Of a stretch of DNA of 64,000 nucleotides, positions 1 to 64,000 are shown piece after piece. The notes beneath the pieces are model-generated. The model did not search any database. It was given only the letters and a program-made list of their open reading frames with translations, and was not told the DNA's origin. The number at the start of each line of letters is the position of its first letter. The first letter of the stretch is position 1. This DNA comes from Blautia sp. (GTDB lineage Bacteria; Bacillota; Clostridia; Lachnospirales; Lachnospiraceae): positions 62,001 to 126,000 of the forward strand of contig JARIAR010000054.1 in the NCBI GenBank assembly GCA_029257805.1, read 5' to 3'. The position numbers were made by a program, and so were the translations under genes.

Positions 1-352
1 CTACTACGGTAAAAATGCCAAGTCCCACGGAATCCATTACCAGCATAATCTTATCATAGTGCGCACGAAATTCTCCCTGGAGCAGTCCCTTTTTACAATG
101 CAGTACCAAAAACACAATACAGGAAGTGATGGTTGCCACAATGGCATAAATCGCATGTTGAAATACACTGGGAGGAATAATTCCCAACACAATATCCCGG
201 ATCATCCCCCCGCCAACAGAAGTCACTACACCCAGAACACTAATCCCAAATATATCCATTTTTCTTCCCACTCCAACCATTGCTCCTGACGCAGCAAACG
301 CCACTGTTCCTACCATTTCCATAGCAAAAGTAATTACGCTTTGATAGTCCAT
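1..352 (-). CDS. TRIC/UPF0126-type membrane channel protein, N-terminal part (runs off the left edge)
   Basis: The minus strand has an open frame from ATG at 352 to the window edge, about 117 residues. It is hydrophobic with several membrane segments and contains VTSVGGGMIRD followed by an LGIIPPSVF stretch. That matches the glycine-rich GGGxxRD repeat of the YicG/UPF0126 family, which is related to trimeric intracellular cation channels (likely a K+ or other monovalent cation pore in the inner membrane). GGAGAC lies just upstream of the start as a weak ribosome binding site. The gene is divergent from the MATE gene to its right. Only the first half is visible, so the second repeat cannot be checked. 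Confidence 0.75.
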   Translation of the reverse strand, partial: MDYQSVITFAMEMVGTVAFAASGAMVGVGRKMDIFGISVLGVVTSVGGGMIRDIVLGIIPPSVFQHAIYAIVATITSCIVFLVLHCKKGLLQGEFRAHYDKIMLVMDSVGLGIFTVV

Positions 353-497
353 CTCCCAGTCTCCTTAAAGCCTCTTTTTGTTTTTATTATTATAACAAAA
401 AACAATGTATTTGAAAATGTTTTTTCCATTGAATCCCTTAAGTGAATCTGGTATAGTGTATGACGGCAACGGACACTTTTTTAGGGAGGAAATGAAA

Positions 498-1862
498 ATG
501 AAAACAACTGCCGACTTAGGAAGAGACTCTGTTTCTTCTCTTGTTTTGCGCCTGGCCATTCCGGCTATGGTAGCTCAGTTTGTAAATGTCCTGTACAGTA
601 TCATAGACCGTATGTACATTGGGCATATCCCTGTTTCAGGGGCGCATGCCCTGGCAGGTGTAGGAGTTTGCGGCCCTATTGTCACACTCCTAACTTCTTT
701 TGGTACACTTGTAGGTCTGGGCGGATCCATTCTAATGGGAATCCGTATGGGAGAAAAAAATTATAAGAAAGCAAAGCAAATTTTATCCAATTCTTTCTTA
801 CTTTTATGTATATTCTCTTTGCTTCTTACAATTACCTTTCTTCTCTGTAAGGACAAACTTCTCATGTGGTTTGGCGCCAGTTCCCTCACCTTTCCTTATG
901 CCAACACCTACATGACAATTTATACAGCCGGAACTTTTTTTGCACTTATGGCGGCAGGACTAAATTACTTTATCAATTGTCAGGGATTCCCTGTAATCGG
1001 AATGGCAACTGTGTTGATTGGAGCCATTTCTAATATCCTGCTTGATCCTTTATTTATATTCGTATTCCATATGGGCGTATCCGGTGCAGCTATTGCAACT
1101 GTCATTTCCCAGTTTGCATCCTGTACATTTGCTCTCTGGTTTTTATTAAGCAAAAAAATACACGTAAAGATTTCTTTCGGATCTTATGATCTCCGTGTTA
1201 TGGCGCGCATCCTATATCTAGGTTTTTCACCATTCATTATTTTGGCAACAGACAGTGTTATCCTCATTGCCATGAATACCGTTCTTCAAAAATACGGCGG
1301 ACCTTCTCAGGGAGATATGCTCATCACCTGTGCTACGATCGCGCAAAGCTATCTTCTTATGATCACCTCACCCATGATAGGCATCAGCGGAGGCACACAG
1401 GCAATTTTAAGCTACAATTATGGAGCCAAACAAACAGCCCGGGTAAAAAAAGCAGAAAAGAATATTTTAGCCCTTATGCTGGCATTCACAACCATTATGT
1501 TCCTTCTGTCTCAATTTATTCCTCAGTATTTTGTACGACTTTTTACAGCGGAACCTGCATATATGGAATGTTCCGTATGGGCAATCCGCATCTATACCAT
1601 GATGATCATCCCACTGAGCTTCCAATATGTTTTCGTAGATGGTCTGACTGCAATGGAACGTACAAAAACGGCACTTTCCCTTTCTGTTTTCCGAAAAGGA
1701 CTTTACGTTCTTTGTACCTTCCTTCTTCCTGTTTTTTTCTCTGCAAAAGCCGCCTTTTATGCAGAGCCGCTTGCAGATATTGCCAGTTCCATTCTTTCTA
1801 CTATTATTTTTCTTCTTATCATTAACAAACATCTGGAACGACGGGAACAGGTCATTATATAA
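498..1862 (+). CDS. MATE family multidrug/metabolite efflux transporter
   Basis: A 454-residue, strongly hydrophobic protein with about 12 predicted membrane spans. The start region (LVLRLAIPAMVAQFVNVLYS followed by IIDRMYIGH) is the conserved opening of MATE exporters, and ILLDPLFIF plus GGTQAILSYNYGA are typical of the repeated halves. Such proteins export cationic compounds using an Na+ or H+ gradient; the substrate cannot be read here. An in-frame ATG lies at 405, but AGGGAGGA at 483-490 is placed 7 nt before the ATG at 498, so I start there. It converges on a second MATE gene, sharing a terminator. The two proteins are clearly different sequences, not a recent duplication. Confidence 0.9.
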   Translation: MKTTADLGRDSVSSLVLRLAIPAMVAQFVNVLYSIIDRMYIGHIPVSGAHALAGVGVCGPIVTLLTSFGTLVGLGGSILMGIRMGEKNYKKAKQILSNSFLLLCIFSLLLTITFLLCKDKLLMWFGASSLTFPYANTYMTIYTAGTFFALMAAGLNYFINCQGFPVIGMATVLIGAISNILLDPLFIFVFHMGVSGAAIATVISQFASCTFALWFLLSKKIHVKISFGSYDLRVMARILYLGFSPFIILATDSVILIAMNTVLQKYGGPSQGDMLITCATIAQSYLLMITSPMIGISGGTQAILSYNYGAKQTARVKKAEKNILALMLAFTTIMFLLSQFIPQYFVRLFTAEPAYMECSVWAIRIYTMMIIPLSFQYVFVDGLTAMERTKTALSLSVFRKGLYVLCTFLLPVFFSAKAAFYAEPLADIASSILSTIIFLLIINKHLERREQVII

Positions 1863-1869
1863 ATATTGC

Positions 1870-1907
1870 AAAGAGGAGATGCTTCCATTATGAAACATCT
1901 CCTCTTT
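1870..1907. terminator. Bidirectional Rho-independent terminator between the two MATE genes
   Basis: A perfect 12-bp stem pairs 1870-1881 (AAAGAGGAGATG) with 1896-1907, with a 14-nt loop. T or A runs flank both sides, so it can serve both convergent genes. Confidence 0.85.
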
Positions 1908-1914
1908 ATTGCTT

Positions 1915-3279
1915 CTATTCAAGAGTATCTATTTCTCTTCTGTATACATATCGCAAAAACAGGAAGCTGACTGTCCCCGAAAAAATTTCAGAAATCGGAA
2001 AACACCACCATATTGCAGAAAGCCCCCACAATTTTGCCAGGATAAACGCAGCCGGAAGAATAACGATCAGCTGACGCAGTACAGAAACCATTAGACTAAG
2101 CATCCCATGTCCAAGAGCCTGAAAAACCGAAGAACATACAATCCCAAAACCGGCAAGCAGAAAACAAATGCTGATAATACGAAGGGCCGGAACTCCAATT
2201 TCCAACATAGCATCAGAAGCATTAAATATTTTCAAAAGTCCGGAACTAAAAAACTGAAAAATCAGCAAACCAAGAAACATAATACTTTCTGCATACATAA
2301 TGCTGAGACGAATTGTTTTTTTAATCCTTCCGGGCTTTCTTGCTCCATAGTTATATGCCACAATCGGAACCATTCCATTATTTAATCCAAACACAGGCAT
2401 AAAAATAAAACTCTGAAGTTTAAAATATACCCCGAAAACTGCCGTTGCAGTAGAAGTAAAGGCCATAAGAATCTTATTCATTCCAAATGTCATAACAGAT
2501 CCAATAGATGCCATGATAATAGATGGAATTCCAACACTATAGATCTGTCCTACCACAACTCCGGAAAGACGATACTTGATAATGGAAAGATGCAGTTCTT
2601 TGTTCTTCTTTCGATTAAACCAAAATGCCAGAGAAGCAGCCACTATCTGTCCTATAACCGTCGCAATTGCAGCACCTGCCACTTCAAGCCTGGGAAATCC
2701 AAACAAACCAAATATCAAAATCGGGTCAAGAATAATATTGATCACGGCGCCCAGGGACTGCGTGATCATTGTATAGATTGTCTTTCCTGTAGACTGCAGA
2801 AGTCTTTCAAAAACGAACTGAAAGAAAATACCAAATGACATCATTCCTACAATACGCACGTACCCAGATCCATATGCTACAATCTCCGCATTATCTGTCT
2901 GTATTTCAAAAAACAGCTTACCAAAAATACCCGTTAAAACAGCAAATGCCAGAAAGCTAAAAATCGCAAGATATATTCCATTATTTGCTGCTTTATTGGC
3001 ATGTTCCGTATTCTTTTCGCCCAGAGACCTGGATACCAAAGCATTCATACCAACTCCCGTACCGGTTCCCACCGCAATCATAAGGTTTTGTACAGGAAAG
3101 GCCAGAGATACTGCCGTAAGTGCATTTTCATTAATCTGTGCCACGAACATACTATCTACAATATTATACAACGCCTGTACAAGCATAGAAATCATAATTG
3201 GTACAGACATTGTGATCAATAATTTCCCTATTGGCATAATACCCATTTTATTTTCTGCTATCTTTGAATCCTGTTCCAC
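1915..3279 (-). CDS. MATE family multidrug/metabolite efflux transporter (second copy)
   Basis: A 454-residue polytopic membrane protein. It begins after a GTG codon at 3279 with GAGGAGG placed 7 nt upstream. MPIGKLLITMSVPIMISMLVQ, ALYNIVDSMFVAQI, INIILDPILIFG and MVPIVAYNYGAR are MATE family signatures found in both six-helix halves. The likely role is drug or metabolite export in exchange for Na+ or H+. It is convergent with the MATE gene at 498-1862 and is divergent from it in sequence. No adjacent regulator is seen. The substrate is unknown. Confidence 0.9.
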   Translation of the reverse strand: MEQDSKIAENKMGIMPIGKLLITMSVPIMISMLVQALYNIVDSMFVAQINENALTAVSLAFPVQNLMIAVGTGTGVGMNALVSRSLGEKNTEHANKAANNGIYLAIFSFLAFAVLTGIFGKLFFEIQTDNAEIVAYGSGYVRIVGMMSFGIFFQFVFERLLQSTGKTIYTMITQSLGAVINIILDPILIFGLFGFPRLEVAGAAIATVIGQIVAASLAFWFNRKKNKELHLSIIKYRLSGVVVGQIYSVGIPSIIMASIGSVMTFGMNKILMAFTSTATAVFGVYFKLQSFIFMPVFGLNNGMVPIVAYNYGARKPGRIKKTIRLSIMYAESIMFLGLLIFQFFSSGLLKIFNASDAMLEIGVPALRIISICFLLAGFGIVCSSVFQALGHGMLSLMVSVLRQLIVILPAAFILAKLWGLSAIWWCFPISEIFSGTVSFLFLRYVYRREIDTLE

Positions 3280-3351
3280 TTAAATCCTCCTCTTCTCTTT
3301 CGTTCTTTTCATTTTATCATCTTCAAATTTAAAACACAATCTCTATCTTAA

Positions 3352-3391
3352 CATAAAAACCCGGTAACAGTTTTACAAAACTGTACCGGGC
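3352..3391 (-). terminator. Rho-independent terminator for the membrane protein gene at 3401-4348
   Basis: CCCGGT at 3360-3365 pairs with ACCGGG at the right arm, extended by a CAGTTTT/AAAACTG inner stem with a one-base bulge. On the minus strand it is followed by TTTTTAT. Confidence 0.8.
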
Positions 3392-3400
3392 TTTTCCTTA

Positions 3401-4348
3401 TTATTTTAAATTTTTAACAGAAGAAACTCGAGTAGGATCTTCCTGGTAAACCTGTTTTATCATTCCGATCATTCCTAAAAAGGCAAAAACAAGTCCCAGA
3501 ACAAGATTTTCAAAAAATATTTTAAGATATTCTACATCTCCAAATAAAACCATCATTAAACTTGGGATATCTGAAAATGTGGCTCCGTAAAGTTCTCCGT
3601 TTTGAATCATCATTACAATGGAACCTATATCACTGAAAAGATTTCCAAATACAACACCTATAATAGAGGTAAGCACAATGATGAAAATCTTTCCTTTTCC
3701 ATTTTTTCCATGAAAAAGTTCATATCCTTTCCTAGACAGAAAACTGATCAACAATCCCATAACCGATGCCAGGTATCCCATATAAAGCACAACTGCCCAG
3801 GGAATTGCCCCTGCCAGAGCACCTAACAGCGCACCTGCAAACCCTGCTCCATAATTTCCCGTATCTTCGCTTTTAACGCGGTCTGCTTCTGCTTTTACTG
3901 TATTTTCACGAGATGCCATACATCTGTTATGAACATGCATTGCTATATCATCTAGTTTCCAGGAGGAATCACTGTCCAACAGCTGACCACAGAGCGGACA
4001 ATAATGACAATCCAAAAAGCCCCATGCTTTTAATCTTGGAAAAAACCATTCTACAAAATCACGATATCTTTTCATGGTACCAGGGTTATCATAAAATGCA
4101 ATCCGTATTCCATTTTGCATAATGCTTACATCTATAATTTTATATTTTTTATTAAGCTCCTCTTTATCCATCTCTGCGCAAAATCTATTCATTTGTTCTT
4201 CTGTACATTTTGTAGAAATCCCAAGAAACTTATATCCTGCTCCCTCTGACAGAGTAACTGCATATCCCATATACTCTCCATACGCAACCCCTTTATCTAA
4301 TTTAAGTCCGGTTTCTTTAGCCATCTTTTTCAGACCAAAGCCAATCAT
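3401..4348 (-). CDS. Unrecognised membrane protein with an internal Cys/His zinc-binding-like motif
   Basis: A 315-residue protein starting at ATG 4348 with AGGAGG 8 nt upstream. Residues 1-105 look soluble. A cluster CHYCPLCGQLL followed by HVHNRC (about 114-142) looks like a treble-clef or zinc-ribbon metal site. The C-terminal half (about 170-300) holds several membrane spans, with a Gly/Ala-rich stretch GAGFAGALLGALAGAIPWAVV. I do not recognise the family. It stands alone with its own terminator. The layout suggests a membrane protein with a cytoplasmic metal-binding head; no function is claimed. Confidence 0.8.
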   Translation of the reverse strand: MIGFGLKKMAKETGLKLDKGVAYGEYMGYAVTLSEGAGYKFLGISTKCTEEQMNRFCAEMDKEELNKKYKIIDVSIMQNGIRIAFYDNPGTMKRYRDFVEWFFPRLKAWGFLDCHYCPLCGQLLDSDSSWKLDDIAMHVHNRCMASRENTVKAEADRVKSEDTGNYGAGFAGALLGALAGAIPWAVVLYMGYLASVMGLLISFLSRKGYELFHGKNGKGKIFIIVLTSIIGVVFGNLFSDIGSIVMMIQNGELYGATFSDIPSLMMVLFGDVEYLKIFFENLVLGLVFAFLGMIGMIKQVYQEDPTRVSSVKNLK

Positions 4349-4419
4349 ACCTCTTTCCTCCTTATGTACAAATACTACTCTTTTTTATAGAGCAATTGTA
4401 CCATTTCTCTTATATTTTC

Positions 4420-5307
4420 TCAAGAATGATATTCCAAAAAACACTGGACAGCACCTATAAGATTTGCATCATTTTGGAATTTACAACTTACAATTTCTGC
4501 TTGTGGAATAAAATAAGGGCACTCTGCATACAGCACTTTTAAATTTCTTTTTATGTATTCAATAAATACCGGTTGTGCACTGATTCCTCCACCTATCGCA
4601 AATCGTTCCGGATCCAGGATTGTCTGTATATTGAAAATTTGAACGGCAATTTCCCTTGTAAATTCCTGGAGACATTCCAAAGCTTCCGGATCTCCCTGAT
4701 TCACTCTTTCAAAAACTTTCATCCCATCTACATCTTCCGGCTGCAGATTCTTTTTTTCTGCGTACAATGCACAAAGTCTGGGAGTTCCACAGCGATTGCC
4801 CCACACAGCTTCCTTTTCCCCAAAACGCTCTTTTTCCGTATTAATGTAAGAGACTTCTCCTGCTGAAAAATGTTTCCCTCGATGAAGCACATGATTTTTG
4901 ATAAACGCTCCGCCTATCATGGTTCCAAAAATCAGAACAAAGCCATCCTCCACATCTGAGAGGCTCCCTATGGCCGCCTCTGCCATAGCAGCACATTTTG
5001 CATCATTTTCTATATAAATCTTCACAGGACAACGCTGATAAAGGCGATTTCGGAAATAAAAATCATCATTATAGCGCAAGGCTCCTCCCATAACACAATA
5101 TCCGTTTTCGGAATCAATAATGCCCGGCATGGAAACTGCAATGCCTTCTATATCCAAAAAACTATCATAAATTTCACCAATCGTTTCCACCAGTTCCTCT
5201 CTGGTTCCCGGAGTCCTTACCTTCCCTTTCGATAACATTGTACAATTTTCCTTCATAAAGGCATACTTTATAAAAGTTCCCCCAATATCTACAGCCAGTA
5301 TTTTCAT
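4420..5307 (-). CDS. ROK family sugar kinase, candidate anhydrosugar kinase
   Basis: A 295-residue kinase of the ROK (NagC/glucokinase) fold. The N-terminus MKILAVDIGGTFIKYAF carries the phosphate-binding DIGGT motif, and IENDAKCAA carries the expected catalytic Asp. The region after FGTMIGGAFI has NRCGTPRLC instead of the usual CxCGxxGCxE zinc site, so the zinc motif looks lost. In-frame ATGs exist at 5319 and 5307; I chose 5307 because it gives the typical ROK start. The gene lies 31 nt after the glycyl radical enzyme stop, on the same strand, so it is probably in one operon. A sensible role is phosphorylating the sugar that the radical enzyme then attacks (inference). Confidence 0.85.
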   Translation of the reverse strand: MKILAVDIGGTFIKYAFMKENCTMLSKGKVRTPGTREELVETIGEIYDSFLDIEGIAVSMPGIIDSENGYCVMGGALRYNDDFYFRNRLYQRCPVKIYIENDAKCAAMAEAAIGSLSDVEDGFVLIFGTMIGGAFIKNHVLHRGKHFSAGEVSYINTEKERFGEKEAVWGNRCGTPRLCALYAEKKNLQPEDVDGMKVFERVNQGDPEALECLQEFTREIAVQIFNIQTILDPERFAIGGGISAQPVFIEYIKRNLKVLYAECPYFIPQAEIVSCKFQNDANLIGAVQCFLEYHS

Positions 5308-5338
5308 CGTTTTCCCCATTCTCTTCCCAAGTATTTTC

Positions 5339-7753
5339 CTATAATGTCTGTTCGGTTCTCCCAATAATATCATCCTGTGTTTTTTTCGAAAGCACATTAA
5401 AGAATGCACTATATCCAGCAACACGAACAATTAAATCTTTATGATTTTCCGGATGTTTCTGCGCGTCTAAAAGTGTTTCTTTCGAAACAATATTATATTG
5501 CACATGATATCCGTGAAGTCTGTTAAAAAATGCCCGGATCAACATTTCCAGTTTTTGTTTATTTTCTTCTGTGGAAAGCATCTGCGGCGTCATTTTTTGA
5601 TTCAGAAGTACTCCGCCTGTGATTTTTTCCGTAGGAAGCTTGGAAACTGTTTTAAACACGGCTGTTGGACCATTCTTATCTGTATTATGCGCAGGGCTGC
5701 AGCCTTCTGCCAAAGGTTCACACGCATTCCTTCCATCCGGTGTCGCCATAGTGCCCATTCCCTGCCCAACATTGGCACTTATGGAAGAAGTTCCGCCATA
5801 TCGAATTCCCCCAATTGGTCCTCTCTGAAAACGTGTATTTGGATATTTTTTAATTTCATCCAAATAAGAATCATACGCTTCTACTACCAATTGATCTACA
5901 TAGTCATCATCATTTCCATATTTCGGTGCATCATTTATGAGCATTTCCTGAATTTTTTTATTTTTCGGTGATTGAAAATCATCAAGCAATGCATTCCACA
6001 ATTCTTCTCTGGTGATTTTCTTTTCCTCATATACCAGTTTTCGAATAGCTGCAAGGGAATCTGCCATATTCGCTATTCCAACCTGAAGTCCGGAGATAAA
6101 ATCGTAAACAGCTCCCCCTTCTTTAATCGTCTTTCCCCTTCCAATACAATCATCTGTAAGCGCAGAACAAAGAATATCCGGCACATCTCTTTCCGAAGCC
6201 TTATCTATGACATTTTCTACAATCACACTGTAACGAGTCATTTCACGCACCGTCTGATCCCACGCTTCAAGTAACTCTTCATATGACTCCATTTCTGTAA
6301 AATATCCATATCCTTTTGTAAATCTTTTTCCACTTGTAAGATCAACTCCATTATTCATGGCACATAGCAAGACACGTGGAAAATTAATATATGACATTCC
6401 GGTACACCGATATCCCCATTTGCCTGGAACTGCAGTTTCCACACAGCCAATGGCACTGTAATTATATGCATCTTTTTCCTTAACACCCCAATTTATAAAG
6501 GAAGGAATAATCACTTCATCATTATTAAGAGCCGGCATTCCAAATCCAAGCTTCATAACCTCGATGCATTCATCAAAAAATTTCTTATTTATATTGGCAT
6601 GATAGCGAACTGTCAGATTTGGCTGAGTCAGCCTTGTTTGAGCCACAGATTTTAATACAGCAAAACTCAGTTCATTGACAGCATCTTTTTTATCAGGTGT
6701 CTGCCCGCCAATTGTAACATTCTGATACATAGGGGAGCCCGCAGAACTTAATGTGTGGGCCTGAGAGCGCACCTTATTTATCGTCAATGTTTTGATCCAT
6801 AAACATGTCAAAAGTTCCAGTGCATCTTCTTCTGTTATTTTTCCTTCCTGAATATCTTTTATATAATATGGATACATGTACTGATCGAATCTTCCGTAAC
6901 TTAACGAATGTCCATTTGACTCAATCTGTAAAACCAGCTGTATAAACCACACCGCCTGTACTGCCTCACGAAAAGAAGCCGCCGGCTCGTATGGAACTTT
7001 TTCACAAATACGACTTATCTCCAAAAGTTCTGTCTTCCTTGCAGGATTCTGTTCCGCTTCTGATAACTCCTTTGCCAGTTTGCTATAACGCAACGCAAAA
7101 TCATGAACTGCTTCTATTACCATCAGTACGGCTTTATAAAAAATATTTTTATCAATATTCTCCGGTTTCGTAAAATCAAGTGCGGACTGAAGAGCCCTTG
7201 TTTTTTGCTCATATCCTTTCAGTCCTTCTGACAAAACTTTTTCATAATTCACTGCCAAATGGGCATCTCCTGCATTAAGTTTTCCTTCCATACCAAAAAC
7301 ACCCGTCTCCATAAATACCTGGACTTCATCTGGAAGGAGAGCTTCTCCCCTGGCTCTGAGATTATTATTATCCCAAAATGGAGCAATCTCACGAAGCTGT
7401 TTTTTTGTAGTTTCCGTAATATAAAACACATCGCCATCTCTTTTTTCAAAAAGATCAAGTTCATTTAAAATAAATTCCATGGTATATTCCGGAAAAACAG
7501 GTGCATTGCGATTTTTTGTTGCCTGATTTCCTGCCAGAATTGATTTCTCTTCAATATAAATCGTCATTTCTTCCAGGATTTTTTTCAACATACAGGCTCT
7601 CACCATCACACGGGGCTGATTCTTATTTTCTTTGTAGGCCTGCGTTGCCAATACCGCTCTTTCCCCGTCAATATATGGCTTTTCATCTAAAACTTCCTCA
7701 CGGAAACTTTGCATACGATCTGTTAATACCCCAAAATGCGCTTTATTCTCCAT
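5339..7753 (-). CDS. Glycyl radical enzyme of the YbiW/PflD group (candidate anhydrohexitol-6-phosphate lyase)
   Basis: An 804-residue glycyl radical enzyme. The thiyl site is AIGCVETAV with Cys437 and Glu439, and the radical loop is VRVAGYSAF with Gly780 near the C-terminus. LQIESNGHSLSYGR, MATPDGRNACEPLAEG, and the ending YNIVSKETLLDAQKHPE through DDIIGRTE closely follow my recollection of E. coli YbiW and PflD along the whole length. Those enzymes open the ring of 1,5-anhydroglucitol- or 1,5-anhydromannitol-6-phosphate. Pyruvate formate-lyase itself has a Cys-Cys pair that is absent here. The start at 7753 is set by AAGGAG at 7760-7765. Its activase is encoded divergently. The exact substrate needs testing; propanediol or hydroxyproline dehydratase activity seems less likely. 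Confidence 0.93.
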   Translation of the reverse strand: MENKAHFGVLTDRMQSFREEVLDEKPYIDGERAVLATQAYKENKNQPRVMVRACMLKKILEEMTIYIEEKSILAGNQATKNRNAPVFPEYTMEFILNELDLFEKRDGDVFYITETTKKQLREIAPFWDNNNLRARGEALLPDEVQVFMETGVFGMEGKLNAGDAHLAVNYEKVLSEGLKGYEQKTRALQSALDFTKPENIDKNIFYKAVLMVIEAVHDFALRYSKLAKELSEAEQNPARKTELLEISRICEKVPYEPAASFREAVQAVWFIQLVLQIESNGHSLSYGRFDQYMYPYYIKDIQEGKITEEDALELLTCLWIKTLTINKVRSQAHTLSSAGSPMYQNVTIGGQTPDKKDAVNELSFAVLKSVAQTRLTQPNLTVRYHANINKKFFDECIEVMKLGFGMPALNNDEVIIPSFINWGVKEKDAYNYSAIGCVETAVPGKWGYRCTGMSYINFPRVLLCAMNNGVDLTSGKRFTKGYGYFTEMESYEELLEAWDQTVREMTRYSVIVENVIDKASERDVPDILCSALTDDCIGRGKTIKEGGAVYDFISGLQVGIANMADSLAAIRKLVYEEKKITREELWNALLDDFQSPKNKKIQEMLINDAPKYGNDDDYVDQLVVEAYDSYLDEIKKYPNTRFQRGPIGGIRYGGTSSISANVGQGMGTMATPDGRNACEPLAEGCSPAHNTDKNGPTAVFKTVSKLPTEKITGGVLLNQKMTPQMLSTEENKQKLEMLIRAFFNRLHGYHVQYNIVSKETLLDAQKHPENHKDLIVRVAGYSAFFNVLSKKTQDDIIGRTEQTL

Positions 7754-7768
7754 AATTTTCTCCTTATA

Positions 7769-7872
7769 TTTCATTCGTAATATCATCCGTTTTATTTGTA
7801 ATTAAAATCTATCATTTTTTATAAAACATGTCAATATATTTTATTAGAAATCAATTATACTTTCATTTGTAA
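7769..7872. promoter_or_regulatory. Divergent control region with three copies of a TYATTYGTAA motif, candidate DeoR operators
   Basis: Three direct 10-bp repeats lie between the radical enzyme and activase genes: TCATTCGTAA at 7771-7780, TTATTTGTAA at 7792-7801 and TCATTTGTAA at 7863-7872. The first two start 21 bp apart, two helical turns; the third is 71 bp further. The middle copy covers the predicted start point of the minus-strand promoter and the last lies upstream of the activase. They are the obvious binding sites for the DeoR regulator encoded two genes away (inference). Confidence 0.55.
7806..7834 (-). promoter_or_regulatory. Sigma-A type promoter of the glycyl radical enzyme-kinase operon
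   Basis: On the minus strand TTGACA (7829-7834) and TAGATT (7806-7811) are separated by exactly 17 bp. Transcription would start near 7799, about 46 nt before the ATG at 7753. Confidence 0.75.
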
Positions 7873-7942
7873 GTATATGTTTAATTTTTTCTTTTTTTAT
7901 GTTATAATAATACCATTCCATATAGAAAGGCATTCCATAACT

Positions 7943-8857
7943 ATGAAAAAAGCAGATCGCACAAAAAGTGGTATAATATTTAATATACAAAAATTCAGTG
8001 TTAATGATGGACCAGGTATACGTACTGTTGTATTTTTCAAGGGTTGTCCCCTTCGTTGCCGCTGGTGTTCCAATCCCGAAAGCCAGCTTTCTGTTCCACA
8101 GATATTATGGAACGAAAAGCAATGTACACATTGTCTCCACTGTACAGAAACATGTCCCGAACATGCCGTCTTACTCCAGCAGGGTCGCATCCATATAAAT
8201 GCAGGTATTTGCAGCAACTGTTTGCAATGTGTAAACGAATGTCCCGGAAAAGCACTAAAATCCGAAGGCGAAAATAAAACTGTTGAGGAAATTTTAAATA
8301 CCGTTCTTCAGGATCAGGTTTTTTACGAAGAAAGCGGCGGCGGAATCACACTTTCCGGCGGAGAATTTTTATCCCAGCCATCCTTTGCAGAGGAACTGCT
8401 TCTTGCTTCAAAAGAAGAAGGACTTCATACATGCTGTGAAACAACGGGCTATGCACAACCAGAAATATTTCAACGCATCATCCGGCATGTAGACTATATT
8501 TTATTCGATATGAAACACTGGGACGAAAAAAAACATATAGAAGGAACAGGCGGCTCCAATAAACTTCCACTTTCCAATATGGCCTATGCCATTCAAACCA
8601 AAAAAACCGTACTGCCAAGAATTCCTGTTATTCCCGGATTTAACGATTCTCCTAAAGACGCTACCCAGTTTTCAAAGAAACTTCTCGAACTTGGAATTAA
8701 AAAATGCCAGCTTCTTCCTTTTCATCAGTTTGGTGAAAACAAATATGATTTATTAAACAAGGAATATGATTATAGAAATATTCTTTCCTTGCATCGAGAG
8801 GATTTAGAAGATTATTTGAAAATTTTTCACGCAAACAATATTGAGGCTTTTTTTTAA
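7943..8857 (+). CDS. Glycyl radical enzyme activating enzyme (radical SAM, PflA-like)
   Basis: A 304-residue radical SAM activase that makes the glycyl radical on the divergent enzyme using SAM and a [4Fe-4S] cluster. The N-terminus has FSVNDGPGIRTVVFFKGC and the diagnostic CX3CX2C (Cys35, 39, 42). It is followed by an inserted double ferredoxin-like domain with two CxxCxxCxxxCP sets (Cys61-71 and Cys90-100), typical of activases for dehydratase-type glycyl radical enzymes rather than PFL. GGGITLSGGEF is the SAM-binding GGE motif. An upstream in-frame ATG at 7877 lies in an AT-rich hydrophobic run; I prefer 7943, which has AGAAAGG upstream. A TATAAT at 7913-7918 may be its -10 box. The DeoR gene follows after 16 nt. 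Confidence 0.93.
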   Translation: MKKADRTKSGIIFNIQKFSVNDGPGIRTVVFFKGCPLRCRWCSNPESQLSVPQILWNEKQCTHCLHCTETCPEHAVLLQQGRIHINAGICSNCLQCVNECPGKALKSEGENKTVEEILNTVLQDQVFYEESGGGITLSGGEFLSQPSFAEELLLASKEEGLHTCCETTGYAQPEIFQRIIRHVDYILFDMKHWDEKKHIEGTGGSNKLPLSNMAYAIQTKKTVLPRIPVIPGFNDSPKDATQFSKKLLELGIKKCQLLPFHQFGENKYDLLNKEYDYRNILSLHREDLEDYLKIFHANNIEAFF

Positions 8858-8873
8858 CCAGAAAGGATTTCAT

Positions 8874-9617
8874 ATGAAAGACAGATCAAATAAAATACTA
8901 GAACTTCTTATACAGGAAAATAAAGCAGAGGTTTCCTTTCTTTCGGAGAAACTGGGCGTATCTCAGGTAACCATTCGAAAAGATCTGGACTCCCTGGAAC
9001 AACGCGGGATCATTAAACGGGAACATGGCTTTGCTCTTCTTCGCAGTACAGATGATATTAACGGAAGAATCGCTTATCACTATGAAGAAAAACGAGAAAT
9101 CGCCCAAAAAGCTGCTGCCCTCGTTTCGAATGGAGACACCATCCTGATTGAAAGCGGAAGCTGCTGCGCCCTTTTAGCAGATGCTCTTGCAAATTCAAAA
9201 AAAGATTTAACCATTATTACTAACAGCGCGTTTATTGCCGGATATATCCGCGAAAAATCAAACTTTCAAATTATTCTTCTCGGTGGAATCTACCAGCAGG
9301 ATTCTCAGGTAATGGTAGGCCCCATGATTCTCCAATGTGTAGAAAATTTTCTTGTAGATTTCTTTTTTATTGGTACCGACGGATACGACAAACGGGCCGG
9401 CTTTACAAATCGGGATCAAATGCGAGCCCAAGCAGTCCGCGATATGGCACGACAAGCAAACCATATTGTGGTTTTAACAGAAAGCGATAAATTTTCCAAA
9501 CATGGAGTTGTCCCTCTCAATTTAAAAAACAAAGTAAAGACGGTTATCACAGACAATCATCTTTCTGCAGAAACAAAAGCGGATCTGGAGAGCAAAGGAA
9601 TTCGTATTATTATATAA
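8874..9617 (+). CDS. DeoR/GlpR family transcriptional regulator
   Basis: A 247-residue regulator. The N-terminal winged helix includes VSFLSEKLGVSQVTIRKDLD followed by LEQRGIIKREHG, the DeoR signature. The C-terminal DeoRC sensor domain contains LIESGSCCALLADAL and FFIGTDGYD, the fold that binds phosphorylated sugars. The start at 8874 is preceded by GAAAGGA with 6-nt spacing and sits 16 nt after the activase stop, so the two are cotranscribed. Regulators of this family usually repress a nearby sugar-use operon and are released by a sugar phosphate. The neighbouring kinase and radical enzyme would provide that phosphate ester. The 10-bp repeats at 7771-7872 are its likely sites. Confidence 0.9.
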   Translation: MKDRSNKILELLIQENKAEVSFLSEKLGVSQVTIRKDLDSLEQRGIIKREHGFALLRSTDDINGRIAYHYEEKREIAQKAAALVSNGDTILIESGSCCALLADALANSKKDLTIITNSAFIAGYIREKSNFQIILLGGIYQQDSQVMVGPMILQCVENFLVDFFFIGTDGYDKRAGFTNRDQMRAQAVRDMARQANHIVVLTESDKFSKHGVVPLNLKNKVKTVITDNHLSAETKADLESKGIRIII

Positions 9618-9643
9618 TCTTTACCACAAAAAGGCATAAGAAA

Positions 9644-9667
9644 ACCGTCTGGTTTTTACCAGACGGT
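9644..9667. terminator. Hairpin terminator between the DeoR gene and the element remnant
   Basis: ACCGTCTGGT (9644-9653) pairs perfectly with 9658-9667 around a 4-nt loop. The better T run (TTTT) is on the minus strand, so it ends minus-strand transcription and may also stop the DeoR transcript. Confidence 0.75.
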
Positions 9668-9811
9668 CATTCTCATGCTTGTTTTATATATTCTAATATC
9701 CTTTCTCTATTTCGCTGTTTCTGAGTCTTTCTCTTTATTTCTGCACTTATTATCATCCCTGCACACAAATCCCATAACTCCGTAACACCAAAATAGATAC
9801 TCCCATGTTTT

Positions 9812-10024
9812 CTACTTCTTCCAAACATCCCCTACAAGATATTCTATAGCCTTCCACATTAACTTTTCTAAAAGAGAAATAATATAAATTCCAACAAGGT
9901 ACCCAGGAATGAACAACGGCATATTGCTCCATGCAATACCTGGCGCACATATTATAAAAAATACAATTGCCAAAGCTAATGTTACTGGACGATATTTTAT
10001 CCATTGCAATATCTTTTTACTCAT
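9812..10024 (-). CDS. Small membrane protein of unknown function in the element remnant
   Basis: A 70-residue protein starting at ATG 10024 with a strong GGAGG 7 nt upstream. Residues about 14-55 form one or two membrane spans (VTLALAIVFFIICAPGIAW and FIPGYLVGIYIISLL), with a basic N-terminus and an amphipathic tail. I do not recognise a family. It lies 61 nt downstream of a phage-tail-chaperone-like fragment on the same strand, within a stretch of decayed mobile DNA, so it is probably cargo of that element. A 27-codon frame further downstream (ending just before the hairpin at 9644) is too short to call. Confidence 0.6.
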   Translation of the reverse strand: MSKKILQWIKYRPVTLALAIVFFIICAPGIAWSNMPLFIPGYLVGIYIISLLEKLMWKAIEYLVGDVWKK

Positions 10025-10085
10025 ATATGTCCTCCCTGTTCCTTTTCTTCCCCTGATTCTGCCTGCATTCCCTCTTCATTTTTCT

Positions 10086-10250
10086 TTATAGACCATCTTG
10101 ATTTCCAGATAGCCGGAAGCCTGTAAGCTTGTTTTCAAACTCCGACATATCCTGATATTTATCCTGTATCTTTTCCAATACCAACATATCACACTTGATT
10201 GGATACGCTTTACCTGACAAAACAACTTTTGCTGTATTTCTTTTAAACAT
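10086..10250 (-). pseudogene. Short phage tail-assembly-chaperone-like gene, apparently truncated
   Basis: A 54-codon frame with AAGGAG 6 nt before ATG 10250. The N-terminal text AKVVLSGKAYPIKCDMLVLE followed by KIQDKYQDMSEFENKL resembles a small clostridial phage protein located among tail genes (a tail assembly chaperone-like protein), as far as I recall. Those proteins are usually longer than 100 residues; here the similarity ends at about residue 45 and the frame stops nine codons later. I read it as a truncated remnant. No other tail gene lies nearby. Family identity is tentative. Confidence 0.5.
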
Positions 10251-10333
10251 TTTTCTCTCCTTATGAAACCTTATTACGACTTTCAGTCGTATTAAATATA
10301 TAAGCTATTTTATCAAAAAGGAGGATATGTATC

Positions 10334-11007
10334 ATGTTTTTCTTTTCCGAAGAAGAAATATCTAGAAGCACTTCCAATTCCTCAAATATTAATTCTAGTT
10401 ATACCGAAACAATTTTTGAATCTATAAAACATATCAATGAATATGAGCAAGAATTTGGGTATGCCAGAGAATTGCAAACTGTTTTAAAGTATACCAAATG
10501 ACGAAATTTTCACAAGGTAATTGAACGTGCAAAAGAAGCTTGTTCCAATAGTAATAACCCCATTTCCGATCATTTTTTTGAGGTCAACAAAACGATACGA
10601 ATGCCCCAAAATGCAACAAAAAAAGTTGTTGATTATAAATTGCCTCGTTATGCTTGCTACCTCATCGTTCAAAATAGTGACTCCAGAAAAAAAGTTATTG
10701 CTCTTGGTCAAACATATTTTTCTGTAAAAACCAGACAACAGGAATTAATAGAAAATTATGATTCTCTTGATGAAGCAGCACAAATGACCGGCATTAAAAA
10801 TCCTATAGATTATGCTATTTTTCAAAACCAGGGTTACCAGGGCTTGTACGGTGGACTTGGAGTAAAAGAAATACATAAACACAAGGTTCTAAAAAAGAAT
10901 CAAAAAATGCTGGATCACATGGGCAGTACTGAATTAGCTGCTAATCAAACACATTATGAAGTCAGGAAAAAGTCCGTCAAACAATTGCGGAACTTCCTAG
11001 AAAATAA
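10334..11007 (+). pseudogene. dinD: Broken dinD (DNA-damage-inducible protein D) gene
   Basis: Plus-strand frames from ATG 10334 (AAGGAGG upstream) read as DinD: FESIKHINEYEQEFGYAREL, then RNFHKVIERAKEAC, KLPRYACYLIVQNSDSRKK and FQNQGYQGLYGG, ending in KKNQKMLDHMGSTELAAN. There are several lesions. TGA at 10499-10501 replaces a Trp codon in the same frame. The part between QELIENYDSL and DEAAQ is shorter than in E. coli DinD. After TELAAN about 23 codons are missing. Finally a frameshift near 10970 moves VRQTIAELP into another frame, which stops at 11007. In E. coli dinD is an SOS gene. Here it is clearly non-functional and belongs to the mobile element remnant. Confidence 0.85.
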
Positions 11008-11055
11008 AATAAAAACCGCCCTATGCTACCAATACAGAGACGGCTTGTATACCCG

Positions 11056-11096
11056 AAGATATACTCTTATAACAAAAATATTGTATCATCTTCGGA
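11056..11096. repeat. Imperfect inverted repeat in the element remnant
   Basis: CGAAGAT near 11058 pairs with ATCTTCG near 11096, with further pairing inside the arms. It precedes the zinc-ribbon start codon by about 75 nt and may be leftover regulatory or end DNA of the element. Confidence 0.4.
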
Positions 11097-11169
11097 GCAG
11101 CCTTGCAACCGTAACGTATTTTCGGAGGCTGTTATTTTTATACCCAAAATTGAAGCGGAGGATGATATT

Positions 11170-11253
11170 ATGGCATTGATTAAATGTCCGGAATGTGAAT
11201 TAACGGTAAGTGATAAAAGATTTACCGTTGAATCCATATCACCGTCCTCATGA
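11170..11253 (+). pseudogene. Zinc-ribbon protein start fused to integrase DNA
   Basis: ATG 11170 has GGAGG 8 nt upstream. The first 16 codons, MALIKCPECELTVSDK, match the start of common small zinc-ribbon proteins that carry a CxxC pair, but the second CxxC is missing. From codon 17 the DNA is the out-of-frame 3' part of an integrase gene and the frame ends at 11253. I read this as a deletion junction near 11208-11225. Confidence 0.6.
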
Positions 11254-11425
11254 TCCAAGAATGACTTTTATTACTGCAGATAAAAAAGCGGGAATTGCTG
11301 ATGGCGTAATCAAAAAGATGGCCGGACATAAAATTACAGACATCACAGAATCTGCTTATACAGATCGTGATATTGAATGGCTTCGAAAAGACATAGAGAA
11401 ATTATATAAAATTGAGGGCGTATAA
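11210..11425 (+). pseudogene. Tyrosine recombinase (integrase), C-terminal fragment
   Basis: A 71-codon frame holding only the end of a tyrosine integrase catalytic domain. HRPHDPRMTFIT contains the HxxR box, MAGHKITDIT the next conserved His, and ESAYTDRD the catalytic Tyr. The N-terminal DNA-binding and core-binding domains (normally about 300 residues) are absent, so the ATG at 11210 is accidental. It marks this stretch as a decayed prophage or integrative element. The 5' boundary is the same junction that cuts the zinc-ribbon gene. Confidence 0.8.
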
Positions 11426-11434
11426 CACGCCCTC
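11414..11434. terminator. Hairpin terminator at the integrase end, likely shared with the GGGtGRT gene
   Basis: GAGGGCGT (11414-11421) pairs with ACGCCCTC (11427-11434) around ATAAC. AATTTT follows on the minus strand. It overlaps the integrase stop and lies about 90 nt past the stop of the minus-strand GGGtGRT gene. Confidence 0.65.
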
Positions 11435-11521
11435 GATAAATTTTAGTATACACTTTTACCATTTTCAACGGTTTTTCTTGATTTTTAACAATCCTTTAAA
11501 CCCTTGATTTTACTGGATTTA

Positions 11522-12532
11522 TTAGAATTTACCTTCTTTTGCAGCTTCTTCAATGGAAACTGCAACAGCAACAGTCATACCAACCATCGGGTTGTTACCT
11601 GCACCGATCAGACCCATCATTTCTACGTGAGCCGGTACGGAAGAGGAACCTGCAAACTGTGCGTCAGAATGCATACGACCTAATGTATCAGTCATACCAT
11701 AGGAAGCAGGACCTGCTGCCATGTTGTCTGGATGAAGTGTACGTCCTGTACCACCGCCAGATGCAACAGAGAAGTATTTTTTGCCTTTTTCAAGACATTC
11801 TTTTTTGTATGTACCTGCTACCGGATGCTGGAAACGTGTTGGGTTTGTAGAGTTACCTGTAATGGAAACATCAACGCCCTCTTTCCACATGATTGCAACA
11901 CCTTCCGGAACGCTGTTTGCTCCGTAGCAGTTTACTTTTGCGCGAAGACCTTCAGAGTAGGATTTACGGAATACTTCTTTAACTTCATTTGTATATGGAT
12001 CGTATTCTGTTTCTACATATGTAAAGCCGTTAATTCTTGCGATAATCTGAGCAGCATCTTTTCCAAGACCGTTCAGGATAACACGAAGTGGTTTCTGACG
12101 AACTTTGTTTGCTTTCTCAGCAATACCAATTGCACCTTCTGCTGCTGCGAAAGATTCATGACCAGCAAGGAATGCGAAACATTCTGTCTCTTCTTCCAGA
12201 AGCATTTTTCCAAGGTTACCATGTCCCAGACCTACTTTACGTGTGTCTGCTACAGAGCCAGGAATACAGAAAGCCTGAAGACCTTCACCAATCGCTGCTG
12301 CTGCATCTGCAGCTCTCTTACAGCCTTTTTTGATTGCAATTGCTGCACCTACAATGTAAGCCCAACATGCATTTTCAAAACAGATTGGCTGAATGCCTTT
12401 AATCTGATCGTATACGTTCAGACCTGCATCTTTTGTGATTTTTTCTGCTTCTTCAAGAGAAGCAATGCCATAACTATTTAAAACAGAATTGATTTTCTCA
12501 ATTCGTCTCTCGTATGATTCAAATAAAGCCAT
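11522..12532 (-). CDS. GGGtGRT family protein, function unknown
   Basis: A 336-residue soluble protein that carries the family's name motif as SGGGTGRTLHPD near residue 270. Other fixed-looking segments are ENACWAYIVGAA, PGSVADTRKVGLGHGNLGK and GHESFAAAEGAIGIAEKAN. Gly-rich loops suggest a nucleotide- or cofactor-binding fold, but I know of no assigned reaction. It follows the NifU-like gene by 22 nt on the same strand with a good ribosome binding site (GAGGTAACGAG). The two form a conserved pair in clostridia, so a role linked to an iron-sulfur or other metal cofactor is plausible but unproven. Confidence 0.9.
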   Translation of the reverse strand: MALFESYERRIEKINSVLNSYGIASLEEAEKITKDAGLNVYDQIKGIQPICFENACWAYIVGAAIAIKKGCKRAADAAAAIGEGLQAFCIPGSVADTRKVGLGHGNLGKMLLEEETECFAFLAGHESFAAAEGAIGIAEKANKVRQKPLRVILNGLGKDAAQIIARINGFTYVETEYDPYTNEVKEVFRKSYSEGLRAKVNCYGANSVPEGVAIMWKEGVDVSITGNSTNPTRFQHPVAGTYKKECLEKGKKYFSVASGGGTGRTLHPDNMAAGPASYGMTDTLGRMHSDAQFAGSSSVPAHVEMMGLIGAGNNPMVGMTVAVAVSIEEAAKEGKF

Positions 12533-12554
12533 TTCTCGTTACCTCCTCATCAAA

Positions 12555-13247
12555 TTATTCTTTTCTTGGGTCAATAATCTTAACAGCATCAGCTACACGG
12601 CCATACTGACCTTTTGCTTTTTCCCATGCAGTATTCGGGTCATCGCCTTTTTTGATGAAGTCAGTCATTTTTCCAAGGCTTACAAACTGATAACCAATGA
12701 TTTCATCATCTGCATCAAGTGCAATACCTGTTACATAGCCTTCTGCCATTTCCAGATAACGAGGGCCTTTTTTAAGAGTTCCATACATTGTACCAACCTG
12801 AGAACGAAGTCCTTTTCCAAGATCTTCAAGACCAGCACCTACTGGAAGTCCGTCTTCAGAGAAAGCAGACTGTGTACGTCCATAAACGATCTGAAGGAAC
12901 AGTTCTCTCATTGCTGTATTAATTGCATCACAAACAAGGTCTGTGTTCAGTGCCTCCATTACAGTCAGTCCCGGAAGAATTTCAGAAGCCATAGCTGCAG
13001 AATGAGTCATACCAGAACATCCGATTGTCTCAACCAGTGCTTCCTGGATAATACCCTCTTTTACATTCAGAGTCAGCTTACATGCACCCTGCTGTGGTGC
13101 ACACCAGCCAACGCCGTGTGTAAGACCGGAAATGTCTTTGACTTCTTTTGCCTGTACCCATTTCGCTTCTTCTGGAATTGGAGCAGCGCCATGATGAACG
13201 CCCTGTGCAACTGGGCACATTTCTTCTACTTCGCGTGAATAAATCAT
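12555..13247 (-). CDS. NifU/IscU-like iron-sulfur scaffold protein of the GGGtGRT pair
   Basis: A 230-residue protein. HGVGWCAPQQGACKLTL and ETIGCSGMTHSAAMASEI follow the NifU N-terminal fold with its conserved Cys residues, which hold a transient [2Fe-2S] cluster in IscU. Another Cys occurs at residue 11 and one in TDLVCDAIN. The C-terminal 100 residues extend beyond a normal IscU. It is the first gene of a two-gene operon with the GGGtGRT gene, and no nifS/iscS desulfurase lies nearby, so it may serve a dedicated target rather than general cluster assembly. The start at 13247 has AAAGGAG upstream. Confidence 0.88.
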   Translation of the reverse strand: MIYSREVEEMCPVAQGVHHGAAPIPEEAKWVQAKEVKDISGLTHGVGWCAPQQGACKLTLNVKEGIIQEALVETIGCSGMTHSAAMASEILPGLTVMEALNTDLVCDAINTAMRELFLQIVYGRTQSAFSEDGLPVGAGLEDLGKGLRSQVGTMYGTLKKGPRYLEMAEGYVTGIALDADDEIIGYQFVSLGKMTDFIKKGDDPNTAWEKAKGQYGRVADAVKIIDPRKE

Positions 13248-13279
13248 TTTAAAACTCCTTTCAAGTATAGATTGACTTA

Positions 13280-13306
13280 TAATGTTGTTAAAATGAACCT
13301 AACAAC
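13280..13306 (-). promoter_or_regulatory. Promoter with a perfect inverted repeat ahead of the NifU-like/GGGtGRT operon
   Basis: On the minus strand TTGTTA and TTATAA are 17 bp apart and could be the promoter. GTTGTTA (13284-13290) and TAACAAC (13300-13306) form a 7-bp perfect inverted repeat with a 9-bp centre that covers the -35 box and spacer, the right place for a repressor. Confidence 0.45.
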
Positions 13307-13441
13307 CTATGATTATTTTCTCACAAAATTCGCCATTCGTCCAGTCATATTTTGTAAAAACTCCTCTTTTTTCTGTTTCCTTTGCTTTTTTCTGTCTGAA
13401 AACGCCTGTACGAAAGCATATGATTAAAAAAATAACAAAAA

Positions 13442-13471
13442 AGCATTGGTACTTTATATGATGCCAATGCT
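13442..13471 (-). terminator. Terminator of the cardiolipin synthase gene
   Basis: AGCATTGG (13442-13449) pairs with CCAATGCT (13464-13471). On the minus strand the stem is followed by TTTTTTG. Confidence 0.8.
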
Positions 13472-13500
13472 CTCTTATTTATTTGGTCACAACCTTCTCC

Positions 13501-15102
13501 TTATAACATAGGTGCAAAAAGCCGAAGTACACTTTGCATTGCCCGCACCGGAACAGGGCGCTCTCTGCAAAAGGAAAGGCTGATAGGATTACAGTAATCC
13601 AATGTCTCTATAAAATCTTTTTTTATGTCATCGATCACTTCGTTTTTATATAGCCATACACCATCTTCAAAATGAAGATATAAACTTCGGTAATCAAGAT
13701 TAATCGTACCCACAACTCCCACTTCATCATCACATACAAAAGATTTTGCATGAAGAAATCCGGGCTGATATTCGTAAATCTTAACGCCAGCTTCCAAAAG
13801 CTGCTCATAATATGATTGCGTAAGAAGAAAAACCATTTTTTTATCAGGGATTCCAGGAGTCATGATCCGAACATCCACTCCGCTTTTTGCCGCCAGGCAA
13901 AGTGCTGTCATCATTTCATTGTCAATAATAAGATACGGCGTACAAATATATACGTATCTTTTCGCTCTGTTTATAATATTCAGATACACATTTTCACCTA
14001 CGATTTCATGATCCAAAGGTGTATCACAAAACGGCTGTACATATCCGCTTCCCTCAAAAGGATCCGGATGATAATTATGAGGAAAATATGCATCATAAGG
14101 ACATTTTTCACGAGTCCTGTTCACCACCTGCCACATATGGAGAAACATGGCCGTCATATTCCAAACCGCTTCTCCCTTCAGCATGATCGCCGTATCTTTC
14201 CAGTGTCCAAAACGTTTTCTCTGATTGATGTACTCATCTGCCAGATTGATTCCCCCTGTAAAGCCGGTATGTCCGTCAATAATACAAAGTTTACGATGGT
14301 CACGATTATTCTGTATAATATTTAAAAGAGGGCGAAATGGATTAAACACAACACATTTAATGCCTTTTTTACGAAGTTCTTCGTAATATTTATTTGGAAG
14401 CGTTGTAAGACATCCAAACCCGTCATACATTAAACGAACATCCACTCCCTGAGCAGCCTTTCTTTCCAGTATCTTCAGAATAGTTTGCCACATCACTCCA
14501 TCGTTAATAATAAAATATTCAATAAAGATATAGTGTTCTGCCTGTTCCAGCTCCTTTACAAGAACCGGAAACATATCGTCTCCTACCTGAAAATATTCTG
14601 CCGCTGTGTTTTTTCCCAATGGATAACCGGAATAATCCCGGATATATGCAGACTGGTTTGCAGCCGAAGGATTTTCTTCCTCCAGACTTTTCCTTGTTTC
14701 TTCATTTTCTGCAAGATACTCACGGCTCTCTTCAAATATTTTCTCAAAATTCTCTTCCATCACTGCCGCGATTCTGGATTGTCCAAACAAAAGATACAGA
14801 AGAAGGCCAAATACCGGAATACATAAAATCACCATAGTCCATGCCAGCTTATACGATGGATTGATTTTCTTATTTACGATCCACAAAACTACCAAAATGG
14901 TCCCAACTTCCATTGCCATGGAAATATAACGGGAATATCCTACAAATTTTGCTGCCATGAGAAAAATCCAAACCAGCTGAACGAAAAGCGCCAAACCAAC
15001 ATAAAAAATACGATTAAAACAAATTTTGATTACTTTACTTAAAAACTGCATGAGAATGCTTTGTTTCTTTTTTATTCCCTCGTTCTTCTCTTTGTAAATC
15101 AT
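13501..15102 (-). CDS. cls: Cardiolipin synthase (phospholipase D superfamily)
   Basis: A 533-residue inner-membrane enzyme that joins two phosphatidylglycerols to give cardiolipin and glycerol. Two N-terminal membrane helices (about 25-70) are followed by two PLD domains with HxKx4D-type motifs: HRKLCIIDGHTGFTGGINLA near 268 and HAKSFVCDDEVGVVGTINLD near 452. The length fits bacterial Cls. In-frame ATGs occur at 15114 and 15102; GAGGTG lies 6 nt before the second, which I use. It has its own terminator and no operon partners. Confidence 0.93.
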   Translation of the reverse strand: MIYKEKNEGIKKKQSILMQFLSKVIKICFNRIFYVGLALFVQLVWIFLMAAKFVGYSRYISMAMEVGTILVVLWIVNKKINPSYKLAWTMVILCIPVFGLLLYLLFGQSRIAAVMEENFEKIFEESREYLAENEETRKSLEEENPSAANQSAYIRDYSGYPLGKNTAAEYFQVGDDMFPVLVKELEQAEHYIFIEYFIINDGVMWQTILKILERKAAQGVDVRLMYDGFGCLTTLPNKYYEELRKKGIKCVVFNPFRPLLNIIQNNRDHRKLCIIDGHTGFTGGINLADEYINQRKRFGHWKDTAIMLKGEAVWNMTAMFLHMWQVVNRTREKCPYDAYFPHNYHPDPFEGSGYVQPFCDTPLDHEIVGENVYLNIINRAKRYVYICTPYLIIDNEMMTALCLAAKSGVDVRIMTPGIPDKKMVFLLTQSYYEQLLEAGVKIYEYQPGFLHAKSFVCDDEVGVVGTINLDYRSLYLHFEDGVWLYKNEVIDDIKKDFIETLDYCNPISLSFCRERPVPVRAMQSVLRLFAPML

Positions 15103-15138
15103 TCCACACCTCAAAAAAGTATACTGTGCTGTGATATT

Positions 15139-15170
15139 AAAAATCCCTGACTAAACAGCCAGGGATTTTT
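15139..15170 (-). terminator. Terminator after rpsU
   Basis: AAAAATCCCTG (15139-15149) pairs with CAGGGATTTTT (15160-15170). On the minus strand it sits 9 nt past the rpsU stop, and its right arm supplies a T run. Confidence 0.85.
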
Positions 15171-15178
15171 GCGCACAA

Positions 15179-15355
15179 TTAATTATATTTACGTTTTCTT
15201 GCGGCTTCAGATTTTTTCTTACGACGAACGCTTGGTTTCTCGTAATGTTCTCTCTTGCGGATTTCCTGCTGAATACCTGCTTTAGCACAGCTTCTCTTAA
15301 ATCTGCGAAGAGCGCTATCTAAAGTCTCGTTCTCTTTTACGATTACATTTGACAT
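15179..15355 (-). CDS. rpsU: Small ribosomal subunit protein bS21
   Basis: A 58-residue, highly basic protein: [20 protein letters not shown] at the start and an Arg/Lys-rich tail ending RKRKYN. This is standard bS21, which binds near the 3' end of 16S rRNA and helps initiation. A longer frame upstream to 15466 exists, but the family start is at 15355, with AGGTGTGAG as ribosome binding site. It is 135 nt downstream of alaS on the same strand, room enough for its own promoter. Confidence 0.97.
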
Positions 15356-15490
15356 AGACTCACACCTAACCTCCCTCCAGTTGTAGATTGTGCTTAAATA
15401 CAACTGTCTGGGTATTTTTCTTGCACGATTAGTATTATATATCATTGCCTTGAGGTTCGTCAACATATTTTGGTTAATTTTGCAAAAAAA

Positions 15491-18133
15491 TTATTTACAC
15501 AGCTGTTCCTCAAGAATCTTTGCTGCTGATGCAATTGCTTCATCTGCTTTTTCAGGATTTTTTCCTCCTGCCTGAGCCATATTCGGACGACCACCACCGC
15601 CGCCGCCAACAATTGCTGCTGCCGCTTTCACAAGATTTCCTGCATGGGCGCCTGCTTTCTGCGCACTGTCTGTTACCATTGCAAGAAGGTTTACTTTATC
15701 GCCGTTTACAGCTGCCAAAAGCACAACGCCTTCTCCAAGTTTTTCCTTAAGGCTGTCCCCAAGATCACGAAGTCCATTCATATCCACGCCTTCTACTTTT
15801 GCAGCCAAGAGTTTCACACCATTTACCTCTGTTACTTTATCCATAACATTTCCAAGAGATCCCTGTGCCATCTTGCTCTTTAAGGATTCATTTTCACTTT
15901 GAAGAGTTTTTACCTCATCCTGTAAATGTGAAACTTTCTCAAGAATTTCTGCAGGATTTGTTTTTAATGCCTTTGCGGCTTCATTTAAAAGTGCTTCCTG
16001 CTTTTTATAATATTCCAGGACAGCATTTCCTGTGAGTGCCTCAATACGACGTACCCCGGCTGCAATACCAGATTCGGAAAGAATTTTAAACAGCATAATA
16101 GAACTTGTATTAGAAACATGTGTACCACCACAAAGTTCTCTGGAAAATTCTCCCATAGACACTACACGTACTTTCTGATCATATTTCTCTCCGAAAAGAG
16201 CCATTGCTCCAGACTTTTTAGCATCTTCAATATCCATGATATCTGTTTTTACAGAAAGCCCTGCCTGAATCTGCTGATTTACAAGTGCTTCTGTCTGCTG
16301 GATTTCTTCCGGTGTCATAGCCTGGAAATGAGCAAAGTCAAAACGGAGTCTGTCCGGTGTTACAAGGGAACCTTTCTGCTCTACATGAGAACCAAGAACA
16401 GTTTTTAATGCTTTCTGAAGGAGATGAGTCGCACTATGGTTCTTCTCTGTATCTCTTCTTGCAGATGCGTTCACTTTCAAAGATACTTCTTCTCCAACAG
16501 AGAGCATCCCGGATTCCATATGTCCTACATGGCCAAATTTTCCTCCACGAAGCTTAATGGTATCTTCTACTACAAATTTTCCATTTTCCGTTTCAATTAC
16601 TCCTGTGTCACCTTCCTGTCCACCCATAGTAGCATAGAACGGTGTTTTCTCTACAAAGATCGTTCCCTTCTGACCTTCCATAAGAGAATTCACAAGATCA
16701 TTTTCTGTTGTAAGAATTGTAATGTTCGAATCAAAAGAAAGATGATCATAACCTACAAATTCTGTTGTAACAGAAACATCAATCTTATCGTAAACAGTGG
16801 CATCTGCACCCATATAGTTTGTGACTTCACGGGCAACACGTGCTTTCACACGCTGTTCTTCCATTGCTTTCTGGAAGCCATCCTCATCAATTCCGTATCC
16901 TTTTTCCTCAAGAATTTCTTTTGTAAGGTCAAGAGGGAATCCATAAGTATCATATAATTTGAAAGCATTTTCTCCGGAAAGTGTTTTTTCTCCGTTTGCC
17001 TTCATTTCTTCTTCCATATCAGCAAGAATTCTCAGACCCTGATCGATTGTTTTATTAAACTGATTTTCTTCATTTGTAAGAACTTTGAAAATAAAATCTT
17101 TCTTTTCTTCCAGCTCCGGATACCCATCTTTTGATCCATTAATCACTTCTGCACTTAATTTTGCAAGGAAATCACCCTGAATTCCCAAAAGGCGTCCATG
17201 ACGTGCAGCACGACGAATCAAACGGCGAAGAACATAGCCTCTTCCCTCATTTGTAGGCATGATTCCATCAGAAATCATAAATGTAGCAGAACGGATATGG
17301 TCCGTGATCAAACGAATGGAAACATCATCATTATAAACTTTTCCATACTCTTTTCCTGCTATTTCACATACAAGATTTCTCAGAGAACAGATCGTATCTA
17401 CATCAAAAATAGAATCTACATCCTGCACAACTACCGCAAGACGTTCCAGTCCCATTCCTGTATCAATATTTTTCTGTTTCAGCTCTGTATAATTTCCATT
17501 TCCATCATTTTCAAACTGTGTGAATACATTGTTCCACACTTCCATATAACGGTCGCACTCACAGCCTACTGTACAGCCTTCTTCCCCGCATCCGTATTTT
17601 TCTCCACGGTCATAATATATTTCAGAACATGGACCACAAGGACCTGCGCCATGCTCCCAGAAATTATCCTCTTTTCCAAAACGGAAAATACGATTTTCCG
17701 GAATTCCAATCTCTTTATTCCAGATTTCAAAGGCTTCATCATCTTCTAAATACACTGACGGATACAGACGATCTGGATCCAGACCTACAACCTCTGTTAA
17801 AAATTCCCATGACCAGTGAAGTGCTTCTTTCTTAAAATAATCTCCAAACGAGAAATTTCCCAACATTTCAAAAAATGTACCATGGCGGGCTGTTTTTCCC
17901 ACATTTTCAATATCTCCTGTACGAATACATTTCTGACATGTTGAAACCCTTGTTCTTGGCGGAATCTCTGCTCCTGTAAAATATGGTTTCAACGGCGCCA
18001 TACCTGCATTAATAAGCAGAAGACTCTTATCTCCCTGTGGTACCAGAGAAAAACTTTTCATCACAAGATGTCCTTTACTCTCCATAAAATCAAGAAACAT
18101 CTTACGAAGTTCATTTACTCCGTATTTTTTCAT
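15491..18133 (-). CDS. alaS: Alanyl-tRNA synthetase
   Basis: An 880-residue class II synthetase that charges tRNA-Ala and clears mischarged Ser/Gly. The catalytic core starts MKKYGVNELRKMFLDFMESK and includes RVSTCQKCIRTGDIENVGKT. The editing domain has NHSATHLLQKAL and the zinc-site residues of ELCGGTHVSNTS. A coiled region and Gly-rich C-Ala domain (VGGGGGGRPNMAQAGG) complete it. Its start is only 23 nt after the tyrS stop, with GAGGAGG in the gap and no room for a promoter. It therefore appears to depend on the tyrS transcript, and on the tyrosine T-box, unless a promoter lies inside tyrS. Confidence 0.98.
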   Translation of the reverse strand: MKKYGVNELRKMFLDFMESKGHLVMKSFSLVPQGDKSLLLINAGMAPLKPYFTGAEIPPRTRVSTCQKCIRTGDIENVGKTARHGTFFEMLGNFSFGDYFKKEALHWSWEFLTEVVGLDPDRLYPSVYLEDDEAFEIWNKEIGIPENRIFRFGKEDNFWEHGAGPCGPCSEIYYDRGEKYGCGEEGCTVGCECDRYMEVWNNVFTQFENDGNGNYTELKQKNIDTGMGLERLAVVVQDVDSIFDVDTICSLRNLVCEIAGKEYGKVYNDDVSIRLITDHIRSATFMISDGIMPTNEGRGYVLRRLIRRAARHGRLLGIQGDFLAKLSAEVINGSKDGYPELEEKKDFIFKVLTNEENQFNKTIDQGLRILADMEEEMKANGEKTLSGENAFKLYDTYGFPLDLTKEILEEKGYGIDEDGFQKAMEEQRVKARVAREVTNYMGADATVYDKIDVSVTTEFVGYDHLSFDSNITILTTENDLVNSLMEGQKGTIFVEKTPFYATMGGQEGDTGVIETENGKFVVEDTIKLRGGKFGHVGHMESGMLSVGEEVSLKVNASARRDTEKNHSATHLLQKALKTVLGSHVEQKGSLVTPDRLRFDFAHFQAMTPEEIQQTEALVNQQIQAGLSVKTDIMDIEDAKKSGAMALFGEKYDQKVRVVSMGEFSRELCGGTHVSNTSSIMLFKILSESGIAAGVRRIEALTGNAVLEYYKKQEALLNEAAKALKTNPAEILEKVSHLQDEVKTLQSENESLKSKMAQGSLGNVMDKVTEVNGVKLLAAKVEGVDMNGLRDLGDSLKEKLGEGVVLLAAVNGDKVNLLAMVTDSAQKAGAHAGNLVKAAAAIVGGGGGGRPNMAQAGGKNPEKADEAIASAAKILEEQLCK

Positions 18134-18156
18134 TATTTTTTCCTCCTCAGACTTTC

Positions 18157-19386
18157 TTATTTCACAATAACTTTATTAAATTTCTTTTTGCCTCGTTTTA
18201 AAACAATTCCTTCTCCCTGGAGTGCATCTTTTGAAACCACATGTTTAATGTCGGCAACCTTTTCTCCATCAATAGATACACCACCCTGTTCAATGGCACG
18301 GCGTCCCTCGGAACGGCTTGGAACAAGCCCACATTTTACCAGCATAGAAATCACGTCGATCGTTCCATCTTCAGAAAAGTCTTCCTCTCCAAGTTCTGTT
18401 GTTGGCATATTTGCTGTGTTTGCTCCACCAGCAAAAAGAGCTCTTGCTCCTTCCTGGGCTTTTTTTGCTTCTTCCTCTCCGTGAACAAGATTGGTAAGTT
18501 CGTATGCAAGTACTTCTTTTGCTTTATTTAACTGGCTGCCTTCCCATTTCGCCATTTCCTCAATTTCTTCCAACGGGAGGAATGTAAGAAGACGCATGCA
18601 CTTAATTACATCTGCATCATCCACATTTCTCCAGTACTGATAAAAATCAAATGGGGAAGTTTTATTTGGATCAAGCCATACAGCTCCTGACTGTGTTTTA
18701 CCCATTTTTTTGCCTTCAGAGTTTAAAAGAAGGGTGATTGTCATAGCATAAGCATCTTTTCCAAGTTTACGGCGAATCAGTTCGGTTCCGCCTAACATAT
18801 TACTCCACTGATCATCTCCGCCAAACTGCATATTACATCCGTATTTCTGGTACAGCATGTAGAAGTCATAACTCTGCATGATCATGTAATTAAATTCCAG
18901 GAAACTTAAGCCTTTTTCCATACGCTGTTTATAACATTCTGCGGTAAGCATACGATTGACGGAAAAATGGGGACCAACTTCACGAAGAAGTTCTACATAA
19001 TTTAAATCCAAAAGCCAGTCTGCATTATTTACCATCATGGCCTTTCCTTCTGAAAAATCAATAAAACGTTCCATCTGTTTTTTAAAGCAATCAATATTAT
19101 GCTGAATGGTTTCTTTTGTCATCATCTGACGCATATCTGTACGTCCGGACGGATCTCCGATCATTCCCGTTCCGCCGCCCAAAAGAGCAATCGGACGGTT
19201 TCCAGCCATCTGAAGACGCTTCATTAAGCACAGCGCCATAAAATGCCCTACATGAAGACTGTCAGCAGTCGGATCAAAACCAATATAAAAAGTTGCTTTT
19301 CCCGCATTTACCATTTCTTTAATTTCTTCCTCATCTGTTACCTGTGCAATAAGACCACGGGCTTTTAATTCTTCCCAAACTGTCAT
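18157..19386 (-). CDS. tyrS: Tyrosyl-tRNA synthetase
   Basis: A 409-residue class I synthetase. [19 protein letters not shown] holds the HIGH-type motif (HVGH), GGDDQWSNM binds the tyrosyl-adenylate, and [12 protein letters not shown] is the KMSKS-type loop. The C-terminal 80 residues form an S4-like RNA-binding domain ([18 protein letters not shown]). It is the first gene after a T-box leader and is followed within 23 nt by alaS. AGGAGG 7 nt before ATG 19386 sets the start. Confidence 0.98.
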
Positions 19387-19691
19387 TATTATAATCCTCC
19401 TGTATTTCTTTTATAAATAAAAAAATGCCCGGTTCCTGTCCTTTTTAGGACGAGAACCGGGTCCCGCGTTACCACCTAAATTCGCAGAAAACTCGCATTC
19501 TCTGCCTCCGTAAGTGACAATAAATCACTCCAGCACAATAACGGGTGCCATTCCGTCGCAGCCTACTTTCCGTTCAGTGCGAAACTCCGGGAGGTATTCG
19601 CATACATTCCACAAGTGCCTCTCACCATCCGGCTACTCTCTGTCTGCTTTCTGTATGTTACTCTTTCCCATCACAGCTTTTTCTTATACTA
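19387..19691 (-). promoter_or_regulatory. T-box riboswitch, tyrosine-specific, controlling tyrS (and alaS)
   Basis: The roughly 300-nt leader carries the T-box core TTAGGTGGTAACGCGG near 19480-19463, which pairs with the tRNA acceptor end. In the stem I specifier loop the sequence GAATACC presents UAC, a tyrosine codon, in the usual place after GAA. A terminator follows: a CCCGGTTC-type stem over 19458-19427, then seven T residues. Uncharged tRNA-Tyr should favour the antiterminator and allow tyrS expression. Confidence 0.93.
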
Positions 19692-19697
19692 TTAGCA

Positions 19698-19726
19698 AGT
19701 ATACAAATACCCGTTTTATTTGTCAA
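19698..19726 (-). promoter_or_regulatory. Sigma-A promoter of the tyrS T-box leader
   Basis: TTGACA (19721-19726) and TATACT (19698-19703) are 17 bp apart on the minus strand, with the start near 19691 at the head of the leader. Confidence 0.88.
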
Positions 19727-19785
19727 GGAATTTTCCTTTCTTTTTAACAACTTAAAGTGTCATTCTAACAAAGAGTCCTCTTCTG

Positions 19786-20268
19786 TTACTCTTCCATCAG
19801 TCCTGTATCCGCAATCAGATCATTTCCATCTGCAGCTGTTGTTGCCAATGTGTCACATCTTTCATTTTCCGGATGTCCATCATGCCCTTTTACCCAATGA
19901 AAGGTTACACGGTGAGGTTCTTTTGCAAGCAGTAAACGTTTCCACAGATCAACATTTTTTACCGGTTCATTTTTTCCGCGTTTCCATCCCTTTTTTAACC
20001 AGGAATCAATCCAATGCTGATTAAACGCATCTACCAGATATTTGGAATCTGAATAAAGTTCTACCTCACATGGACGTGTAAGAGCCTCTAAACCTGCTAT
20101 GGCAGCCATAAGTTCCATCCTGTTGTTTGTTGTTTTTATATATCCTTGAGAAAATTCTCTCGTATGAAGCTGACCTTTTGCATCTGTATAATGTAAAACT
20201 GTCCCGTATCCTCCCGGACCATGGGGATTTCCCCGGGCTGCGCCATCTGTGTAAACCTTTACAAGCAT
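19786..20268 (-). CDS. rnhA: Ribonuclease HI
   Basis: A 160-residue enzyme that cuts RNA in RNA:DNA hybrids. The four metal-binding acids are visible: Asp in YTDGAARGNPHGPGG, Glu in NRMELMAAI, Asp in LYSDSKYLVDAF and Asp in HPENERCDTLA, with the catalytic His in KGHDGH. An upstream in-frame extension reaches 20346, but ATG 20268 has AGGAG 8 nt upstream and gives the normal length. It lies 25 nt past the stop of the MutS-like gene on the same strand, so the two are probably cotranscribed. Confidence 0.95.
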   Translation of the reverse strand: MLVKVYTDGAARGNPHGPGGYGTVLHYTDAKGQLHTREFSQGYIKTTNNRMELMAAIAGLEALTRPCEVELYSDSKYLVDAFNQHWIDSWLKKGWKRGKNEPVKNVDLWKRLLLAKEPHRVTFHWVKGHDGHPENERCDTLATTAADGNDLIADTGLMEE

Positions 20269-20293
20269 CTTTGCTTCTCCTTTTCTTTTATTT

Positions 20294-21991
20294 CTATTTT
20301 TTCCATATCCCTGTCCGCTCAAACTCTTCTGCTTTTTCTTCTGCACTTTCTACAATCTTCTTCTCATATCCCAGCATATTTAAAAGGCGTATGGCATTCC
20401 TTGTAGATGCCCTTCCCTGTTTTAAAATATAATGAAAGATTACCTGGTTATCCTGTATTTCTTCTTCAAAATGATAATTCTTGTACTGATCTTCCAGGAT
20501 ATAGGAAAGTTCTATGTCATGCGTTGCCGCAAAAGGCAACATCCATTTTTTTGAAAGAGTGTTTAAAATAACAGAGGATGCTGCGATTCGTTCTATTGTA
20601 TTTGTTCCCCGCAGAACTTCGTCAATCACACAAAGCAAAGGTTCTTCTTTCCTGCTTTCATCAAGAATCCGTTTTAAGGATTTGATTTCCACAATAAAAT
20701 AACTTTCTCCTTTTACGAGATCATCCCGCAGGGCCATAGAAGTCATAACCTTTAAAAAAGGAGCCTTATAAAAACTGCAGGTACATGTATAAAGAGTTTG
20801 GGCCAAAATACTATTTATTGCTATGTTTTTTAAAAATGTGGATTTTCCGGAGGCATTGGACCCTGTAACAAGCGTTCCCTTTGCTGCAGTAATACTGTTG
20901 GCCACTGCTTCCCTTATTAAGGGATGATACAGATCATCCACTTCCATCTGCACTTGTTTTCCCTCATACCGGGTAAATTCCGGCTTACATTTTAACACAA
21001 GCAATTGCCGGAAGGAAGCAATAGAAATTGCCGCATCCAATTCTCCCATACTTTGAATAAGGCGCATGATTACTGCTTCTTTATTTTTCACCTCTTTTAA
21101 GATGCTATTATATGCCAGAAAATCCACATGAAAAATCATGCGAATATAATCTAAAATAACATCTATCAAATTATCAACACCTCTTCCAGATCCTGTAAGA
21201 AAAATCATTTTCCTGCGCAATCTAAAAAAAGTTTTTCTTGCCTCTTGTATGTCCTCCATTTGCTGCTGCACTTCTTTCCAGGATATGGACTTCATTTCAT
21301 CTGCTACTTTTAACATACCAAGAAAACCGGAAAAACAATCAATATATATATCTGTTATTTTCCGCGTCTTCCCTGCATAATAAGCAAAAGTATTTATGAT
21401 ACTTAAAAACAAAAACAAGACCATTCCATAAAAAGGTGTCAGCGGCACCATAACAAAAAGTACCAGCAAAAGAGAAACCAGCATTATGACATGGATCCCT
21501 ATCGAAATTTCCGGAGCATCTTTCAAAGTAAGAACTGTATCTGCCAAAGAGCCTTTTCTTGTTTTCCCCACCCGAAAAAGACACATTTGCATTTTTATCC
21601 GTTCTTCTTCATGTGTTGCAAAAAATTCTATAAGTTCGTCCCGTTTCTTCAGTTCTTTTTCAGAGAAAAGAGGTCGCCGCATTATATCATAAAGAACATC
21701 TTCTCCAGGAGACGAAACTGTCTGATTGATCAGCATATAAGCTCTGTCCATATCCAGATCATTCCAGGTAATATCATCAATAACAAAACCTTCTTTTTCT
21801 CTTCTATGAAAATAATGAGAAATCCTCTCTATATCACCCGATTCATACTCCTGTTCAGGAACTTTTCCATATACACGCTGTACTTTTTTTCTAATTGTGC
21901 TTTTTTGTTTGCGGTTCTCACGTAAAACCAAAAGTGCAAACAGCAGGACAAAGCCTGCTGCGCACAAAATTGCAATTATATTTGGATGCAT
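20294..21991 (-). CDS. Membrane-anchored MutS-like ATPase
   Basis: A 565-residue protein with the MutS-type ABC ATPase domain at the C-terminus: Walker A GSNASGKSTFLKNIAINSIL near 380 and Walker B LCVIDEVLRGTNTIERIA near 455, then ATHDIELSY. Unlike MutS it lacks the mismatch-recognition domain. It has a membrane helix at residues 5-22 and a central hydrophobic pair near 165-205. Such MutS-like proteins with transmembrane segments recur in Firmicutes and their job is not established. It shares an operon with rnhA, which hints at nucleic-acid work, but mismatch repair should not be assumed. Confidence 0.85.
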   Translation of the reverse strand: MHPNIIAILCAAGFVLLFALLVLRENRKQKSTIRKKVQRVYGKVPEQEYESGDIERISHYFHRREKEGFVIDDITWNDLDMDRAYMLINQTVSSPGEDVLYDIMRRPLFSEKELKKRDELIEFFATHEEERIKMQMCLFRVGKTRKGSLADTVLTLKDAPEISIGIHVIMLVSLLLVLFVMVPLTPFYGMVLFLFLSIINTFAYYAGKTRKITDIYIDCFSGFLGMLKVADEMKSISWKEVQQQMEDIQEARKTFFRLRRKMIFLTGSGRGVDNLIDVILDYIRMIFHVDFLAYNSILKEVKNKEAVIMRLIQSMGELDAAISIASFRQLLVLKCKPEFTRYEGKQVQMEVDDLYHPLIREAVANSITAAKGTLVTGSNASGKSTFLKNIAINSILAQTLYTCTCSFYKAPFLKVMTSMALRDDLVKGESYFIVEIKSLKRILDESRKEEPLLCVIDEVLRGTNTIERIAASSVILNTLSKKWMLPFAATHDIELSYILEDQYKNYHFEEEIQDNQVIFHYILKQGRASTRNAIRLLNMLGYEKKIVESAEEKAEEFERTGIWKK

Positions 21992-22024
21992 AATATCCTT
22001 TCCGGCATTTTGCCATATATCATT

Positions 22025-23560
22025 TTATGAAATCCAATCCACAAAAAACATATGATCCTTATAAAGGAACTTATCTACTTTAGCAAAATTCAATGATTGC
22101 TTCCAAAATACATCTTCCATCATAAAATACATAAAATTAAAGTCTTTTCGATCAAAGCCCTTTAACGTTCTTGGTTTTTTATATTTCACATAATTATCAA
22201 AAATCTTCATAGCTTCATCCGCCGCTTTATATGCCAGGGTTTTATTATAAAAGTTTCCTTGCAGTCTCCTTAAAAGCGCACCGTCTCTTACCGGCGAATA
22301 CTGCGGGTAAGAATAAAGTTTTGGATCGCCCTGCTCATAAAGCACATATCGAAATTCTGATGGAAATTCTCTGTCCGGCTTGATCGTACGATTTAAAAGA
22401 CAAAGGGCAACTGCTTCCATCCCGATCAGTCCCTGATCTCCTGCTTCTGCCTCACATATGGCGGCCAAAAGGTCTCTATCTGTTTTCTCACCATTTGCAA
22501 CTCCCGGATGAGTAGCAAATTCTCTTGCCAGATAATAGTATCTTCCATTTTTCGGATCATACGCTTTCACATAACCGCCATTTTCACTATGTACCGTATA
22601 TTGATATTTTCCTCCTGAACCAGATCCATTGGCTTCTGTTACAACACCATCCCCATCTGCTTCGTATTTTTTGCCTCCCATATAAAAGGTCTTGTCAACG
22701 TACATAACACCTTGCTTATCAAAGTAATATTTTTTTCCTTCCAGATTTAACCATCCAACATGTGCATGTCCATCTTTTGGATTAAAATAATATCGCTTAC
22801 TTCCAAGAGTTTTAAAGCCAGATTCACAACGCTCGCCAGAACTTCCCATGAAATAGTAATAATATTTTCCTACTTTTCGTACGCCCTTATACATTTGTCC
22901 TTTAGAATCAAAATAATAAGATTTCCCATCTTTTGTCAGCCACCCAACCGCTGCTCTTCCATCCTGAGGACTAAAATAATATTTTTTATCTCCTAATGTG
23001 GTAAATCCTTTTTTACATCGGTACCCGGATTTTTCCGGATCCGAATGTCCCATAAAGTAATAATAATATTTATCTACTTTTCTTATCCCTCTGTACATGA
23101 TTCCGTTTTTTCTGTCAAAAAAACGATGATTTCCCTTATCGTATGACCATCCCTTTGTCATCAAACCATTGTCAGGTTTAAAAAATCGAACATTTCCTTT
23201 TCCATCTTTCCAAAAGCCTGTAGCCATATACCCTTTTGGCCCATACTGTCTTGAAAAATAGCGAAGATAATTCCCCCACTGGTCTTTCTGCCAGCCGATT
23301 ACCTGCTCTCCTGTCTTGAAATCAAAAAGATATTTCTTTCCACCTATATTTTTCCAACCTTTATATTTAGATCCATCTTTTTTTATGTAATAACCTTTTC
23401 CATTCATCATCTTGAATCCTTCTGTCGCCGCTTGCACTTCCTGCGACTCAGATATAAAGATCAGAGAAGCTGTCATAAGCAAAAAAGCAAGAAAAATCCC
23501 ACGAAATCCAGTCTTCCAGACTTTTTTCTTTAAACTACAGCTCTTCCCTAAATTTTCCAC
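22025..23560 (-). CDS. Secreted cell-wall-binding-repeat protein with a SleB-like hydrolase domain
   Basis: A 511-residue exported protein. The GTG start at 23560 has GGAG upstream and is followed by a long signal peptide (basic N-terminus, hydrophobic 18-36, SQEVQAATEG cleavage area). Residues about 48-320 are a run of aromatic, Gly-rich repeats of the choline/cell-wall-binding type (units such as GKKYYFDKQGVMY and GWLTKDGKSYYFDSKGQMYK). After a GSGSGG linker, residues about 345-511 resemble the SleB/cell wall hydrolase domain (LLAAICEAEAGDQGLIGMEA, the catalytic Glu region). Likely role: peptidoglycan or spore-cortex hydrolysis while attached to the wall. The target is inferred. Confidence 0.88.
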   Translation of the reverse strand: MENLGKSCSLKKKVWKTGFRGIFLAFLLMTASLIFISESQEVQAATEGFKMMNGKGYYIKKDGSKYKGWKNIGGKKYLFDFKTGEQVIGWQKDQWGNYLRYFSRQYGPKGYMATGFWKDGKGNVRFFKPDNGLMTKGWSYDKGNHRFFDRKNGIMYRGIRKVDKYYYYFMGHSDPEKSGYRCKKGFTTLGDKKYYFSPQDGRAAVGWLTKDGKSYYFDSKGQMYKGVRKVGKYYYYFMGSSGERCESGFKTLGSKRYYFNPKDGHAHVGWLNLEGKKYYFDKQGVMYVDKTFYMGGKKYEADGDGVVTEANGSGSGGKYQYTVHSENGGYVKAYDPKNGRYYYLAREFATHPGVANGEKTDRDLLAAICEAEAGDQGLIGMEAVALCLLNRTIKPDREFPSEFRYVLYEQGDPKLYSYPQYSPVRDGALLRRLQGNFYNKTLAYKAADEAMKIFDNYVKYKKPRTLKGFDRKDFNFMYFMMEDVFWKQSLNFAKVDKFLYKDHMFFVDWIS

Positions 23561-23721
23561 TGTTTCTTCTCCTTTTTTTAATTTATTTATTACAAAATTG
23601 TTACAGTTATTATACTAAATTCTTATACAGGTGTCAATGAAATTTCTTTCCCCTCATTCCAGTCACATATTATCGTTTCCTTCATAGAATAAAGTGTATA
23701 TCAATTCTGGAGGCTTTCAAT

Positions 23722-24045
23722 ATGAGTGATTTAGCTGCTACAAACTGTGGATGCGGAGAAGAAAGATCAAGCTGCGGATGTGGTTGTGACAACAATTGCG
23801 GGTGTGGATGCGACAACAATTGTAATTGCAATAATGGATATGGCAACCGTTTCTTTGGCTTTGGAAACAATTCCTGCAACTGTGTTCTCTGGGTCATTCT
23901 CCTCTCCTGCCTGTGCGGAAATGGCGGATGCAACAATGGATATGGAAATAACGGAGGATACAACTGCGGATGCAACAATGGATGTGATTCCTGCTGGATT
24001 CTTATTATTCTCCTGCTTTTATGCGGAAACAACGGTTGCTGCTAA
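23722..24045 (+). CDS. Cys/Gly/Asn-rich small protein (high-cysteine type)
   Basis: A 107-residue protein with GGAGG 8 nt before ATG 23722 and a strong terminator after it, so it is a real transcription unit. About one residue in five is Cys. Repeats such as CGCGCDNNCGCGCDNNCNCN and NNGYGNNGGYNCGCNNGC alternate with two short hydrophobic segments (VLWVILLSCLCG and WILIILLLLCG). Proteins like this in Lachnospiraceae are often labelled chorion-class high-cysteine proteins because of composition alone. Roles in the spore coat or a cross-linked surface layer are possible, but nothing here proves either. Confidence 0.85.
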   Translation: MSDLAATNCGCGEERSSCGCGCDNNCGCGCDNNCNCNNGYGNRFFGFGNNSCNCVLWVILLSCLCGNGGCNNGYGNNGGYNCGCNNGCDSCWILIILLLLCGNNGCC

Positions 24046-24064
24046 CTGATTACGATCTCAAGAA

Positions 24065-24097
24065 AGGGCAGGGGACTATTTCCTCTGCCTTTTTTTC
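24065..24097 (+). terminator. Terminator of the Cys-rich protein gene
   Basis: GGCAGGGGA (24067-24075) pairs with TCCTCTGCC (24081-24089), one G-U pair, followed by eight T residues. Confidence 0.88.
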
Positions 24098-24279
24098 TTG
24101 CCTGTCTGATTCAAAGATCCCTCTTTCTTCTTTTGACGCTCCATACAATCTATATCCAGCTCGTAAAAAGCATTTCCATCTACAATAAGCTTTTCTGTCT
24201 TTCTTTTTTCTCCTCTTTTCATTTTCTCTTCTCCCGTCTCCTTTTTATTATCATATGATTTATAATTTTCCAATGTCAT
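24076..24279 (-). CDS. Small charged hypothetical protein
   Basis: A 67-codon minus-strand frame, very rich in Lys and Glu, with a central patch KLIVDGNAFYELDIDCMERQ that looks conserved-domain-like. The ATG at 24279 has a poor ribosome binding site. The internal ATG that begins MKRGEKRKTEK has GGGAGAAG about 8 nt upstream and may be the true start. The stop lies inside the terminator of the convergent Cys-rich gene. I do not recognise a function. Confidence 0.5.
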   Translation of the reverse strand: MTLENYKSYDNKKETGEEKMKRGEKRKTEKLIVDGNAFYELDIDCMERQKKKEGSLNQTGKKKRQRK

Positions 24280-24323
24280 ATTCTCTTTTTTCTGTTCATA
24301 GGATGAAGGAAAAAGGACTTTTT

Positions 24324-24653
24324 ATGGAACAGCATTTTCTTTCCCAGACAGCATTGGATCAAATGGCAGGAAGCGATACTACACAACTTTTAAAAGCTTC
24401 TGTACCCTATCTTCCTCCAAAAGCACAACAACTTTTTGCAGTTTATGCCAAAACCCAGGAACTCTCCAATACTCTCCGGCTTTTTTCCAGTGTAAATAAA
24501 GAGCAGCAAATGTGTGCAGCATCCACTCCCTGCAACGATCCTCTGGAAGCACTTGATGATATTCGAAGCTTTTGCTATGGAGAAAGCAAAAACTGCCTGG
24601 ACCAAATTATCAACACCTTGGCTCTTTTTCAAATATTGAAGCTTATGAATTAA
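24324..24653 (+). CDS. Hypothetical protein, first of a pair
   Basis: A 109-residue soluble, helical protein starting at ATG 24324 with AAAAGGA 6 nt upstream. The text includes LLKASVPYLPPKAQQLFAVY and QQMCAASTPCNDPLEALDDI; three Cys lie in the C-terminal half. I do not recognise a family. It is 35 nt ahead of another small gene on the same strand, and both end at one strong terminator, so they form a two-gene operon. A longer frame from 24255 exists but has no better ribosome binding site. Confidence 0.7.
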   Translation: MEQHFLSQTALDQMAGSDTTQLLKASVPYLPPKAQQLFAVYAKTQELSNTLRLFSSVNKEQQMCAASTPCNDPLEALDDIRSFCYGESKNCLDQIINTLALFQILKLMN

Positions 24654-24688
24654 AATTGCGCAGTATAACAAAACAGGAGGTTTATTGT

Positions 24689-24961
24689 ATGAATGAAGAT
24701 TGGAAAAATAACCCTCGATTATCCGGCATTGATCCAGAAAAACTCTCCATGCTTCAGGGACTGGCTCAACAGGGAACCGGGAAAAGTCCCTCTGACCTGC
24801 TTCCATTTCTTATGCAAGCAGCCAGTCAGGGGAAAAACACGGGTCTTCGCTTTAATGATCAGGAAATCTCCGCAATCCTTGAAGTTATAAAAGCAGGAAA
24901 ATCTCCGGCTGAAGCAGCAAAGATCGATCGTATTGTCAGTATGATGAAAATGATAAAATAA
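24689..24961 (+). CDS. Hypothetical protein, second of the pair
   Basis: A 90-residue protein with AGGAGG 8 nt before ATG 24689. It has no membrane helix and contains Gly/Ser/Pro-rich turns (GLAQQGTGKSPSDLLPFLMQ) and a helical C-terminus (EISAILEVIKAGKSPAEAAK). The frame ends at the first base of a perfect terminator. No family is recognised. Together with the upstream 109-residue protein it may form a complex, as paired small genes often do (inference). Confidence 0.78.
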   Translation: MNEDWKNNPRLSGIDPEKLSMLQGLAQQGTGKSPSDLLPFLMQAASQGKNTGLRFNDQEISAILEVIKAGKSPAEAAKIDRIVSMMKMIK

Positions 24962-24997
24962 CAAACAGCCGCATGGACGCCCATGCGGCTGTTTGTT
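24960..24997. terminator. Strong bidirectional terminator
   Basis: A perfect 17-bp stem, 24960-24976 with 24981-24997, and a 4-nt loop ACGC. It lies between the convergent small-gene pair and cinA and overlaps the stop codon of the first. Confidence 0.93.
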
Positions 24998-25000
24998 ATT

Positions 25001-26269
25001 TTAATCCTTTTTATAAATGCCTTCCATAATACATTCTCTTAACATTACAAGAGCATGCGCAGATGCCTGTTCACGGATTTTTCTTCTATTTCCGGTAAAA
25101 TGAAATTCTCTTGTTTCTACCTTTCCATTGTAACAGCACCCCATAAACACAGTTCCTACAGGAGTTTCCTTTGTTCCTCCATCCGGTCCTGCCAGACCTG
25201 TAATAGAAAGAGAAATATCCGTCCCAGAAACAACACATCCGCCCTTAGCCATCTCTTTTGCACATTTTGCAGAAACAGCTCCTTCCATCTTCAATGTAGA
25301 TTTCTTTACACCAATACATCTCCGCTTTGCCCGATTGCTATAGGTAACATATCCATGGGTAAATACCTGGGAAGCACCTGGAACATTTACGATCCTTGCG
25401 GCCACCGCTCCTCCTGTACAGGATTCTACAAGGGAAAGTTTTAATCCCTGGTCTTTAAGCATATCTACAACTGCTTCCTCTAACGTCTTATCTTCTTCTG
25501 TAGCAAAAATATTTTTTCCAAAGCGATTTTTCAATTCCCGCACAACTGGTTTGATCATCTTTTTGCATTCTTTTTCACTTTCACCTTTTGCTGTGATCCG
25601 CAGATGAACCTCTCCTGTTTTCGCGTAAGGTGCAATGGTTGGATTTGTCTGGTTTTCTATCAGATCCTGAATTTCTTCTGCAACCTGACTTTCACCAATC
25701 CCACAGATTTTTATCATCTGGGAATAAATGATCTCCGGCTGCTTTTTACGAAGAAACGGATAAACCTCTTCCTCAAACATCGGTTTCATTTCATTGGGTG
25801 GTCCCGGCAATAGAATTGCAGTTTTCCCATTTTTCTCAATGATCAGCCCAGGTGCAGTACCGTTCTGATTATCTAAAACAAGCGCTCCTTCCGGAACAAG
25901 GGCCTGTTTATAGTTATTAGATGTAATACGGCGCTTTTTATCGTTTTTTTCATACTGCTTCATGTATGTTTCAATGCGCTTTCTGGAATGTTCGTCCTCT
26001 GCCATTGAAAGCCCCATAACATCTGCTACTACCTCTTTTGTCATATCATCTTCTGTGGGCCCCAGTCCTCCTGTAAAAATCACAACGTCAGAACGATCTA
26101 AAGCTGTACGAACCGTTTCTTTCATACGCGCTTCATTGTCTCCCACAACCGTCTGATAATAAACTGACAATCCAAGAAGTGCACACTTTTCGGAAAGATA
26201 TGCGCTATTGGTATTCACGATGTTTCCCAATAAAATTTCAGTTCCTACTGATACTAATTCTGCAATCAT
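25001..26269 (-). CDS. cinA: CinA-family protein (nicotinamide-nucleotide amidase/ADP-ribose pyrophosphatase)
   Basis: A 422-residue two-domain protein. Residues 1-170 form the MoaB/MogA-like COG1058 domain (AELVSVGTEILLGNIVNTNS, VVIFTGGLGPTEDDMT). Residues about 260-415 form the amidase domain (LSLVESCTGGAVAARIVNVP, GLAGPDGGTKETPVGTVFMG). The family recycles NMN and hydrolyses ADP-ribose, and is named for induction in competence. It is the last gene of the yicC-to-cinA operon, 22 nt after pgsA, ending at a perfect terminator. Confidence 0.95.
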   Translation of the reverse strand: MIAELVSVGTEILLGNIVNTNSAYLSEKCALLGLSVYYQTVVGDNEARMKETVRTALDRSDVVIFTGGLGPTEDDMTKEVVADVMGLSMAEDEHSRKRIETYMKQYEKNDKKRRITSNNYKQALVPEGALVLDNQNGTAPGLIIEKNGKTAILLPGPPNEMKPMFEEEVYPFLRKKQPEIIYSQMIKICGIGESQVAEEIQDLIENQTNPTIAPYAKTGEVHLRITAKGESEKECKKMIKPVVRELKNRFGKNIFATEEDKTLEEAVVDMLKDQGLKLSLVESCTGGAVAARIVNVPGASQVFTHGYVTYSNRAKRRCIGVKKSTLKMEGAVSAKCAKEMAKGGCVVSGTDISLSITGLAGPDGGTKETPVGTVFMGCCYNGKVETREFHFTGNRRKIREQASAHALVMLRECIMEGIYKKD

Positions 26270-26291
26270 TGGTACTCCTTTCTGCCAGGAA

Positions 26292-26831
26292 TTATTCCTG
26301 CATAGATAAAACCTTTCTGTTCTGTACGATATACGTTACAAGAGAAATTTCTGTAAGGATTACGGAAAGCCATATAAATATATCCGCCAGCACTTTCCAG
26401 ATTCCTCCAAAATTAAGGATGAGCAAAATAATCATAATCATCTGAGATGCTGTTTTAAACTTACCCCAGTAATTCGCTGCAATTACAACTCCATTTTCGG
26501 CCGCAATAAGACGAAAACCACTTATAATAAATTCACGGGCAATAATAAGAAGTACCACCCATGCCTTTAACCTGCCAAGCTCTATCAGACAGATCAAAGC
26601 AGAACATACAAGAAGTTTATCTGCCAGCGGATCCATAAATTTTCCAAAATTTGTTACTAAATTATTTTTTCTTGCCAAATATCCGTCAAACCAGTCCGTA
26701 ATACTGGCAATTGCAAAAAGAGCGAAGCAAATATAATCATTTTTATCTCCACCCCAGCCTGTCAGCATAAAGACTACAAGAAAAGGAACCATGATAACTC
26801 TAACAATTGTCAATTTATTCGGTGTATTCAT
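26292..26831 (-). CDS. pgsA: CDP-diacylglycerol-glycerol-3-phosphate 3-phosphatidyltransferase
   Basis: A 179-residue integral membrane enzyme that makes phosphatidylglycerol phosphate from CDP-diacylglycerol, the committed step to the PG and cardiolipin used by the Cls at 13.5 kb. The CDP-alcohol phosphotransferase motif is complete: DWFDGYLARKNNLVTNFGKF followed by MDPLADK, with the metal-binding Asp residues. Its start overlaps the rimO stop by 17 nt, so the genes are translationally coupled. Confidence 0.95.
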   Translation of the reverse strand: MNTPNKLTIVRVIMVPFLVVFMLTGWGGDKNDYICFALFAIASITDWFDGYLARKNNLVTNFGKFMDPLADKLLVCSALICLIELGRLKAWVVLLIIAREFIISGFRLIAAENGVVIAANYWGKFKTASQMIMIILLILNFGGIWKVLADIFIWLSVILTEISLVTYIVQNRKVLSMQE

Positions 26832-28152
26832 CCAACAGCTCTCCTATCAAATCATATTCCATAGCCCCTGTTACCCGGACTTTTGCAAAATCACCAGTCA
26901 TTAAAAGCTCCCCTGTCTGCACGAAAATATATCCATCCACTTTCGGAGCATCCGCATAGGTTCTTCCAATATACGCACTCTCTCCAGATACTTTTCCTTC
27001 GATCATCACCAGCAGTTCCTGACCAACTCTCTGTCCGCCTTTATCATAGGATATCTCCTGCTGAAGTTCCATAACTTCGTCTCTTCGCTCCTCTTTCACA
27101 TCTTCCGGAATCTGATTTTCCATAGATGCAGCCGGTGTATCTTCCTCTGCAGAATACGTAAATACACCAAGACGCTCAAACTCCATCTCATCTACAAATT
27201 CCATTAACGCCTCATGATCCTCCTGGGTTTCTCCAGGAAAACCGGTTATTAATGTTGTACGAAGGGTAATATCCGGAATCTCTGTCCGCAGTTTCGTAAT
27301 TATATCTATAAGTTCCTGACGTGTAGTCCGCCTTCCCATGCGCCTTAAAACAGAGTCACTTGCATGCTGAATAGGAAGATCCAGATAATGACAGATCTTT
27401 GGTTCTTCTTTTATAGTCTGAATCAGTTCATCATAAATTTCTTCCGGATAACAGTATAAAACACGGATCCATCGGATCCCTTTGATTTTACAAAGTTCTT
27501 TCAGAAGACGATGAAGTGATTTTTCTCCGTAAAGATCTTTTCCATAAAGAGTTGTTTCCTGTGCCACAAGGATTAATTCTTTTACCCCCTGCTCCGCCAT
27601 ATCTTCCGCCTGTTTTACAAGCACTTCCATCGGAACGCTTCGGAACTTTCCTCTTAATTTCGGAATAATACAATAGGTACAGTGCTTATCACAGCCTTCC
27701 GCAATTTTCAAATAGGCAAAATGTCCACCGGTTGTAAGCAAACGTTTTCCCTGAAACGGTACAAGATAGTCAATATCTTTATATTCCTGGAAATGCCGTC
27801 CTGCCTGAGCTTCCTCTACTGCTTTCAAAATTTCGCCATAAGAAGTCGTACCCAAAACAGCATCTACTTCCGGAATTTCCTGTATGATTTCCTGTTTGTA
27901 TCTCTGTGCCATACATCCTGTCACAATAAGAATTTTACAGCTTCCTGCCTTTTTGTACTCCGCCATTTCCAAAATAGTCTCTACGCTTTCTTCTTTGGCA
28001 TCATTAATAAAACAACAGGTATTAATAATAATTACATCTGCTTCTTTCTCATCATCCACAATTTCATGGCCATTTCCTGTAAGAAGTCCCAGCATTTCTT
28101 CTGAATCTACCAGGTTCTTATCACAGCCTAATGATATAAATAATAATTTCAT
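26815..28152 (-). CDS. rimO: Ribosomal protein uS12 methylthiotransferase
   Basis: A 445-residue radical SAM enzyme that methylthiolates the conserved Asp of ribosomal protein uS12. The N-terminal UPF0004 domain has MKLLFISLGCDKNLVDSEEM with its cluster Cys. The radical SAM centre is GCDKHCTYCIIPKLRGKFRS, and the C-terminus holds a TRAM domain. GCDKNLVDSE rather than the MiaB-type start, and the operon position before pgsA, favour RimO over MiaB. The start at 28152 follows AGGAGA by 6 nt; an in-frame extension upstream to 28182 is not needed. Confidence 0.94.
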   Translation of the reverse strand: MKLLFISLGCDKNLVDSEEMLGLLTGNGHEIVDDEKEADVIIINTCCFINDAKEESVETILEMAEYKKAGSCKILIVTGCMAQRYKQEIIQEIPEVDAVLGTTSYGEILKAVEEAQAGRHFQEYKDIDYLVPFQGKRLLTTGGHFAYLKIAEGCDKHCTYCIIPKLRGKFRSVPMEVLVKQAEDMAEQGVKELILVAQETTLYGKDLYGEKSLHRLLKELCKIKGIRWIRVLYCYPEEIYDELIQTIKEEPKICHYLDLPIQHASDSVLRRMGRRTTRQELIDIITKLRTEIPDITLRTTLITGFPGETQEDHEALMEFVDEMEFERLGVFTYSAEEDTPAASMENQIPEDVKEERRDEVMELQQEISYDKGGQRVGQELLVMIEGKVSGESAYIGRTYADAPKVDGYIFVQTGELLMTGDFAKVRVTGAMEYDLIGELLDEYTE

Positions 28153-28200
28153 AAAATCTCCTAATGTACGTAAAGGCTGCATAAAGCAGCCTTTGCATTC

Positions 28201-28533
28201 TTATGCCTCCTGTGTTTCCGTCTCTGATGCCATATCTTCTGCCATCATTTCCTCTTCGGATCCTGTTGCTGTTTCCTCCTCAGCATTTTCTTCCTCATGG
28301 ATATCCTCCAGGATTTTTACCTTACCCTGATACAATTCATCAATTGCAACGGAAAGTGGTTTTTTACCTGCTGCATCGTCCACCATAGGCTCGGAACCTG
28401 CAATAATCTGACGTGCGCGCTTGCTTGTTGCAAGTACCAGAGAATAACGGCTGTTTACCAGCATTGTGTTATCATCGTCCTCCGTATTTGCATTGATTGC
28501 TTCGATTAATTCTGAATAAGATGGATGTATCAT
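28201..28533 (-). CDS. rpoZ: RNA polymerase omega subunit with an acidic tail
   Basis: A 110-residue omega subunit. The core MIHPSYSELIEAINANTEDD then RYSLVLATSKRARQIIAGSE is standard and helps hold beta-prime. About 30 extra residues at the C-terminus are almost all Glu, Ala, Thr and Ser, an acidic disordered tail. It sits between gmk and rimO, as usual in Firmicutes. Confidence 0.95.
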   Translation of the reverse strand: MIHPSYSELIEAINANTEDDDNTMLVNSRYSLVLATSKRARQIIAGSEPMVDDAAGKKPLSVAIDELYQGKVKILEDIHEEENAEEETATGSEEEMMAEDMASETETQEA

Positions 28534-28566
28534 ATATTTTCTCCTTTCATAAAATTGTCTTTTTAT

Positions 28567-29187
28567 CTATTTGAATTGTCTGGATTCCTTTTTAATCGTT
28601 TCAATAAACTCCGTATTTCGCAGAGAACGGGCATGCTCACTTTGTATAATCCTGTGCAAATGATCCACACACTCATCCAGTACATCATTTACAAGAAGAT
28701 AGTCATAAGAATCCATTCCTTCTGCTTCTTCACTTGCTCTTGCAAGACGTTCTGCAATTACTTCCTGTGTTTCAGTACCTCGGTTCGTAAGGCGTCTTTT
28801 TAATTCCTCAACAGTCGGTGGCGTTACAAAAACAAGAACTGCTTCCGGATTTTTTTCCTTCACTTTCATTGCACCCTGAATCTCAATCTCCAAAATGACA
28901 TCTTTACCGGACTGAAGCTGTTCTTCTACATAAAAACGCGGTGTACCGTAATAATTCTCCACATACTGCGCATATTCAATCAATTCATCCTCTTGGATCA
29001 ACTGCTGAAATTCTTCTTTTGTACGGAAAAAATATTCTCTTCCATCTACTTCTCCCGGACGAGGCTGTCTTGTTGTTACAGAAATAGATAAGGCATAGTT
29101 ATCATATTTTTCCATCAGACGTTTCATAACTGTTCCTTTTCCCGCTCCGGAAAACCCGGATACTACAACTAAAATCCCTTTACTCAT
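28567..29187 (-). CDS. gmk: Guanylate kinase
   Basis: A 206-residue enzyme that phosphorylates GMP to GDP. GFSGAGKGTVMKRLMEK is the P-loop and TTRQPRPGEVDGREYFF is the GMP-binding segment. I start at ATG 29187, whose first codons overlap the remA stop by 8 nt; an extension to 29226 only adds an unrelated basic tail. This overlap points to translational coupling with remA. Confidence 0.96.
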   Translation of the reverse strand: MSKGILVVVSGFSGAGKGTVMKRLMEKYDNYALSISVTTRQPRPGEVDGREYFFRTKEEFQQLIQEDELIEYAQYVENYYGTPRFYVEEQLQSGKDVILEIEIQGAMKVKEKNPEAVLVFVTPPTVEELKRRLTNRGTETQEVIAERLARASEEAEGMDSYDYLLVNDVLDECVDHLHRIIQSEHARSLRNTEFIETIKKESRQFK

Positions 29188-29452
29188 GAACCTCTCCCTT
29201 TTCTTCATAATCATATATTTCTGCAAATCTTCTGGCTATGGTTTCCGGCTGCAATGCCGAAAGAACAAGATAATCATCAGACGTCACAATGACGGCTTTT
29301 GTTTTTCTCCCTTGAGTTGCATCAATGAGATTCCTGCTTCCCTTTACACTCTGCACCATGCGTTTTACCGGCGCTGCATCCGGGCTTACAACAGCCACGA
29401 TCTTCTGAGAATTCACTACATTGCCGAAACCTATGTTTATCAGTTTTGCCAC
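29180..29452 (-). CDS. remA: RemA/DUF370 family DNA-binding regulator
   Basis: A 90-residue protein beginning after a GTG codon at 29452. FGNVVNSQKIVAVVSPDAAP and GRKTKAVIVTSDDYLVLSAL match RemA, which in B. subtilis forms rings on DNA and activates biofilm matrix genes. The position between yicC and gmk is conserved. Its targets in this organism are unknown. Confidence 0.93.
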   Translation of the reverse strand: MAKLINIGFGNVVNSQKIVAVVSPDAAPVKRMVQSVKGSRNLIDATQGRKTKAVIVTSDDYLVLSALQPETIARRFAEIYDYEEKGEVHE

Positions 29453-29468
29453 CTGTACTCAACCTCTT

Positions 29469-30347
29469 TTATTCAATATTCTGAATCTGTTCCCTGATCT
29501 TCTCAATTTCCGTTTTTAGATCAATTGCCAGATTGGAAACGATCAGATCATTGGATTTTGACAAGATCGTATTTGCTTCCCGGTTCATTTCCTGTGCCAT
29601 AAAATCAAGTTTTCGTCCAACGCCGTCTTTTTCTTCCAACATTTTTTTCATTCCCTGGATATGACTGCGCAACCGGACCGTTTCCTCATCATTACAGATT
29701 TTATCAGAAAACAACACTACTTCTGCTGCAATACGGGATTCGTCTATTTGACTGTCCTGCAGAAGTTCTCTTACTTTTCCTTCCAGTTTTTCACGGTATG
29801 CCTGCACAACTTCCGGCGAACGTTCCTGAACAAGAATCACTTTTTCATCCAGCCAGTTTAGTTTGTCCTGAAGATCGTGTTTCAGGTTTTCTCCTTCCCG
29901 AAGCCTTGTCTTCACAAATTTCTCACATGCTTCCCGAAGAGGCGGTTCTAGAAAATTCCATAACGCATCCTCATCTACAGACTGCTCTTCCATTGTGAAT
30001 ACTTCCGGATAATGCGAAAGAGCCGAAGCCGAAATATCATTTTTTATTCCAAATTCCGTCTCCATTTTCCGAAGATATTCCAGATATTCTCCCGCAAGTT
30101 CTTTATTATACTTCAAAACTACTTTATTTAGGGTATAATCTTCATAAGTGATAAATACATCTACTTTTCCCCTATGGATATAAGTTTTCATCAGGTTGCG
30201 GATTTCCCCTTCAAAAAAACTCAACTTTTTTGGCATCTTAATATTCATGTCCAGATACCTGTGATTTACGGATTTTATTTCAATTGTAATTTTCCGTTCA
30301 CTGCTTATTGCTTCCGCACGGCCAAAGCCTGTCATACTTCTAATCAT
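29469..30347 (-). CDS. YicC/YloC family endoribonuclease
   Basis: A 292-residue protein with the family start MIRSMTGFGRAEAISSERKI and SVNHRYLDMNIKMP, and the C-terminal segment GRKLDFMAQEMNREANTILS with conserved Glu and Asn residues. YicC proteins are endoribonucleases acting on small RNAs in E. coli. AGGAGG lies 6 nt before ATG 30347. It is the first gene of the operon running to cinA. Confidence 0.95.
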   Translation of the reverse strand: MIRSMTGFGRAEAISSERKITIEIKSVNHRYLDMNIKMPKKLSFFEGEIRNLMKTYIHRGKVDVFITYEDYTLNKVVLKYNKELAGEYLEYLRKMETEFGIKNDISASALSHYPEVFTMEEQSVDEDALWNFLEPPLREACEKFVKTRLREGENLKHDLQDKLNWLDEKVILVQERSPEVVQAYREKLEGKVRELLQDSQIDESRIAAEVVLFSDKICNDEETVRLRSHIQGMKKMLEEKDGVGRKLDFMAQEMNREANTILSKSNDLIVSNLAIDLKTEIEKIREQIQNIE

Positions 30348-30439
30348 GGTCTGCCTCCTTGGCAACTTTACATACAGATTTATTATAATTCATTATAAAA
30401 CCCTAGTCAAATCCTTTTTTTCTTTGTCTATATAATCCT

Positions 30440-30468
30440 TTGCGCGTTTTCCTCTTGTATGTTATACT
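30440..30468 (+). promoter_or_regulatory. Promoter of rqcH
   Basis: TTGCGC (30440-30445) and TATACT (30463-30468) are 17 bp apart, ending 45 nt before the rqcH start codon. Confidence 0.65.
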
Positions 30469-30512
30469 AAAAAGCAATAATTTTTAAAAGTGCCAATGAA
30501 AGGAGTATTGCC

Positions 30513-32267
30513 ATGGCTTTTGACGGAATCACCATTGCTGCAATGGTTCAGGAATTAAATAAAAATCTTGCAGGAGGACGTATCAATAAAATTGCCCAGC
30601 CTGAAGCTGATGAGCTTATGATCACTGCAAAAGGAGCAAATGGGCAGAAACGTCTGCTTCTTTCTGCAAGTGCTTCTCTTCCTCTCATCTATTTTACAGA
30701 AAAAAATAAAACAAGTCCTCTCACAGCACCCAACTTTTGCATGCTTCTTAGAAAGCATATTGGAAGTGCTCGCATTTCTGATATCCGCCAGCCCGGTTTG
30801 GAACGTGTTGTAGAATTTGATCTGGAACATCGAAATGAACTTGGAGACCTCTGCAACAAGACACTGATTTTGGAACTTATGGGAAAACACAGCAATCTGA
30901 TTTTCTGCGATGACAAAAATATGATTCTTGACAGTATTAAGCATGTATCTTCCCATATGAGTTCTGTGCGGGAAGTCCTTCCCGGAAGAGAATATTTTAT
31001 TACACAAACACAGGATAAATACAATCCTCTTACAATTTCACAAGAAGATTTTCAGGAAAAAGTATGCAAAAAACCGCATCCTATTTCTAAAGCCCTCTAC
31101 TCAAGTCTTACCGGATTAAGTCCGGTCATGGCAGAAGAAATCTGTTTTCGCGCTTCCATTGACGGAAGCAGCGCTGCTCTTTCTCTGGATGAAACAGCTT
31201 GCACGCATCTTTATCATACATTTCATCGCCTGATGGAACAAATCAAAGAAGGAGATTTTTCTCCTAATATTATTTATCGCGGAGAAGAACCTGTGGAATA
31301 TGGTGTTTTTCCACTTCAGCAATATGGCCCTGAATATCATTCCGTAACCTTCCATAGCGTATCCTCCATGCTGGAAACCTATTACGCATCTAAAAATATC
31401 TTAACCCGTATTCGCCAAAAATCGGCAGATCTTCGAAAGATAGTGCAAACAGCTCTTGAGCGAAATCGAAAAAAATATGCGCTTCAACAAAAGCAAATGA
31501 AAGACACCGCAAAAAAAGATAAATACAAAGTTTACGGAGAACTGATCCATACATATGGATACGGACTTCCCGACGGAAGTAAATCTTTTCAGGCATTTAA
31601 TTACTATACAAATGAAGAGATTACCGTTCCCCTGGATCCTACTTTAACACCTGCACAAAATTCAAAAAAATACTTTGACAAATACACAAAATTAAAAAGA
31701 ACAGAAGAAGCCCTTACCACCCAGCTGACTGATACTGAAAGCGAAATTGAACATCTGGAATCCATATCCAACGCGCTGGATATTGCACGTTCAGAAAATG
31801 ATCTCGCCCAGATAAAAGAAGAATTAACCCAATACGGATATATCAAACGCCATTTTTCCGGAAAAAAAGGGGCTAAAATGCAGGCAAAATCAAAACCGTT
31901 TCACTATATATCCAGCGATGGATATGACATTTACGTTGGAAAAAATAATTTCCAAAATGATGAACTGACATTTAAGTTTGCAACAGGGAACGACTGGTGG
32001 TTTCATGCAAAAAAAATGGCCGGTTCCCACGTGATCGTAAAAACAAAAGACGGAGAACTTCCTGACCGCACTTTTGAAGAAGCCGGTCGTCTTGCTGCCT
32101 ACTATTCAAAAGGCCGCACTGCTCCAAAAGTAGAAATTGATTATATTCAAAAAAAACATGTAAAAAAACCAGGGGGAGCCAAACCGGGATTTGTAGTATA
32201 TTACACCAATTATTCTCTTATGGCGGAACCGGATATTACAGAATTAAAAGAAACAACGGAGGACTGA
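30513..32267 (+). CDS. rqcH: RqcH/NFACT ribosome quality-control protein (Rqc2 homologue)
   Basis: A 584-residue NFACT family protein, often annotated as fibronectin-binding. The NFACT-N domain starts MAFDGITIAAMVQELNKNLA, followed by GGRINKIAQP. The middle is a long coiled coil (about 290-430), and the NFACT-R domain has GNDWWFHAKKMAGSHVIVKT. In B. subtilis RqcH binds stalled 50S subunits carrying peptidyl-tRNA and recruits tRNA-Ala to add C-terminal alanine tails. AAAGGAG precedes the ATG. Five nt separate it from an ABC-F gene, so both are made together. Confidence 0.95.
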   Translation: MAFDGITIAAMVQELNKNLAGGRINKIAQPEADELMITAKGANGQKRLLLSASASLPLIYFTEKNKTSPLTAPNFCMLLRKHIGSARISDIRQPGLERVVEFDLEHRNELGDLCNKTLILELMGKHSNLIFCDDKNMILDSIKHVSSHMSSVREVLPGREYFITQTQDKYNPLTISQEDFQEKVCKKPHPISKALYSSLTGLSPVMAEEICFRASIDGSSAALSLDETACTHLYHTFHRLMEQIKEGDFSPNIIYRGEEPVEYGVFPLQQYGPEYHSVTFHSVSSMLETYYASKNILTRIRQKSADLRKIVQTALERNRKKYALQQKQMKDTAKKDKYKVYGELIHTYGYGLPDGSKSFQAFNYYTNEEITVPLDPTLTPAQNSKKYFDKYTKLKRTEEALTTQLTDTESEIEHLESISNALDIARSENDLAQIKEELTQYGYIKRHFSGKKGAKMQAKSKPFHYISSDGYDIYVGKNNFQNDELTFKFATGNDWWFHAKKMAGSHVIVKTKDGELPDRTFEEAGRLAAYYSKGRTAPKVEIDYIQKKHVKKPGGAKPGFVVYYTNYSLMAEPDITELKETTED

Positions 32268-32272
32268 AATTT

Positions 32273-33829
32273 ATGAGCATTTTAAATGTAGAACATCTGA
32301 CACACGGGTTCGGTGACCGTGCGATCTTTAATGACGTTTCTTTTCGCCTTTTAAAAGGTGAACACATTGGACTTGTCGGTGCAAACGGAGAAGGAAAATC
32401 TACTTTTTTTAATATTGTCACAAACAAATTAATGCCTGATGAAGGAAAAATCGAATGGGCCAAAAATGTCCGTATCGGATATCTGGATCAGCACACAGTT
32501 CTCACAAAAGGAATGTCTATCCGTGATGTTTTAAAATCCGCGTTTTCCTGGCTTTTTCAACAGGAAGTCCGAATGAATGAAATCTGTGACGCTCTTGGCG
32601 ATGCCTCTCCGGAAGAAATGGACCATATGATGGAAGAACTTGGAACCATCCAGGACACTCTTACTATGCACGATTTTTATGTCATTGATGCGAAAGTCGA
32701 AGAAGTAGCCCGCGCTCTCGGGCTCCTTGACATAGGACTGGAACGTGATGTTACAGATCTCAGTGGAGGACAAAGAACAAAGGTTCTTCTTGGAAAACTT
32801 CTTCTGGAAAAACCGGATATTCTTCTTCTTGACGAGCCAACTAACTATCTGGACGAAGAGCATATCGCCTGGCTGAAACGTTATCTTCAAGACTATGAAA
32901 ATGCTTTTATTCTTATTTCGCATGATATCCCATTTTTAAATGAAGTGATCAACCTTGTATATCACATGGAAAATCAGGAATTAAACCGTTACGTTGGAAA
33001 CTACGACCATTTCCAGGAAGTTTACGCTGTAAAAAAAGCACAATTAGAGGCAGCTTACCGACGTCAGCAACAGGAAATCAGCGAACTCAAAGATTTTGTT
33101 GCCCGCAACAAAGCCCGTGTATCTACAAGAAATATGGCTATGTCACGTCAGAAGAAACTGGATAAAATGGATGTCATTGAACTTGCCGCAGAAAAACCAA
33201 AACCAGAATTTCACTTTAAACCCGGACGCACTCCTGGAAAATATATTTTCGAAACAAAAGATCTTGTGATCGGTTATCAGGAACCCCTTTCCAAACCTTT
33301 AACTCTGTCTATGGAACGAGGACAGAAAATTGCTTTAGTTGGTGCAAATGGTATTGGAAAAACCACTCTTTTAAAAAGCATTCTTGGACTTATCCCCTCC
33401 TTAAAAGGATCCTGTGAACTGGGAGAAAATCTTCAGATCGGTTATTTTGAACAGGAAGTAAAAGGCGACAACAAAACAACCTGTATTGATGAAATCTGGG
33501 CGGAATTTCCTTCCTATACTCAATATGAAGTCCGTTCCGCTCTTGCAAAATGCGGACTCACTACCAAACATATTGAAAGTCAGGTCCGTGTTTTAAGCGG
33601 TGGAGAACAGGCAAAAGTCCGTCTTTGTAAACTTGTAAACAAAGAAACCAATATTCTTCTCCTTGACGAACCTACCAATCATCTTGATGTAGATGCAAAA
33701 GAAGCCTTAAAACAGGCTCTTACAGAATATAAAGGCAGTGTCCTTCTAATCTGCCACGAACCGGAATTTTATCAGGATGTTGTTTCTCAGGTGTGGGACT
33801 GCAGTAAATGGACTACTAAAATACTTTAA
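32273..33829 (+). CDS. ABC-F family translation-associated ATPase
   Basis: A 518-residue protein with two ABC domains and no membrane segment. The first has GANGEGKSTFFNIV, LSGGQRTKVLLGKLLL and LLDEPTNYLD. The second has GANGIGKTTLLKSI, LSGGEQAKVRLCKLVN and LLDEPTNHLD. The long basic linker between them (about 240-315) is the ribosomal tRNA-interacting segment. It resembles the YkpA/YbiT branch. ABC-F proteins bind the E site and relieve stalls or give drug resistance. Lying 5 nt after rqcH, it probably acts in stalled-ribosome handling. Confidence 0.94.
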   Translation: MSILNVEHLTHGFGDRAIFNDVSFRLLKGEHIGLVGANGEGKSTFFNIVTNKLMPDEGKIEWAKNVRIGYLDQHTVLTKGMSIRDVLKSAFSWLFQQEVRMNEICDALGDASPEEMDHMMEELGTIQDTLTMHDFYVIDAKVEEVARALGLLDIGLERDVTDLSGGQRTKVLLGKLLLEKPDILLLDEPTNYLDEEHIAWLKRYLQDYENAFILISHDIPFLNEVINLVYHMENQELNRYVGNYDHFQEVYAVKKAQLEAAYRRQQQEISELKDFVARNKARVSTRNMAMSRQKKLDKMDVIELAAEKPKPEFHFKPGRTPGKYIFETKDLVIGYQEPLSKPLTLSMERGQKIALVGANGIGKTTLLKSILGLIPSLKGSCELGENLQIGYFEQEVKGDNKTTCIDEIWAEFPSYTQYEVRSALAKCGLTTKHIESQVRVLSGGEQAKVRLCKLVNKETNILLLDEPTNHLDVDAKEALKQALTEYKGSVLLICHEPEFYQDVVSQVWDCSKWTTKIL

Positions 33830-33830
33830 G

Positions 33831-33884
33831 AAAAACCTCACGACAGCACGGATTTGTTTCCAGAAAGCTGTCGTGAGGTTTTTT
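33831..33884. terminator. Bidirectional terminator
   Basis: A 17-bp stem joins 33831-33847 and 33867-33883, with A and T runs on both sides. It separates the ABC-F gene and the convergent TraX-like gene. Confidence 0.9.
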
Positions 33885-34632
33885 ACATCAGTTGGATACG
33901 AAGCAGACCTAATACAAGAAGATGCACCGGATAAAAAAGGTAGAAAAACCATTTCGAAAAGGTCTTTCCTTTTTCCGCTCGTTTTCCATTATAACAAAAT
34001 AAAATACAGATACCCGCAAGAAAAATCCCACACATGCTCATACCTGCATATATCATATTTTTCCCAAAGGGAATTCTTCCCCATTCTCCCATAAAATTTA
34101 TTACGCCAAAAAGCAGCGCTGCTTTTAAAAAAGACTTTTTCATATGCTCCTTATCTTTTTTTCCGTGCAAAAAAATCAAAGTAAATACAGGTGCAAAAAT
34201 TGCCCAATCACAAAACGTGCTTAATAAAATAATACCTGTAATAAAAAGAACCCGGTTCCTTTTGTTCTCCATTTCTTTTTCGATCCATATGATTCCAAAA
34301 CACAAACAAAGTGTAAATAACATATTAAGCCCTTCAAACTCTATACCTTGCCCCTGTGAAAAAGCCATGCAAAAAGGAATTTCAGATATCAGCCCGAATA
34401 TAAACAACCTTTTCAAATACGCTTTTTTAGAATGTGTATAATCGTATCCCTCTATTAAAAAATAAATCATACTCGGAGCTGTAAAATATCCCAGAGCAAC
34501 AAAAATTTCTCTTATCCAGGAACCCGGAACCATAAATATTGTTGCAATATGATTTAAAAGCATGGTAAACATTGCTATATATTTAATCACATCCCGATTC
34601 AGACATCTATATTTCTTCTCTGCTCTTTCCAT
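33883..34632 (-). CDS. TraX family membrane protein (acyltransferase-like)
   Basis: A 249-residue protein with 7-8 membrane spans. LNRDVIKYIAMFTMLLNHIA and the ending FYLFYPVHLLVLGLLR are TraX features; FTAPSMIYFLIEGYDYT lies between them. F-plasmid TraX acetylates pilin, but chromosomal TraX-like proteins in gut Firmicutes have no assigned substrate. Start chosen at ATG 34632, with AAAGGAA 6 nt upstream, rather than 34656. No conjugation genes lie nearby. Confidence 0.88.
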   Translation of the reverse strand: MERAEKKYRCLNRDVIKYIAMFTMLLNHIATIFMVPGSWIREIFVALGYFTAPSMIYFLIEGYDYTHSKKAYLKRLFIFGLISEIPFCMAFSQGQGIEFEGLNMLFTLCLCFGIIWIEKEMENKRNRVLFITGIILLSTFCDWAIFAPVFTLIFLHGKKDKEHMKKSFLKAALLFGVINFMGEWGRIPFGKNMIYAGMSMCGIFLAGICILFCYNGKRAEKGKTFSKWFFYLFYPVHLLVLGLLRIQLM

Positions 34633-34655
34633 ACTGTTCCTTTCTTTTCCAGTCA

Positions 34656-34684
34656 TTGTTTTTTATATCATAAACTGATATAAT
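34656..34684 (+). promoter_or_regulatory. Promoter of pepT
   Basis: TTGTTT (34656-34661) and TATAAT (34679-34684) with 17-bp spacing, 34 nt before the pepT start codon. Confidence 0.7.
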
Positions 34685-34718
34685 CGTAAAATCAAGTTAT
34701 ATCTTAGGAGGATCTAAT

Positions 34719-35939
34719 ATGTCCAAAGTAATTGAAAGATTTTTAAGATATGTTTCCATTGATACAGAGTCCATGGAAGACCAGGAACAAGTCCCCAGCA
34801 CTTCAAAACAACAGGTTTTGGCATCTCTCCTGGCTGAAGAATTAAAACAAATGGGGGCAGAAAATGTACGCATTTCCCCTCACAGTTATGTTTATGCCTC
34901 TATTCCGGCCACAATCCAAGCAAAAGTCCCTTCCTTAGGATTTATTTCCCATATGGACACTGCCCCTTCCTTTTCCGGAAAAAACATCCATCCACAGATT
35001 ATTAAAAACTACGATGGAAAAGATATCTGTCTAAATAAAGAGCATAACATTTATATGAATGTTTCACAGTTTCCGGATCTGGTAAAATATACCGGAAAAA
35101 CTTTGATCACAACAGATGGAACAACCCTTCTTGGTGCTGACGATAAAGCCGGTGTAGCCGAAATCATGTCCATGGCAGAGTATTTTCTTTCCAATCCCCA
35201 TATCCCTCACGGAGAAATCCATATTGGCTTTACCCCTGATGAAGAGGTCGGCCGAGGTTCTGATTTCTTTGATGTAGAAGGCTTTGGCGCAGATTTTGCG
35301 TATACGGTAGACGGCGGCGAACTTGGAGAACTGGAATATGAAAACTTCAACGCAGCAAATGTCAAAGTATACATAAATGGTACAAATATACACCCTGGAA
35401 ATGCAAAAAACAAAATGAAAAACTCTATTTTAATCGCATATGAATTCCATGATCTTCTTCCGGTATTTGATAATCCTATGTATACAGAAGAATACGAGGG
35501 ATTCTTCCATTTAGATGGAATTTCCGGGGATGTGGAACACACGGAAATGATCTATATTATCCGGGATCATGATATGAAAAAATTCCAGTCAAAAAAAGAA
35601 TTCATGAAGACTGCTGCAGATTTTATCAATAAAAAATATGGTGAAGATACCATTATTCTTGACATTAAAGACTCCTACTATAATATGAAAGAGAAAATTG
35701 AGCCTCATATGGAATTGATCGATCTGGCAAAAGAAACGATGACAGAACTGGGAATACAACCTAAAATAACGCCAATCCGAGGCGGCACAGACGGCGCACG
35801 GCTTTCCTATATGGGGCTCCCCTGCCCCAACCTCTGTACTGGCGGTCATAATTTCCATGGAAAATATGAATTTATTTGCGTGGAATCCATGGAAAAAATC
35901 ACAGAACTTTTAATCAGGCTGGCACAAAAATTTCTTTGA
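34719..35939 (+). CDS. pepT: Peptidase T (tripeptide aminopeptidase)
   Basis: A 406-residue M20 family zinc peptidase releasing N-terminal residues from tripeptides in the cytoplasm. Metal and catalytic motifs are [54 protein letters not shown] and [20 protein letters not shown] then [11 protein letters not shown]. The length is normal. AGGAGG lies 7 nt before the ATG. It is a single-gene unit. Confidence 0.97.
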
Positions 35940-36007
35940 ATAAAGATTATCTTGATTATAAACAGAATCCAGAAGAACATGACTGAAATCTGTCTTATAA
36001 TGCAGAC

Positions 36008-36038
36008 GGGGACAGAGCCAAAAAACAGGCCCTGTCCC
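36008..36038. repeat. Hairpin sequence with GGGACAG/CTGTCCC arms
   Basis: GGGGACAGAGCC (36008-36019) pairs with GGCCCTGTCCC (36028-36038) with one mismatch. It lies between pepT and the XRE gene and may act as a terminator or be a short interspersed element. Confidence 0.5.
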
Positions 36039-36066
36039 TAGTAACTATCTCTTGTTCCTTGTCTCA

Positions 36067-36519
36067 CTACATTTCTCTTAATTTTTTAGAAACTATGAAA
36101 TTACAAAGAAATGCTACCGTTACAATAATGAAGCAAATGATTATACACCATACTGGTACCCTCATATCTAACTGCACTCGTAGTAAAATCGTGATTGCTA
36201 AAAACACAGCTCCCACAATTTGTATAAAGTCTAATATCTTTTTTTGAAGTGTCTGTAAATGCTTTTTATCTTTTATTCTTTCAGAATTCCATATTCCATA
36301 ACTTACTTGAATGTCGTTTACATCTTCATCTGATATAAGTTCGTCCATACTTACATCTAATTCTAATGCCAATTTTTTTGCCGTAATCAAATCTGGACAT
36401 CTTGAACCATTTTCCCAACGACAAACTGTTTGCCTTGAAACATATAACTTATCTGCAAGTTGTTGCTGAGTGAGATTTTTTTCTTCTCTGAATTTTTTGA
36501 TGTTATTATTTAATGCCAT
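36067..36519 (-). CDS. XRE family transcriptional regulator with a membrane anchor
   Basis: A 150-residue protein. Residues 1-60 are a helix-turn-helix of the Cro/CI type (FREEKNLTQQQLADKLYVSR, QTVCRWENGSRCPDLITAKK). After a short linker, two membrane helices follow (about 90-145). Such membrane-tethered XRE regulators are common in Firmicutes and often stand next to the genes they control; here no partner gene is adjacent. AGAGG lies 8 nt before the chosen ATG 36519; the longer frame to 36612 has no support. Confidence 0.85.
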   Translation of the reverse strand: MALNNNIKKFREEKNLTQQQLADKLYVSRQTVCRWENGSRCPDLITAKKLALELDVSMDELISDEDVNDIQVSYGIWNSERIKDKKHLQTLQKKILDFIQIVGAVFLAITILLRVQLDMRVPVWCIIICFIIVTVAFLCNFIVSKKLREM

Positions 36520-37035
36520 ACTCCATACCTCTCTTTCATTCACATCATATAACGATAGAACCCAAAATAAAAGTACCAGTATGTATTTCCTTTGTTTCCA
36601 TTTTGGTAACATCTGTCTATTCCAAGTTTTCTACACCATTGATTTCAAAAATACTAAAAACTGCCGATACTAAACACTTCTTTCTTATCTTCTGTATTAA
36701 GCCTAAAAATCACATATGCCGCGAATTTTGTATCATTCCTTCACTACTCAAAGTTCAAGGTTTAAACCTTAATTACAAAAAACTTTCGTACGCTTCCCAA
36801 AACCAAGAGTAATGAGCGAATCGTTCACTTACCAGATTTTCTGGTCAACAAAATAAAAGAGTATACATCTCATTTATATAAACCTATGCCAGAAACGCGA
36901 CTTTTCGAAAAAAGTCTCAATACATCCGTTCTATTCTGTATAATGAGCTAACAAAGCAGCTTAAAAAGGATACGTGTCCATGATCTCAGATATTTTCATG
37001 CATAAAATATTAGTATCATTTCAATATCATATTAA
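36520..37035. other. Gene-poor stretch between the XRE gene and leuS
   Basis: About 515 bp without a frame I can support on either strand. It contains a perfect 14-bp palindrome AAGGTTTAAACCTT (36757-36770) and a small ACCAGA/TCTGGT hairpin at 36831-36845. AT content and short broken frames suggest decayed coding DNA, but I cannot name it. Confidence 0.6.
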
Positions 37036-37084
37036 AAGAAAAGAAGCTCTTGCCCCACTATTTACAGGGTTTGAGCTTCTTTTT
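37036..37084 (-). terminator. Terminator of leuS
   Basis: AAGAAGCTC (37041-37049) pairs with GAGCTTCTT (37073-37081). On the minus strand TTCTTTTCTTTT follows. Confidence 0.85.
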
Positions 37085-37088
37085 ATCT

Positions 37089-39506
37089 TTATTTCATTAC
37101 AATATTAATAATCTTCTTCGGAACATAAATTTCTTTTATTACATTTCCTGTAAGCTTATCGGCAATTGCCTCTTTTCCCTGTGCAATCGCTTCTTCTTTT
37201 GAAATATCCGCAGAAATACTAATAACTGCTTTTGTTTTTCCATTAATCTGTACCGGAACTTCGATCTCATCGTCTTTCATAGCTTCTTTATCCGGAGTCG
37301 GCCACTGTGCATGGAATACAGAATCTGTATGTCCCAGTTTTTCCCAAAGTTCCTCTGCTATATGAGGAACAAATGGAGCAAGAAGAAGAACAACTGTCTC
37401 TATTGTTTCTTTATCTACCGCACCATCTGTTTTCTTCGCCAGATCAATAAGTTTATTATTGTATTCCATAAATCCGGAAACAACGGTATTCAGGCTAAAG
37501 CTTTCCAGACGCTGTGTAATTTCATACACCATTTTATGGCGGAGTTTGATCATTTCTTTTGATGCCGGAACATCCTTTTCAATACTATCAAGGGCAAGTC
37601 CCCAGAAACGTTTCAAGAATCTGGATACGCCATCAATTCCTCTGTCATCCCATTCTGCATCTAATTCCGGTGGGCCTACAAAAAGCTCATACATTCTTAA
37701 AGCGTCACAGCCATAATCATTTACTAGATCATCTGGAGAAACTACATTTCCCTTTGATTTACTCATCTTGATTCCATTCTTTCCAGTGATCATACCCTGG
37801 TTAAACAGCTTTTTAAACGGTTCATCAAAATCAATTGCACCAATATCATAAAGGAACTTTGTATAAAAACGTGAGTAAAGGAGATGCAGAACCGCATGTT
37901 CTACTCCACCAATGTACATATCTACCGGAAGATATTTGTCTGCTTTTTCTTTAGAGACAAGCTCGTTATTGTTTTTACTGTCTACATAACGCAGGAAATA
38001 CCAGGAAGAACCTGCCCACTGAGGCATTGTATTTGTTTCACGTTTTGCCGGAGCTCCACAGCATGGACACGTTGTATTTACCCATTCGTCAATTGCAGCA
38101 AGAGGAGACTCTCCTGTTCCTGTTGGCTGATAGCTTTCCACTTCCGGAAGTGTAAGCGGAAGCTGATCTTCCGGAACCGGAACCGCCCCACATTTTGGAC
38201 AATGTACAATCGGAATAGGCTCTCCCCAATATCTCTGACGTGAAAATACCCAGTCACGCAGTTTATAATTTACAGTTTTACGTCCAATTCCCATTTTTTC
38301 AATCATAACAGGAGCTTCTTTTTTCAGGACAGCGGATTCCATTCCATTCCATTCACCGGAATTGATCATAACACCACTTGCCTCTGTATATGCCTCTGTC
38401 ATATTTTCAATTTCTTTTCCATTTTTGGAAATAACCTGAATAATCGGGATATTGAATTTTTTCGCAAACTCAAAGTCACGATCATCATGAGCCGGAACAC
38501 ACATAATCGCACCTGTTCCATAGTCTGCAAGAACATAATCGGAAAGCCAGATCGGAACTTTTGCACCATTTAACGGGTTTACAGCATAACTTCCTGTAAA
38601 TACGCCAGTCTTCTCTTTATCCTGAAGACGATCTACATTTGATTTCATAGAAGCATCAAAAATGTATTTTTCTACTGCTTCTTTTGTTTCCTCTGTTGCC
38701 AGAGATTTCGCCATTGCATGTTCAGGCGCAAGTACCATAAAAGTAGCACCATGAAGAGTATCCGGTCTTGTTGTATAAACTGTGATTTTTTCTTCTCTTC
38801 CTTCAACCGGAAATTCAACTTCTGCTCCGTAAGATTTTCCAATCCAGTCGCTCTGCATCTTTTTCACTTTTTCCGGCCAGTCAAGCTTATCAAGATCATC
38901 TAACAGACGATCTGCATATTTTGTAATACGAAGCATCCACTGACGAAGATTTTTCTTTGTAACAGTAGAACCGCATCGTTCACAGCATCCATTTACTACT
39001 TCCTCATTTGCAAGACCTGTCTTACAGGACGGACACCAGTTAATTGGAAATTCTTTCTCATAAGCCAGACCTTCTTTAAACATTTTTACAAAAATCCACT
39101 GTGTCCACTTATAGAAATTCGGATCTGTCGTATTAACTTCCATATCCCAGTCATAAATTGCAGAGATATCGTTAATCTGACGCTTGATATTTTTTACATT
39201 TTCTGCTGTAGAAATCGATGGATGTACTCCCATTTTAATGGCATAATTTTCTGCCGGAAGACCAAAAGCATCCCATCCCATAGGATGGATCAGATAATAG
39301 CCATTCAGCATCTTATATCGACTCCATACATCAGAAATAACATAACCTCTCCAATGTCCTACATGAAGTCCGTTTCCGGATGGATACGGGAACATATCCA
39401 GACAATAGTATTTTGGTTTTTTTCCATCATCCACGTTTACCGGTTTTTTTTCCCAGTTTGTACGCCACTTTGCTTCAATAGCCTTATGATTATAAGGTGC
39501 AGCCAT
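37089..39506 (-). CDS. leuS: Leucyl-tRNA synthetase
   Basis: An 805-residue class I synthetase. DMFPYPSGNGLHVGHWRGYV contains the HIGH motif, NWCPSCKTGLANEEV with a later CERCGS is a zinc site, the editing domain includes VYTTRPDTLHGATFMVLAPE, and ITGKNGIKMSKSKGNVVSPD is the KMSKS loop. The length is normal for bacteria. It is preceded by a leucine T-box and followed by its own terminator, so it is a self-contained unit. Confidence 0.98.
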   Translation of the reverse strand: MAAPYNHKAIEAKWRTNWEKKPVNVDDGKKPKYYCLDMFPYPSGNGLHVGHWRGYVISDVWSRYKMLNGYYLIHPMGWDAFGLPAENYAIKMGVHPSISTAENVKNIKRQINDISAIYDWDMEVNTTDPNFYKWTQWIFVKMFKEGLAYEKEFPINWCPSCKTGLANEEVVNGCCERCGSTVTKKNLRQWMLRITKYADRLLDDLDKLDWPEKVKKMQSDWIGKSYGAEVEFPVEGREEKITVYTTRPDTLHGATFMVLAPEHAMAKSLATEETKEAVEKYIFDASMKSNVDRLQDKEKTGVFTGSYAVNPLNGAKVPIWLSDYVLADYGTGAIMCVPAHDDRDFEFAKKFNIPIIQVISKNGKEIENMTEAYTEASGVMINSGEWNGMESAVLKKEAPVMIEKMGIGRKTVNYKLRDWVFSRQRYWGEPIPIVHCPKCGAVPVPEDQLPLTLPEVESYQPTGTGESPLAAIDEWVNTTCPCCGAPAKRETNTMPQWAGSSWYFLRYVDSKNNNELVSKEKADKYLPVDMYIGGVEHAVLHLLYSRFYTKFLYDIGAIDFDEPFKKLFNQGMITGKNGIKMSKSKGNVVSPDDLVNDYGCDALRMYELFVGPPELDAEWDDRGIDGVSRFLKRFWGLALDSIEKDVPASKEMIKLRHKMVYEITQRLESFSLNTVVSGFMEYNNKLIDLAKKTDGAVDKETIETVVLLLAPFVPHIAEELWEKLGHTDSVFHAQWPTPDKEAMKDDEIEVPVQINGKTKAVISISADISKEEAIAQGKEAIADKLTGNVIKEIYVPKKIINIVMK

Positions 39507-39793
39507 ATTTCTTCCTCCTTAAATTAAATAAAGCCTCTCATCTCTATTAAGAGACGAAAGGCTTAAACATTCCGTGGTACCACTCTCATTCGTAAAATAT
39601 CGCTATTTCACGCACTTAATATCCTGTAACGGGGATCTCCGTCCGAACTTACTTTGCTTCTGTCCGGCAGCTCCAAGGCGAGTTCAAATTTCTGTACACT
39701 GTCTCACACCAACCGACAGTTCTCTGATGTACAGGAGATATTCTACTACTCCTCTTCTATGCATTTTCCTATGACAGCTTATGCTGTAAACTA
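39507..39793 (-). promoter_or_regulatory. T-box riboswitch, leucine-specific, controlling leuS
   Basis: The leader of about 285 nt contains the T-box core GAGTGGTACCACGG near 39588-39575. In the specifier loop TTTGAACTCGCC presents CUC, a leucine codon, after the usual GAA. The terminator is formed by AGCCTTTCGTCTC and its partner over 39562-39530, followed by TTTATTT just before the leuS ribosome binding site. Confidence 0.92.
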
Positions 39794-39799
39794 TTTTTT

Positions 39800-39828
39800 A
39801 TTCTACCGATACTCAAAGTATTTGTCAA
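39800..39828 (-). promoter_or_regulatory. Promoter of the leuS leader
   Basis: TTGACA (39823-39828) and TAGAAT (39800-39805) are 17 bp apart. The -35 box overlaps the stop codon of the upstream zinc-ribbon gene. Confidence 0.88.
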
Positions 39829-40070
39829 GTATTTCTTTCACCGCCAGCTTCACAATCTGCAGCTATATCTATGATTATTTTGCCGCATGCTTTACAGCAG
39901 TATACATTTCGCACAGGGGGAGATGCAATCATACTTTTTATCAGCTGTATTCCATCCTCATTTCGCTTCACCAAAAGAGAACCGTACCGTTCCTTTCGCC
40001 ACACCATGGCATTGGCATTGGAAAGAATATATCCTTTTTCCATTTCTTTTTTACAATAAGGACATTCCAT
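39825..40070 (-). CDS. Small zinc-ribbon protein (MECPYC type)
   Basis: An 81-residue protein. It begins MECPYCKKEMEKGYILSNAN and contains a second CxxC pair in VYCCKACGKIIIDIA, which together make a zinc ribbon. The family is common in Lachnospiraceae and uncharacterised. GGAGG lies 6 nt before ATG 40070, favouring it over the upstream frame at 40160. It follows the cation exchanger gene by 29 nt on the same strand. Its stop lies within the leuS promoter. Confidence 0.85.
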   Translation of the reverse strand: MECPYCKKEMEKGYILSNANAMVWRKERYGSLLVKRNEDGIQLIKSMIASPPVRNVYCCKACGKIIIDIAADCEAGGERNT

Positions 40071-40099
40071 GAAAATCCTCCTCTCAACTCTGTAATCTT

Positions 40100-41032
40100 T
40101 TATTGTAAAAGATAAATAAAATATCCTCCGTAACAAAGAAGCATAATAATGCCTCCACATCTGGACAGTTTTTTATCTTTTGCCACACATATCCATAAGA
40201 GCAGCCCTGCTCCTGCAGAAATCAATGTATCCACCAAAAAATCTTTCATAAATACAACCGGTGTGATAAGTGCCGTTGTTCCAACCACAAACAAAATGTT
40301 AAACACATTGCTTCCCACAATATTTCCAATTGCAATATCCGCTTTTCCCTTCATTGCCGCTGATACAGAAGTAAAAAGTTCCGGCAGAGAGGTTCCAAGA
40401 GCCACAATGGTAAGACCGATGAATCTCTGGCTCATACCTGCAGCTTTTGCAATAGCAGTTGCAGCATCAACCGTCACATCACTGCCCCATACTACAAGAC
40501 AAAGTCCCACTACTGTACAAAGAAGCAGCTTCCATACCGGTATATCCTGCACTTCCTGCGATAACTCTTCTTTCTTTTTCATAGACATGTAAAAAAGATA
40601 GCCCAAATATAGAAGAAATGCTGCCCACAATATGACGCCTTCCCAAAAAGTAATCTTACTGCCTGTTAATCCAAGCCCAAGAAACAGAATGGTAATAAAG
40701 ATCATATATGGAATTTCAATTACTGCTGTGGATTTTGCTACTGCTACTGTCACAATCACAGAAGTAATCCCTAATATGATCAGTACATTTAAAATATTGC
40801 TGCCAACTACATTTCCCACCGTAATATCTGCATTTTTTTTCAAAGCTGCCGCAATACTTACCGCTGCCTCCGGAGCACTTGTACCCATTGCTACAATCGT
40901 AAGACCAACCACAAGTTGGGGAATACCAAACTTTTCTGCTATGCCTGCCGCTCCTTCTACAAACCAGTCCGCCCCTTTAACCAGCATAACAAATCCTACT
41001 GTCAGCAGCACAAGCTGTATGACTATTTCCAT
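40100..41032 (-). CDS. CaCA family cation exchanger (YrbG-like Na+/Ca2+ antiporter)
   Basis: A 310-residue protein with about 10 membrane spans and the two inverted alpha repeats of this family: GLTIVAMGTSAPEAAVSIAA and GLTIVALGTSLPELFTSVSA, each followed by GNVVGSNILN or GNIVGSNVFN. The Glu in each GTSxPE is the ion-binding residue. Likely role: Ca2+ extrusion driven by Na+ or H+. It lies 49 nt past the stop of the unknown membrane protein gene, so cotranscription is possible. Confidence 0.94.
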   Translation of the reverse strand: MEIVIQLVLLTVGFVMLVKGADWFVEGAAGIAEKFGIPQLVVGLTIVAMGTSAPEAAVSIAAALKKNADITVGNVVGSNILNVLIILGITSVIVTVAVAKSTAVIEIPYMIFITILFLGLGLTGSKITFWEGVILWAAFLLYLGYLFYMSMKKKEELSQEVQDIPVWKLLLCTVVGLCLVVWGSDVTVDAATAIAKAAGMSQRFIGLTIVALGTSLPELFTSVSAAMKGKADIAIGNIVGSNVFNILFVVGTTALITPVVFMKDFLVDTLISAGAGLLLWICVAKDKKLSRCGGIIMLLCYGGYFIYLLQ

Positions 41033-41081
41033 TTCTATTTCCTCCGCTTTTCTTATTCCCTTTTACCTGTACGTGAAACAC

Positions 41082-42752
41082 TCAAGCCCCTTCTTCCGGC
41101 TCAACTGCTTCTGTTTCTTCTGTTTCCACAATACCTTCTGCACTTCCTGCATCCCCTTCTACTGCCAGCACGGTACATGCAGGTTCGTTTTCGCTGTAAG
41201 AAATTGTAATTCTGTCTCCTACATCGTATTTTACGATTCCCAGGAAATCAATAAGAGGAACATCAAAAATCAGGTCATTATAATTTTCCAGCACAAGATA
41301 ATAATGCGTATTCCCATCAATTACACCCTGTGCCATACGACTGATCACACCTGTTGCCTTTTTTGCCTCAGATTCTTCTGCCGCAGCACTGCTTCCTTTG
41401 ATCATTTTTCTATATTTTTTTTCACATTCCTGCACTGTATTTCCAATTGATACATTCTGATATTGCTGAATATTTACCATAGCGTATTTTTTCACAAGAC
41501 CTGCATTATCTTTCAATGCCAGAAAATAGGTAGGCTCACCGGAAATATTTAATAACAGCGGAAATGTTGCTTTATACCCCAGGTTCTGTACCTGACCTTC
41601 TGCAGAAGCCATGGCTGAATGTTCTTCTGCTCCCGGAATCTCGTAATATTTTGTTTCGCTTGTTCTCTGATTCATAAGAACAAATCCAACATTAGATCGA
41701 TCGCCGCTTACGGAAGTAACTCCTGTATATACCCATACATCATCATCCATTGCAAGATAATTATATCCGTCCGTTGTCTGAAGACATCCTTTCTGCCCCA
41801 GAACACTATTTAAAAATCCGTTGATCAAGGTTCCATGATAATTGTAAAGTTCTACAAGAAGTTCTGCCGGATACGCACGATCCACCCAGGCAGGACAGTC
41901 CTCTATTTTGTAATCTTTACATTCTCCTGTTACTGCATTACAAAGAACCACACGTCCAATCGTCTGTCCCCCAAACAGTCCGATGTTAAATTTTTTCACA
42001 GGACAAATCCAATATGGAATTCCTTCATCATCTATTTCAAAACTTAACTGATCAAAAATATAAGTAGGATAACGAAATCTCAAATGACGATATATATATC
42101 GATTAAAATACTCCGCTTCTGAATATCGAATGCCCTCTTTCAACTTTACCAGCTCCGTTTTCTGAGTTGCCATGTCAATAGTGATATAAGCCGGAATTCC
42201 CTCTTTCATATTTGTAAGCCATTTAATCGGACTTGCATACACAAGAGGTGTAACACGAACAGGGCGACCTTTATAATTAATTTGAGAATACAGATCACTC
42301 ACTTCAAACTGCGATACCATATCTACCATGCTTCCCATTTTTCTGTTTCCAAGAAGCATTGCAGATTCTTTATCAAGCAACGGAATCTGGTCATACTTAA
42401 TCTGCTGAATATCTTCTGCGAAATTCCCATTATCCGGTTCTATCAGTTTGCGATATTTTTTTGCATTTACTACCGGAGATGACAGAAGACTTCCCACAGC
42501 AAAAATAACTCCAACTAAAACCACTGCACTTATTCCAATTTTTAAAATTTTGCTGGATTTTACTTCTTCTACTGTACGCACATTTTTTGCCCCATAAAAA
42601 AACAGAGCCAGAACCATCACTGCCAAAATAAATGTCCAGAACCCGCTGGAATGTATATTAATGGCTGGAAGTGTTACATAATAGTATATGCCGGCCAGAA
42701 TCAAAACAAAAAATATAGTAAGAAGTCTGCCCTTTTTTCCCTTTTTTTTCAT
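41082..42752 (-). CDS. Large unrecognised membrane protein
   Basis: A 556-residue protein with AAGGAG 8 nt before ATG 42752. A very basic N-terminus (MKKKGKKGR) leads into three membrane helices in the first 110 residues. The rest, about 440 residues, looks extracytoplasmic and folded (PLLDKESAMLLGNRKMGSMV, SFEIDDEGIPYWICPVKKFN, GGQTIGRVVLCNAVTGECKD) and ends in an acidic tail. I do not recognise the family; the PYWICPVKK and VVLCNAVTG stretches look like conserved beta-strand motifs. Possible roles range from wall homeostasis to a transporter accessory, but the sequence gives no proof. Confidence 0.85.
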   Translation of the reverse strand: MKKKGKKGRLLTIFFVLILAGIYYYVTLPAINIHSSGFWTFILAVMVLALFFYGAKNVRTVEEVKSSKILKIGISAVVLVGVIFAVGSLLSSPVVNAKKYRKLIEPDNGNFAEDIQQIKYDQIPLLDKESAMLLGNRKMGSMVDMVSQFEVSDLYSQINYKGRPVRVTPLVYASPIKWLTNMKEGIPAYITIDMATQKTELVKLKEGIRYSEAEYFNRYIYRHLRFRYPTYIFDQLSFEIDDEGIPYWICPVKKFNIGLFGGQTIGRVVLCNAVTGECKDYKIEDCPAWVDRAYPAELLVELYNYHGTLINGFLNSVLGQKGCLQTTDGYNYLAMDDDVWVYTGVTSVSGDRSNVGFVLMNQRTSETKYYEIPGAEEHSAMASAEGQVQNLGYKATFPLLLNISGEPTYFLALKDNAGLVKKYAMVNIQQYQNVSIGNTVQECEKKYRKMIKGSSAAAEESEAKKATGVISRMAQGVIDGNTHYYLVLENYNDLIFDVPLIDFLGIVKYDVGDRITISYSENEPACTVLAVEGDAGSAEGIVETEETEAVEPEEGA

Positions 42753-42826
42753 AATATTCTCCTTTTTTTATTTTCCTTTTTCAGGTATAGAGCATTATAC
42801 CATGGCGGTGTTTAAAATACAATAAA

Positions 42827-42860
42827 GGAGCATAAGCCCTTCTCACAGAACTTATGCTCC
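42827..42860 (-). terminator. Terminator of the EF-G-like gene
   Basis: GGAGCATAAG (42827-42836) pairs with CTTATGCTCC (42851-42860), followed on the minus strand by TTTATTG. Confidence 0.8.
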
Positions 42861-42876
42861 CATATTTTCATATATT

Positions 42877-44967
42877 TTATTCGTCTTCTTTTTCTAATTT
42901 ATTTGCTCTAGCTTCGATTTCCTTTGTCTGGATGTCTCCCGGTGCCTGCTCGTAACGTGCAAATTCATATGAAAAATCTCCACTTCCGCCAGTCATAGAA
43001 CGAAGATCTGTGGAATATCCGTAAATTTCCAGCATCGGCACATCTGCCTCAATCACGGTATAACCATCATGATCCGGATTCATACCAAGAACACGACCGC
43101 GACGCTTATTCAGATCTCCCATAACATCTCCTGTATATCTGTCAGGAACTGACACTTTCATAGAAACAATAGGCTCTAAAAGAACAGGGGATGCTTCCAT
43201 AAATCCTTTCTTAAATGCAAGGATTGTTGCCATTTTAAATGCCATCTCCGAGGAATCAACAGGATGGAAGGAGCCATCATAAAGAGTTGCTTTTACGCCT
43301 ACGACCGGATATGCAGCTAACGGACCTTTCTGAACACATTCCTGGAGTCCTTTTTCTACTGCCGGGAAGTAATTCTTTGGAACAGCCCCTCCGACAACAA
43401 CCTGTTCAAATACATATGGAGCCTCCAGATCACCAGATGATTCAAAACGCATTTTTACATGACCATACTGACCATGACCACCGGATTGTTTTTTATGTTT
43501 TCCTTCCACATCAGAATTCTTACGGATTGTCTCACGGAAAGGAACTTTTGGCTTACTAAGCTCTATTTCTACTTTATAGCGCTCTTTCAACTTATTTGCA
43601 ACAATATCAAGATGCTGGTCACCCATACCATAAAGGAGAGACTGGTGATTTGCACTGTCATTAACAACGCGAAGCGTTTTATCCTCACTTGTCATCTTCG
43701 CAAGTGCCTGAGAAATTTTATCTTCATCTCCTTTTCTTACTGCTTTATATCTTTTGTATGTATACGGAGTCGAAATAACTGCTTTTGGATAGAGAATCGG
43801 ATTTGCTTTCATAGCCAGACTGTCACCTGTCTGTACGCTTCCCAGTTTTGCGATTGCACCTATATCGCCTGCATGAAGCTCCGGAACTTCAATTGGTTTG
43901 GAACCTTCCAGCACATATAGTTTATTCAACCGTTCTTCTTCACCTTTTTCTACATTTAACAAAGTATCATCTGATTTAATAACACCAGAGCATACCTTAA
44001 TCAAAGAATATTTTCCCAGGAACGGATCTGCAATCGTTTTCCATACATAAGCCGATTTTGCTTTTGTAAAATCGTAATTTGCTTCAAAAATCTCATTTGT
44101 TTTCTGTGCTATACCATTGCAGGAACGCTTATCAGGACTTGGGAAATATCCACAAATATCATCAAGAAGATTGGAAACGCCTCTTAAATTTACAGGAGAT
44201 CCCATACATACCGGAACAATACTTGCATCCTGAACATTCATAGCCAATGCAGCAGAAACCTCTGTAACGGAGAACTCATCGCCTTCGAAATAGCGATCCA
44301 TAAATTCTTCGCTTGTTTCTGCAACGGATTCCATTAAAATTTCATGATATTTTTCCAGATATTCATCCAAATATTCCGGAATTTCACATTCTGTTTTTCC
44401 TGCTTTGTCAATGTATTTTCTTCCTGCCTGTTTTACAACATTGACATATCCTACGAACTTTCCATTTTCACGGATTGGGAAATGGATCGGTGCAATCTTT
44501 TTCCCATAAAGTTCTGTTAACTCTTCCACAACTTTACGATAACTTACATCATCCACATCCATATCTGTTACAAAAATCATACGTGGTAATTTATATTTTT
44601 CACAGAGATTCCAAGCTTTCTGTGTTCCAACCTGAACACCAGCTTTACCGGATACCACAATAATAGCTGCATCTGCTGCGCTTACCGCTTCTTCAACTTC
44701 TCCAACAAAGTCAAAATATCCAGGTGTGTCCAGCACATTGACTTTCACTTTATTCCACGGTACAGGAATGAGTGTTGTAGAAATAGAGAACTGTCTCTTA
44801 ATCTCTTCTTTATCATAATCGCTGACAGTATTTCCATCTTCTACTTTTCCAAGACGGCTTGTCATTCCTGACAGATATGCCATTGCTTCTGCCAGTGTAG
44901 TCTTGCCGGCTCCCCCATGCCCTAATAGGACTACATTTCTGATTCGGTCAGTTCTAAAAACGTCCAT
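42877..44967 (-). CDS. EF-G-like translation GTPase (divergent paralogue)
   Basis: A 696-residue five-domain GTPase built like EF-G. G1 is GHGGAGKTTLAEAMAYLSG instead of the usual AHIDAGKTT form; G3 is DTPGYFDFVGEVEEAVSAAD. Domain IV has GGHGQYGHVKMRFE and VGVKATLYDGSFHPVDSSEM, and domain V is complete. The G1 variant and the standalone location (no rpsL-rpsG-tuf neighbours) indicate the secondary EF-G-2 type group, whose exact role is unclear. The main fusA should be elsewhere in the genome. GGGAGG precedes ATG 44967. Confidence 0.9.
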   Translation of the reverse strand: MDVFRTDRIRNVVLLGHGGAGKTTLAEAMAYLSGMTSRLGKVEDGNTVSDYDKEEIKRQFSISTTLIPVPWNKVKVNVLDTPGYFDFVGEVEEAVSAADAAIIVVSGKAGVQVGTQKAWNLCEKYKLPRMIFVTDMDVDDVSYRKVVEELTELYGKKIAPIHFPIRENGKFVGYVNVVKQAGRKYIDKAGKTECEIPEYLDEYLEKYHEILMESVAETSEEFMDRYFEGDEFSVTEVSAALAMNVQDASIVPVCMGSPVNLRGVSNLLDDICGYFPSPDKRSCNGIAQKTNEIFEANYDFTKAKSAYVWKTIADPFLGKYSLIKVCSGVIKSDDTLLNVEKGEEERLNKLYVLEGSKPIEVPELHAGDIGAIAKLGSVQTGDSLAMKANPILYPKAVISTPYTYKRYKAVRKGDEDKISQALAKMTSEDKTLRVVNDSANHQSLLYGMGDQHLDIVANKLKERYKVEIELSKPKVPFRETIRKNSDVEGKHKKQSGGHGQYGHVKMRFESSGDLEAPYVFEQVVVGGAVPKNYFPAVEKGLQECVQKGPLAAYPVVGVKATLYDGSFHPVDSSEMAFKMATILAFKKGFMEASPVLLEPIVSMKVSVPDRYTGDVMGDLNKRRGRVLGMNPDHDGYTVIEADVPMLEIYGYSTDLRSMTGGSGDFSYEFARYEQAPGDIQTKEIEARANKLEKEDE

Positions 44968-45189
44968 ATGTAATACCTCCCTGTTTGTCTAATATGTCCA
45001 TATTTTACTAGAATTATTTCAAAATTTCAAGTATTTTATATAATTTAAACTTGTTTTTTTCAAATTTACATTGTGAATTTTTATCATTTTTATATATAAT
45101 TGACATTTTTCCACATATCTTTTAAAATATAATATGTTTTTTATTATAATACTATCGACTAAATGTAACAGGAAAGGATACTATACATC

Positions 45190-46281
45190 ATGAAAACCAT
45201 TGGTTTTATCGGTCTTGGTCTGATCGGAGGTTCTATTGCCAAGGCAATTCGCAAATTTCATCCGGAATATCATCTTATTGCCTATGATAAGAATAAAGAA
45301 ACACTTGCCAGTGCTTTAAGCAGTAATATTATTGACGGAGTCTGCGAAGCTTATGACAGCCGTTTTTTCACTTGTGATTATCTTTTTCTCTGTACGCCTG
45401 TTGAGTTTAATATAAAATATCTGGAAAAGATCAGCGATTCCCTTCAGGAAAATTGCATCATTACAGATGTAGGCAGCGTAAAGGGCATTATACATGATAA
45501 GATTGAATCCCTTCATCTTGGCAGTCATTTTATAGGCGGTCACCCTATGGCAGGGTCGGAAAAATCCGGTTTTGACTTTGCCAATGAACGGTTGCTTGAA
45601 AACGCTTACTACATTATTACTCCAGGAGGAGAAATTCCTCTGGAACGACTTACTGAATTTACAGAACTTATAACATCTCTGGGAGCAATTCCCATGGTTC
45701 TTACCTCTGAAGAGCATGATTTTATTACGGCCGGAGTAAGCCACTTGCCTCATATCATTGCTTCTGCTCTTGTTAACCTTGTCAATATGCTGGATAATGA
45801 TGCGGAATACATGAAAACAGTTGCAGCCGGCGGATTTCGTGACATTACACGAATTGCCTCCTCCTCTCCTGTTATGTGGCAGCAGATCTGTATGGAAAAT
45901 CAAGAAAATATCTCCAATGTACTGGATGACTATATTCGAATGCTCGTTCAAATTCGCTGTTTTGTAGATAATCAGGATGCTGATAATCTTTACAATTTTT
46001 TTGCATCTTCCAGAGATTATCGCGATTCTATAGATGCAACCGATAACGGATTACTTCGAAAAGCCTTTGTCCTTTATCTGGATATTGCAGATGAAACAGG
46101 TGCCATTGCCACAATTGCCACACTCCTGGCAGTAGAAAAGATCAGCATTAAAAATATTGGAATCATCCATAATCGGGAATTTGAAGAAGGTGCTTTAAAA
46201 ATTGAATTTTATGAAGAAGATGCTTTAAAAAAAGCGAAATATCTTCTCACCAAACGGAACTATATAGTATATGAACGATAG
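45190..46281 (+). CDS. tyrA: Prephenate dehydrogenase with a C-terminal ACT domain
   Basis: A 363-residue enzyme of tyrosine synthesis, oxidising prephenate to 4-hydroxyphenylpyruvate with NAD+. IGFIGLGLIGGSIAKAI is the Rossmann loop, HFIGGHPMAGSEKSGFDFA and FITAGVSHLPHIIASAL carry the active-site His residues. Residues about 290-363 look like an ACT domain (ETGAIATIATLLAVEKISIK), the usual place for tyrosine feedback inhibition. AGGAAAGGA precedes the ATG. AroA follows after 9 nt. Confidence 0.95.
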   Translation: MKTIGFIGLGLIGGSIAKAIRKFHPEYHLIAYDKNKETLASALSSNIIDGVCEAYDSRFFTCDYLFLCTPVEFNIKYLEKISDSLQENCIITDVGSVKGIIHDKIESLHLGSHFIGGHPMAGSEKSGFDFANERLLENAYYIITPGGEIPLERLTEFTELITSLGAIPMVLTSEEHDFITAGVSHLPHIIASALVNLVNMLDNDAEYMKTVAAGGFRDITRIASSSPVMWQQICMENQENISNVLDDYIRMLVQIRCFVDNQDADNLYNFFASSRDYRDSIDATDNGLLRKAFVLYLDIADETGAIATIATLLAVEKISIKNIGIIHNREFEEGALKIEFYEEDALKKAKYLLTKRNYIVYER

Positions 46282-46290
46282 GAAAAATAT

Positions 46291-47565
46291 ATGGATATTA
46301 AAAAAATAAAACATTTAAAAGGAACTCTTTCCGTCCCCGGAGACAAATCCATTTCACATCGTGCCGTAATGTTTGGCGCTCTTGCAAATGGAACGACAAA
46401 AATCAGCGGTTTCCTAAAAGGTGCCGACTGTCTTTCCACAATACAATGTTTTCGTCAAATGGGGATTGATATAGAAGAAGACCAGTCTGACCTTCTTGTT
46501 CACGGCAAAGGTCTGCATGGTCTTTCTGCTCCCGATGCAACGCTCAACGCCGGCAACAGCGGCACAACAACACGATTGATTTCCGGAATCCTTGCAGGGC
46601 AGGACTTTTCCTGTACTCTTACAGGGGATTCTTCCATACAATCACGTCCCATGAATCGTATCATGCGCCCCTTACTTGCCATGGGCGGAGATATTACAAG
46701 TTTAAAAGGAAACGGATGCGCTCCTCTGGCCATTCACGGCAAACCATTACATGCCATTGATTACTTTTCTCCAGTTTCTTCCGCACAGGTAAAATCCTGT
46801 ATTCTCCTTGCAGGAATGTATGCTGAAGGCACAACCAGTGTAACAGAACCGGTTCTTTCCAGAAATCATACAGAAATCATGCTTCAATATTTTGGTGCAA
46901 ATATCGCCTGTTCCCATAATACCGCTTCTATTTCCCCTGAACCACATTTAGAAGCACGAGAAATTCTGGTTCCCGGCGACATTTCTTCCGCAGCCTATTT
47001 TATTGCTGCCGGACTTCTTACGCCCAACAGCGAAATCCTTCTTAAAAATGTAGGGATCAACCCTACGAGAAGCGGTCTTTTGCACGTATGTAAAAATATG
47101 GGAGCTGATATTACACTTTTAAATACAAACATGGAAGGAGAAGCAACTGCAGATATTCTAATCCGAACAAGCAGTCTTCATGGAACCACTATCAGCGGCG
47201 AAATCATCCCTTCCCTAATTGACGAAATCCCAATGATTGCAGTTATGGCAGCTTTTGCTGATGGTACTACTGTTATAAAAGACGCTCAGGAATTAAGAGT
47301 CAAGGAATCTGACAGAATTTCCGTTGTAACAGAAAATCTCAGACGCATGGGTGCCGATGTAATCCCTACAGAAGATGGCATGATTATAAACGGAGGAAAA
47401 CCGCTTCACGGAGCTGTGATCGACTCTCATCTAGATCATCGTATTGCCATGTCTTTTGCAGTTGCTGGTACAATTTGTGACGGTTTTCTTTCTATAAATG
47501 GAGGAGAATGTGTAAATATTTCCTATCCGGAATTTTATCATGACCTGTATTTTTTATCAAAATAA
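46291..47565 (+). CDS. aroA: 3-phosphoshikimate 1-carboxyvinyltransferase (EPSP synthase)
   Basis: A 424-residue enzyme joining phosphoenolpyruvate and shikimate-3-phosphate. LSVPGDKSISHRAVMFGALA, LNAGNSGTTTRLISGILAGQ, GDSSIQSRPMNRIMRPLLAM and ELRVKESDRISVVTENLRRM are family motifs. It follows tyrA by 9 nt, so this is a small aromatic amino acid operon. The text LNAGNSGTTTR resembles glyphosate-tolerant class II enzymes, but I cannot assign the class from motifs alone. Confidence 0.96.
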   Translation: MDIKKIKHLKGTLSVPGDKSISHRAVMFGALANGTTKISGFLKGADCLSTIQCFRQMGIDIEEDQSDLLVHGKGLHGLSAPDATLNAGNSGTTTRLISGILAGQDFSCTLTGDSSIQSRPMNRIMRPLLAMGGDITSLKGNGCAPLAIHGKPLHAIDYFSPVSSAQVKSCILLAGMYAEGTTSVTEPVLSRNHTEIMLQYFGANIACSHNTASISPEPHLEAREILVPGDISSAAYFIAAGLLTPNSEILLKNVGINPTRSGLLHVCKNMGADITLLNTNMEGEATADILIRTSSLHGTTISGEIIPSLIDEIPMIAVMAAFADGTTVIKDAQELRVKESDRISVVTENLRRMGADVIPTEDGMIINGGKPLHGAVIDSHLDHRIAMSFAVAGTICDGFLSINGGECVNISYPEFYHDLYFLSK

Positions 47566-47680
47566 ACAAATTTGAATTTTAACTAAAATTGTCCTTTTTA
47601 TTTTTCTGAAAAAAGCGTATAATCAAATCATAGCAAAGGATTTATTCTTAATTATATTTATCAGAAAGGAGCAACTTTTT

Positions 47681-48670
47681 ATGAAAATCTTATTTTATGG
47701 CACTAAAAATTACGATGAACAATTTTTCCAAAAACTTCTGCCTTCTTTTCCAGGCATACAAATCAAATTTATTGAAGCCAACATACACGAAGAAACCGCT
47801 CCTCTAGCAAAAGGATATGACGCTATCTGCGCCTTCGTTAATTCAGATTTGGGAACTAATGTTATTGAAGAATTGCATAAATGTGGTATAAAACTTATTC
47901 TCATGCGCTGTGCAGGATATAATAATGTAGATTTAGATACTGCACATAAATATGGAATGCATATTCTGCGTGTTCCCGGTTATTCTCCGGAAGCCGTTGC
48001 AGAACATGCTATGGCACTTGTCCTTACTTCCAACCGCCATACTCACAAAGCTTATATTAAATGCCGTGAGAACAATTTTGCTTTAAGCGGCCTGATGGGT
48101 GTTAATCTTTATCAGAAAACAGCAGGAATTATCGGAACCGGAAAAATCGGCCAGGCAATGGCACGGATCTGTCGTGGCTTTGGCATGGACGTACTTGCAT
48201 ATGATCGTTATCCTAACAAATCTCTGGATTTTGTAAAATATGTATCTCTCGACGAACTGCTAGCTTCCAGCGATCTGATCAGTCTGCACTGCCCTCTGAC
48301 AGAAGAAACAAAACACATTATTAATGAAGAATCTATTGCAAAAATGAAAGATGGCGTTATGCTTGTTAATACATCCAGAGGCGCCCTTATTAAAACCGAA
48401 GCACTGATCAATGGAATTCGGGAACACAAATTCTTCTCTGTAGGACTTGACGTGTACGAGGAGGAAACAGACTTTGTATATGAAGATATGTCTGAGCGGA
48501 TCCTTCCAAGCTCAACAATTCAGCGTCTTCTTTCCTTCCCAAATGTTACCATGACTTCCCATCAGGGATTCTTCACAGAAGAAGCACTGACAAATATTGC
48601 AGAAACCACTCTTGAAAATGCTACAGCATATATGAATGGGGAAGAACTGAAAAACGAAGTTTTAGCATAA
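47681..48670 (+). CDS. D-lactate dehydrogenase (D-2-hydroxyacid dehydrogenase family)
   Basis: A 329-residue NAD-dependent dehydrogenase converting pyruvate to D-lactate in fermentation. The NAD-binding loop is AGIIGTGKIGQAMARICRGF. Catalytic residues appear as Arg in NTSRGALIKTEA, Glu in VYEEETDFVYED and His in MTSHQGFFTEEAL. The length and DVYEEE-x-FVYED segment match LdhA-type enzymes rather than phosphoglycerate dehydrogenase. AAGGAG lies 9 nt before the ATG. It is a single-gene unit with a strong terminator. Confidence 0.92.
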   Translation: MKILFYGTKNYDEQFFQKLLPSFPGIQIKFIEANIHEETAPLAKGYDAICAFVNSDLGTNVIEELHKCGIKLILMRCAGYNNVDLDTAHKYGMHILRVPGYSPEAVAEHAMALVLTSNRHTHKAYIKCRENNFALSGLMGVNLYQKTAGIIGTGKIGQAMARICRGFGMDVLAYDRYPNKSLDFVKYVSLDELLASSDLISLHCPLTEETKHIINEESIAKMKDGVMLVNTSRGALIKTEALINGIREHKFFSVGLDVYEEETDFVYEDMSERILPSSTIQRLLSFPNVTMTSHQGFFTEEALTNIAETTLENATAYMNGEELKNEVLA

Positions 48671-48696
48671 GTTTTCTATTTAATGAATTAAAAATA

Positions 48697-48742
48697 AAAA
48701 GTACGGGATTCAGAAAAATATCATTCTGGATCCCGTACTTTT
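48697..48742. terminator. Bidirectional terminator after the D-lactate dehydrogenase gene
   Basis: A 19-bp stem, 48697-48715 with 48724-48742, containing one G-T pair. A and T runs flank both ends. It also serves the convergent lipoprotein gene. Confidence 0.92.
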
Positions 48743-48757
48743 ATTTAAAAATTCGAT

Positions 48758-49366
48758 TTAATAAATCGGTTCAAATGTATCTACATTATTATCTGTATAA
48801 AACACAAGCCCATCATTAGAATAGATCAATCGTTCTTTTCCCCTTTCCCCGTCCGGAGCATTCACATCACATTCATAATATATTCTTCCTTTTTCTTCCG
48901 GAAGCATTTTATCTGCGTTGCTATATTCATCTCCTCCAATAGACTTTCCAGGCGCCACTTCTTTCAGATTCCTCTTATTTTCATCCCAGCCAAGTTCCTG
49001 TGCTTCTTTTTTTGTAATATAATTGGAAGGAAGATGATGGAATTTATAAATATATCGAGCTACTTCTTCTTTACTTGTATAAGTATTTTCTTCCATAATT
49101 TTATCCCGGGAAGATTCTTCTTTTGGTTCCTCAACTTCAAATTCCTCATCTTCTGTTATATTTTCATCAGTATCCTGGGAAACAGAAAACTGATCGTCAC
49201 TTTGATCTGCATCTTCCAATTCCTGAAGTTCATCTTCATCAAGCGGACGCAGATCATCTGCAAACATCTCTTCTTCACTCATGGTTTCTTCTTTTTTTCC
49301 GCATCCTGCAGCTCCAAGCGCCAACAGCATGCCCAATCCAGCTATAAAAAATCTTGTTTTTTTCAT
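48758..49366 (-). CDS. Lipoprotein with a barnase-like ribonuclease domain lacking the catalytic His
   Basis: A 202-residue protein. The N-terminus has a lipoprotein signal ending LGAAGC with the lipidated Cys22. Residues about 25-90 are acidic and disordered. Residues about 93-202 align without gaps to barnase over its second half: YITKKEAQELGWDENKRNLK, GKSIGGDEYSNADKMLP and KERLIYSNDGLVFYTD. Barnase Glu73, Arg83 and Arg87 correspond to Glu165, Arg175 and Arg179, and Lys27 is kept. The general acid His102 is Asn194 here, and Arg59 is Ala151. Activity is therefore doubtful. No barstar-like inhibitor gene is adjacent. Confidence 0.88.
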   Translation of the reverse strand: MKKTRFFIAGLGMLLALGAAGCGKKEETMSEEEMFADDLRPLDEDELQELEDADQSDDQFSVSQDTDENITEDEEFEVEEPKEESSRDKIMEENTYTSKEEVARYIYKFHHLPSNYITKKEAQELGWDENKRNLKEVAPGKSIGGDEYSNADKMLPEEKGRIYYECDVNAPDGERGKERLIYSNDGLVFYTDNNVDTFEPIY

Positions 49367-49433
49367 TCTGTTCTCCTCTTATAATAAGTGTATAGCCAAT
49401 AGAAATGAATGTTGGTTATTCACTTATTCCTTT

Positions 49434-49447
49434 CTATAGATCTATAG
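49434..49447. repeat. Perfect 14-bp palindrome
   Basis: CTATAGATCTATAG, about 65 bp upstream of the barnase-like lipoprotein start. It may be a regulator site; no function is shown. Confidence 0.35.
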
Positions 49448-49530
49448 ATGACATGAGACACTCGGGATAACCCCTTTCCATTTCATCTACACGGTTACTA
49501 ATCAACAGGTCATTCTGTGGTATGATATCA

Positions 49531-49563
49531 GCAGAGCCTGATGTCTAGAGGCACTGCTTTTTT
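49531..49563 (+). terminator. Orphan plus-strand terminator-like hairpin
   Basis: GCAGAGCC (49531-49538) pairs with GGCACTGC (49550-49557) with one A-A mismatch, followed by six T residues. No plus-strand gene precedes it, so it may end an unannotated small RNA. A second weaker hairpin with a TTTT tail lies at about 49641-49664. Confidence 0.45.
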
Positions 49564-49662
49564 CTCCTTTCAGCCCGGTTTCCAGTAACTAATTGACACG
49601 AACATCGAAAGAGAAATAAAAGAACTAAATCCCAATGCCTTTCGCTAAATACGCGAGGCTTT

Positions 49663-50235
49663 TCAAACTTTCAAATCTGCTTCTTTAAACTGCACCCTGA
49701 TCTTATGAGCCAGTATTTTCACTTCTTCCAGAACATCTTCCCGCTCTTTTACCGGCTCCCTGTCTGTATGATCCACATATACAGTACCAATTGATTTACA
49801 ATTTAATTGAGACAACAGCATATTTGCTGTACTTTCTGCTTTTTCTCTTGGGCCGATACTTCCTGCTGCAAGAAGAATTCCTCCTGTTTTCTTTTTTGGT
49901 ACAGGATTTTCTTTTCGGATATATTTTGCGCTAAAATATGTTTGCAGCCGGCTCATAACAGCCAGAAGCATGCCTGTAATCTCTTCAAAATAAATAGGAG
50001 AGGCAAGTATTATGCAATCACATTCCTGTATATAAGCAAAAATTTCCTGCATTCCGTCTTTGATTGCACATCCCTCATGCTGAAAACACCATCTGCAGTC
50101 TATACAAGGGCTGATCTTTGCATAGTATGTATTCAGCATTTTCACTTCTCCGCCAATTTCTTCCTTTAATTTTTTTATCATTTCCATGGTATCCCCATTT
50201 TTACGAGGCGACCCGTTTATAATCAACGTTTTCAT
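49663..50235 (-). CDS. Flavodoxin-like NAD(P)H-dependent reductase / iron-sulfur flavoprotein
   Basis: A 190-residue FMN-binding protein. MKTLIINGSPRKNGDTMEMI is the phosphate-binding start, and CIDCRWCFQHEGCAIKDGMQ a compact Cys motif that in related iron-sulfur flavoproteins binds a [4Fe-4S] cluster. ILASPIYFEEITGMLLAVM lines the flavin site. Such enzymes reduce quinones, nitro compounds or unknown electron acceptors in anaerobes. It starts 6 nt after the endonuclease IV stop, so both are in one operon. Confidence 0.88.
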   Translation of the reverse strand: MKTLIINGSPRKNGDTMEMIKKLKEEIGGEVKMLNTYYAKISPCIDCRWCFQHEGCAIKDGMQEIFAYIQECDCIILASPIYFEEITGMLLAVMSRLQTYFSAKYIRKENPVPKKKTGGILLAAGSIGPREKAESTANMLLSQLNCKSIGTVYVDHTDREPVKEREDVLEEVKILAHKIRVQFKEADLKV

Positions 50236-50241
50236 CTGTGC

Positions 50242-51075
50242 TTATTCTCCATATCTTTCTCTTAAAAGTGCAATTTCTTCTGTCCATCCGGTATCATCAT
50301 TTGGCGTTTCCAGAATAAACGGAATCCCCTGTAAAGCCGGATGACGAATAACTGCTGTCAGCGCTTCCAATCCGATCTCTCCCTCTCCAATTTTTGCATG
50401 ACGGTCTTTATGGCTTCCAAGACCGTTCATACTATCGTTTAAATGAATTGCTTTCAAATAAGAAAGCCCGATTACACGGTCAAATTCTTCCAGCACTTCA
50501 TCTAAATGATTCACAATATCATACCCGGCATCCCATACATGACAGGTATCAAGACAGACTCCCAATTTTTCTTTTTTTTCTACCTGATCTATAATTTCAC
50601 GAATTTCTTCAAATTTTCCTCCTACTTCTGAACCCTTTCCTGCCATTGTTTCTAACAGAACTGTTGTGGACTGTTCTTCTGAAAGAACTTCATTTAAAAT
50701 TTCTGCAATTTTTTGGATTCCTACTTCCACTCCCTGTCCAACATGACTGCCTGGATGAAAATTATAATAATTTCCCGGTGTTGCTTCCATGCGCTTCATA
50801 TCGTCTGTCATAATTTCTCTTGCAAATTCTCTTAAATTTTCTTTTGCAGCACATGCATTCATTGTATAAGGCGCGTGTGCCACAAGTTTTCCAAAATGAT
50901 TTTCTTTCATAATCTCCAGAAAAGCATTAACATCCTGAAAATCAATCTCTTTCGCTTTTCCACCCCTTGGATTTCTTGTAAAAAAGGCTAATGTATTCCC
51001 TCCATTCTTTACCATCTGACGTCCCATAGCCGCATACCCTTTTGAGGAAGATGCATGATTTCCTATATATAACAT
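50242..51075 (-). CDS. nfo: Endonuclease IV (AP endonuclease)
   Basis: A 277-residue TIM-barrel enzyme that cuts DNA at abasic sites, using three zinc ions. The metal-binding residues lie in [82 protein letters not shown] and [12 protein letters not shown]. The length is normal. It leads the operon with the flavoprotein gene. DNA repair beside a redox flavoprotein could fit an oxidative-stress response, but that is inference. Confidence 0.96.
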
Positions 51076-51169
51076 AAGCTTTTTACCCTTTCTTTTGTTC
51101 TTTATTTTATTTTTCCTTAAATGTCCTCACATTATATCAAAAATATTTTACCATGAAAAGAGATAGTTA

Positions 51170-51198
51170 TTGACGAAATCTGTAAAACTTCATATACT
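51170..51198 (+). promoter_or_regulatory. Promoter of the NSS transporter gene
   Basis: TTGACG (51170-51175) and TATACT (51193-51198), 17 bp apart, 36 nt before the start codon. Confidence 0.75.
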
Positions 51199-51233
51199 TT
51201 TAATAGATTTTATAGGGAGGTTATAAATTTCAA

Positions 51234-52607
51234 ATGAAAGAACGCGAAAAATTTTCTTCACGCCTTGGGTTTATCTTAATTTCCGCCGGATGTGCAATCG
51301 GAATTGGAAATGTATGGAGATTCCCCTACATTACAGGTCAATACGGCGGAGCAGCTTTTGTTCTCGTCTACCTTATTTTCCTTGTAATTTTAGGACTGCC
51401 GATTATGGTCATGGAATTTTCCGTGGGACGTGCCAGCCAGCGCTCTGCTGCAAAAAGTTTTCACATTCTTGAACCAAAAGGTACAAAATGGCACCTTTAC
51501 AGTTATGGTGCCATGCTTGGCAATTATCTGCTCATGATGTTTTACACCACAGTAGGCGGATGGATGCTTGCCTATTTTTTTAAAATGGCAAATGGAACTT
51601 TTTCTGATTTAAAACCGGATGCTGTTGGAACTGTCTTTAACAACATGCTTGCAAATCCTGTTGAAATGACATTCTGGATGATCGTTACCACCGTTCTCGG
51701 CTTCAGCATCTGCAACATGGGACTTCAAAAAGGTGTAGAACGCATTACAAAAATGATGATGGTATGTCTTCTTGCCATTATGATTCTTCTATGTATAAAA
51801 AGCCTGACACTTCCAAATGCATCGGAAGGACTAAAGTTCTACCTTCTTCCGGATTTTGAACGCTTTAAAGAAAACGGACTTGCAACTGGTATATATGCAG
51901 CTATGGGACAGGCCTTTTTCACTTTAAGCCTGGGTATTGGTGCATTGGCTATTTTTGGTAGTTATATCGGAAAAGACAGAAGCCTTACCGGAGAAGCCCT
52001 TCAGATTTCTATTTTAGATACTTTTGTGGCTCTTATGGCTGGTATGATTATTTTCCCTGCTTGTTTTTCTTTTGGAGTAGATCAGACACAGGGCGTAGGT
52101 CTTGTTTTTGTTACACTTCCAAACGTATTTAATCAAATGGCAGGCGGACGATTCTGGGGTGCTCTATTTTTTATATTTATGAGTTTTGCTGCCCTTTCTA
52201 CTATCATTGCCGTATTTGAAAATATTCTGAGTTTTGCTATGGATATATGGGGCTGGAGCAGAAAAAAAGCAGTTCTTATAAATGGGGTTGCAATTTTAAT
52301 TTTGTCTATGCCTTGCGTATTAGGATTTAATATCTGGAGCAATATACAGCCTTTCGGCCCAGGAAGCACAATCCAGGATTTGGAAGATTTTATCATATCC
52401 AACAATCTTCTTCCTCTCGGAAGTCTTGTTTATCTCTTATTCTGTGTCACACGATATGGATGGGGATGGAAAAACTTTATTTCAGAAGCAGATGCAGGAA
52501 ATGGTATGAAATTCCCAAAATGGGCAAAACCATATTTAACTTTTGTACTTCCTGCTATTGTTTTAATTATTTTTATCATGGGATACTACGATAAATTTTT
52601 TAGTTAA
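51234..52607 (+). CDS. Sodium-dependent neurotransmitter:sodium symporter (NSS) family transporter
   Basis: A 457-residue protein with 11-12 membrane spans. SRLGFILISAGCAIGIGNVW is the unwound TM1 signature of LeuT-type transporters, followed by RFPYITGQYGGAAFVLVY. FFTLSLGIGALAIFGSYIGK is the TM6 substrate region. Such bacterial proteins import amino acids with Na+; the substrate (Trp, Tyr, Leu or others) is not determined here. A CapA-like gene begins about 30 nt downstream on the same strand, so the two may be cotranscribed. Confidence 0.94.
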   Translation: MKEREKFSSRLGFILISAGCAIGIGNVWRFPYITGQYGGAAFVLVYLIFLVILGLPIMVMEFSVGRASQRSAAKSFHILEPKGTKWHLYSYGAMLGNYLLMMFYTTVGGWMLAYFFKMANGTFSDLKPDAVGTVFNNMLANPVEMTFWMIVTTVLGFSICNMGLQKGVERITKMMMVCLLAIMILLCIKSLTLPNASEGLKFYLLPDFERFKENGLATGIYAAMGQAFFTLSLGIGALAIFGSYIGKDRSLTGEALQISILDTFVALMAGMIIFPACFSFGVDQTQGVGLVFVTLPNVFNQMAGGRFWGALFFIFMSFAALSTIIAVFENILSFAMDIWGWSRKKAVLINGVAILILSMPCVLGFNIWSNIQPFGPGSTIQDLEDFIISNNLLPLGSLVYLLFCVTRYGWGWKNFISEADAGNGMKFPKWAKPYLTFVLPAIVLIIFIMGYYDKFFS

Positions 52608-52637
52608 CGGCATTTAAAAGGAATGAGGAATACTTTT

Positions 52638-53810
52638 ATGGGAACTTCAAGACAAACAGAATCGGCAAAACAAAAAGCTGCTCACAAAAAAGCACTGCTT
52701 CGCAAACAAAGAAGAGCGCTTCAGGTCCGTCGGCAAAAATTGATACTGATCAGCACAGGTCTTCTTCTGATCTTCCTTTTCTCTGTTTTTATTTCTTCCT
52801 GTATAGCAAGAAAAAACAACAACAAAGAAGTACAAAGCAGTTCTGCTCAGTCAAATAATACTTCCGGTTTAAAGGAAGCGGAAATGGATCCTGTTTCCCT
52901 TACTGTTAGTGTTGTAGGGGACTGCACCCTTGGAACAGATGACAGTTTTGACTACGACACCAGTTTAAATGCTTACTTTGAAAATTACGGGAGTGCTTAC
53001 TTTTTGCAAAATGTAAAATCTATTTTTTCCCAAGATGATCTTACAATTGCAAATTTAGAAGGAACCTTTACGGACTCAGAGGCACGGGAGGATAAATTGT
53101 TTGCATTTAAAGCGCCTGCCTCTTTTGCCAAAATCCTCACAGACGGATCTGTGGAAACCGTGAATCTGGCTAACAATCACAGTTATGATTATGGAGAAGA
53201 AGGTTTTCATGACACAATAGCCGCACTTGATGCAGAAGGAATTATACATTTTGGTTATGATGAAACGGCTATCGTAAATGTTAAAAACATAAAAATAGGA
53301 CTTGTAGGAATTTATGAATTAAAAGATCATTTGGAACGCGCCCAGCAATTAAAAGACAATATTGCCAAAGTAAAAAAAGATGGGGCTGATCTGATCATCG
53401 TTATTTTTCACTGGGGAAATGAAAAAGAGGAAGTGCCAGATGAAAACCAAATAAAACTCGGGCATCTGGCTATAGATGAAGGAGCTGACCTTGTATGTGG
53501 TCACCATCCCCATGTTCTTCAGGGTATCGAAAACTACAAGGGCAAAAATATTGTTTACAGTCTGGGAAACTTCTGTTTTGGCGGAAATAGCTTTCCCAGT
53601 GATATGGATACCATGATTTTTCAACAAACCTTTACAATTACAAAAAACGGAGTGGAAAAAGATAATACAACAAAAATGATTCCCTGTTCCATTTCCTCTG
53701 ATTCTGATTATAACAACTACCAGCCCACTCCTTCCACCGGAGAGGAAGCAGAACGTATAATACAAAAAATCCAGGAACGAAGTTCTCTTATTCCCATTGC
53801 CAAAAACTAA
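52638..53810 (+). CDS. CapA family (poly-gamma-glutamate synthesis-like) metallophosphoesterase, membrane-anchored
   Basis: A 390-residue protein with a basic N-terminus, one membrane helix (about 40-60) and a large outside domain. VSVVGDCTLGTD is the first metal motif, LTIANLEGTFTD and NLANNHSYDYGEEG follow, and VCGHHPHVLQGIENYKGKNI then YSLGNFCFGG close the CapA/metallophosphoesterase fold. CapA proteins take part in poly-gamma-glutamate capsule export in Bacillus, but stand-alone versions have unclear roles. GAGGAA precedes ATG 52638; the ATG at 52623 is too close to its GGA. A strong terminator follows. Confidence 0.9.
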   Translation: MGTSRQTESAKQKAAHKKALLRKQRRALQVRRQKLILISTGLLLIFLFSVFISSCIARKNNNKEVQSSSAQSNNTSGLKEAEMDPVSLTVSVVGDCTLGTDDSFDYDTSLNAYFENYGSAYFLQNVKSIFSQDDLTIANLEGTFTDSEAREDKLFAFKAPASFAKILTDGSVETVNLANNHSYDYGEEGFHDTIAALDAEGIIHFGYDETAIVNVKNIKIGLVGIYELKDHLERAQQLKDNIAKVKKDGADLIIVIFHWGNEKEEVPDENQIKLGHLAIDEGADLVCGHHPHVLQGIENYKGKNIVYSLGNFCFGGNSFPSDMDTMIFQQTFTITKNGVEKDNTTKMIPCSISSDSDYNNYQPTPSTGEEAERIIQKIQERSSLIPIAKN

Positions 53811-53816
53811 AAATCA

Positions 53817-53868
53817 GACTCCCGTTTTGCAGCAGACATGTCTGCAACAAAGCGGGAGTCTTTTTTTA
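53817..53868 (+). terminator. Terminator of the CapA-like gene
   Basis: AGACTCCCG (53817-53825) pairs with CGGGAGTCT (53853-53861). An inner palindrome GCAGACATGTCTGC (53832-53845) caps it, and seven T residues follow. Confidence 0.9.
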
Positions 53869-54465
53869 AAGTTCAGCGATCCTGCTTACTCCGACATATA
53901 TTTCTTGAATCTTATACCAGGTAGGATAATCTGTAATTCCGGTTTGAGAAAGCCCAAATATATTTTGAAATTTACGAACTGCCTCCTTTGTTTTCTGTCC
54001 ATAAATCCCATCAGCTGAAATCACCGGTAAAGCCGGATATGCACCTGCAATCGTATTCAACTGTTCCTGTATCTGGCGCACTTTATTTCCTGTTGCACCG
54101 ATATCCAGATCATATCCCGGCCACGATGACGGAATTCCGGAAATTTCCTCTGCAACATTAATGTATACATCGTTTCCGTAAAAATCTCGAAGAATCTCTA
54201 TTGCAGAATATCCCCTGTCTCCCAGTTCCTTACTTCCCCACTGGGTCATCCATCCTCTTTCTCTGCATTTTACCCGATTCCCATCACAATACTGAGTCAA
54301 AATAGGCTGTCGGACATTTGGTTTTGAAATATAATTTTCAAAAAGTTCATCCACTATTTTGTCTATACTGTCAAATATATTTCGTCCATTGATCCATTTA
54401 TGATCATACGCCGTAGAAGAAGTAATTGTAAAATCATACCCTTTATTCCGGTACACCGAAATCAT
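53866..54465 (-). pseudogene. 3' part of a peptidoglycan-binding (SpoIID-like) protein gene, cut at an integration site
   Basis: The frame codes for about 195 residues that match the end of a Lachnospiraceae protein I recall as over 400 residues long. YRNKGYDFTITSSTAYDHKW, ILTQYCDG and GSKELGDRGYSAIEILRDFY belong to a SpoIID/stage-II-like domain. The last 80 residues are a peptidoglycan-binding fold (KVRQIQEQLNTIAGAYP, DGIYGQKTKEAVRKFQNIFG). Homology begins at VYRNKG; the ATG just before it is accidental and the N-terminal part is absent. The serine recombinase gene lies directly upstream and overlaps the break, so integration cut this gene. Confidence 0.82.
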
Positions 54466-54478
54466 CTGGAATTCCGGT
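54443..54478. other. Candidate serine-recombinase attachment site (att) junction
   Basis: The recombinase stop codon (54443-54445) and its last codons lie inside DNA that codes for YRNKG of the host gene in another frame, so element and host sequence meet here. The 8-mer ATTCCGGT occurs twice, at 54445-54452 and 54471-54478. The exact 2-bp crossover cannot be set without the uninterrupted gene. Confidence 0.6.
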
Positions 54479-56125
54479 TTCCAATAGAAAATGTTCTAAA
54501 TGAATTTTAAAACGTATATGTATTTCTCCGTTCTTTATCTCAATGCGTTCTATTAATGTATTCACAAGTACTCTTTTTGTTGCTGTATCCGCATGAAAAA
54601 ACAAAGAACTCCACGTTGGTATCTTTTCCTTTATTTCTTTCCATCTGTATAAAGAATTTTCTTCCTTTTGTAGTGCTGCTTCCATTTGCTCTATATTTTT
54701 CTTTTGTTTTTCCTTCTGCTCTTTATATGTTTTTATAATCTGCATCAATTCATCCAGACTAAGAGGGGACTCCTCTGTCATTGCATCTGGAATATTTCCT
54801 TCCATTACATTAATCTTTTTTTGAATAACCTGCAGATCATGGATTTTTTTCTCCAGTTCTCTCTGTTTTATCTTCCTTTCCCGATTTTGCTGTTCTTTCA
54901 TCTGCATAAAAATATCTTCATTTCTTTGAAGATACTCTATTATGTTTCCTACCAGACCAAAAACTACAGGTTCCATTTCCTCTGCCTTATATCTCTGCTT
55001 GTTATTATGGGGAATCCCCTGACAGGCATTCTGGCATTTATAAGCAGAAATCTTTTTCATTCGCCTTTCCCCTGTTTTCTTTATTGTCCAGTAATTATAC
55101 CTGGTTCCATTTGTCATTTTACCGCCACAATAGCCACAATACATTACATCAAGCAATGCAAGCGTTCCTCTGTTTTGCTTCATTACTGTCGCATCTTTTT
55201 TTTCCGGATATCTGCCATACTTATTACTTCTCTGCTTCCTGCCCTCCTGAACCTTATTCCATGTTTCCTCATCTATGATAACAAGTTCCTGATCTTGGTG
55301 AGAAGCTATGATCCACTCTGCTCTGTCCAGCCTGCAATATTTTCCATTCACTCTTTCCCTTCGTTTATAAGCTGCATATCCTGCATAAATAGGATTTGTT
55401 AAAATACTGTTGATCGTTCCGCTCTTCCAGGTATCTGCCGGGGCCATTTCTTTATATTTCTCATGATTATTTAAAATCTTTGCAATTTTAAAAGAACCAT
55501 ACTGTTTATTTAAAGACAGCTCATAAATATATCGTATGATTTCTGCCTGTCTTAGATCCACAACAAGATGATGGAGTGCTCTCCCGTGTTTACTTATTTC
55601 ACCCGATAATTCCAAGGTATATCCATAGGGAGCTTTTCCCCCCATAAATTTTCCTTTTTGTACCATCTTTTGCGCCGTATCTTTTACTCTCATTCCGGTA
55701 TCGGAACTGCTTTTCTGTGCATTCCCATAGCGAAGTGCCAGCATCATCTGACCCATTACATCGTCTGAACCAGGAGAAATACAGCCATCTTTCACTGTAT
55801 ATATATCAACATTATAACTTTTCAGTTTCATAATGTACGCGCCTATCTCCCACATCCGCCTGCCTATACGATCATCTTTATATGCCACAAGAATATCATA
55901 CTCTTTCTTTTTTGCATCCTGAAGAGCCTCCTGCAAAACATCCCTGGCCTCTACGGTATTACGATACCCACTGTTGCTCCCTTCGAAATATTCTTTTTCG
56001 TCTAAAGTCCAGCCAGACTGCTTTAAGATATATTCTGTTACCAACTGTCTTTGTATACTTAAATCACCGTCAGCTTCTAACTGCTGGTTAGAACTTACAC
56101 GTAACAGCATTCTTACCCTTTTCAT
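54443..56125 (-). CDS. Large serine recombinase (site-specific integrase)
   Basis: A 560-residue recombinase. The catalytic domain starts MKRVRMLLRVSSNQQLEADG with Ser11 as nucleophile and contains AYKDDRIGRRMWEIGAYIMK. The recombinase domain has GKFMGGKAPYGYTLELSG and ILTNPIYAGYAAYKRRERVN. A zinc ribbon with VMYCGYCGGKMTNGTRYN and CQNAC is followed by a coiled coil at about 405-500. This layout is that of integrases of phages, TnX-type transposons and skin elements, which join attP and attB. It is preceded by a 51-codon gene 13 nt upstream and reads straight into the cut host gene. Confidence 0.94.
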   Translation of the reverse strand: MKRVRMLLRVSSNQQLEADGDLSIQRQLVTEYILKQSGWTLDEKEYFEGSNSGYRNTVEARDVLQEALQDAKKKEYDILVAYKDDRIGRRMWEIGAYIMKLKSYNVDIYTVKDGCISPGSDDVMGQMMLALRYGNAQKSSSDTGMRVKDTAQKMVQKGKFMGGKAPYGYTLELSGEISKHGRALHHLVVDLRQAEIIRYIYELSLNKQYGSFKIAKILNNHEKYKEMAPADTWKSGTINSILTNPIYAGYAAYKRRERVNGKYCRLDRAEWIIASHQDQELVIIDEETWNKVQEGRKQRSNKYGRYPEKKDATVMKQNRGTLALLDVMYCGYCGGKMTNGTRYNYWTIKKTGERRMKKISAYKCQNACQGIPHNNKQRYKAEEMEPVVFGLVGNIIEYLQRNEDIFMQMKEQQNRERKIKQRELEKKIHDLQVIQKKINVMEGNIPDAMTEESPLSLDELMQIIKTYKEQKEKQKKNIEQMEAALQKEENSLYRWKEIKEKIPTWSSLFFHADTATKRVLVNTLIERIEIKNGEIHIRFKIHLEHFLLETGIPDDFGVPE

Positions 56126-56138
56126 AAAAACTCCTCTC

Positions 56139-56294
56139 TTATAAACACTGTAGTCTTTCTTTTAACTCATTATATAAGATTTCCCTGACCCGTTTCTCAA
56201 TATTACTTTGAAGATCCGACTCTTTGGGAAATTCAAGAGAAATTTTTATACCGGCTTTTTCAAGCTTTATTTTTTCAAACTCCGGATCTGTCAT
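56139..56294 (-). CDS. Small protein gene ahead of the serine recombinase
   Basis: A 51-residue frame starting at ATG 56294 with GGAG 6 nt upstream. It is helical and charged: MTDPEFEKIKLEKAGIKISL at the start, then EKRVREILYNELKERLQCL at the end. It stops 13 nt before the recombinase start, and GAGAGGAG in that gap serves the recombinase. Small companions like this may act as recombination directionality factors or simple regulators in serine-integrase elements. That is a guess from position only; I do not recognise a family. Confidence 0.6.
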   Translation of the reverse strand: MTDPEFEKIKLEKAGIKISLEFPKESDLQSNIEKRVREILYNELKERLQCL

Positions 56295-56334
56295 AATGGC
56301 TCCAACAAATAATTTTCATTCCATATTTATGTAT

Positions 56335-57300
56335 TTATGGCATTTTATATTCCTTCTGCCTTAACAGAACCTCTTCATATTCCGGAACACTGGAAATACC
56401 TCCTGATTTTGTTGTAGATAATGTTGCGCTGGTACATGCAAAACTTACAATATCCTGCAGTTCTTCCTGTGATAACTCTTCCGGATCACTTTCTTTTTGA
56501 AGAAATTTCCATACTGCACTTCCTCCAAAAATATCACCGGCGCCTGTTGTATCTGTTACTTGGATATGTTTCATTCCCGGAATCTGACCCGACACTTTTT
56601 TGTTTTTAAAATAACATCCATCTGCGCCACATGTAACAAATACCAGCTTCACATCAAAATTTTTCAGAATATAATCTGCGCCTTCTTCTATCCCTGTGCC
56701 AAAAAGAAATTTTACTTCATCATCACTGATCTTCACAATATCCGCTTTTGTCATCCCCCACAGAATTTGTTCTTTCGCTTCTTCCAAATTTTTCCATAAT
56801 GGTTTGCGTAAATTAGGATCATAAGTAATGATTTTTCCTTTACTTTTTGCATATTCAACCATTTTACGCGTTGCCGATCTTGCAGGTTCATCTGTAAGAG
56901 AAACACTTCCAAAATGAAAAATCTTTGCCTCATCTATCAGAGAAGCGTCCACTTCCTCATAAGAAAGACAAGTATCTGCTCCAGGTTTACGCGAAAAAGA
57001 AAACTCTCTATTCCCGGTTTCATCTAAAGTAACAAATGCTAAAGTTGTAAACACCTTATCATCTGTTATAATTCCTTTTGTTTCAATCCCTGCTTTTTTC
57101 AATGTAGAAACTAATCTTTTTCCAAAAGCATCTGCTCCTACTTTTCCTATTAACGCTGTTTTTGCTCCAAATTTTGTTAAAGCCGCCAAAAAATTGGCCG
57201 GCGCTCCTCCCGGATGAGCCGCCATGGTGGGATAGCCCTCCTCATCTGTATGTATACATGTAAAATCAATCAACAATTCTCCAATTGCAACAACATCCAT
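56335..57300 (-). CDS. PfkB family fructokinase
   Basis: A 321-residue sugar kinase, most like fructokinase. MDVVAIGELLIDFTCIHTDE begins the fold, AAHPGGAPANFLAALTKFGA is the first PfkB signature, FSRKPGADTCL fits the substrate site, and VTDTTGAGDIFGGSAVWKFL is the second signature with the catalytic Asp. AAGGAG is best placed for ATG 57300. It follows the D-lyxose isomerase gene by 26 nt on the same strand. The pair could turn mannose or another ketose precursor into fructose and then fructose-6-phosphate. Confidence 0.92.
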   Translation of the reverse strand: MDVVAIGELLIDFTCIHTDEEGYPTMAAHPGGAPANFLAALTKFGAKTALIGKVGADAFGKRLVSTLKKAGIETKGIITDDKVFTTLAFVTLDETGNREFSFSRKPGADTCLSYEEVDASLIDEAKIFHFGSVSLTDEPARSATRKMVEYAKSKGKIITYDPNLRKPLWKNLEEAKEQILWGMTKADIVKISDDEVKFLFGTGIEEGADYILKNFDVKLVFVTCGADGCYFKNKKVSGQIPGMKHIQVTDTTGAGDIFGGSAVWKFLQKESDPEELSQEELQDIVSFACTSATLSTTKSGGISSVPEYEEVLLRQKEYKMP

Positions 57301-57326
57301 AATCTCCATCTCCTTTATATAATCTG

Positions 57327-58013
57327 TTACTTAGCTTGTGGATATTCATTACATAGCAAACGATACGGTTCTTCATCTTCTTCAATATCAGGAAAGCGCC
57401 CCACAGGAGGATTAAAATGATTATCTGTACAATCATCATTACACTGACTTACTTCTCCCAATAATACAGATCCTGTCCCTTCCTCCACCGAAAAATCATG
57501 ATACATAAGTTGCTGCACATGAATACTTTCTCCTGGTGTCAGTCGGATGACGGATCCGGCCGGAACTACATAAGTCCGCCCATCTGTATGAACCGTAACA
57601 TCTGATTCATAGTCTATTTCTTCATTTGGAAGACTGTTATATACTTTAATCAGCACATTTCCGCCTCCACGATTAATGATATCTTCTGTTTTATACCAGT
57701 GAAAATGATTCGGTGCATACTGCCCTTCTTTCAAATAAAGAAGTTTTTCTGCATAAACTTTTGGATACTGTTTTGCCATCTTGCGATTTCCATTCCGAAT
57801 GGTTATTAAAGAAAAGCCAAATTTATCAAAATTCCCTTTTCCATAATCTGTAATATCCCATCCCAGCATACAGTCTCTTACCTCATCGTATTCATGCCCT
57901 ACACTTTTCCATTCCTCTGGTGTAAAATTGCAAAATGGCGGCAGATAACAATGATATTTTTTGCACATTGCCTCTAATTCTTTCAGTGCTTTATTTATTT
58001 CACTTCTCTTCAT
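57327..58013 (-). CDS. D-lyxose isomerase family (D-lyxose/D-mannose isomerase)
   Basis: A 228-residue cupin-type sugar isomerase. YAPNHFHWYKTEDIINRGGG holds the His-x-His and Glu metal ligands, and LTPGESIHVQQLMYHDF the last His. GWDITDYGKGNFDKFG is also typical of the family. D-lyxose isomerases convert D-lyxose to D-xylulose and often act on D-mannose to give D-fructose. With a fructokinase next to it, the mannose reaction makes sense. AGGAGG lies 6 nt before the second ATG (58013), which I use over 58019. It is divergent from an AraC regulator. Confidence 0.9.
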   Translation of the reverse strand: MKRSEINKALKELEAMCKKYHCYLPPFCNFTPEEWKSVGHEYDEVRDCMLGWDITDYGKGNFDKFGFSLITIRNGNRKMAKQYPKVYAEKLLYLKEGQYAPNHFHWYKTEDIINRGGGNVLIKVYNSLPNEEIDYESDVTVHTDGRTYVVPAGSVIRLTPGESIHVQQLMYHDFSVEEGTGSVLLGEVSQCNDDCTDNHFNPPVGRFPDIEEDEEPYRLLCNEYPQAK

Positions 58014-58103
58014 ATCCATCCTCCTGACATCTTTATATTTTCCTTTTAATCCTTGTTTTCCCTTTGCATAGCTGTTATATTATCATTATATTACTATTTA
58101 TTC

Positions 58104-58133
58104 TGTATTGCATTCAAGAATGAACACAATACA
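58104..58133. promoter_or_regulatory. Inverted-repeat operator candidate between the isomerase and AraC genes
   Basis: TGTATTG (58104-58110) and CAATACA (58127-58133) are an inverted pair, and inside them CATTC (58111-58115) and GAATG (58118-58122) form another. This nested repeat lies between the divergent genes and is a likely site for the AraC regulator or another sugar regulator. Confidence 0.45.
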
Positions 58134-58163
58134 AAATCAAAGATTACACAAAGGAATCAGGCA

Positions 58164-59045
58164 ATGAAAAACCAACCAATTGAATGGCAGGATTATTTTA
58201 TAAATACGAAAGAAAGAAAAATTTTCACCTATAAGGAAACCAAAATCCCAGGATTACATATGTTTGGATATCATCATACTTCACACGCATTGGCTCCCTT
58301 AAATATCCATTACCATAAAAACTGTTTTGAATTCACTTATATAATTGAGGGGAATCTGGATTTTTCTGTTGATAAACAAAATTTTTCCCTTTCCGGAGGC
58401 GATATGTTTATCACTTTCCCAAATGAAACACACGATACCGGAAACAAACCCATGTCTCTTCATAAAATATATTGGTTTCAACTTGATATCAGTGATCCGG
58501 AACATTTTCTGTTCATGGACCCCCATACTGCCAGAACTCTGATTAAACAACTTTACCAGTTACCAGACAGAGTCATACAAATAAAAGGTCTCAGCAAAAA
58601 TTTTCTGGATGAAATTTTTGCTAATATTTCCCAGATTTCACAGATTAATCGAACCTCTACTGCTTTTCTTTTATCAGCGTTATTATGCCAGATCATAAAA
58701 AATACTGCCAGCTCTGCCTCTCACCTGACCCCGGATATCAAATACATTTCCCACTACATCCAAGAACATATTTATGATATTCTGACTATCGAAGAGTTGG
58801 CAAAACAGATTTCCTTATCTGTGTCCCGATTTAAACAAAAATTTAAACAGCAGATAGGAACAAGCCCCCGCAATTACATTAATTTTCATAAAGTAGAAGC
58901 TGCAAAAAAATTATTACAGAAAGGGGAAAATGTAACAAATACTGCAATGAAATTAAATTTTTCCAGTAGCAATTATTTTTCTACCGTTTTTCATCGCTAC
59001 ACTTCCATCTCCCCTACTGAATTTATACAGAATCACCATCTGTAA
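58164..59045 (+). CDS. AraC family regulator with cupin sensor domain
   Basis: A 293-residue regulator. The N-terminal cupin (HYHKNCFEFTYIIEGNLDFS, SLSGGDMFITFPNETHD) is a sugar-sensing domain. The C-terminal AraC domain has two helix-turn-helices: LTIEELAKQISLSVSRFKQK and VTNTAMKLNFSSSNYFSTVF, ending with the usual SPTEF. AAGGA lies before ATG 58164. It is divergent from the D-lyxose isomerase-fructokinase operon, which it probably controls. An upstream frame to 58053 is unlikely to be part of the protein. Confidence 0.92.
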   Translation: MKNQPIEWQDYFINTKERKIFTYKETKIPGLHMFGYHHTSHALAPLNIHYHKNCFEFTYIIEGNLDFSVDKQNFSLSGGDMFITFPNETHDTGNKPMSLHKIYWFQLDISDPEHFLFMDPHTARTLIKQLYQLPDRVIQIKGLSKNFLDEIFANISQISQINRTSTAFLLSALLCQIIKNTASSASHLTPDIKYISHYIQEHIYDILTIEELAKQISLSVSRFKQKFKQQIGTSPRNYINFHKVEAAKKLLQKGENVTNTAMKLNFSSSNYFSTVFHRYTSISPTEFIQNHHL

Positions 59046-59052
59046 AAATATG

Positions 59053-59835
59053 TTACCCTAATGCAACATCCAGTACCATCATTACCGTAAAACCAATTGC
59101 AAAAAAAAGAGTTCCTATATCTGAATGCTCTCCCTGTGACATTTCCGGAATCAGCTCTTCCACAACTACATAGATCATGGCCCCTGCCGCAAAACTCAGA
59201 AAATAAGGCAGTGCCGGTACGATCAAACCAGCTGCCAAAATCGTCAGAACCGCTCCAACGGGCTCTACAGCACCAGATAAAGTGCCATATAAAAACGCCT
59301 TTCCTTTCCCCATCCCTTCTGAACGCAAAGGCATGGAAATGATTGCTCCTTCGGGAAAATTCTGGATGGCAATTCCAATAGCCAGAGTAAATGCCCCCGC
59401 TATTGTAATGGGCGCATCCCCTGCAAGAGAACCTGCCAGTACAACTCCCACTGCCATTCCTTCCGGTATATTATGCAGCGTTACAGCAAGAACCAGCATC
59501 GTGGTTCTTTTCAATTTTGTTTTCGGTCCCTCTGCCTGCTGTGCATTTTGGTGCATGTGAGGGATTAAATGGTCCAGAAAAAGCAAGAACAAAATCCCAA
59601 TCCAAAATCCGGCTACTGCCGGAATAAACGCCCATATTCCTTTATTTTCTGACATTTCCAATGCAGGAATCAAAAGGCTCCACACAGAAGCAGCAACCAT
59701 CACGCCACCTGCAAACCCTGTCAAGGCACGCTGTACAGAAATTTTTAAATTTTTCTTCATAAATAATACGCAAGCTGACCCTAATGTTGTACCTAAAAAT
59801 GGAATTAAAATCCCCAATATTGTTTCATAATTCAT
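59053..59835 (-). CDS. ZIP family metal transporter (ZupT/GufA-like)
   Basis: A 260-residue protein with eight membrane spans. The metal site is in TLHNIPEGMAVGVVLAG (span IV) and AIQNFPEGAIISMPLR (span V), the HNxPEG motif pair of the GufA branch; the second His is Gln here. Between spans III and IV, HLIPHMHQNAQQ is a His loop. Substrates of the family include Zn, Fe and Mn. AGGAGG is 5 nt before the ATG. A DtxR-type operator covers its promoter, so iron or manganese control is likely. Confidence 0.9.
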   Translation of the reverse strand: MNYETILGILIPFLGTTLGSACVLFMKKNLKISVQRALTGFAGGVMVAASVWSLLIPALEMSENKGIWAFIPAVAGFWIGILFLLFLDHLIPHMHQNAQQAEGPKTKLKRTTMLVLAVTLHNIPEGMAVGVVLAGSLAGDAPITIAGAFTLAIGIAIQNFPEGAIISMPLRSEGMGKGKAFLYGTLSGAVEPVGAVLTILAAGLIVPALPYFLSFAAGAMIYVVVEELIPEMSQGEHSDIGTLFFAIGFTVMMVLDVALG

Positions 59836-59856
59836 AGTAACCTCCTCTTGTTTCTT

Positions 59857-59880
59857 TTAAGTTAGTTTTGACTAACTTAA
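59857..59880 (-). promoter_or_regulatory. DtxR/IdeR-like metal regulator operator
   Basis: TTAAGTTAGT (59857-59866) and ACTAACTTAA (59871-59880) form a perfect 10-bp inverted repeat with a 4-bp centre. The GTTAG/CTAAC half sites resemble those of DtxR-family iron or manganese regulators. It directly follows the -10 box of the ZIP gene. Confidence 0.65.
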
Positions 59881-59908
59881 TCATATCACATCCCACCTCT
59901 TTTTTCAA
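59880..59908 (-). promoter_or_regulatory. Promoter of the ZIP transporter gene
   Basis: TTGAAA (59903-59908) and TATGAT (59880-59885) are 17 bp apart on the minus strand. The start point would fall inside the inverted repeat at 59857-59880. Confidence 0.75.
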
Positions 59909-59920
59909 TCTACAAAAATA

Positions 59921-59961
59921 CCGGCGAGAGTCACATGAGTTTTCTCATACGCTCCCGCCGG
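59921..59961 (-). terminator. Terminator of the GH13-GH31 genes
   Basis: CCGGCG (59921-59926) pairs with CGCCGG (59956-59961), with further inner pairing of GAG/CTC and ATGAG/CTCAT. TATTTTTG follows on the minus strand. Confidence 0.75.
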
Positions 59962-59981
59962 TTTATCTTTTATTTTTCATA

Positions 59982-61616
59982 TTATCCCAAAATCATTGCT
60001 TCATAGGGCCGAAGTTTTCCTATATCCCCTTCGTCTTCATAATTATGAATAAGATACTTTGTTTCCGGATGATGTTTTTCCCATTGCCGGAGTAATGGGC
60101 AATCTATGATATTCTCTGTAAAGTTTGCACATACCAGTATTTCCTGTGTTCCCTCTGTACGTACATAAGCAAAAACAGACTCATCTTCTTCCAGCAATAA
60201 ACGAAAATCTCCATTTACAAAAATAGACTGGTCTTTTCGCAGTTGAATCAGTTTTTTATAATAATGGAAAATAGAATCCGGATCTTCCATTTCTGAAACA
60301 GCATTCACGGTTTCATAGTTTTTATTAAGTTCCATCCATGGTGTCCCTGTTGTAAATCCTGCATTTTTTTCATGGGACCACTGCATAGGAGTTCTGGCAT
60401 TATCGCGGCTTTTCTTATGAAGAGATTCCATAATTTCTTCTTTTGTATAACCTTCCCGGATTCTCTGCTTATACATATTTAAAGTCTCAATATCCTGATA
60501 CTGACCAATATCCTGAAAATCTACATTTGTCATTCCCAGTTCTTCACCCTGATAAATATATGGTGTTCCCTGCATTCCATGCAAAAGAGTTGCAAGCATT
60601 TTTGCAGATTCTTTCCAATATTTTTTATCGTTTCCCCAGCGGCTGACAATTCTCGGTAAATCATGATTATTCCAGAACAGGCTGTTCCATCCACAATCAT
60701 GCAGCTCAGTCTGCCATTTCGCCATTGTCTTTTTTAATTTCACTAAAGACAACGGTGCAATATCCCATTTCGTCTTTCCTTCTTCCTGATCCAATCCAAT
60801 ATGCTCAAACTGAAATACCATGGAAAATTCGCTGCCATCTGGATTGCTATATAATTTCGCCCGTTCCACATCAGCTCCCCAGGCTTCTCCCACTGTAATT
60901 AAATTGCCTTTTTGAAAAGTTTCTCTGCTCAGTTCCTGAATAAATTCATGAAGTCTTGGTCCATTACAGGTTACTTTTAATTCCGGATCTTTTGCAATCT
61001 GATCAATAACATCCAGCCGGAACCCACCTACTCCTTTATCCATCCAACGCAAAATCATATCATAAATTTCACGTCTTAATTTTGGATTTTCCCAGTTTAA
61101 ATCCGGCTGTTTTACAGAAAACTGATGAAAATAATATTGTTTCAGTTCCGGCACCCATTCCCATGCCGGTCCTCCAAAAACAGATTCCATTTCATTCGGA
61201 TAAACCCCTTCTTCCCCATCTCTCCAGACATAATAATCATGATATGGGTTATCCTTACTTTTTTTTGCTTCCTGAAACCATTTATGTTCATCTGACGAAT
61301 GATTTAAAACAAGATCTAGTATAATTTTGATTTTTCTCTTTTCCGCTTCCTGAATCAAGATTTCCATATCTTGCAAAGAGCCAAACATGGGATCAATTTT
61401 TTCATAATCTGAAATATCATATCCATTATCATCCTGAGGCGATTGGCATACAGGAGACAGCCATACTGCATTAATCCCCAGTTCTTCTAAATAATCCAGT
61501 CTGCTAATAATCCCTTTCAAATCTCCTATTCCGTCTCCGTTACTGTCCTGAAAACTTCTTGGATAAATTTGATAGATCACCGCCTGCTTCCACCATAAAT
61601 CTTTTTTATTTTCCAT
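59982..61616 (-). CDS. GH13 alpha-glucosidase (oligo-1,6-glucosidase type)
   Basis: A 544-residue cytoplasmic alpha-glucosidase. It starts WWKQAVIYQIYPRSFQDSNG, followed by DGIGDLKGIISRLDYL. Catalytic residues are Asp in GVGGFRLDVIDQIA, Glu in LITVGEAWGADVE and Asp in FWNNHDLPRIVSRWGN. DLVLNHSSDEHKWF and the overall layout fit the GH13_31 group acting on isomaltose-type or short alpha-1,6/1,4 oligosaccharides; trehalose-6-phosphate hydrolase is a close alternative. It starts 29 nt after the GH31 gene in the same direction. No signal peptide, so the sugars must be imported. Confidence 0.94.
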   Translation of the reverse strand: MENKKDLWWKQAVIYQIYPRSFQDSNGDGIGDLKGIISRLDYLEELGINAVWLSPVCQSPQDDNGYDISDYEKIDPMFGSLQDMEILIQEAEKRKIKIILDLVLNHSSDEHKWFQEAKKSKDNPYHDYYVWRDGEEGVYPNEMESVFGGPAWEWVPELKQYYFHQFSVKQPDLNWENPKLRREIYDMILRWMDKGVGGFRLDVIDQIAKDPELKVTCNGPRLHEFIQELSRETFQKGNLITVGEAWGADVERAKLYSNPDGSEFSMVFQFEHIGLDQEEGKTKWDIAPLSLVKLKKTMAKWQTELHDCGWNSLFWNNHDLPRIVSRWGNDKKYWKESAKMLATLLHGMQGTPYIYQGEELGMTNVDFQDIGQYQDIETLNMYKQRIREGYTKEEIMESLHKKSRDNARTPMQWSHEKNAGFTTGTPWMELNKNYETVNAVSEMEDPDSIFHYYKKLIQLRKDQSIFVNGDFRLLLEEDESVFAYVRTEGTQEILVCANFTENIIDCPLLRQWEKHHPETKYLIHNYEDEGDIGKLRPYEAMILG

Positions 61617-61645
61617 CTTTTTCCTGCTTTCCTGTTTTTTACTTT

Positions 61646-63709
61646 TTATAACTTTTCAATTACAAATGTTTTTAATTCTTTCCCTTGATAAGCCCAGCTT
61701 CCATCTATATCAACTGTAAGGCGACTATAATTCTCCGGATTTTCATAATCTTTGCTTTCTCCATCATCATCATACCAGTTGTAGGAAGCGCCTTCTTTTA
61801 CATATGCTATTGCCTTTATTTTTTCTGTTTTTATTTCCTGTACAGCTTCTCCGCCTTCTCCTAACAAAAGAATTTTATCAGGGCGCAGAAATACAAGCAT
61901 TTCATAGAGGCCTGCCTGCACATAATGATGCCCCTTAAAAAGAATTTCCACATCATAATCATGAAGGCTGCGAAAACGAATCATGGCCATTTCTTCCGGA
62001 AGGTACACATATCTTCCAGTAGCATTCTGTTCACATATGGGGGCTATCATAAGGCTCTCTCCTACCATCAGCTGGTCTTCCACCTGTTGTACAAATTTGT
62101 CCTCCGGATATACAAACGCCAAAGGCTGAACATACATATCATTGCTTAAAGCCGCTTTCATATATTCGCTATAAATATAAGGAATCATCCCATATCGAAT
62201 TTCCAGGAAATTTCTAAACTCTTTTACATGCATAAACCGGCAAATCTCCTGTTCCCTGGAATGCATTTCCGAATGGTTTCGCATTAACGGAAAAAACATT
62301 GCTGCCTGAATCCAGCGCATCAGCAAATCTTCTGTTGTATTTTGGCTGAATCCTCCAATGTCTGCACCTGTATATAAAATTCCCACCATATTAAGAGATG
62401 GCATCATTTTTAAATTTAACAGCATATGCTGCCACCAGGACTTATTATCTCCTGTCCAAATTCCGCCATAACGATGCATTCCAATATAAGAAGAACGAGA
62501 AAACATAAGAATACGTTTATCCGGTCTAAGTCTGTCAAAAGCCGCTCCTGCTGCACGAGTCATGTTATATCCATATAAATTATGAATTTTATCATGTCGC
62601 ACCTTCCCAATTTCTGTTTCGTGGTAGAATTTTTTATGATCTTCCCTGTTATTACACAAATTGCCTACCATAGACTGAAACCCAAAAAATTTATCAATAT
62701 CCAGATTTTCCCCTTGGAACCTTCCTGCTTTTTCCAAAACCTGTTCCAGCCTGTCCTGTGCATAGAAAATAGCCGGTTCATTCATGTCATTCCAAAATCC
62801 CTCAATTCCCATATCAAGAAGAATCGCATATTGATTTCCAAACCATTGACGCACTTCTGAACTAAGAAAATCCGGAAAATGAACTTTGCCAGGCCACACA
62901 CCGGCTACAAATTCTTCGCCGTTTGCATCTTTACAAAAATATCCATTCTTCACGCCCTCTTCATACATAAAATATCCTGGCTCAATTTTTACTCCTGCAT
63001 CTATAATAGGTACCAAATGGATATGTTGTTCTTTCATTTCTTTTACAAGACTGGAAAAATCTTGAAATCTTTCTTTATCGATCGTAAAATCCTTATATCG
63101 TTCCATGTAATCAATGTCCAGATAAATACTATCCAGCGGCAAATGATTTTCCCTATGCTCCGCAGCAATTTTCCTGATATCCGTTTCATTTTTATATCCC
63201 CAGCGACTTTGCTGATATCCAAAAGCCCATTTAGGCGGGATATAGCTTCTTCCAATAAGCTCACGAAATTCCCTTACAATTTCTCTCAGACTCTGCGCCT
63301 CGATCACATAAAGATCCAGATTTTTATCTTCCACAATAATTTGTAGCTGATCCATGTAGGTATATCCTATATCAAAAGTAACTTTTCCCGGATAATCTAT
63401 AAATATCCCAAAGGTTTGAGCACCTTTTATAATAAGAAAATTGTGAGCAGCGTAAAGCGCGCTTGTATTTTCATGATGATGGGATTCATCTGTACAATAA
63501 CTTTCATAAATCCACCCTCGTTTATTAATTCCCCTCACGCTTTCTCCAAGCCCATAAACAAGATCTGTTTCTTTCATCCTGTACGTAAATAAAAGCTGAT
63601 CCGTTTCTTCTGTCTCTTCCAGATACACAGGCTTTCCTGTTTCTTCTTGTATCTTTCTAACAACAGCATCTGTTAAAAACGGATGTCCATATGTGTATTT
63701 TCGAATCAT
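61646..63709 (-). CDS. GH31 alpha-glucosidase/xylosidase family
   Basis: A 687-residue glycoside hydrolase. The nucleophile Asp is in GIEGFWNDMNEPAIFYAQDR and the acid/base Asp in GGIWTGDNKSWWQHMLLNLK. PPKWAFGYQQSRWGY, LDSIYLDIDYMERYKDFTID and WPGKVHFPDFLS are further GH31 landmarks. There is no signal peptide. It likely cleaves terminal alpha-linked glucose from imported oligosaccharides; alpha-xylosidase cannot be excluded from motifs. It is between a sugar ABC permease gene and the GH13 gene on one strand. Confidence 0.94.
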   Translation of the reverse strand: MIRKYTYGHPFLTDAVVRKIQEETGKPVYLEETEETDQLLFTYRMKETDLVYGLGESVRGINKRGWIYESYCTDESHHHENTSALYAAHNFLIIKGAQTFGIFIDYPGKVTFDIGYTYMDQLQIIVEDKNLDLYVIEAQSLREIVREFRELIGRSYIPPKWAFGYQQSRWGYKNETDIRKIAAEHRENHLPLDSIYLDIDYMERYKDFTIDKERFQDFSSLVKEMKEQHIHLVPIIDAGVKIEPGYFMYEEGVKNGYFCKDANGEEFVAGVWPGKVHFPDFLSSEVRQWFGNQYAILLDMGIEGFWNDMNEPAIFYAQDRLEQVLEKAGRFQGENLDIDKFFGFQSMVGNLCNNREDHKKFYHETEIGKVRHDKIHNLYGYNMTRAAGAAFDRLRPDKRILMFSRSSYIGMHRYGGIWTGDNKSWWQHMLLNLKMMPSLNMVGILYTGADIGGFSQNTTEDLLMRWIQAAMFFPLMRNHSEMHSREQEICRFMHVKEFRNFLEIRYGMIPYIYSEYMKAALSNDMYVQPLAFVYPEDKFVQQVEDQLMVGESLMIAPICEQNATGRYVYLPEEMAMIRFRSLHDYDVEILFKGHHYVQAGLYEMLVFLRPDKILLLGEGGEAVQEIKTEKIKAIAYVKEGASYNWYDDDGESKDYENPENYSRLTVDIDGSWAYQGKELKTFVIEKL

Positions 63710-63727
63710 ATCTCTCTCCCTTTATTA

Positions 63728-63762
63728 AGAGAAAAAGTTTCTGCCTGCAGCAGAAACTTCTT
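63728..63762 (-). terminator. Terminator or attenuator between the ABC permease and GH31 genes
   Basis: AAGTTTCTGC (63735-63744) pairs with 63750-63759, then TTTTTC follows on the minus strand. It may reduce read-through from the transporter genes into GH31. Confidence 0.75.
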
Positions 63763-63771
63763 CTTTCTTCT

Positions 63772-64000
63772 CTATGCCTTTACCGCCCCACTTGTCACGC
63801 CGGAAATAATCCATTTCTGACAGAAAATATATACCAGCAAAATAGGTGCCAAAACAAGAAGATATGAGGCAAACGCTAAATTATACTGGGTATTAAACTG
63901 TCCTTTAAATACATACTGAGCCAATTGAAGTGTCTGATTTTTCTCCTCACTCAATAATACCAACGGCATAGAAAAATCATTCCAGGTCCACATAAAAGAT
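63772..64000 (-). CDS. Carbohydrate ABC transporter permease (MalG-like), C-terminal part
   Basis: About 76 residues are visible and the frame is open to the right edge. MWTWNDFSMPLVLLSEEKNQ, TLQLAQYVFKGQFNTQYNLA and FCQKWIISGVTSGAVKA are the typical end of a MalG/UgpE-type permease; the final GVTSGAVK(A/G) is nearly diagnostic. The EAA loop lies upstream, outside the window. It probably imports the oligosaccharide cleaved by the GH31 and GH13 enzymes that follow. Confidence 0.9.
   Translation of the reverse strand, partial: SFMWTWNDFSMPLVLLSEEKNQTLQLAQYVFKGQFNTQYNLAFASYLLVLAPILLVYIFCQKWIISGVTSGAVKA

Follow-up and report, generated by a model that had tools for sequence, protein, structure and literature searches.

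In Escherichia coli, fsaA adjoins ybiW-ybiY, and in the work of Ma et al. (JACS 2024) fructose-6-phosphate aldolase (FSA) and GldA reportedly act after ring opening of the YbiW type. YbiW and PflD are glycyl radical enzymes (GREs) that, according to the part of a 2025 review that deals with them (PMC12441222), cleave 1,5-anhydroglucitol-6-phosphate and 1,5-anhydromannitol-6-phosphate, respectively, to 1-deoxyfructose-6-phosphate after phosphorylation by a phosphotransferase system (PTS), which is the chemistry on which the original prediction for the present DNA had drawn. A further operon, SP0245-SP0253 of the pneumococcus, has a gene order that, as given in the relevant section of a 2012 survey (PMC3302838), matches that of the streptococcal operons described below; S. 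pneumoniae itself lay outside the loci compared here. The same section of the survey (PMC3302838) places PflR sites upstream of SP0245, SP0246 and SP0251 and reports the PTS of the operon without a substrate.

The DNA analysed here, referred to as the window, is a stretch of 64,000 nucleotides from a Blautia genome (G000); L and G numbers denote the loci and genomes compared. Positions 4420-9617 of the window hold four genes, all intact, which flank one divergent promoter (Table 1). The predicted set of ROK kinase, GRE, activase and DeoR regulator was thus present as described, C437, E439 and G780 were confirmed in the 804-aa frame of the GRE, and the activase was found by Pfam to carry the domains expected of a dual-cluster enzyme. 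The start codons of the GRE and activase genes lie 189 bp apart, and 31 bp separate the stop codon of the GRE gene from the start codon of the ROK gene. None of the four genes was assigned to a PTS by Pfam. A foreign origin of the locus was rejected as far as base composition is concerned, the GC content being 38.6% in the locus and 38.5% in the window. Two convergent genes at 405-3279, which by eye resemble MATE-type exporters, adjoin the locus. In our reading, the locus probably encodes anhydroglucitol glycolysis of the kind established for YbiW in E. coli, but in a version that is fed by a kinase.

Table 1. Features of the locus, with positions in the window
Feature	Position	Strand	Basis
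ROK-family sugar kinase, BglK-like, 295 aa; proposed ATP-dependent 1,5-anhydroglucitol 6-kinase	4420..5307	-	Pfam ROK
YbiW-type glycyl radical enzyme (GRE), 804 aa, C437/E439/G780; proposed anhydroglucitol-6-phosphate ring-opening lyase	5339..7753	-	Pfam PFL-like and Gly_radical
Copy of the proposed DeoR operator, TTACGAATGAAA; lies between -10-like box and GRE start	7769..7780	-	motif
Copy of the proposed DeoR operator, TTACAAATAAAA; lies just past the -10-like box	7790..7801	-	motif
Sigma-70-like promoter TTGACA-17-TAGATT for GRE-ROK	7806..7834	-	consensus match; such matches here are no commoner than in shuffles
Copy of the proposed DeoR operator, TTACAAATGAAA; lies upstream of the -35-like box	7861..7872	-	motif
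Radical SAM GRE activase with ferredoxin-type 4Fe-4S domains	7943..8857	+	Pfam Radical_SAM and 4Fe-4S ferredoxin-type
DeoR-family regulator, proposed repressor of the divergent promoter	8874..9617	+	Pfam DeoRC and HTH_DeoR

When the GRE was compared with solved structures, the best scores were obtained with 6xs4, named formate C-acetyltransferase (878 bits), and with E. coli YbiW (865 bits), followed by glycerol dehydratase (594 bits), diol dehydratase (563 bits) and PflD (467 bits). The enzyme had been predicted to resemble both YbiW and PflD along its length, and it does so, with YbiW clearly closer (BLAST identity of 49% versus 36%). Before a tree was built, 10 streptococci and 4 rows that were duplicates or partial were removed, which left 111 GREs. 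With support 1.0, this tree separated the window enzyme, YbiW and 79 further sequences from 30 others, among them PflD and the diol dehydratase of the window's genome, so that the suggested placement among YbiW, PflD and the dehydratases grouped the enzyme with YbiW, which is itself the outermost member of the clade. Clade-signature positions (n=61) were defined, with YbiW and PflD both left out of the choice, by conservation in 97% or more of the clade and rarity elsewhere. YbiW has 46 of the 61, and PflD has 6; some of the positions form the loop [KR]WGYRCTGMS, which follows the catalytic CxE, and others an RGP insertion of three residues. By its sequence, the GRE belongs to the YbiW clade; its catalytic residues and its partner activase are present as well.

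In database records, proteins of this kind go under the names formate acetyltransferase or pyruvate formate lyase, yet it is highly improbable that the window enzyme is a pyruvate formate-lyase or a GRE of the propanediol, glycerol, hydroxyproline or choline type. Apart from the tree and the signature residues, which put it with YbiW, every NCBIfam equivalog that it matched stayed far below its cut-off (595 versus 1100, 548 versus 1050, and 565 and 541 versus 1000 bits for models of the hydroxyproline, choline and sulfopropanediol types), and the genome has a separate diol dehydratase. The lyase and dehydratase readings were rejected on the tree, the signature residues and these cut-offs, and a PflD-type reading was rejected on the position of PflD outside the clade, its identity and its few signature positions.

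The gene neighbourhood was then compared in the best 80 relatives (70-89% GRE identity) of at least 588 confirmed matches (at least 593 matching stretches) in genome contigs. The GRE of one cultured relative, Anaerobutyricum hallii, is 88% identical to that of the window. Among these best 80 of at least 588, tblastn placed an FSA no more than 4 kb downstream of the GRE in 64 and found none at that distance in the other 16, to which the window adds a further such case; among the 16, the sequence of L051 ends 320 bp and that of L055 2263 bp past the GRE, and L065 and L067 have their FSA farther away. In most of the same best 80, the GRE has a DeoR homologue next to it. The complete three parts of a lactose/cellobiose-type PTS, the sole PTS type searched, were present in 20 of the best 80, all of them streptococci, and a ROK like that of the window was found within 6 kb downstream of the GRE in 10 (in L076 as a 49% fragment only, and in L032 in two frames). 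No locus with the lactose-type PTS was ROK-linked among these 20, an exclusion that is confounded by ancestry because the PTS loci all come from Streptococcus. Two of the ROK operons carry the whole proposed route, as GRE-FSA-GldA-ROK in L017 and as GRE-FSA-ROK-GldA in L014. In L010, the genes are ordered as in L017, with IS200/IS605-type genes ahead of the ROK gene; IS200-like TnpA and IS605 OrfB/TnpB-like genes occupy 6523-8075 there, between GldA and ROK. No transporter is linked to the window locus, and none was seen among the few neighbours scanned from the ROK operons of L010, L015, L037 and L074.

Longer stretches round GRE relatives, from whole genomes, gave a set of 11, with FSA within 4 kb downstream in 7 (L146, L148, L149, L150, L152, L153 and L154) and none within that distance in 4 (L145, L147, L151 and L155); judged by its length, the contig of L152 is that of L074, which is one of the best 80. 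In L146, the FSA is accompanied by a glucose-type PTS and GldA. In Streptococcus castoreus (L067, 2813-17832), a YbiW-type and a PflD-type GRE, with 52% and 60% identity to the respective E. coli enzymes, are followed by one FSA, and PTS parts for both GREs, FrwB- and FrwC-like parts included, lie in the same single cluster. In L026 and L027, the 4 kb downstream of the GRE hold no FSA. The GRE is followed there by an esterase-like alpha/beta hydrolase in both loci and by a DkgA-like aldo-keto reductase in L026 (model match), with a counterpart in L027 that clusters with it; the pathway may thus finish differently in these two. The stretch 1943-12639 of L148 (G167:C1) combines a GRE of 58% identity with a ribose-type ABC transporter, a ROK kinase with the zinc motif, an FSA and a D-allulose-6-phosphate 3-epimerase (284 bits versus a curated cut-off of 271), and is possibly a route for anhydroallitol or a related sugar.

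Because the identity to YbiW is only 49% and YbiW is outermost in the clade, a related anhydrohexitol phosphate is possible as the substrate of the GRE. Another phosphorylated 1,5-anhydrohexitol, such as the mannitol, galactitol or allitol form, with a ROK kinase to match, could be the one acted on in the window, and the gene set of L148, epimerase included, does suggest stereochemical variety. We consider such a substrate unlikely, since the relatives of 70-89% identity (best 80 of at least 588) keep the signature residues shared with YbiW and mostly have a direct FSA partner, and since the PflD type, the one reported for the mannitol form, is not part of the clade and occurs alongside the YbiW type in L067.

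In the proposed reading, the ROK kinase would take the place of the PTS. The best NCBIfam match of the window ROK is BglK (NF042998), with 166 bits against a cut-off of 550, which is not reached; it is closest to BglK-like kinases, and its best solved relatives are 2gup and 4htl. The ROK protein had been described as having lost its usual zinc motif. The CxCGxxGC motif is indeed absent, but its loss is no peculiarity: of 16 further distinct ROK proteins in the alignment, only the ROK of L148 retains it, and the 15 without it include homologues from genomes that have no GRE. The loss as a sign of changed function was rejected, being a trait common to related BglK-like ROKs.

A single clade with support 1.0, apart from the ROKs of 38-46% identity found in the family, unites the GRE-linked ROKs, whose genomes are labelled Lachnospiraceae, Erysipelotrichaceae or Oscillospiraceae. 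As the GRE-linked loci had been found through their GRE, the independent test of the tie between kinase and GRE is a search of 299 family genomes with a completeness of 85 or more, drawn irrespective of the GRE, in which E values of 1e-200 or better for the GRE and of 1e-60 or better for the ROK were required. The GRE was found in 11 of the 299 and the ROK in 10 (11 matches), and only the window's own ROK and that of G289 (71%) exceeded 46% identity; both genomes have the GRE. In 9 of the 11 GRE genomes of this sample, no ROK match was obtained at E 1e-60, so the ROK is not the sole way to feed the GRE.

The ROK might instead be an ordinary glucokinase or beta-glucoside kinase that is a neighbour by chance, with anhydroglucitol phosphorylated by a PTS or an unlinked kinase. 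BglK as its best match, although at a score far below the cut-off, the PTS enzyme I encoded in the genome, and the 70 of the best 80 relatives (of at least 588) that have no ROK within 6 kb downstream, the close ones L006 and L007 included, fit such a role. Set against these are the single clade formed by the GRE-linked ROKs of three families and the fact that the sole ROK above 46% identity outside the window's genome, among the 299 family genomes, sits in a genome with the GRE, and we regard a chance neighbour as rather improbable. Because the ROK clade is tied to the GRE and operons exist in which GRE, FSA, GldA and ROK stand together, the ROK protein is favoured as the putative 6-kinase of anhydroglucitol; a BglK-like pocket, tolerant of C1 groups, would suit a sugar without a C1 hydroxyl.

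The aldolase that the E. coli pathway uses had been noted as missing. This holds for the operon, where only 31 bp lie between the GRE and ROK genes, but was rejected for the genome, which encodes two TAL_FSA proteins, on contigs 35 and 12. The suggested genome search for an FSA-like aldolase succeeded with the protein of contig 35, which scores 267 bits versus a cut-off of 214 with NF009299, although below the cut-offs of two other FSA models. Positions Q59, K85, T109 and Y131 of FsaA, which we take to be its key residues, are kept in this protein and in 59 of the 59 FSAs of the neighbour cluster. Its gene adjoins gldA and an FGGY kinase gene. The contig-12 protein was counted as transaldolase-like and not as an FSA, though it is above the cut-off of a model named fructose-6-phosphate aldolase, because its gene adjoins a transketolase-like gene (by eye) and K and F replace Q59 and Y131. 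With an FSA elsewhere in the genome, the pathway need not end differently, as had been considered in the original prediction. Since GRE, FSA and ROK stand together in L037, probably the locus of the genus mate G035, loss of FSA from the window operon is the simplest account.

The FSA gene of contig 35 belongs to an island (L090, 4382-8972) of gldA, a GntR-type regulator gene (by eye), FSA and the FGGY kinase, which might degrade 1-deoxyketoses. Its GldA-type gene (L090, 4382-5479) scores 551 bits versus 336 for the glycerol dehydrogenase subfamily and 514 versus 700, thus below the cut-off, for the GldA equivalog. This FSA may serve another pathway, because homologues of 84% and 73% identity occur, with the FGGY kinase alongside, in two genomes without a GRE match in a genus sample of 41 genomes (G000 included), because the group in which it falls (support 0.93) holds 30 FSAs whose loci are mostly streptococcal or enterococcal and not the FSAs of the window's nearest GRE relatives, and because contig 35 has no exact copy of the operator described below. 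A diol-dehydratase GRE was found on contig 50 of G000 (1348 bits to 5i2a), with an aldehyde dehydrogenase nearby. Its surroundings (L156, about 7400-15190) comprise this GRE, an activase, a class II aldolase-like protein, a CoA-type aldehyde dehydrogenase and a zinc alcohol-dehydrogenase-like protein, a gene set that resembles a propanediol/fuculose locus.

The divergent region contains three copies of TTACRAATRAAA, which are its only exact matches in the 64 kb. For the comparison with relatives, 19 loci were tried, of which one was dropped for another gene order and one as a duplicate, leaving 17 distinct divergent regions with that of the window. With up to one mismatch, the motif had 43 matches in the 17 regions, of which 16 had two or more; 200 Markov-shuffled sets gave 2.07 matches on average and 8 at most. 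Among the best 80 relatives of at least 588, at least one such match lay within 250 bp upstream of the GRE in 77 of 78 loci (L034 and L057, whose GRE starts at a contig end, being excluded), compared with 2 of 78 control stretches inside the gene. A wider regulon was not apparent from the 16 exact sites in the genome, as a reversed control gave 15, so only the local cluster of three operators stands out. The DeoR protein would be the one to bind these proposed operators.

The reading as anhydrosugar glycolysis is favoured by the placement in the YbiW clade, by the FSA linked in 64 of the best 80 relatives (of at least 588), by the operons with GRE, FSA, GldA and ROK and by the tie between ROK and GRE. 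Next to what is observed, namely gene content, clade membership, linkage, operator conservation and FSA-, GldA- and diol-dehydratase-like genes, we infer a substrate, a kinase reaction, the use of the unlinked FSA and GldA, an importer and repression. In the proposed route, 1,5-anhydroglucitol would enter the cell by a permease and be phosphorylated at O6 by the ROK protein with ATP. The activase would generate a radical on Gly780 that is passed to Cys437, which would start C-O cleavage and open the ring to give 1-deoxyfructose-6-phosphate. The unlinked FSA of contig 35 could then split this product into glyceraldehyde-3-phosphate and hydroxyacetone, the GldA beside it could reduce hydroxyacetone to 1,2-propanediol, and the propanediol dehydratase of contig 50 could convert the latter to propanal. 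Both transcripts would be repressed by the DeoR protein via the three TTACRAAYRAAA operators until the pathway sugar or a sugar phosphate is present. A PTS route for anhydroglucitol may also operate, since the genome has a PTS enzyme I.

At E 1e-200 or better, the GRE was found in 3 of 41 genus genomes and in 11 of 299 family genomes (counts that include the genome of the window), and it is therefore an accessory trait. 1,5-Anhydroglucitol occurs in food and blood and is a clinical marker of glucose control. It is also, according to part of the 2025 review (PMC12441222), the precursor of the metabolite by which neutrophils are impaired in two inherited disorders. The identity of the gut bacteria that consume it, and the route by which they do so, are therefore of interest. 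Judged from its genes, this cluster most likely allows a gut bacterium to use anhydroglucitol as food, and the kinase route would extend the consumers beyond PTS users. We rate the GRE chemistry as known and its feeding by a kinase instead of a PTS as new; no title on the kinase-linked form was found in the literature searched, the coverage of which did not extend to Ma et al. (JACS 2024), and priority is not claimed. If the pneumococcal operon is of the streptococcal type compared, the reading also provides a substrate hypothesis for the PTS SP0248-50, which is given without a substrate in the section of the 2012 survey cited above (PMC3302838). More tentatively, and with somewhat less than even confidence, gut Firmicutes may hold a PTS-independent branch of anhydrohexitol glycolysis with a dedicated ROK clade, of which the window operon has lost the aldolase, borrows the FSA-GldA pair and drains hydroxyacetone via propanediol and a second GRE; the clade may span other stereoisomers, for example an allitol form with an epimerase step as in L148.

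Compared with YbiW/YbiY and FsaA of E. coli, the locus shares the GRE clade, the signature residues and the activase partner, and an FSA neighbour is common to E. coli and to 64 of the best 80 relatives (of at least 588). The two differ in that the GREs are only 49% identical, in that phosphorylation is attributed to a PTS in E. coli (in the part of PMC12441222 on these enzymes) and would be due to a ROK kinase in the window operon, and in that the latter is without FSA, has a DeoR regulator and is laid out divergently. PflD of E. coli with the Frw PTS, an anhydromannitol-6-phosphate lyase, is a related GRE with the same product in that part of the review (PMC12441222), but it is 36% identical, falls outside the clade and is without the W446 and RGP insertions. 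The BglK-like ROK kinases 2gup and 4htl, the best solved relatives of the window ROK, also have no CxCGxxGC in their aligned parts, whereas the window ROK is far below the BglK cut-off and in a GRE-linked clade of its own. The streptococcal operons, with a lactose-type PTS, YbiW-type GRE, FSA and GldA, have a GRE 70-72% identical to that of the window and share with it the DeoR regulator and the operator motif; FSA and mostly GldA are present in the streptococci, in which a PTS stands in place of the ROK kinase of the window.
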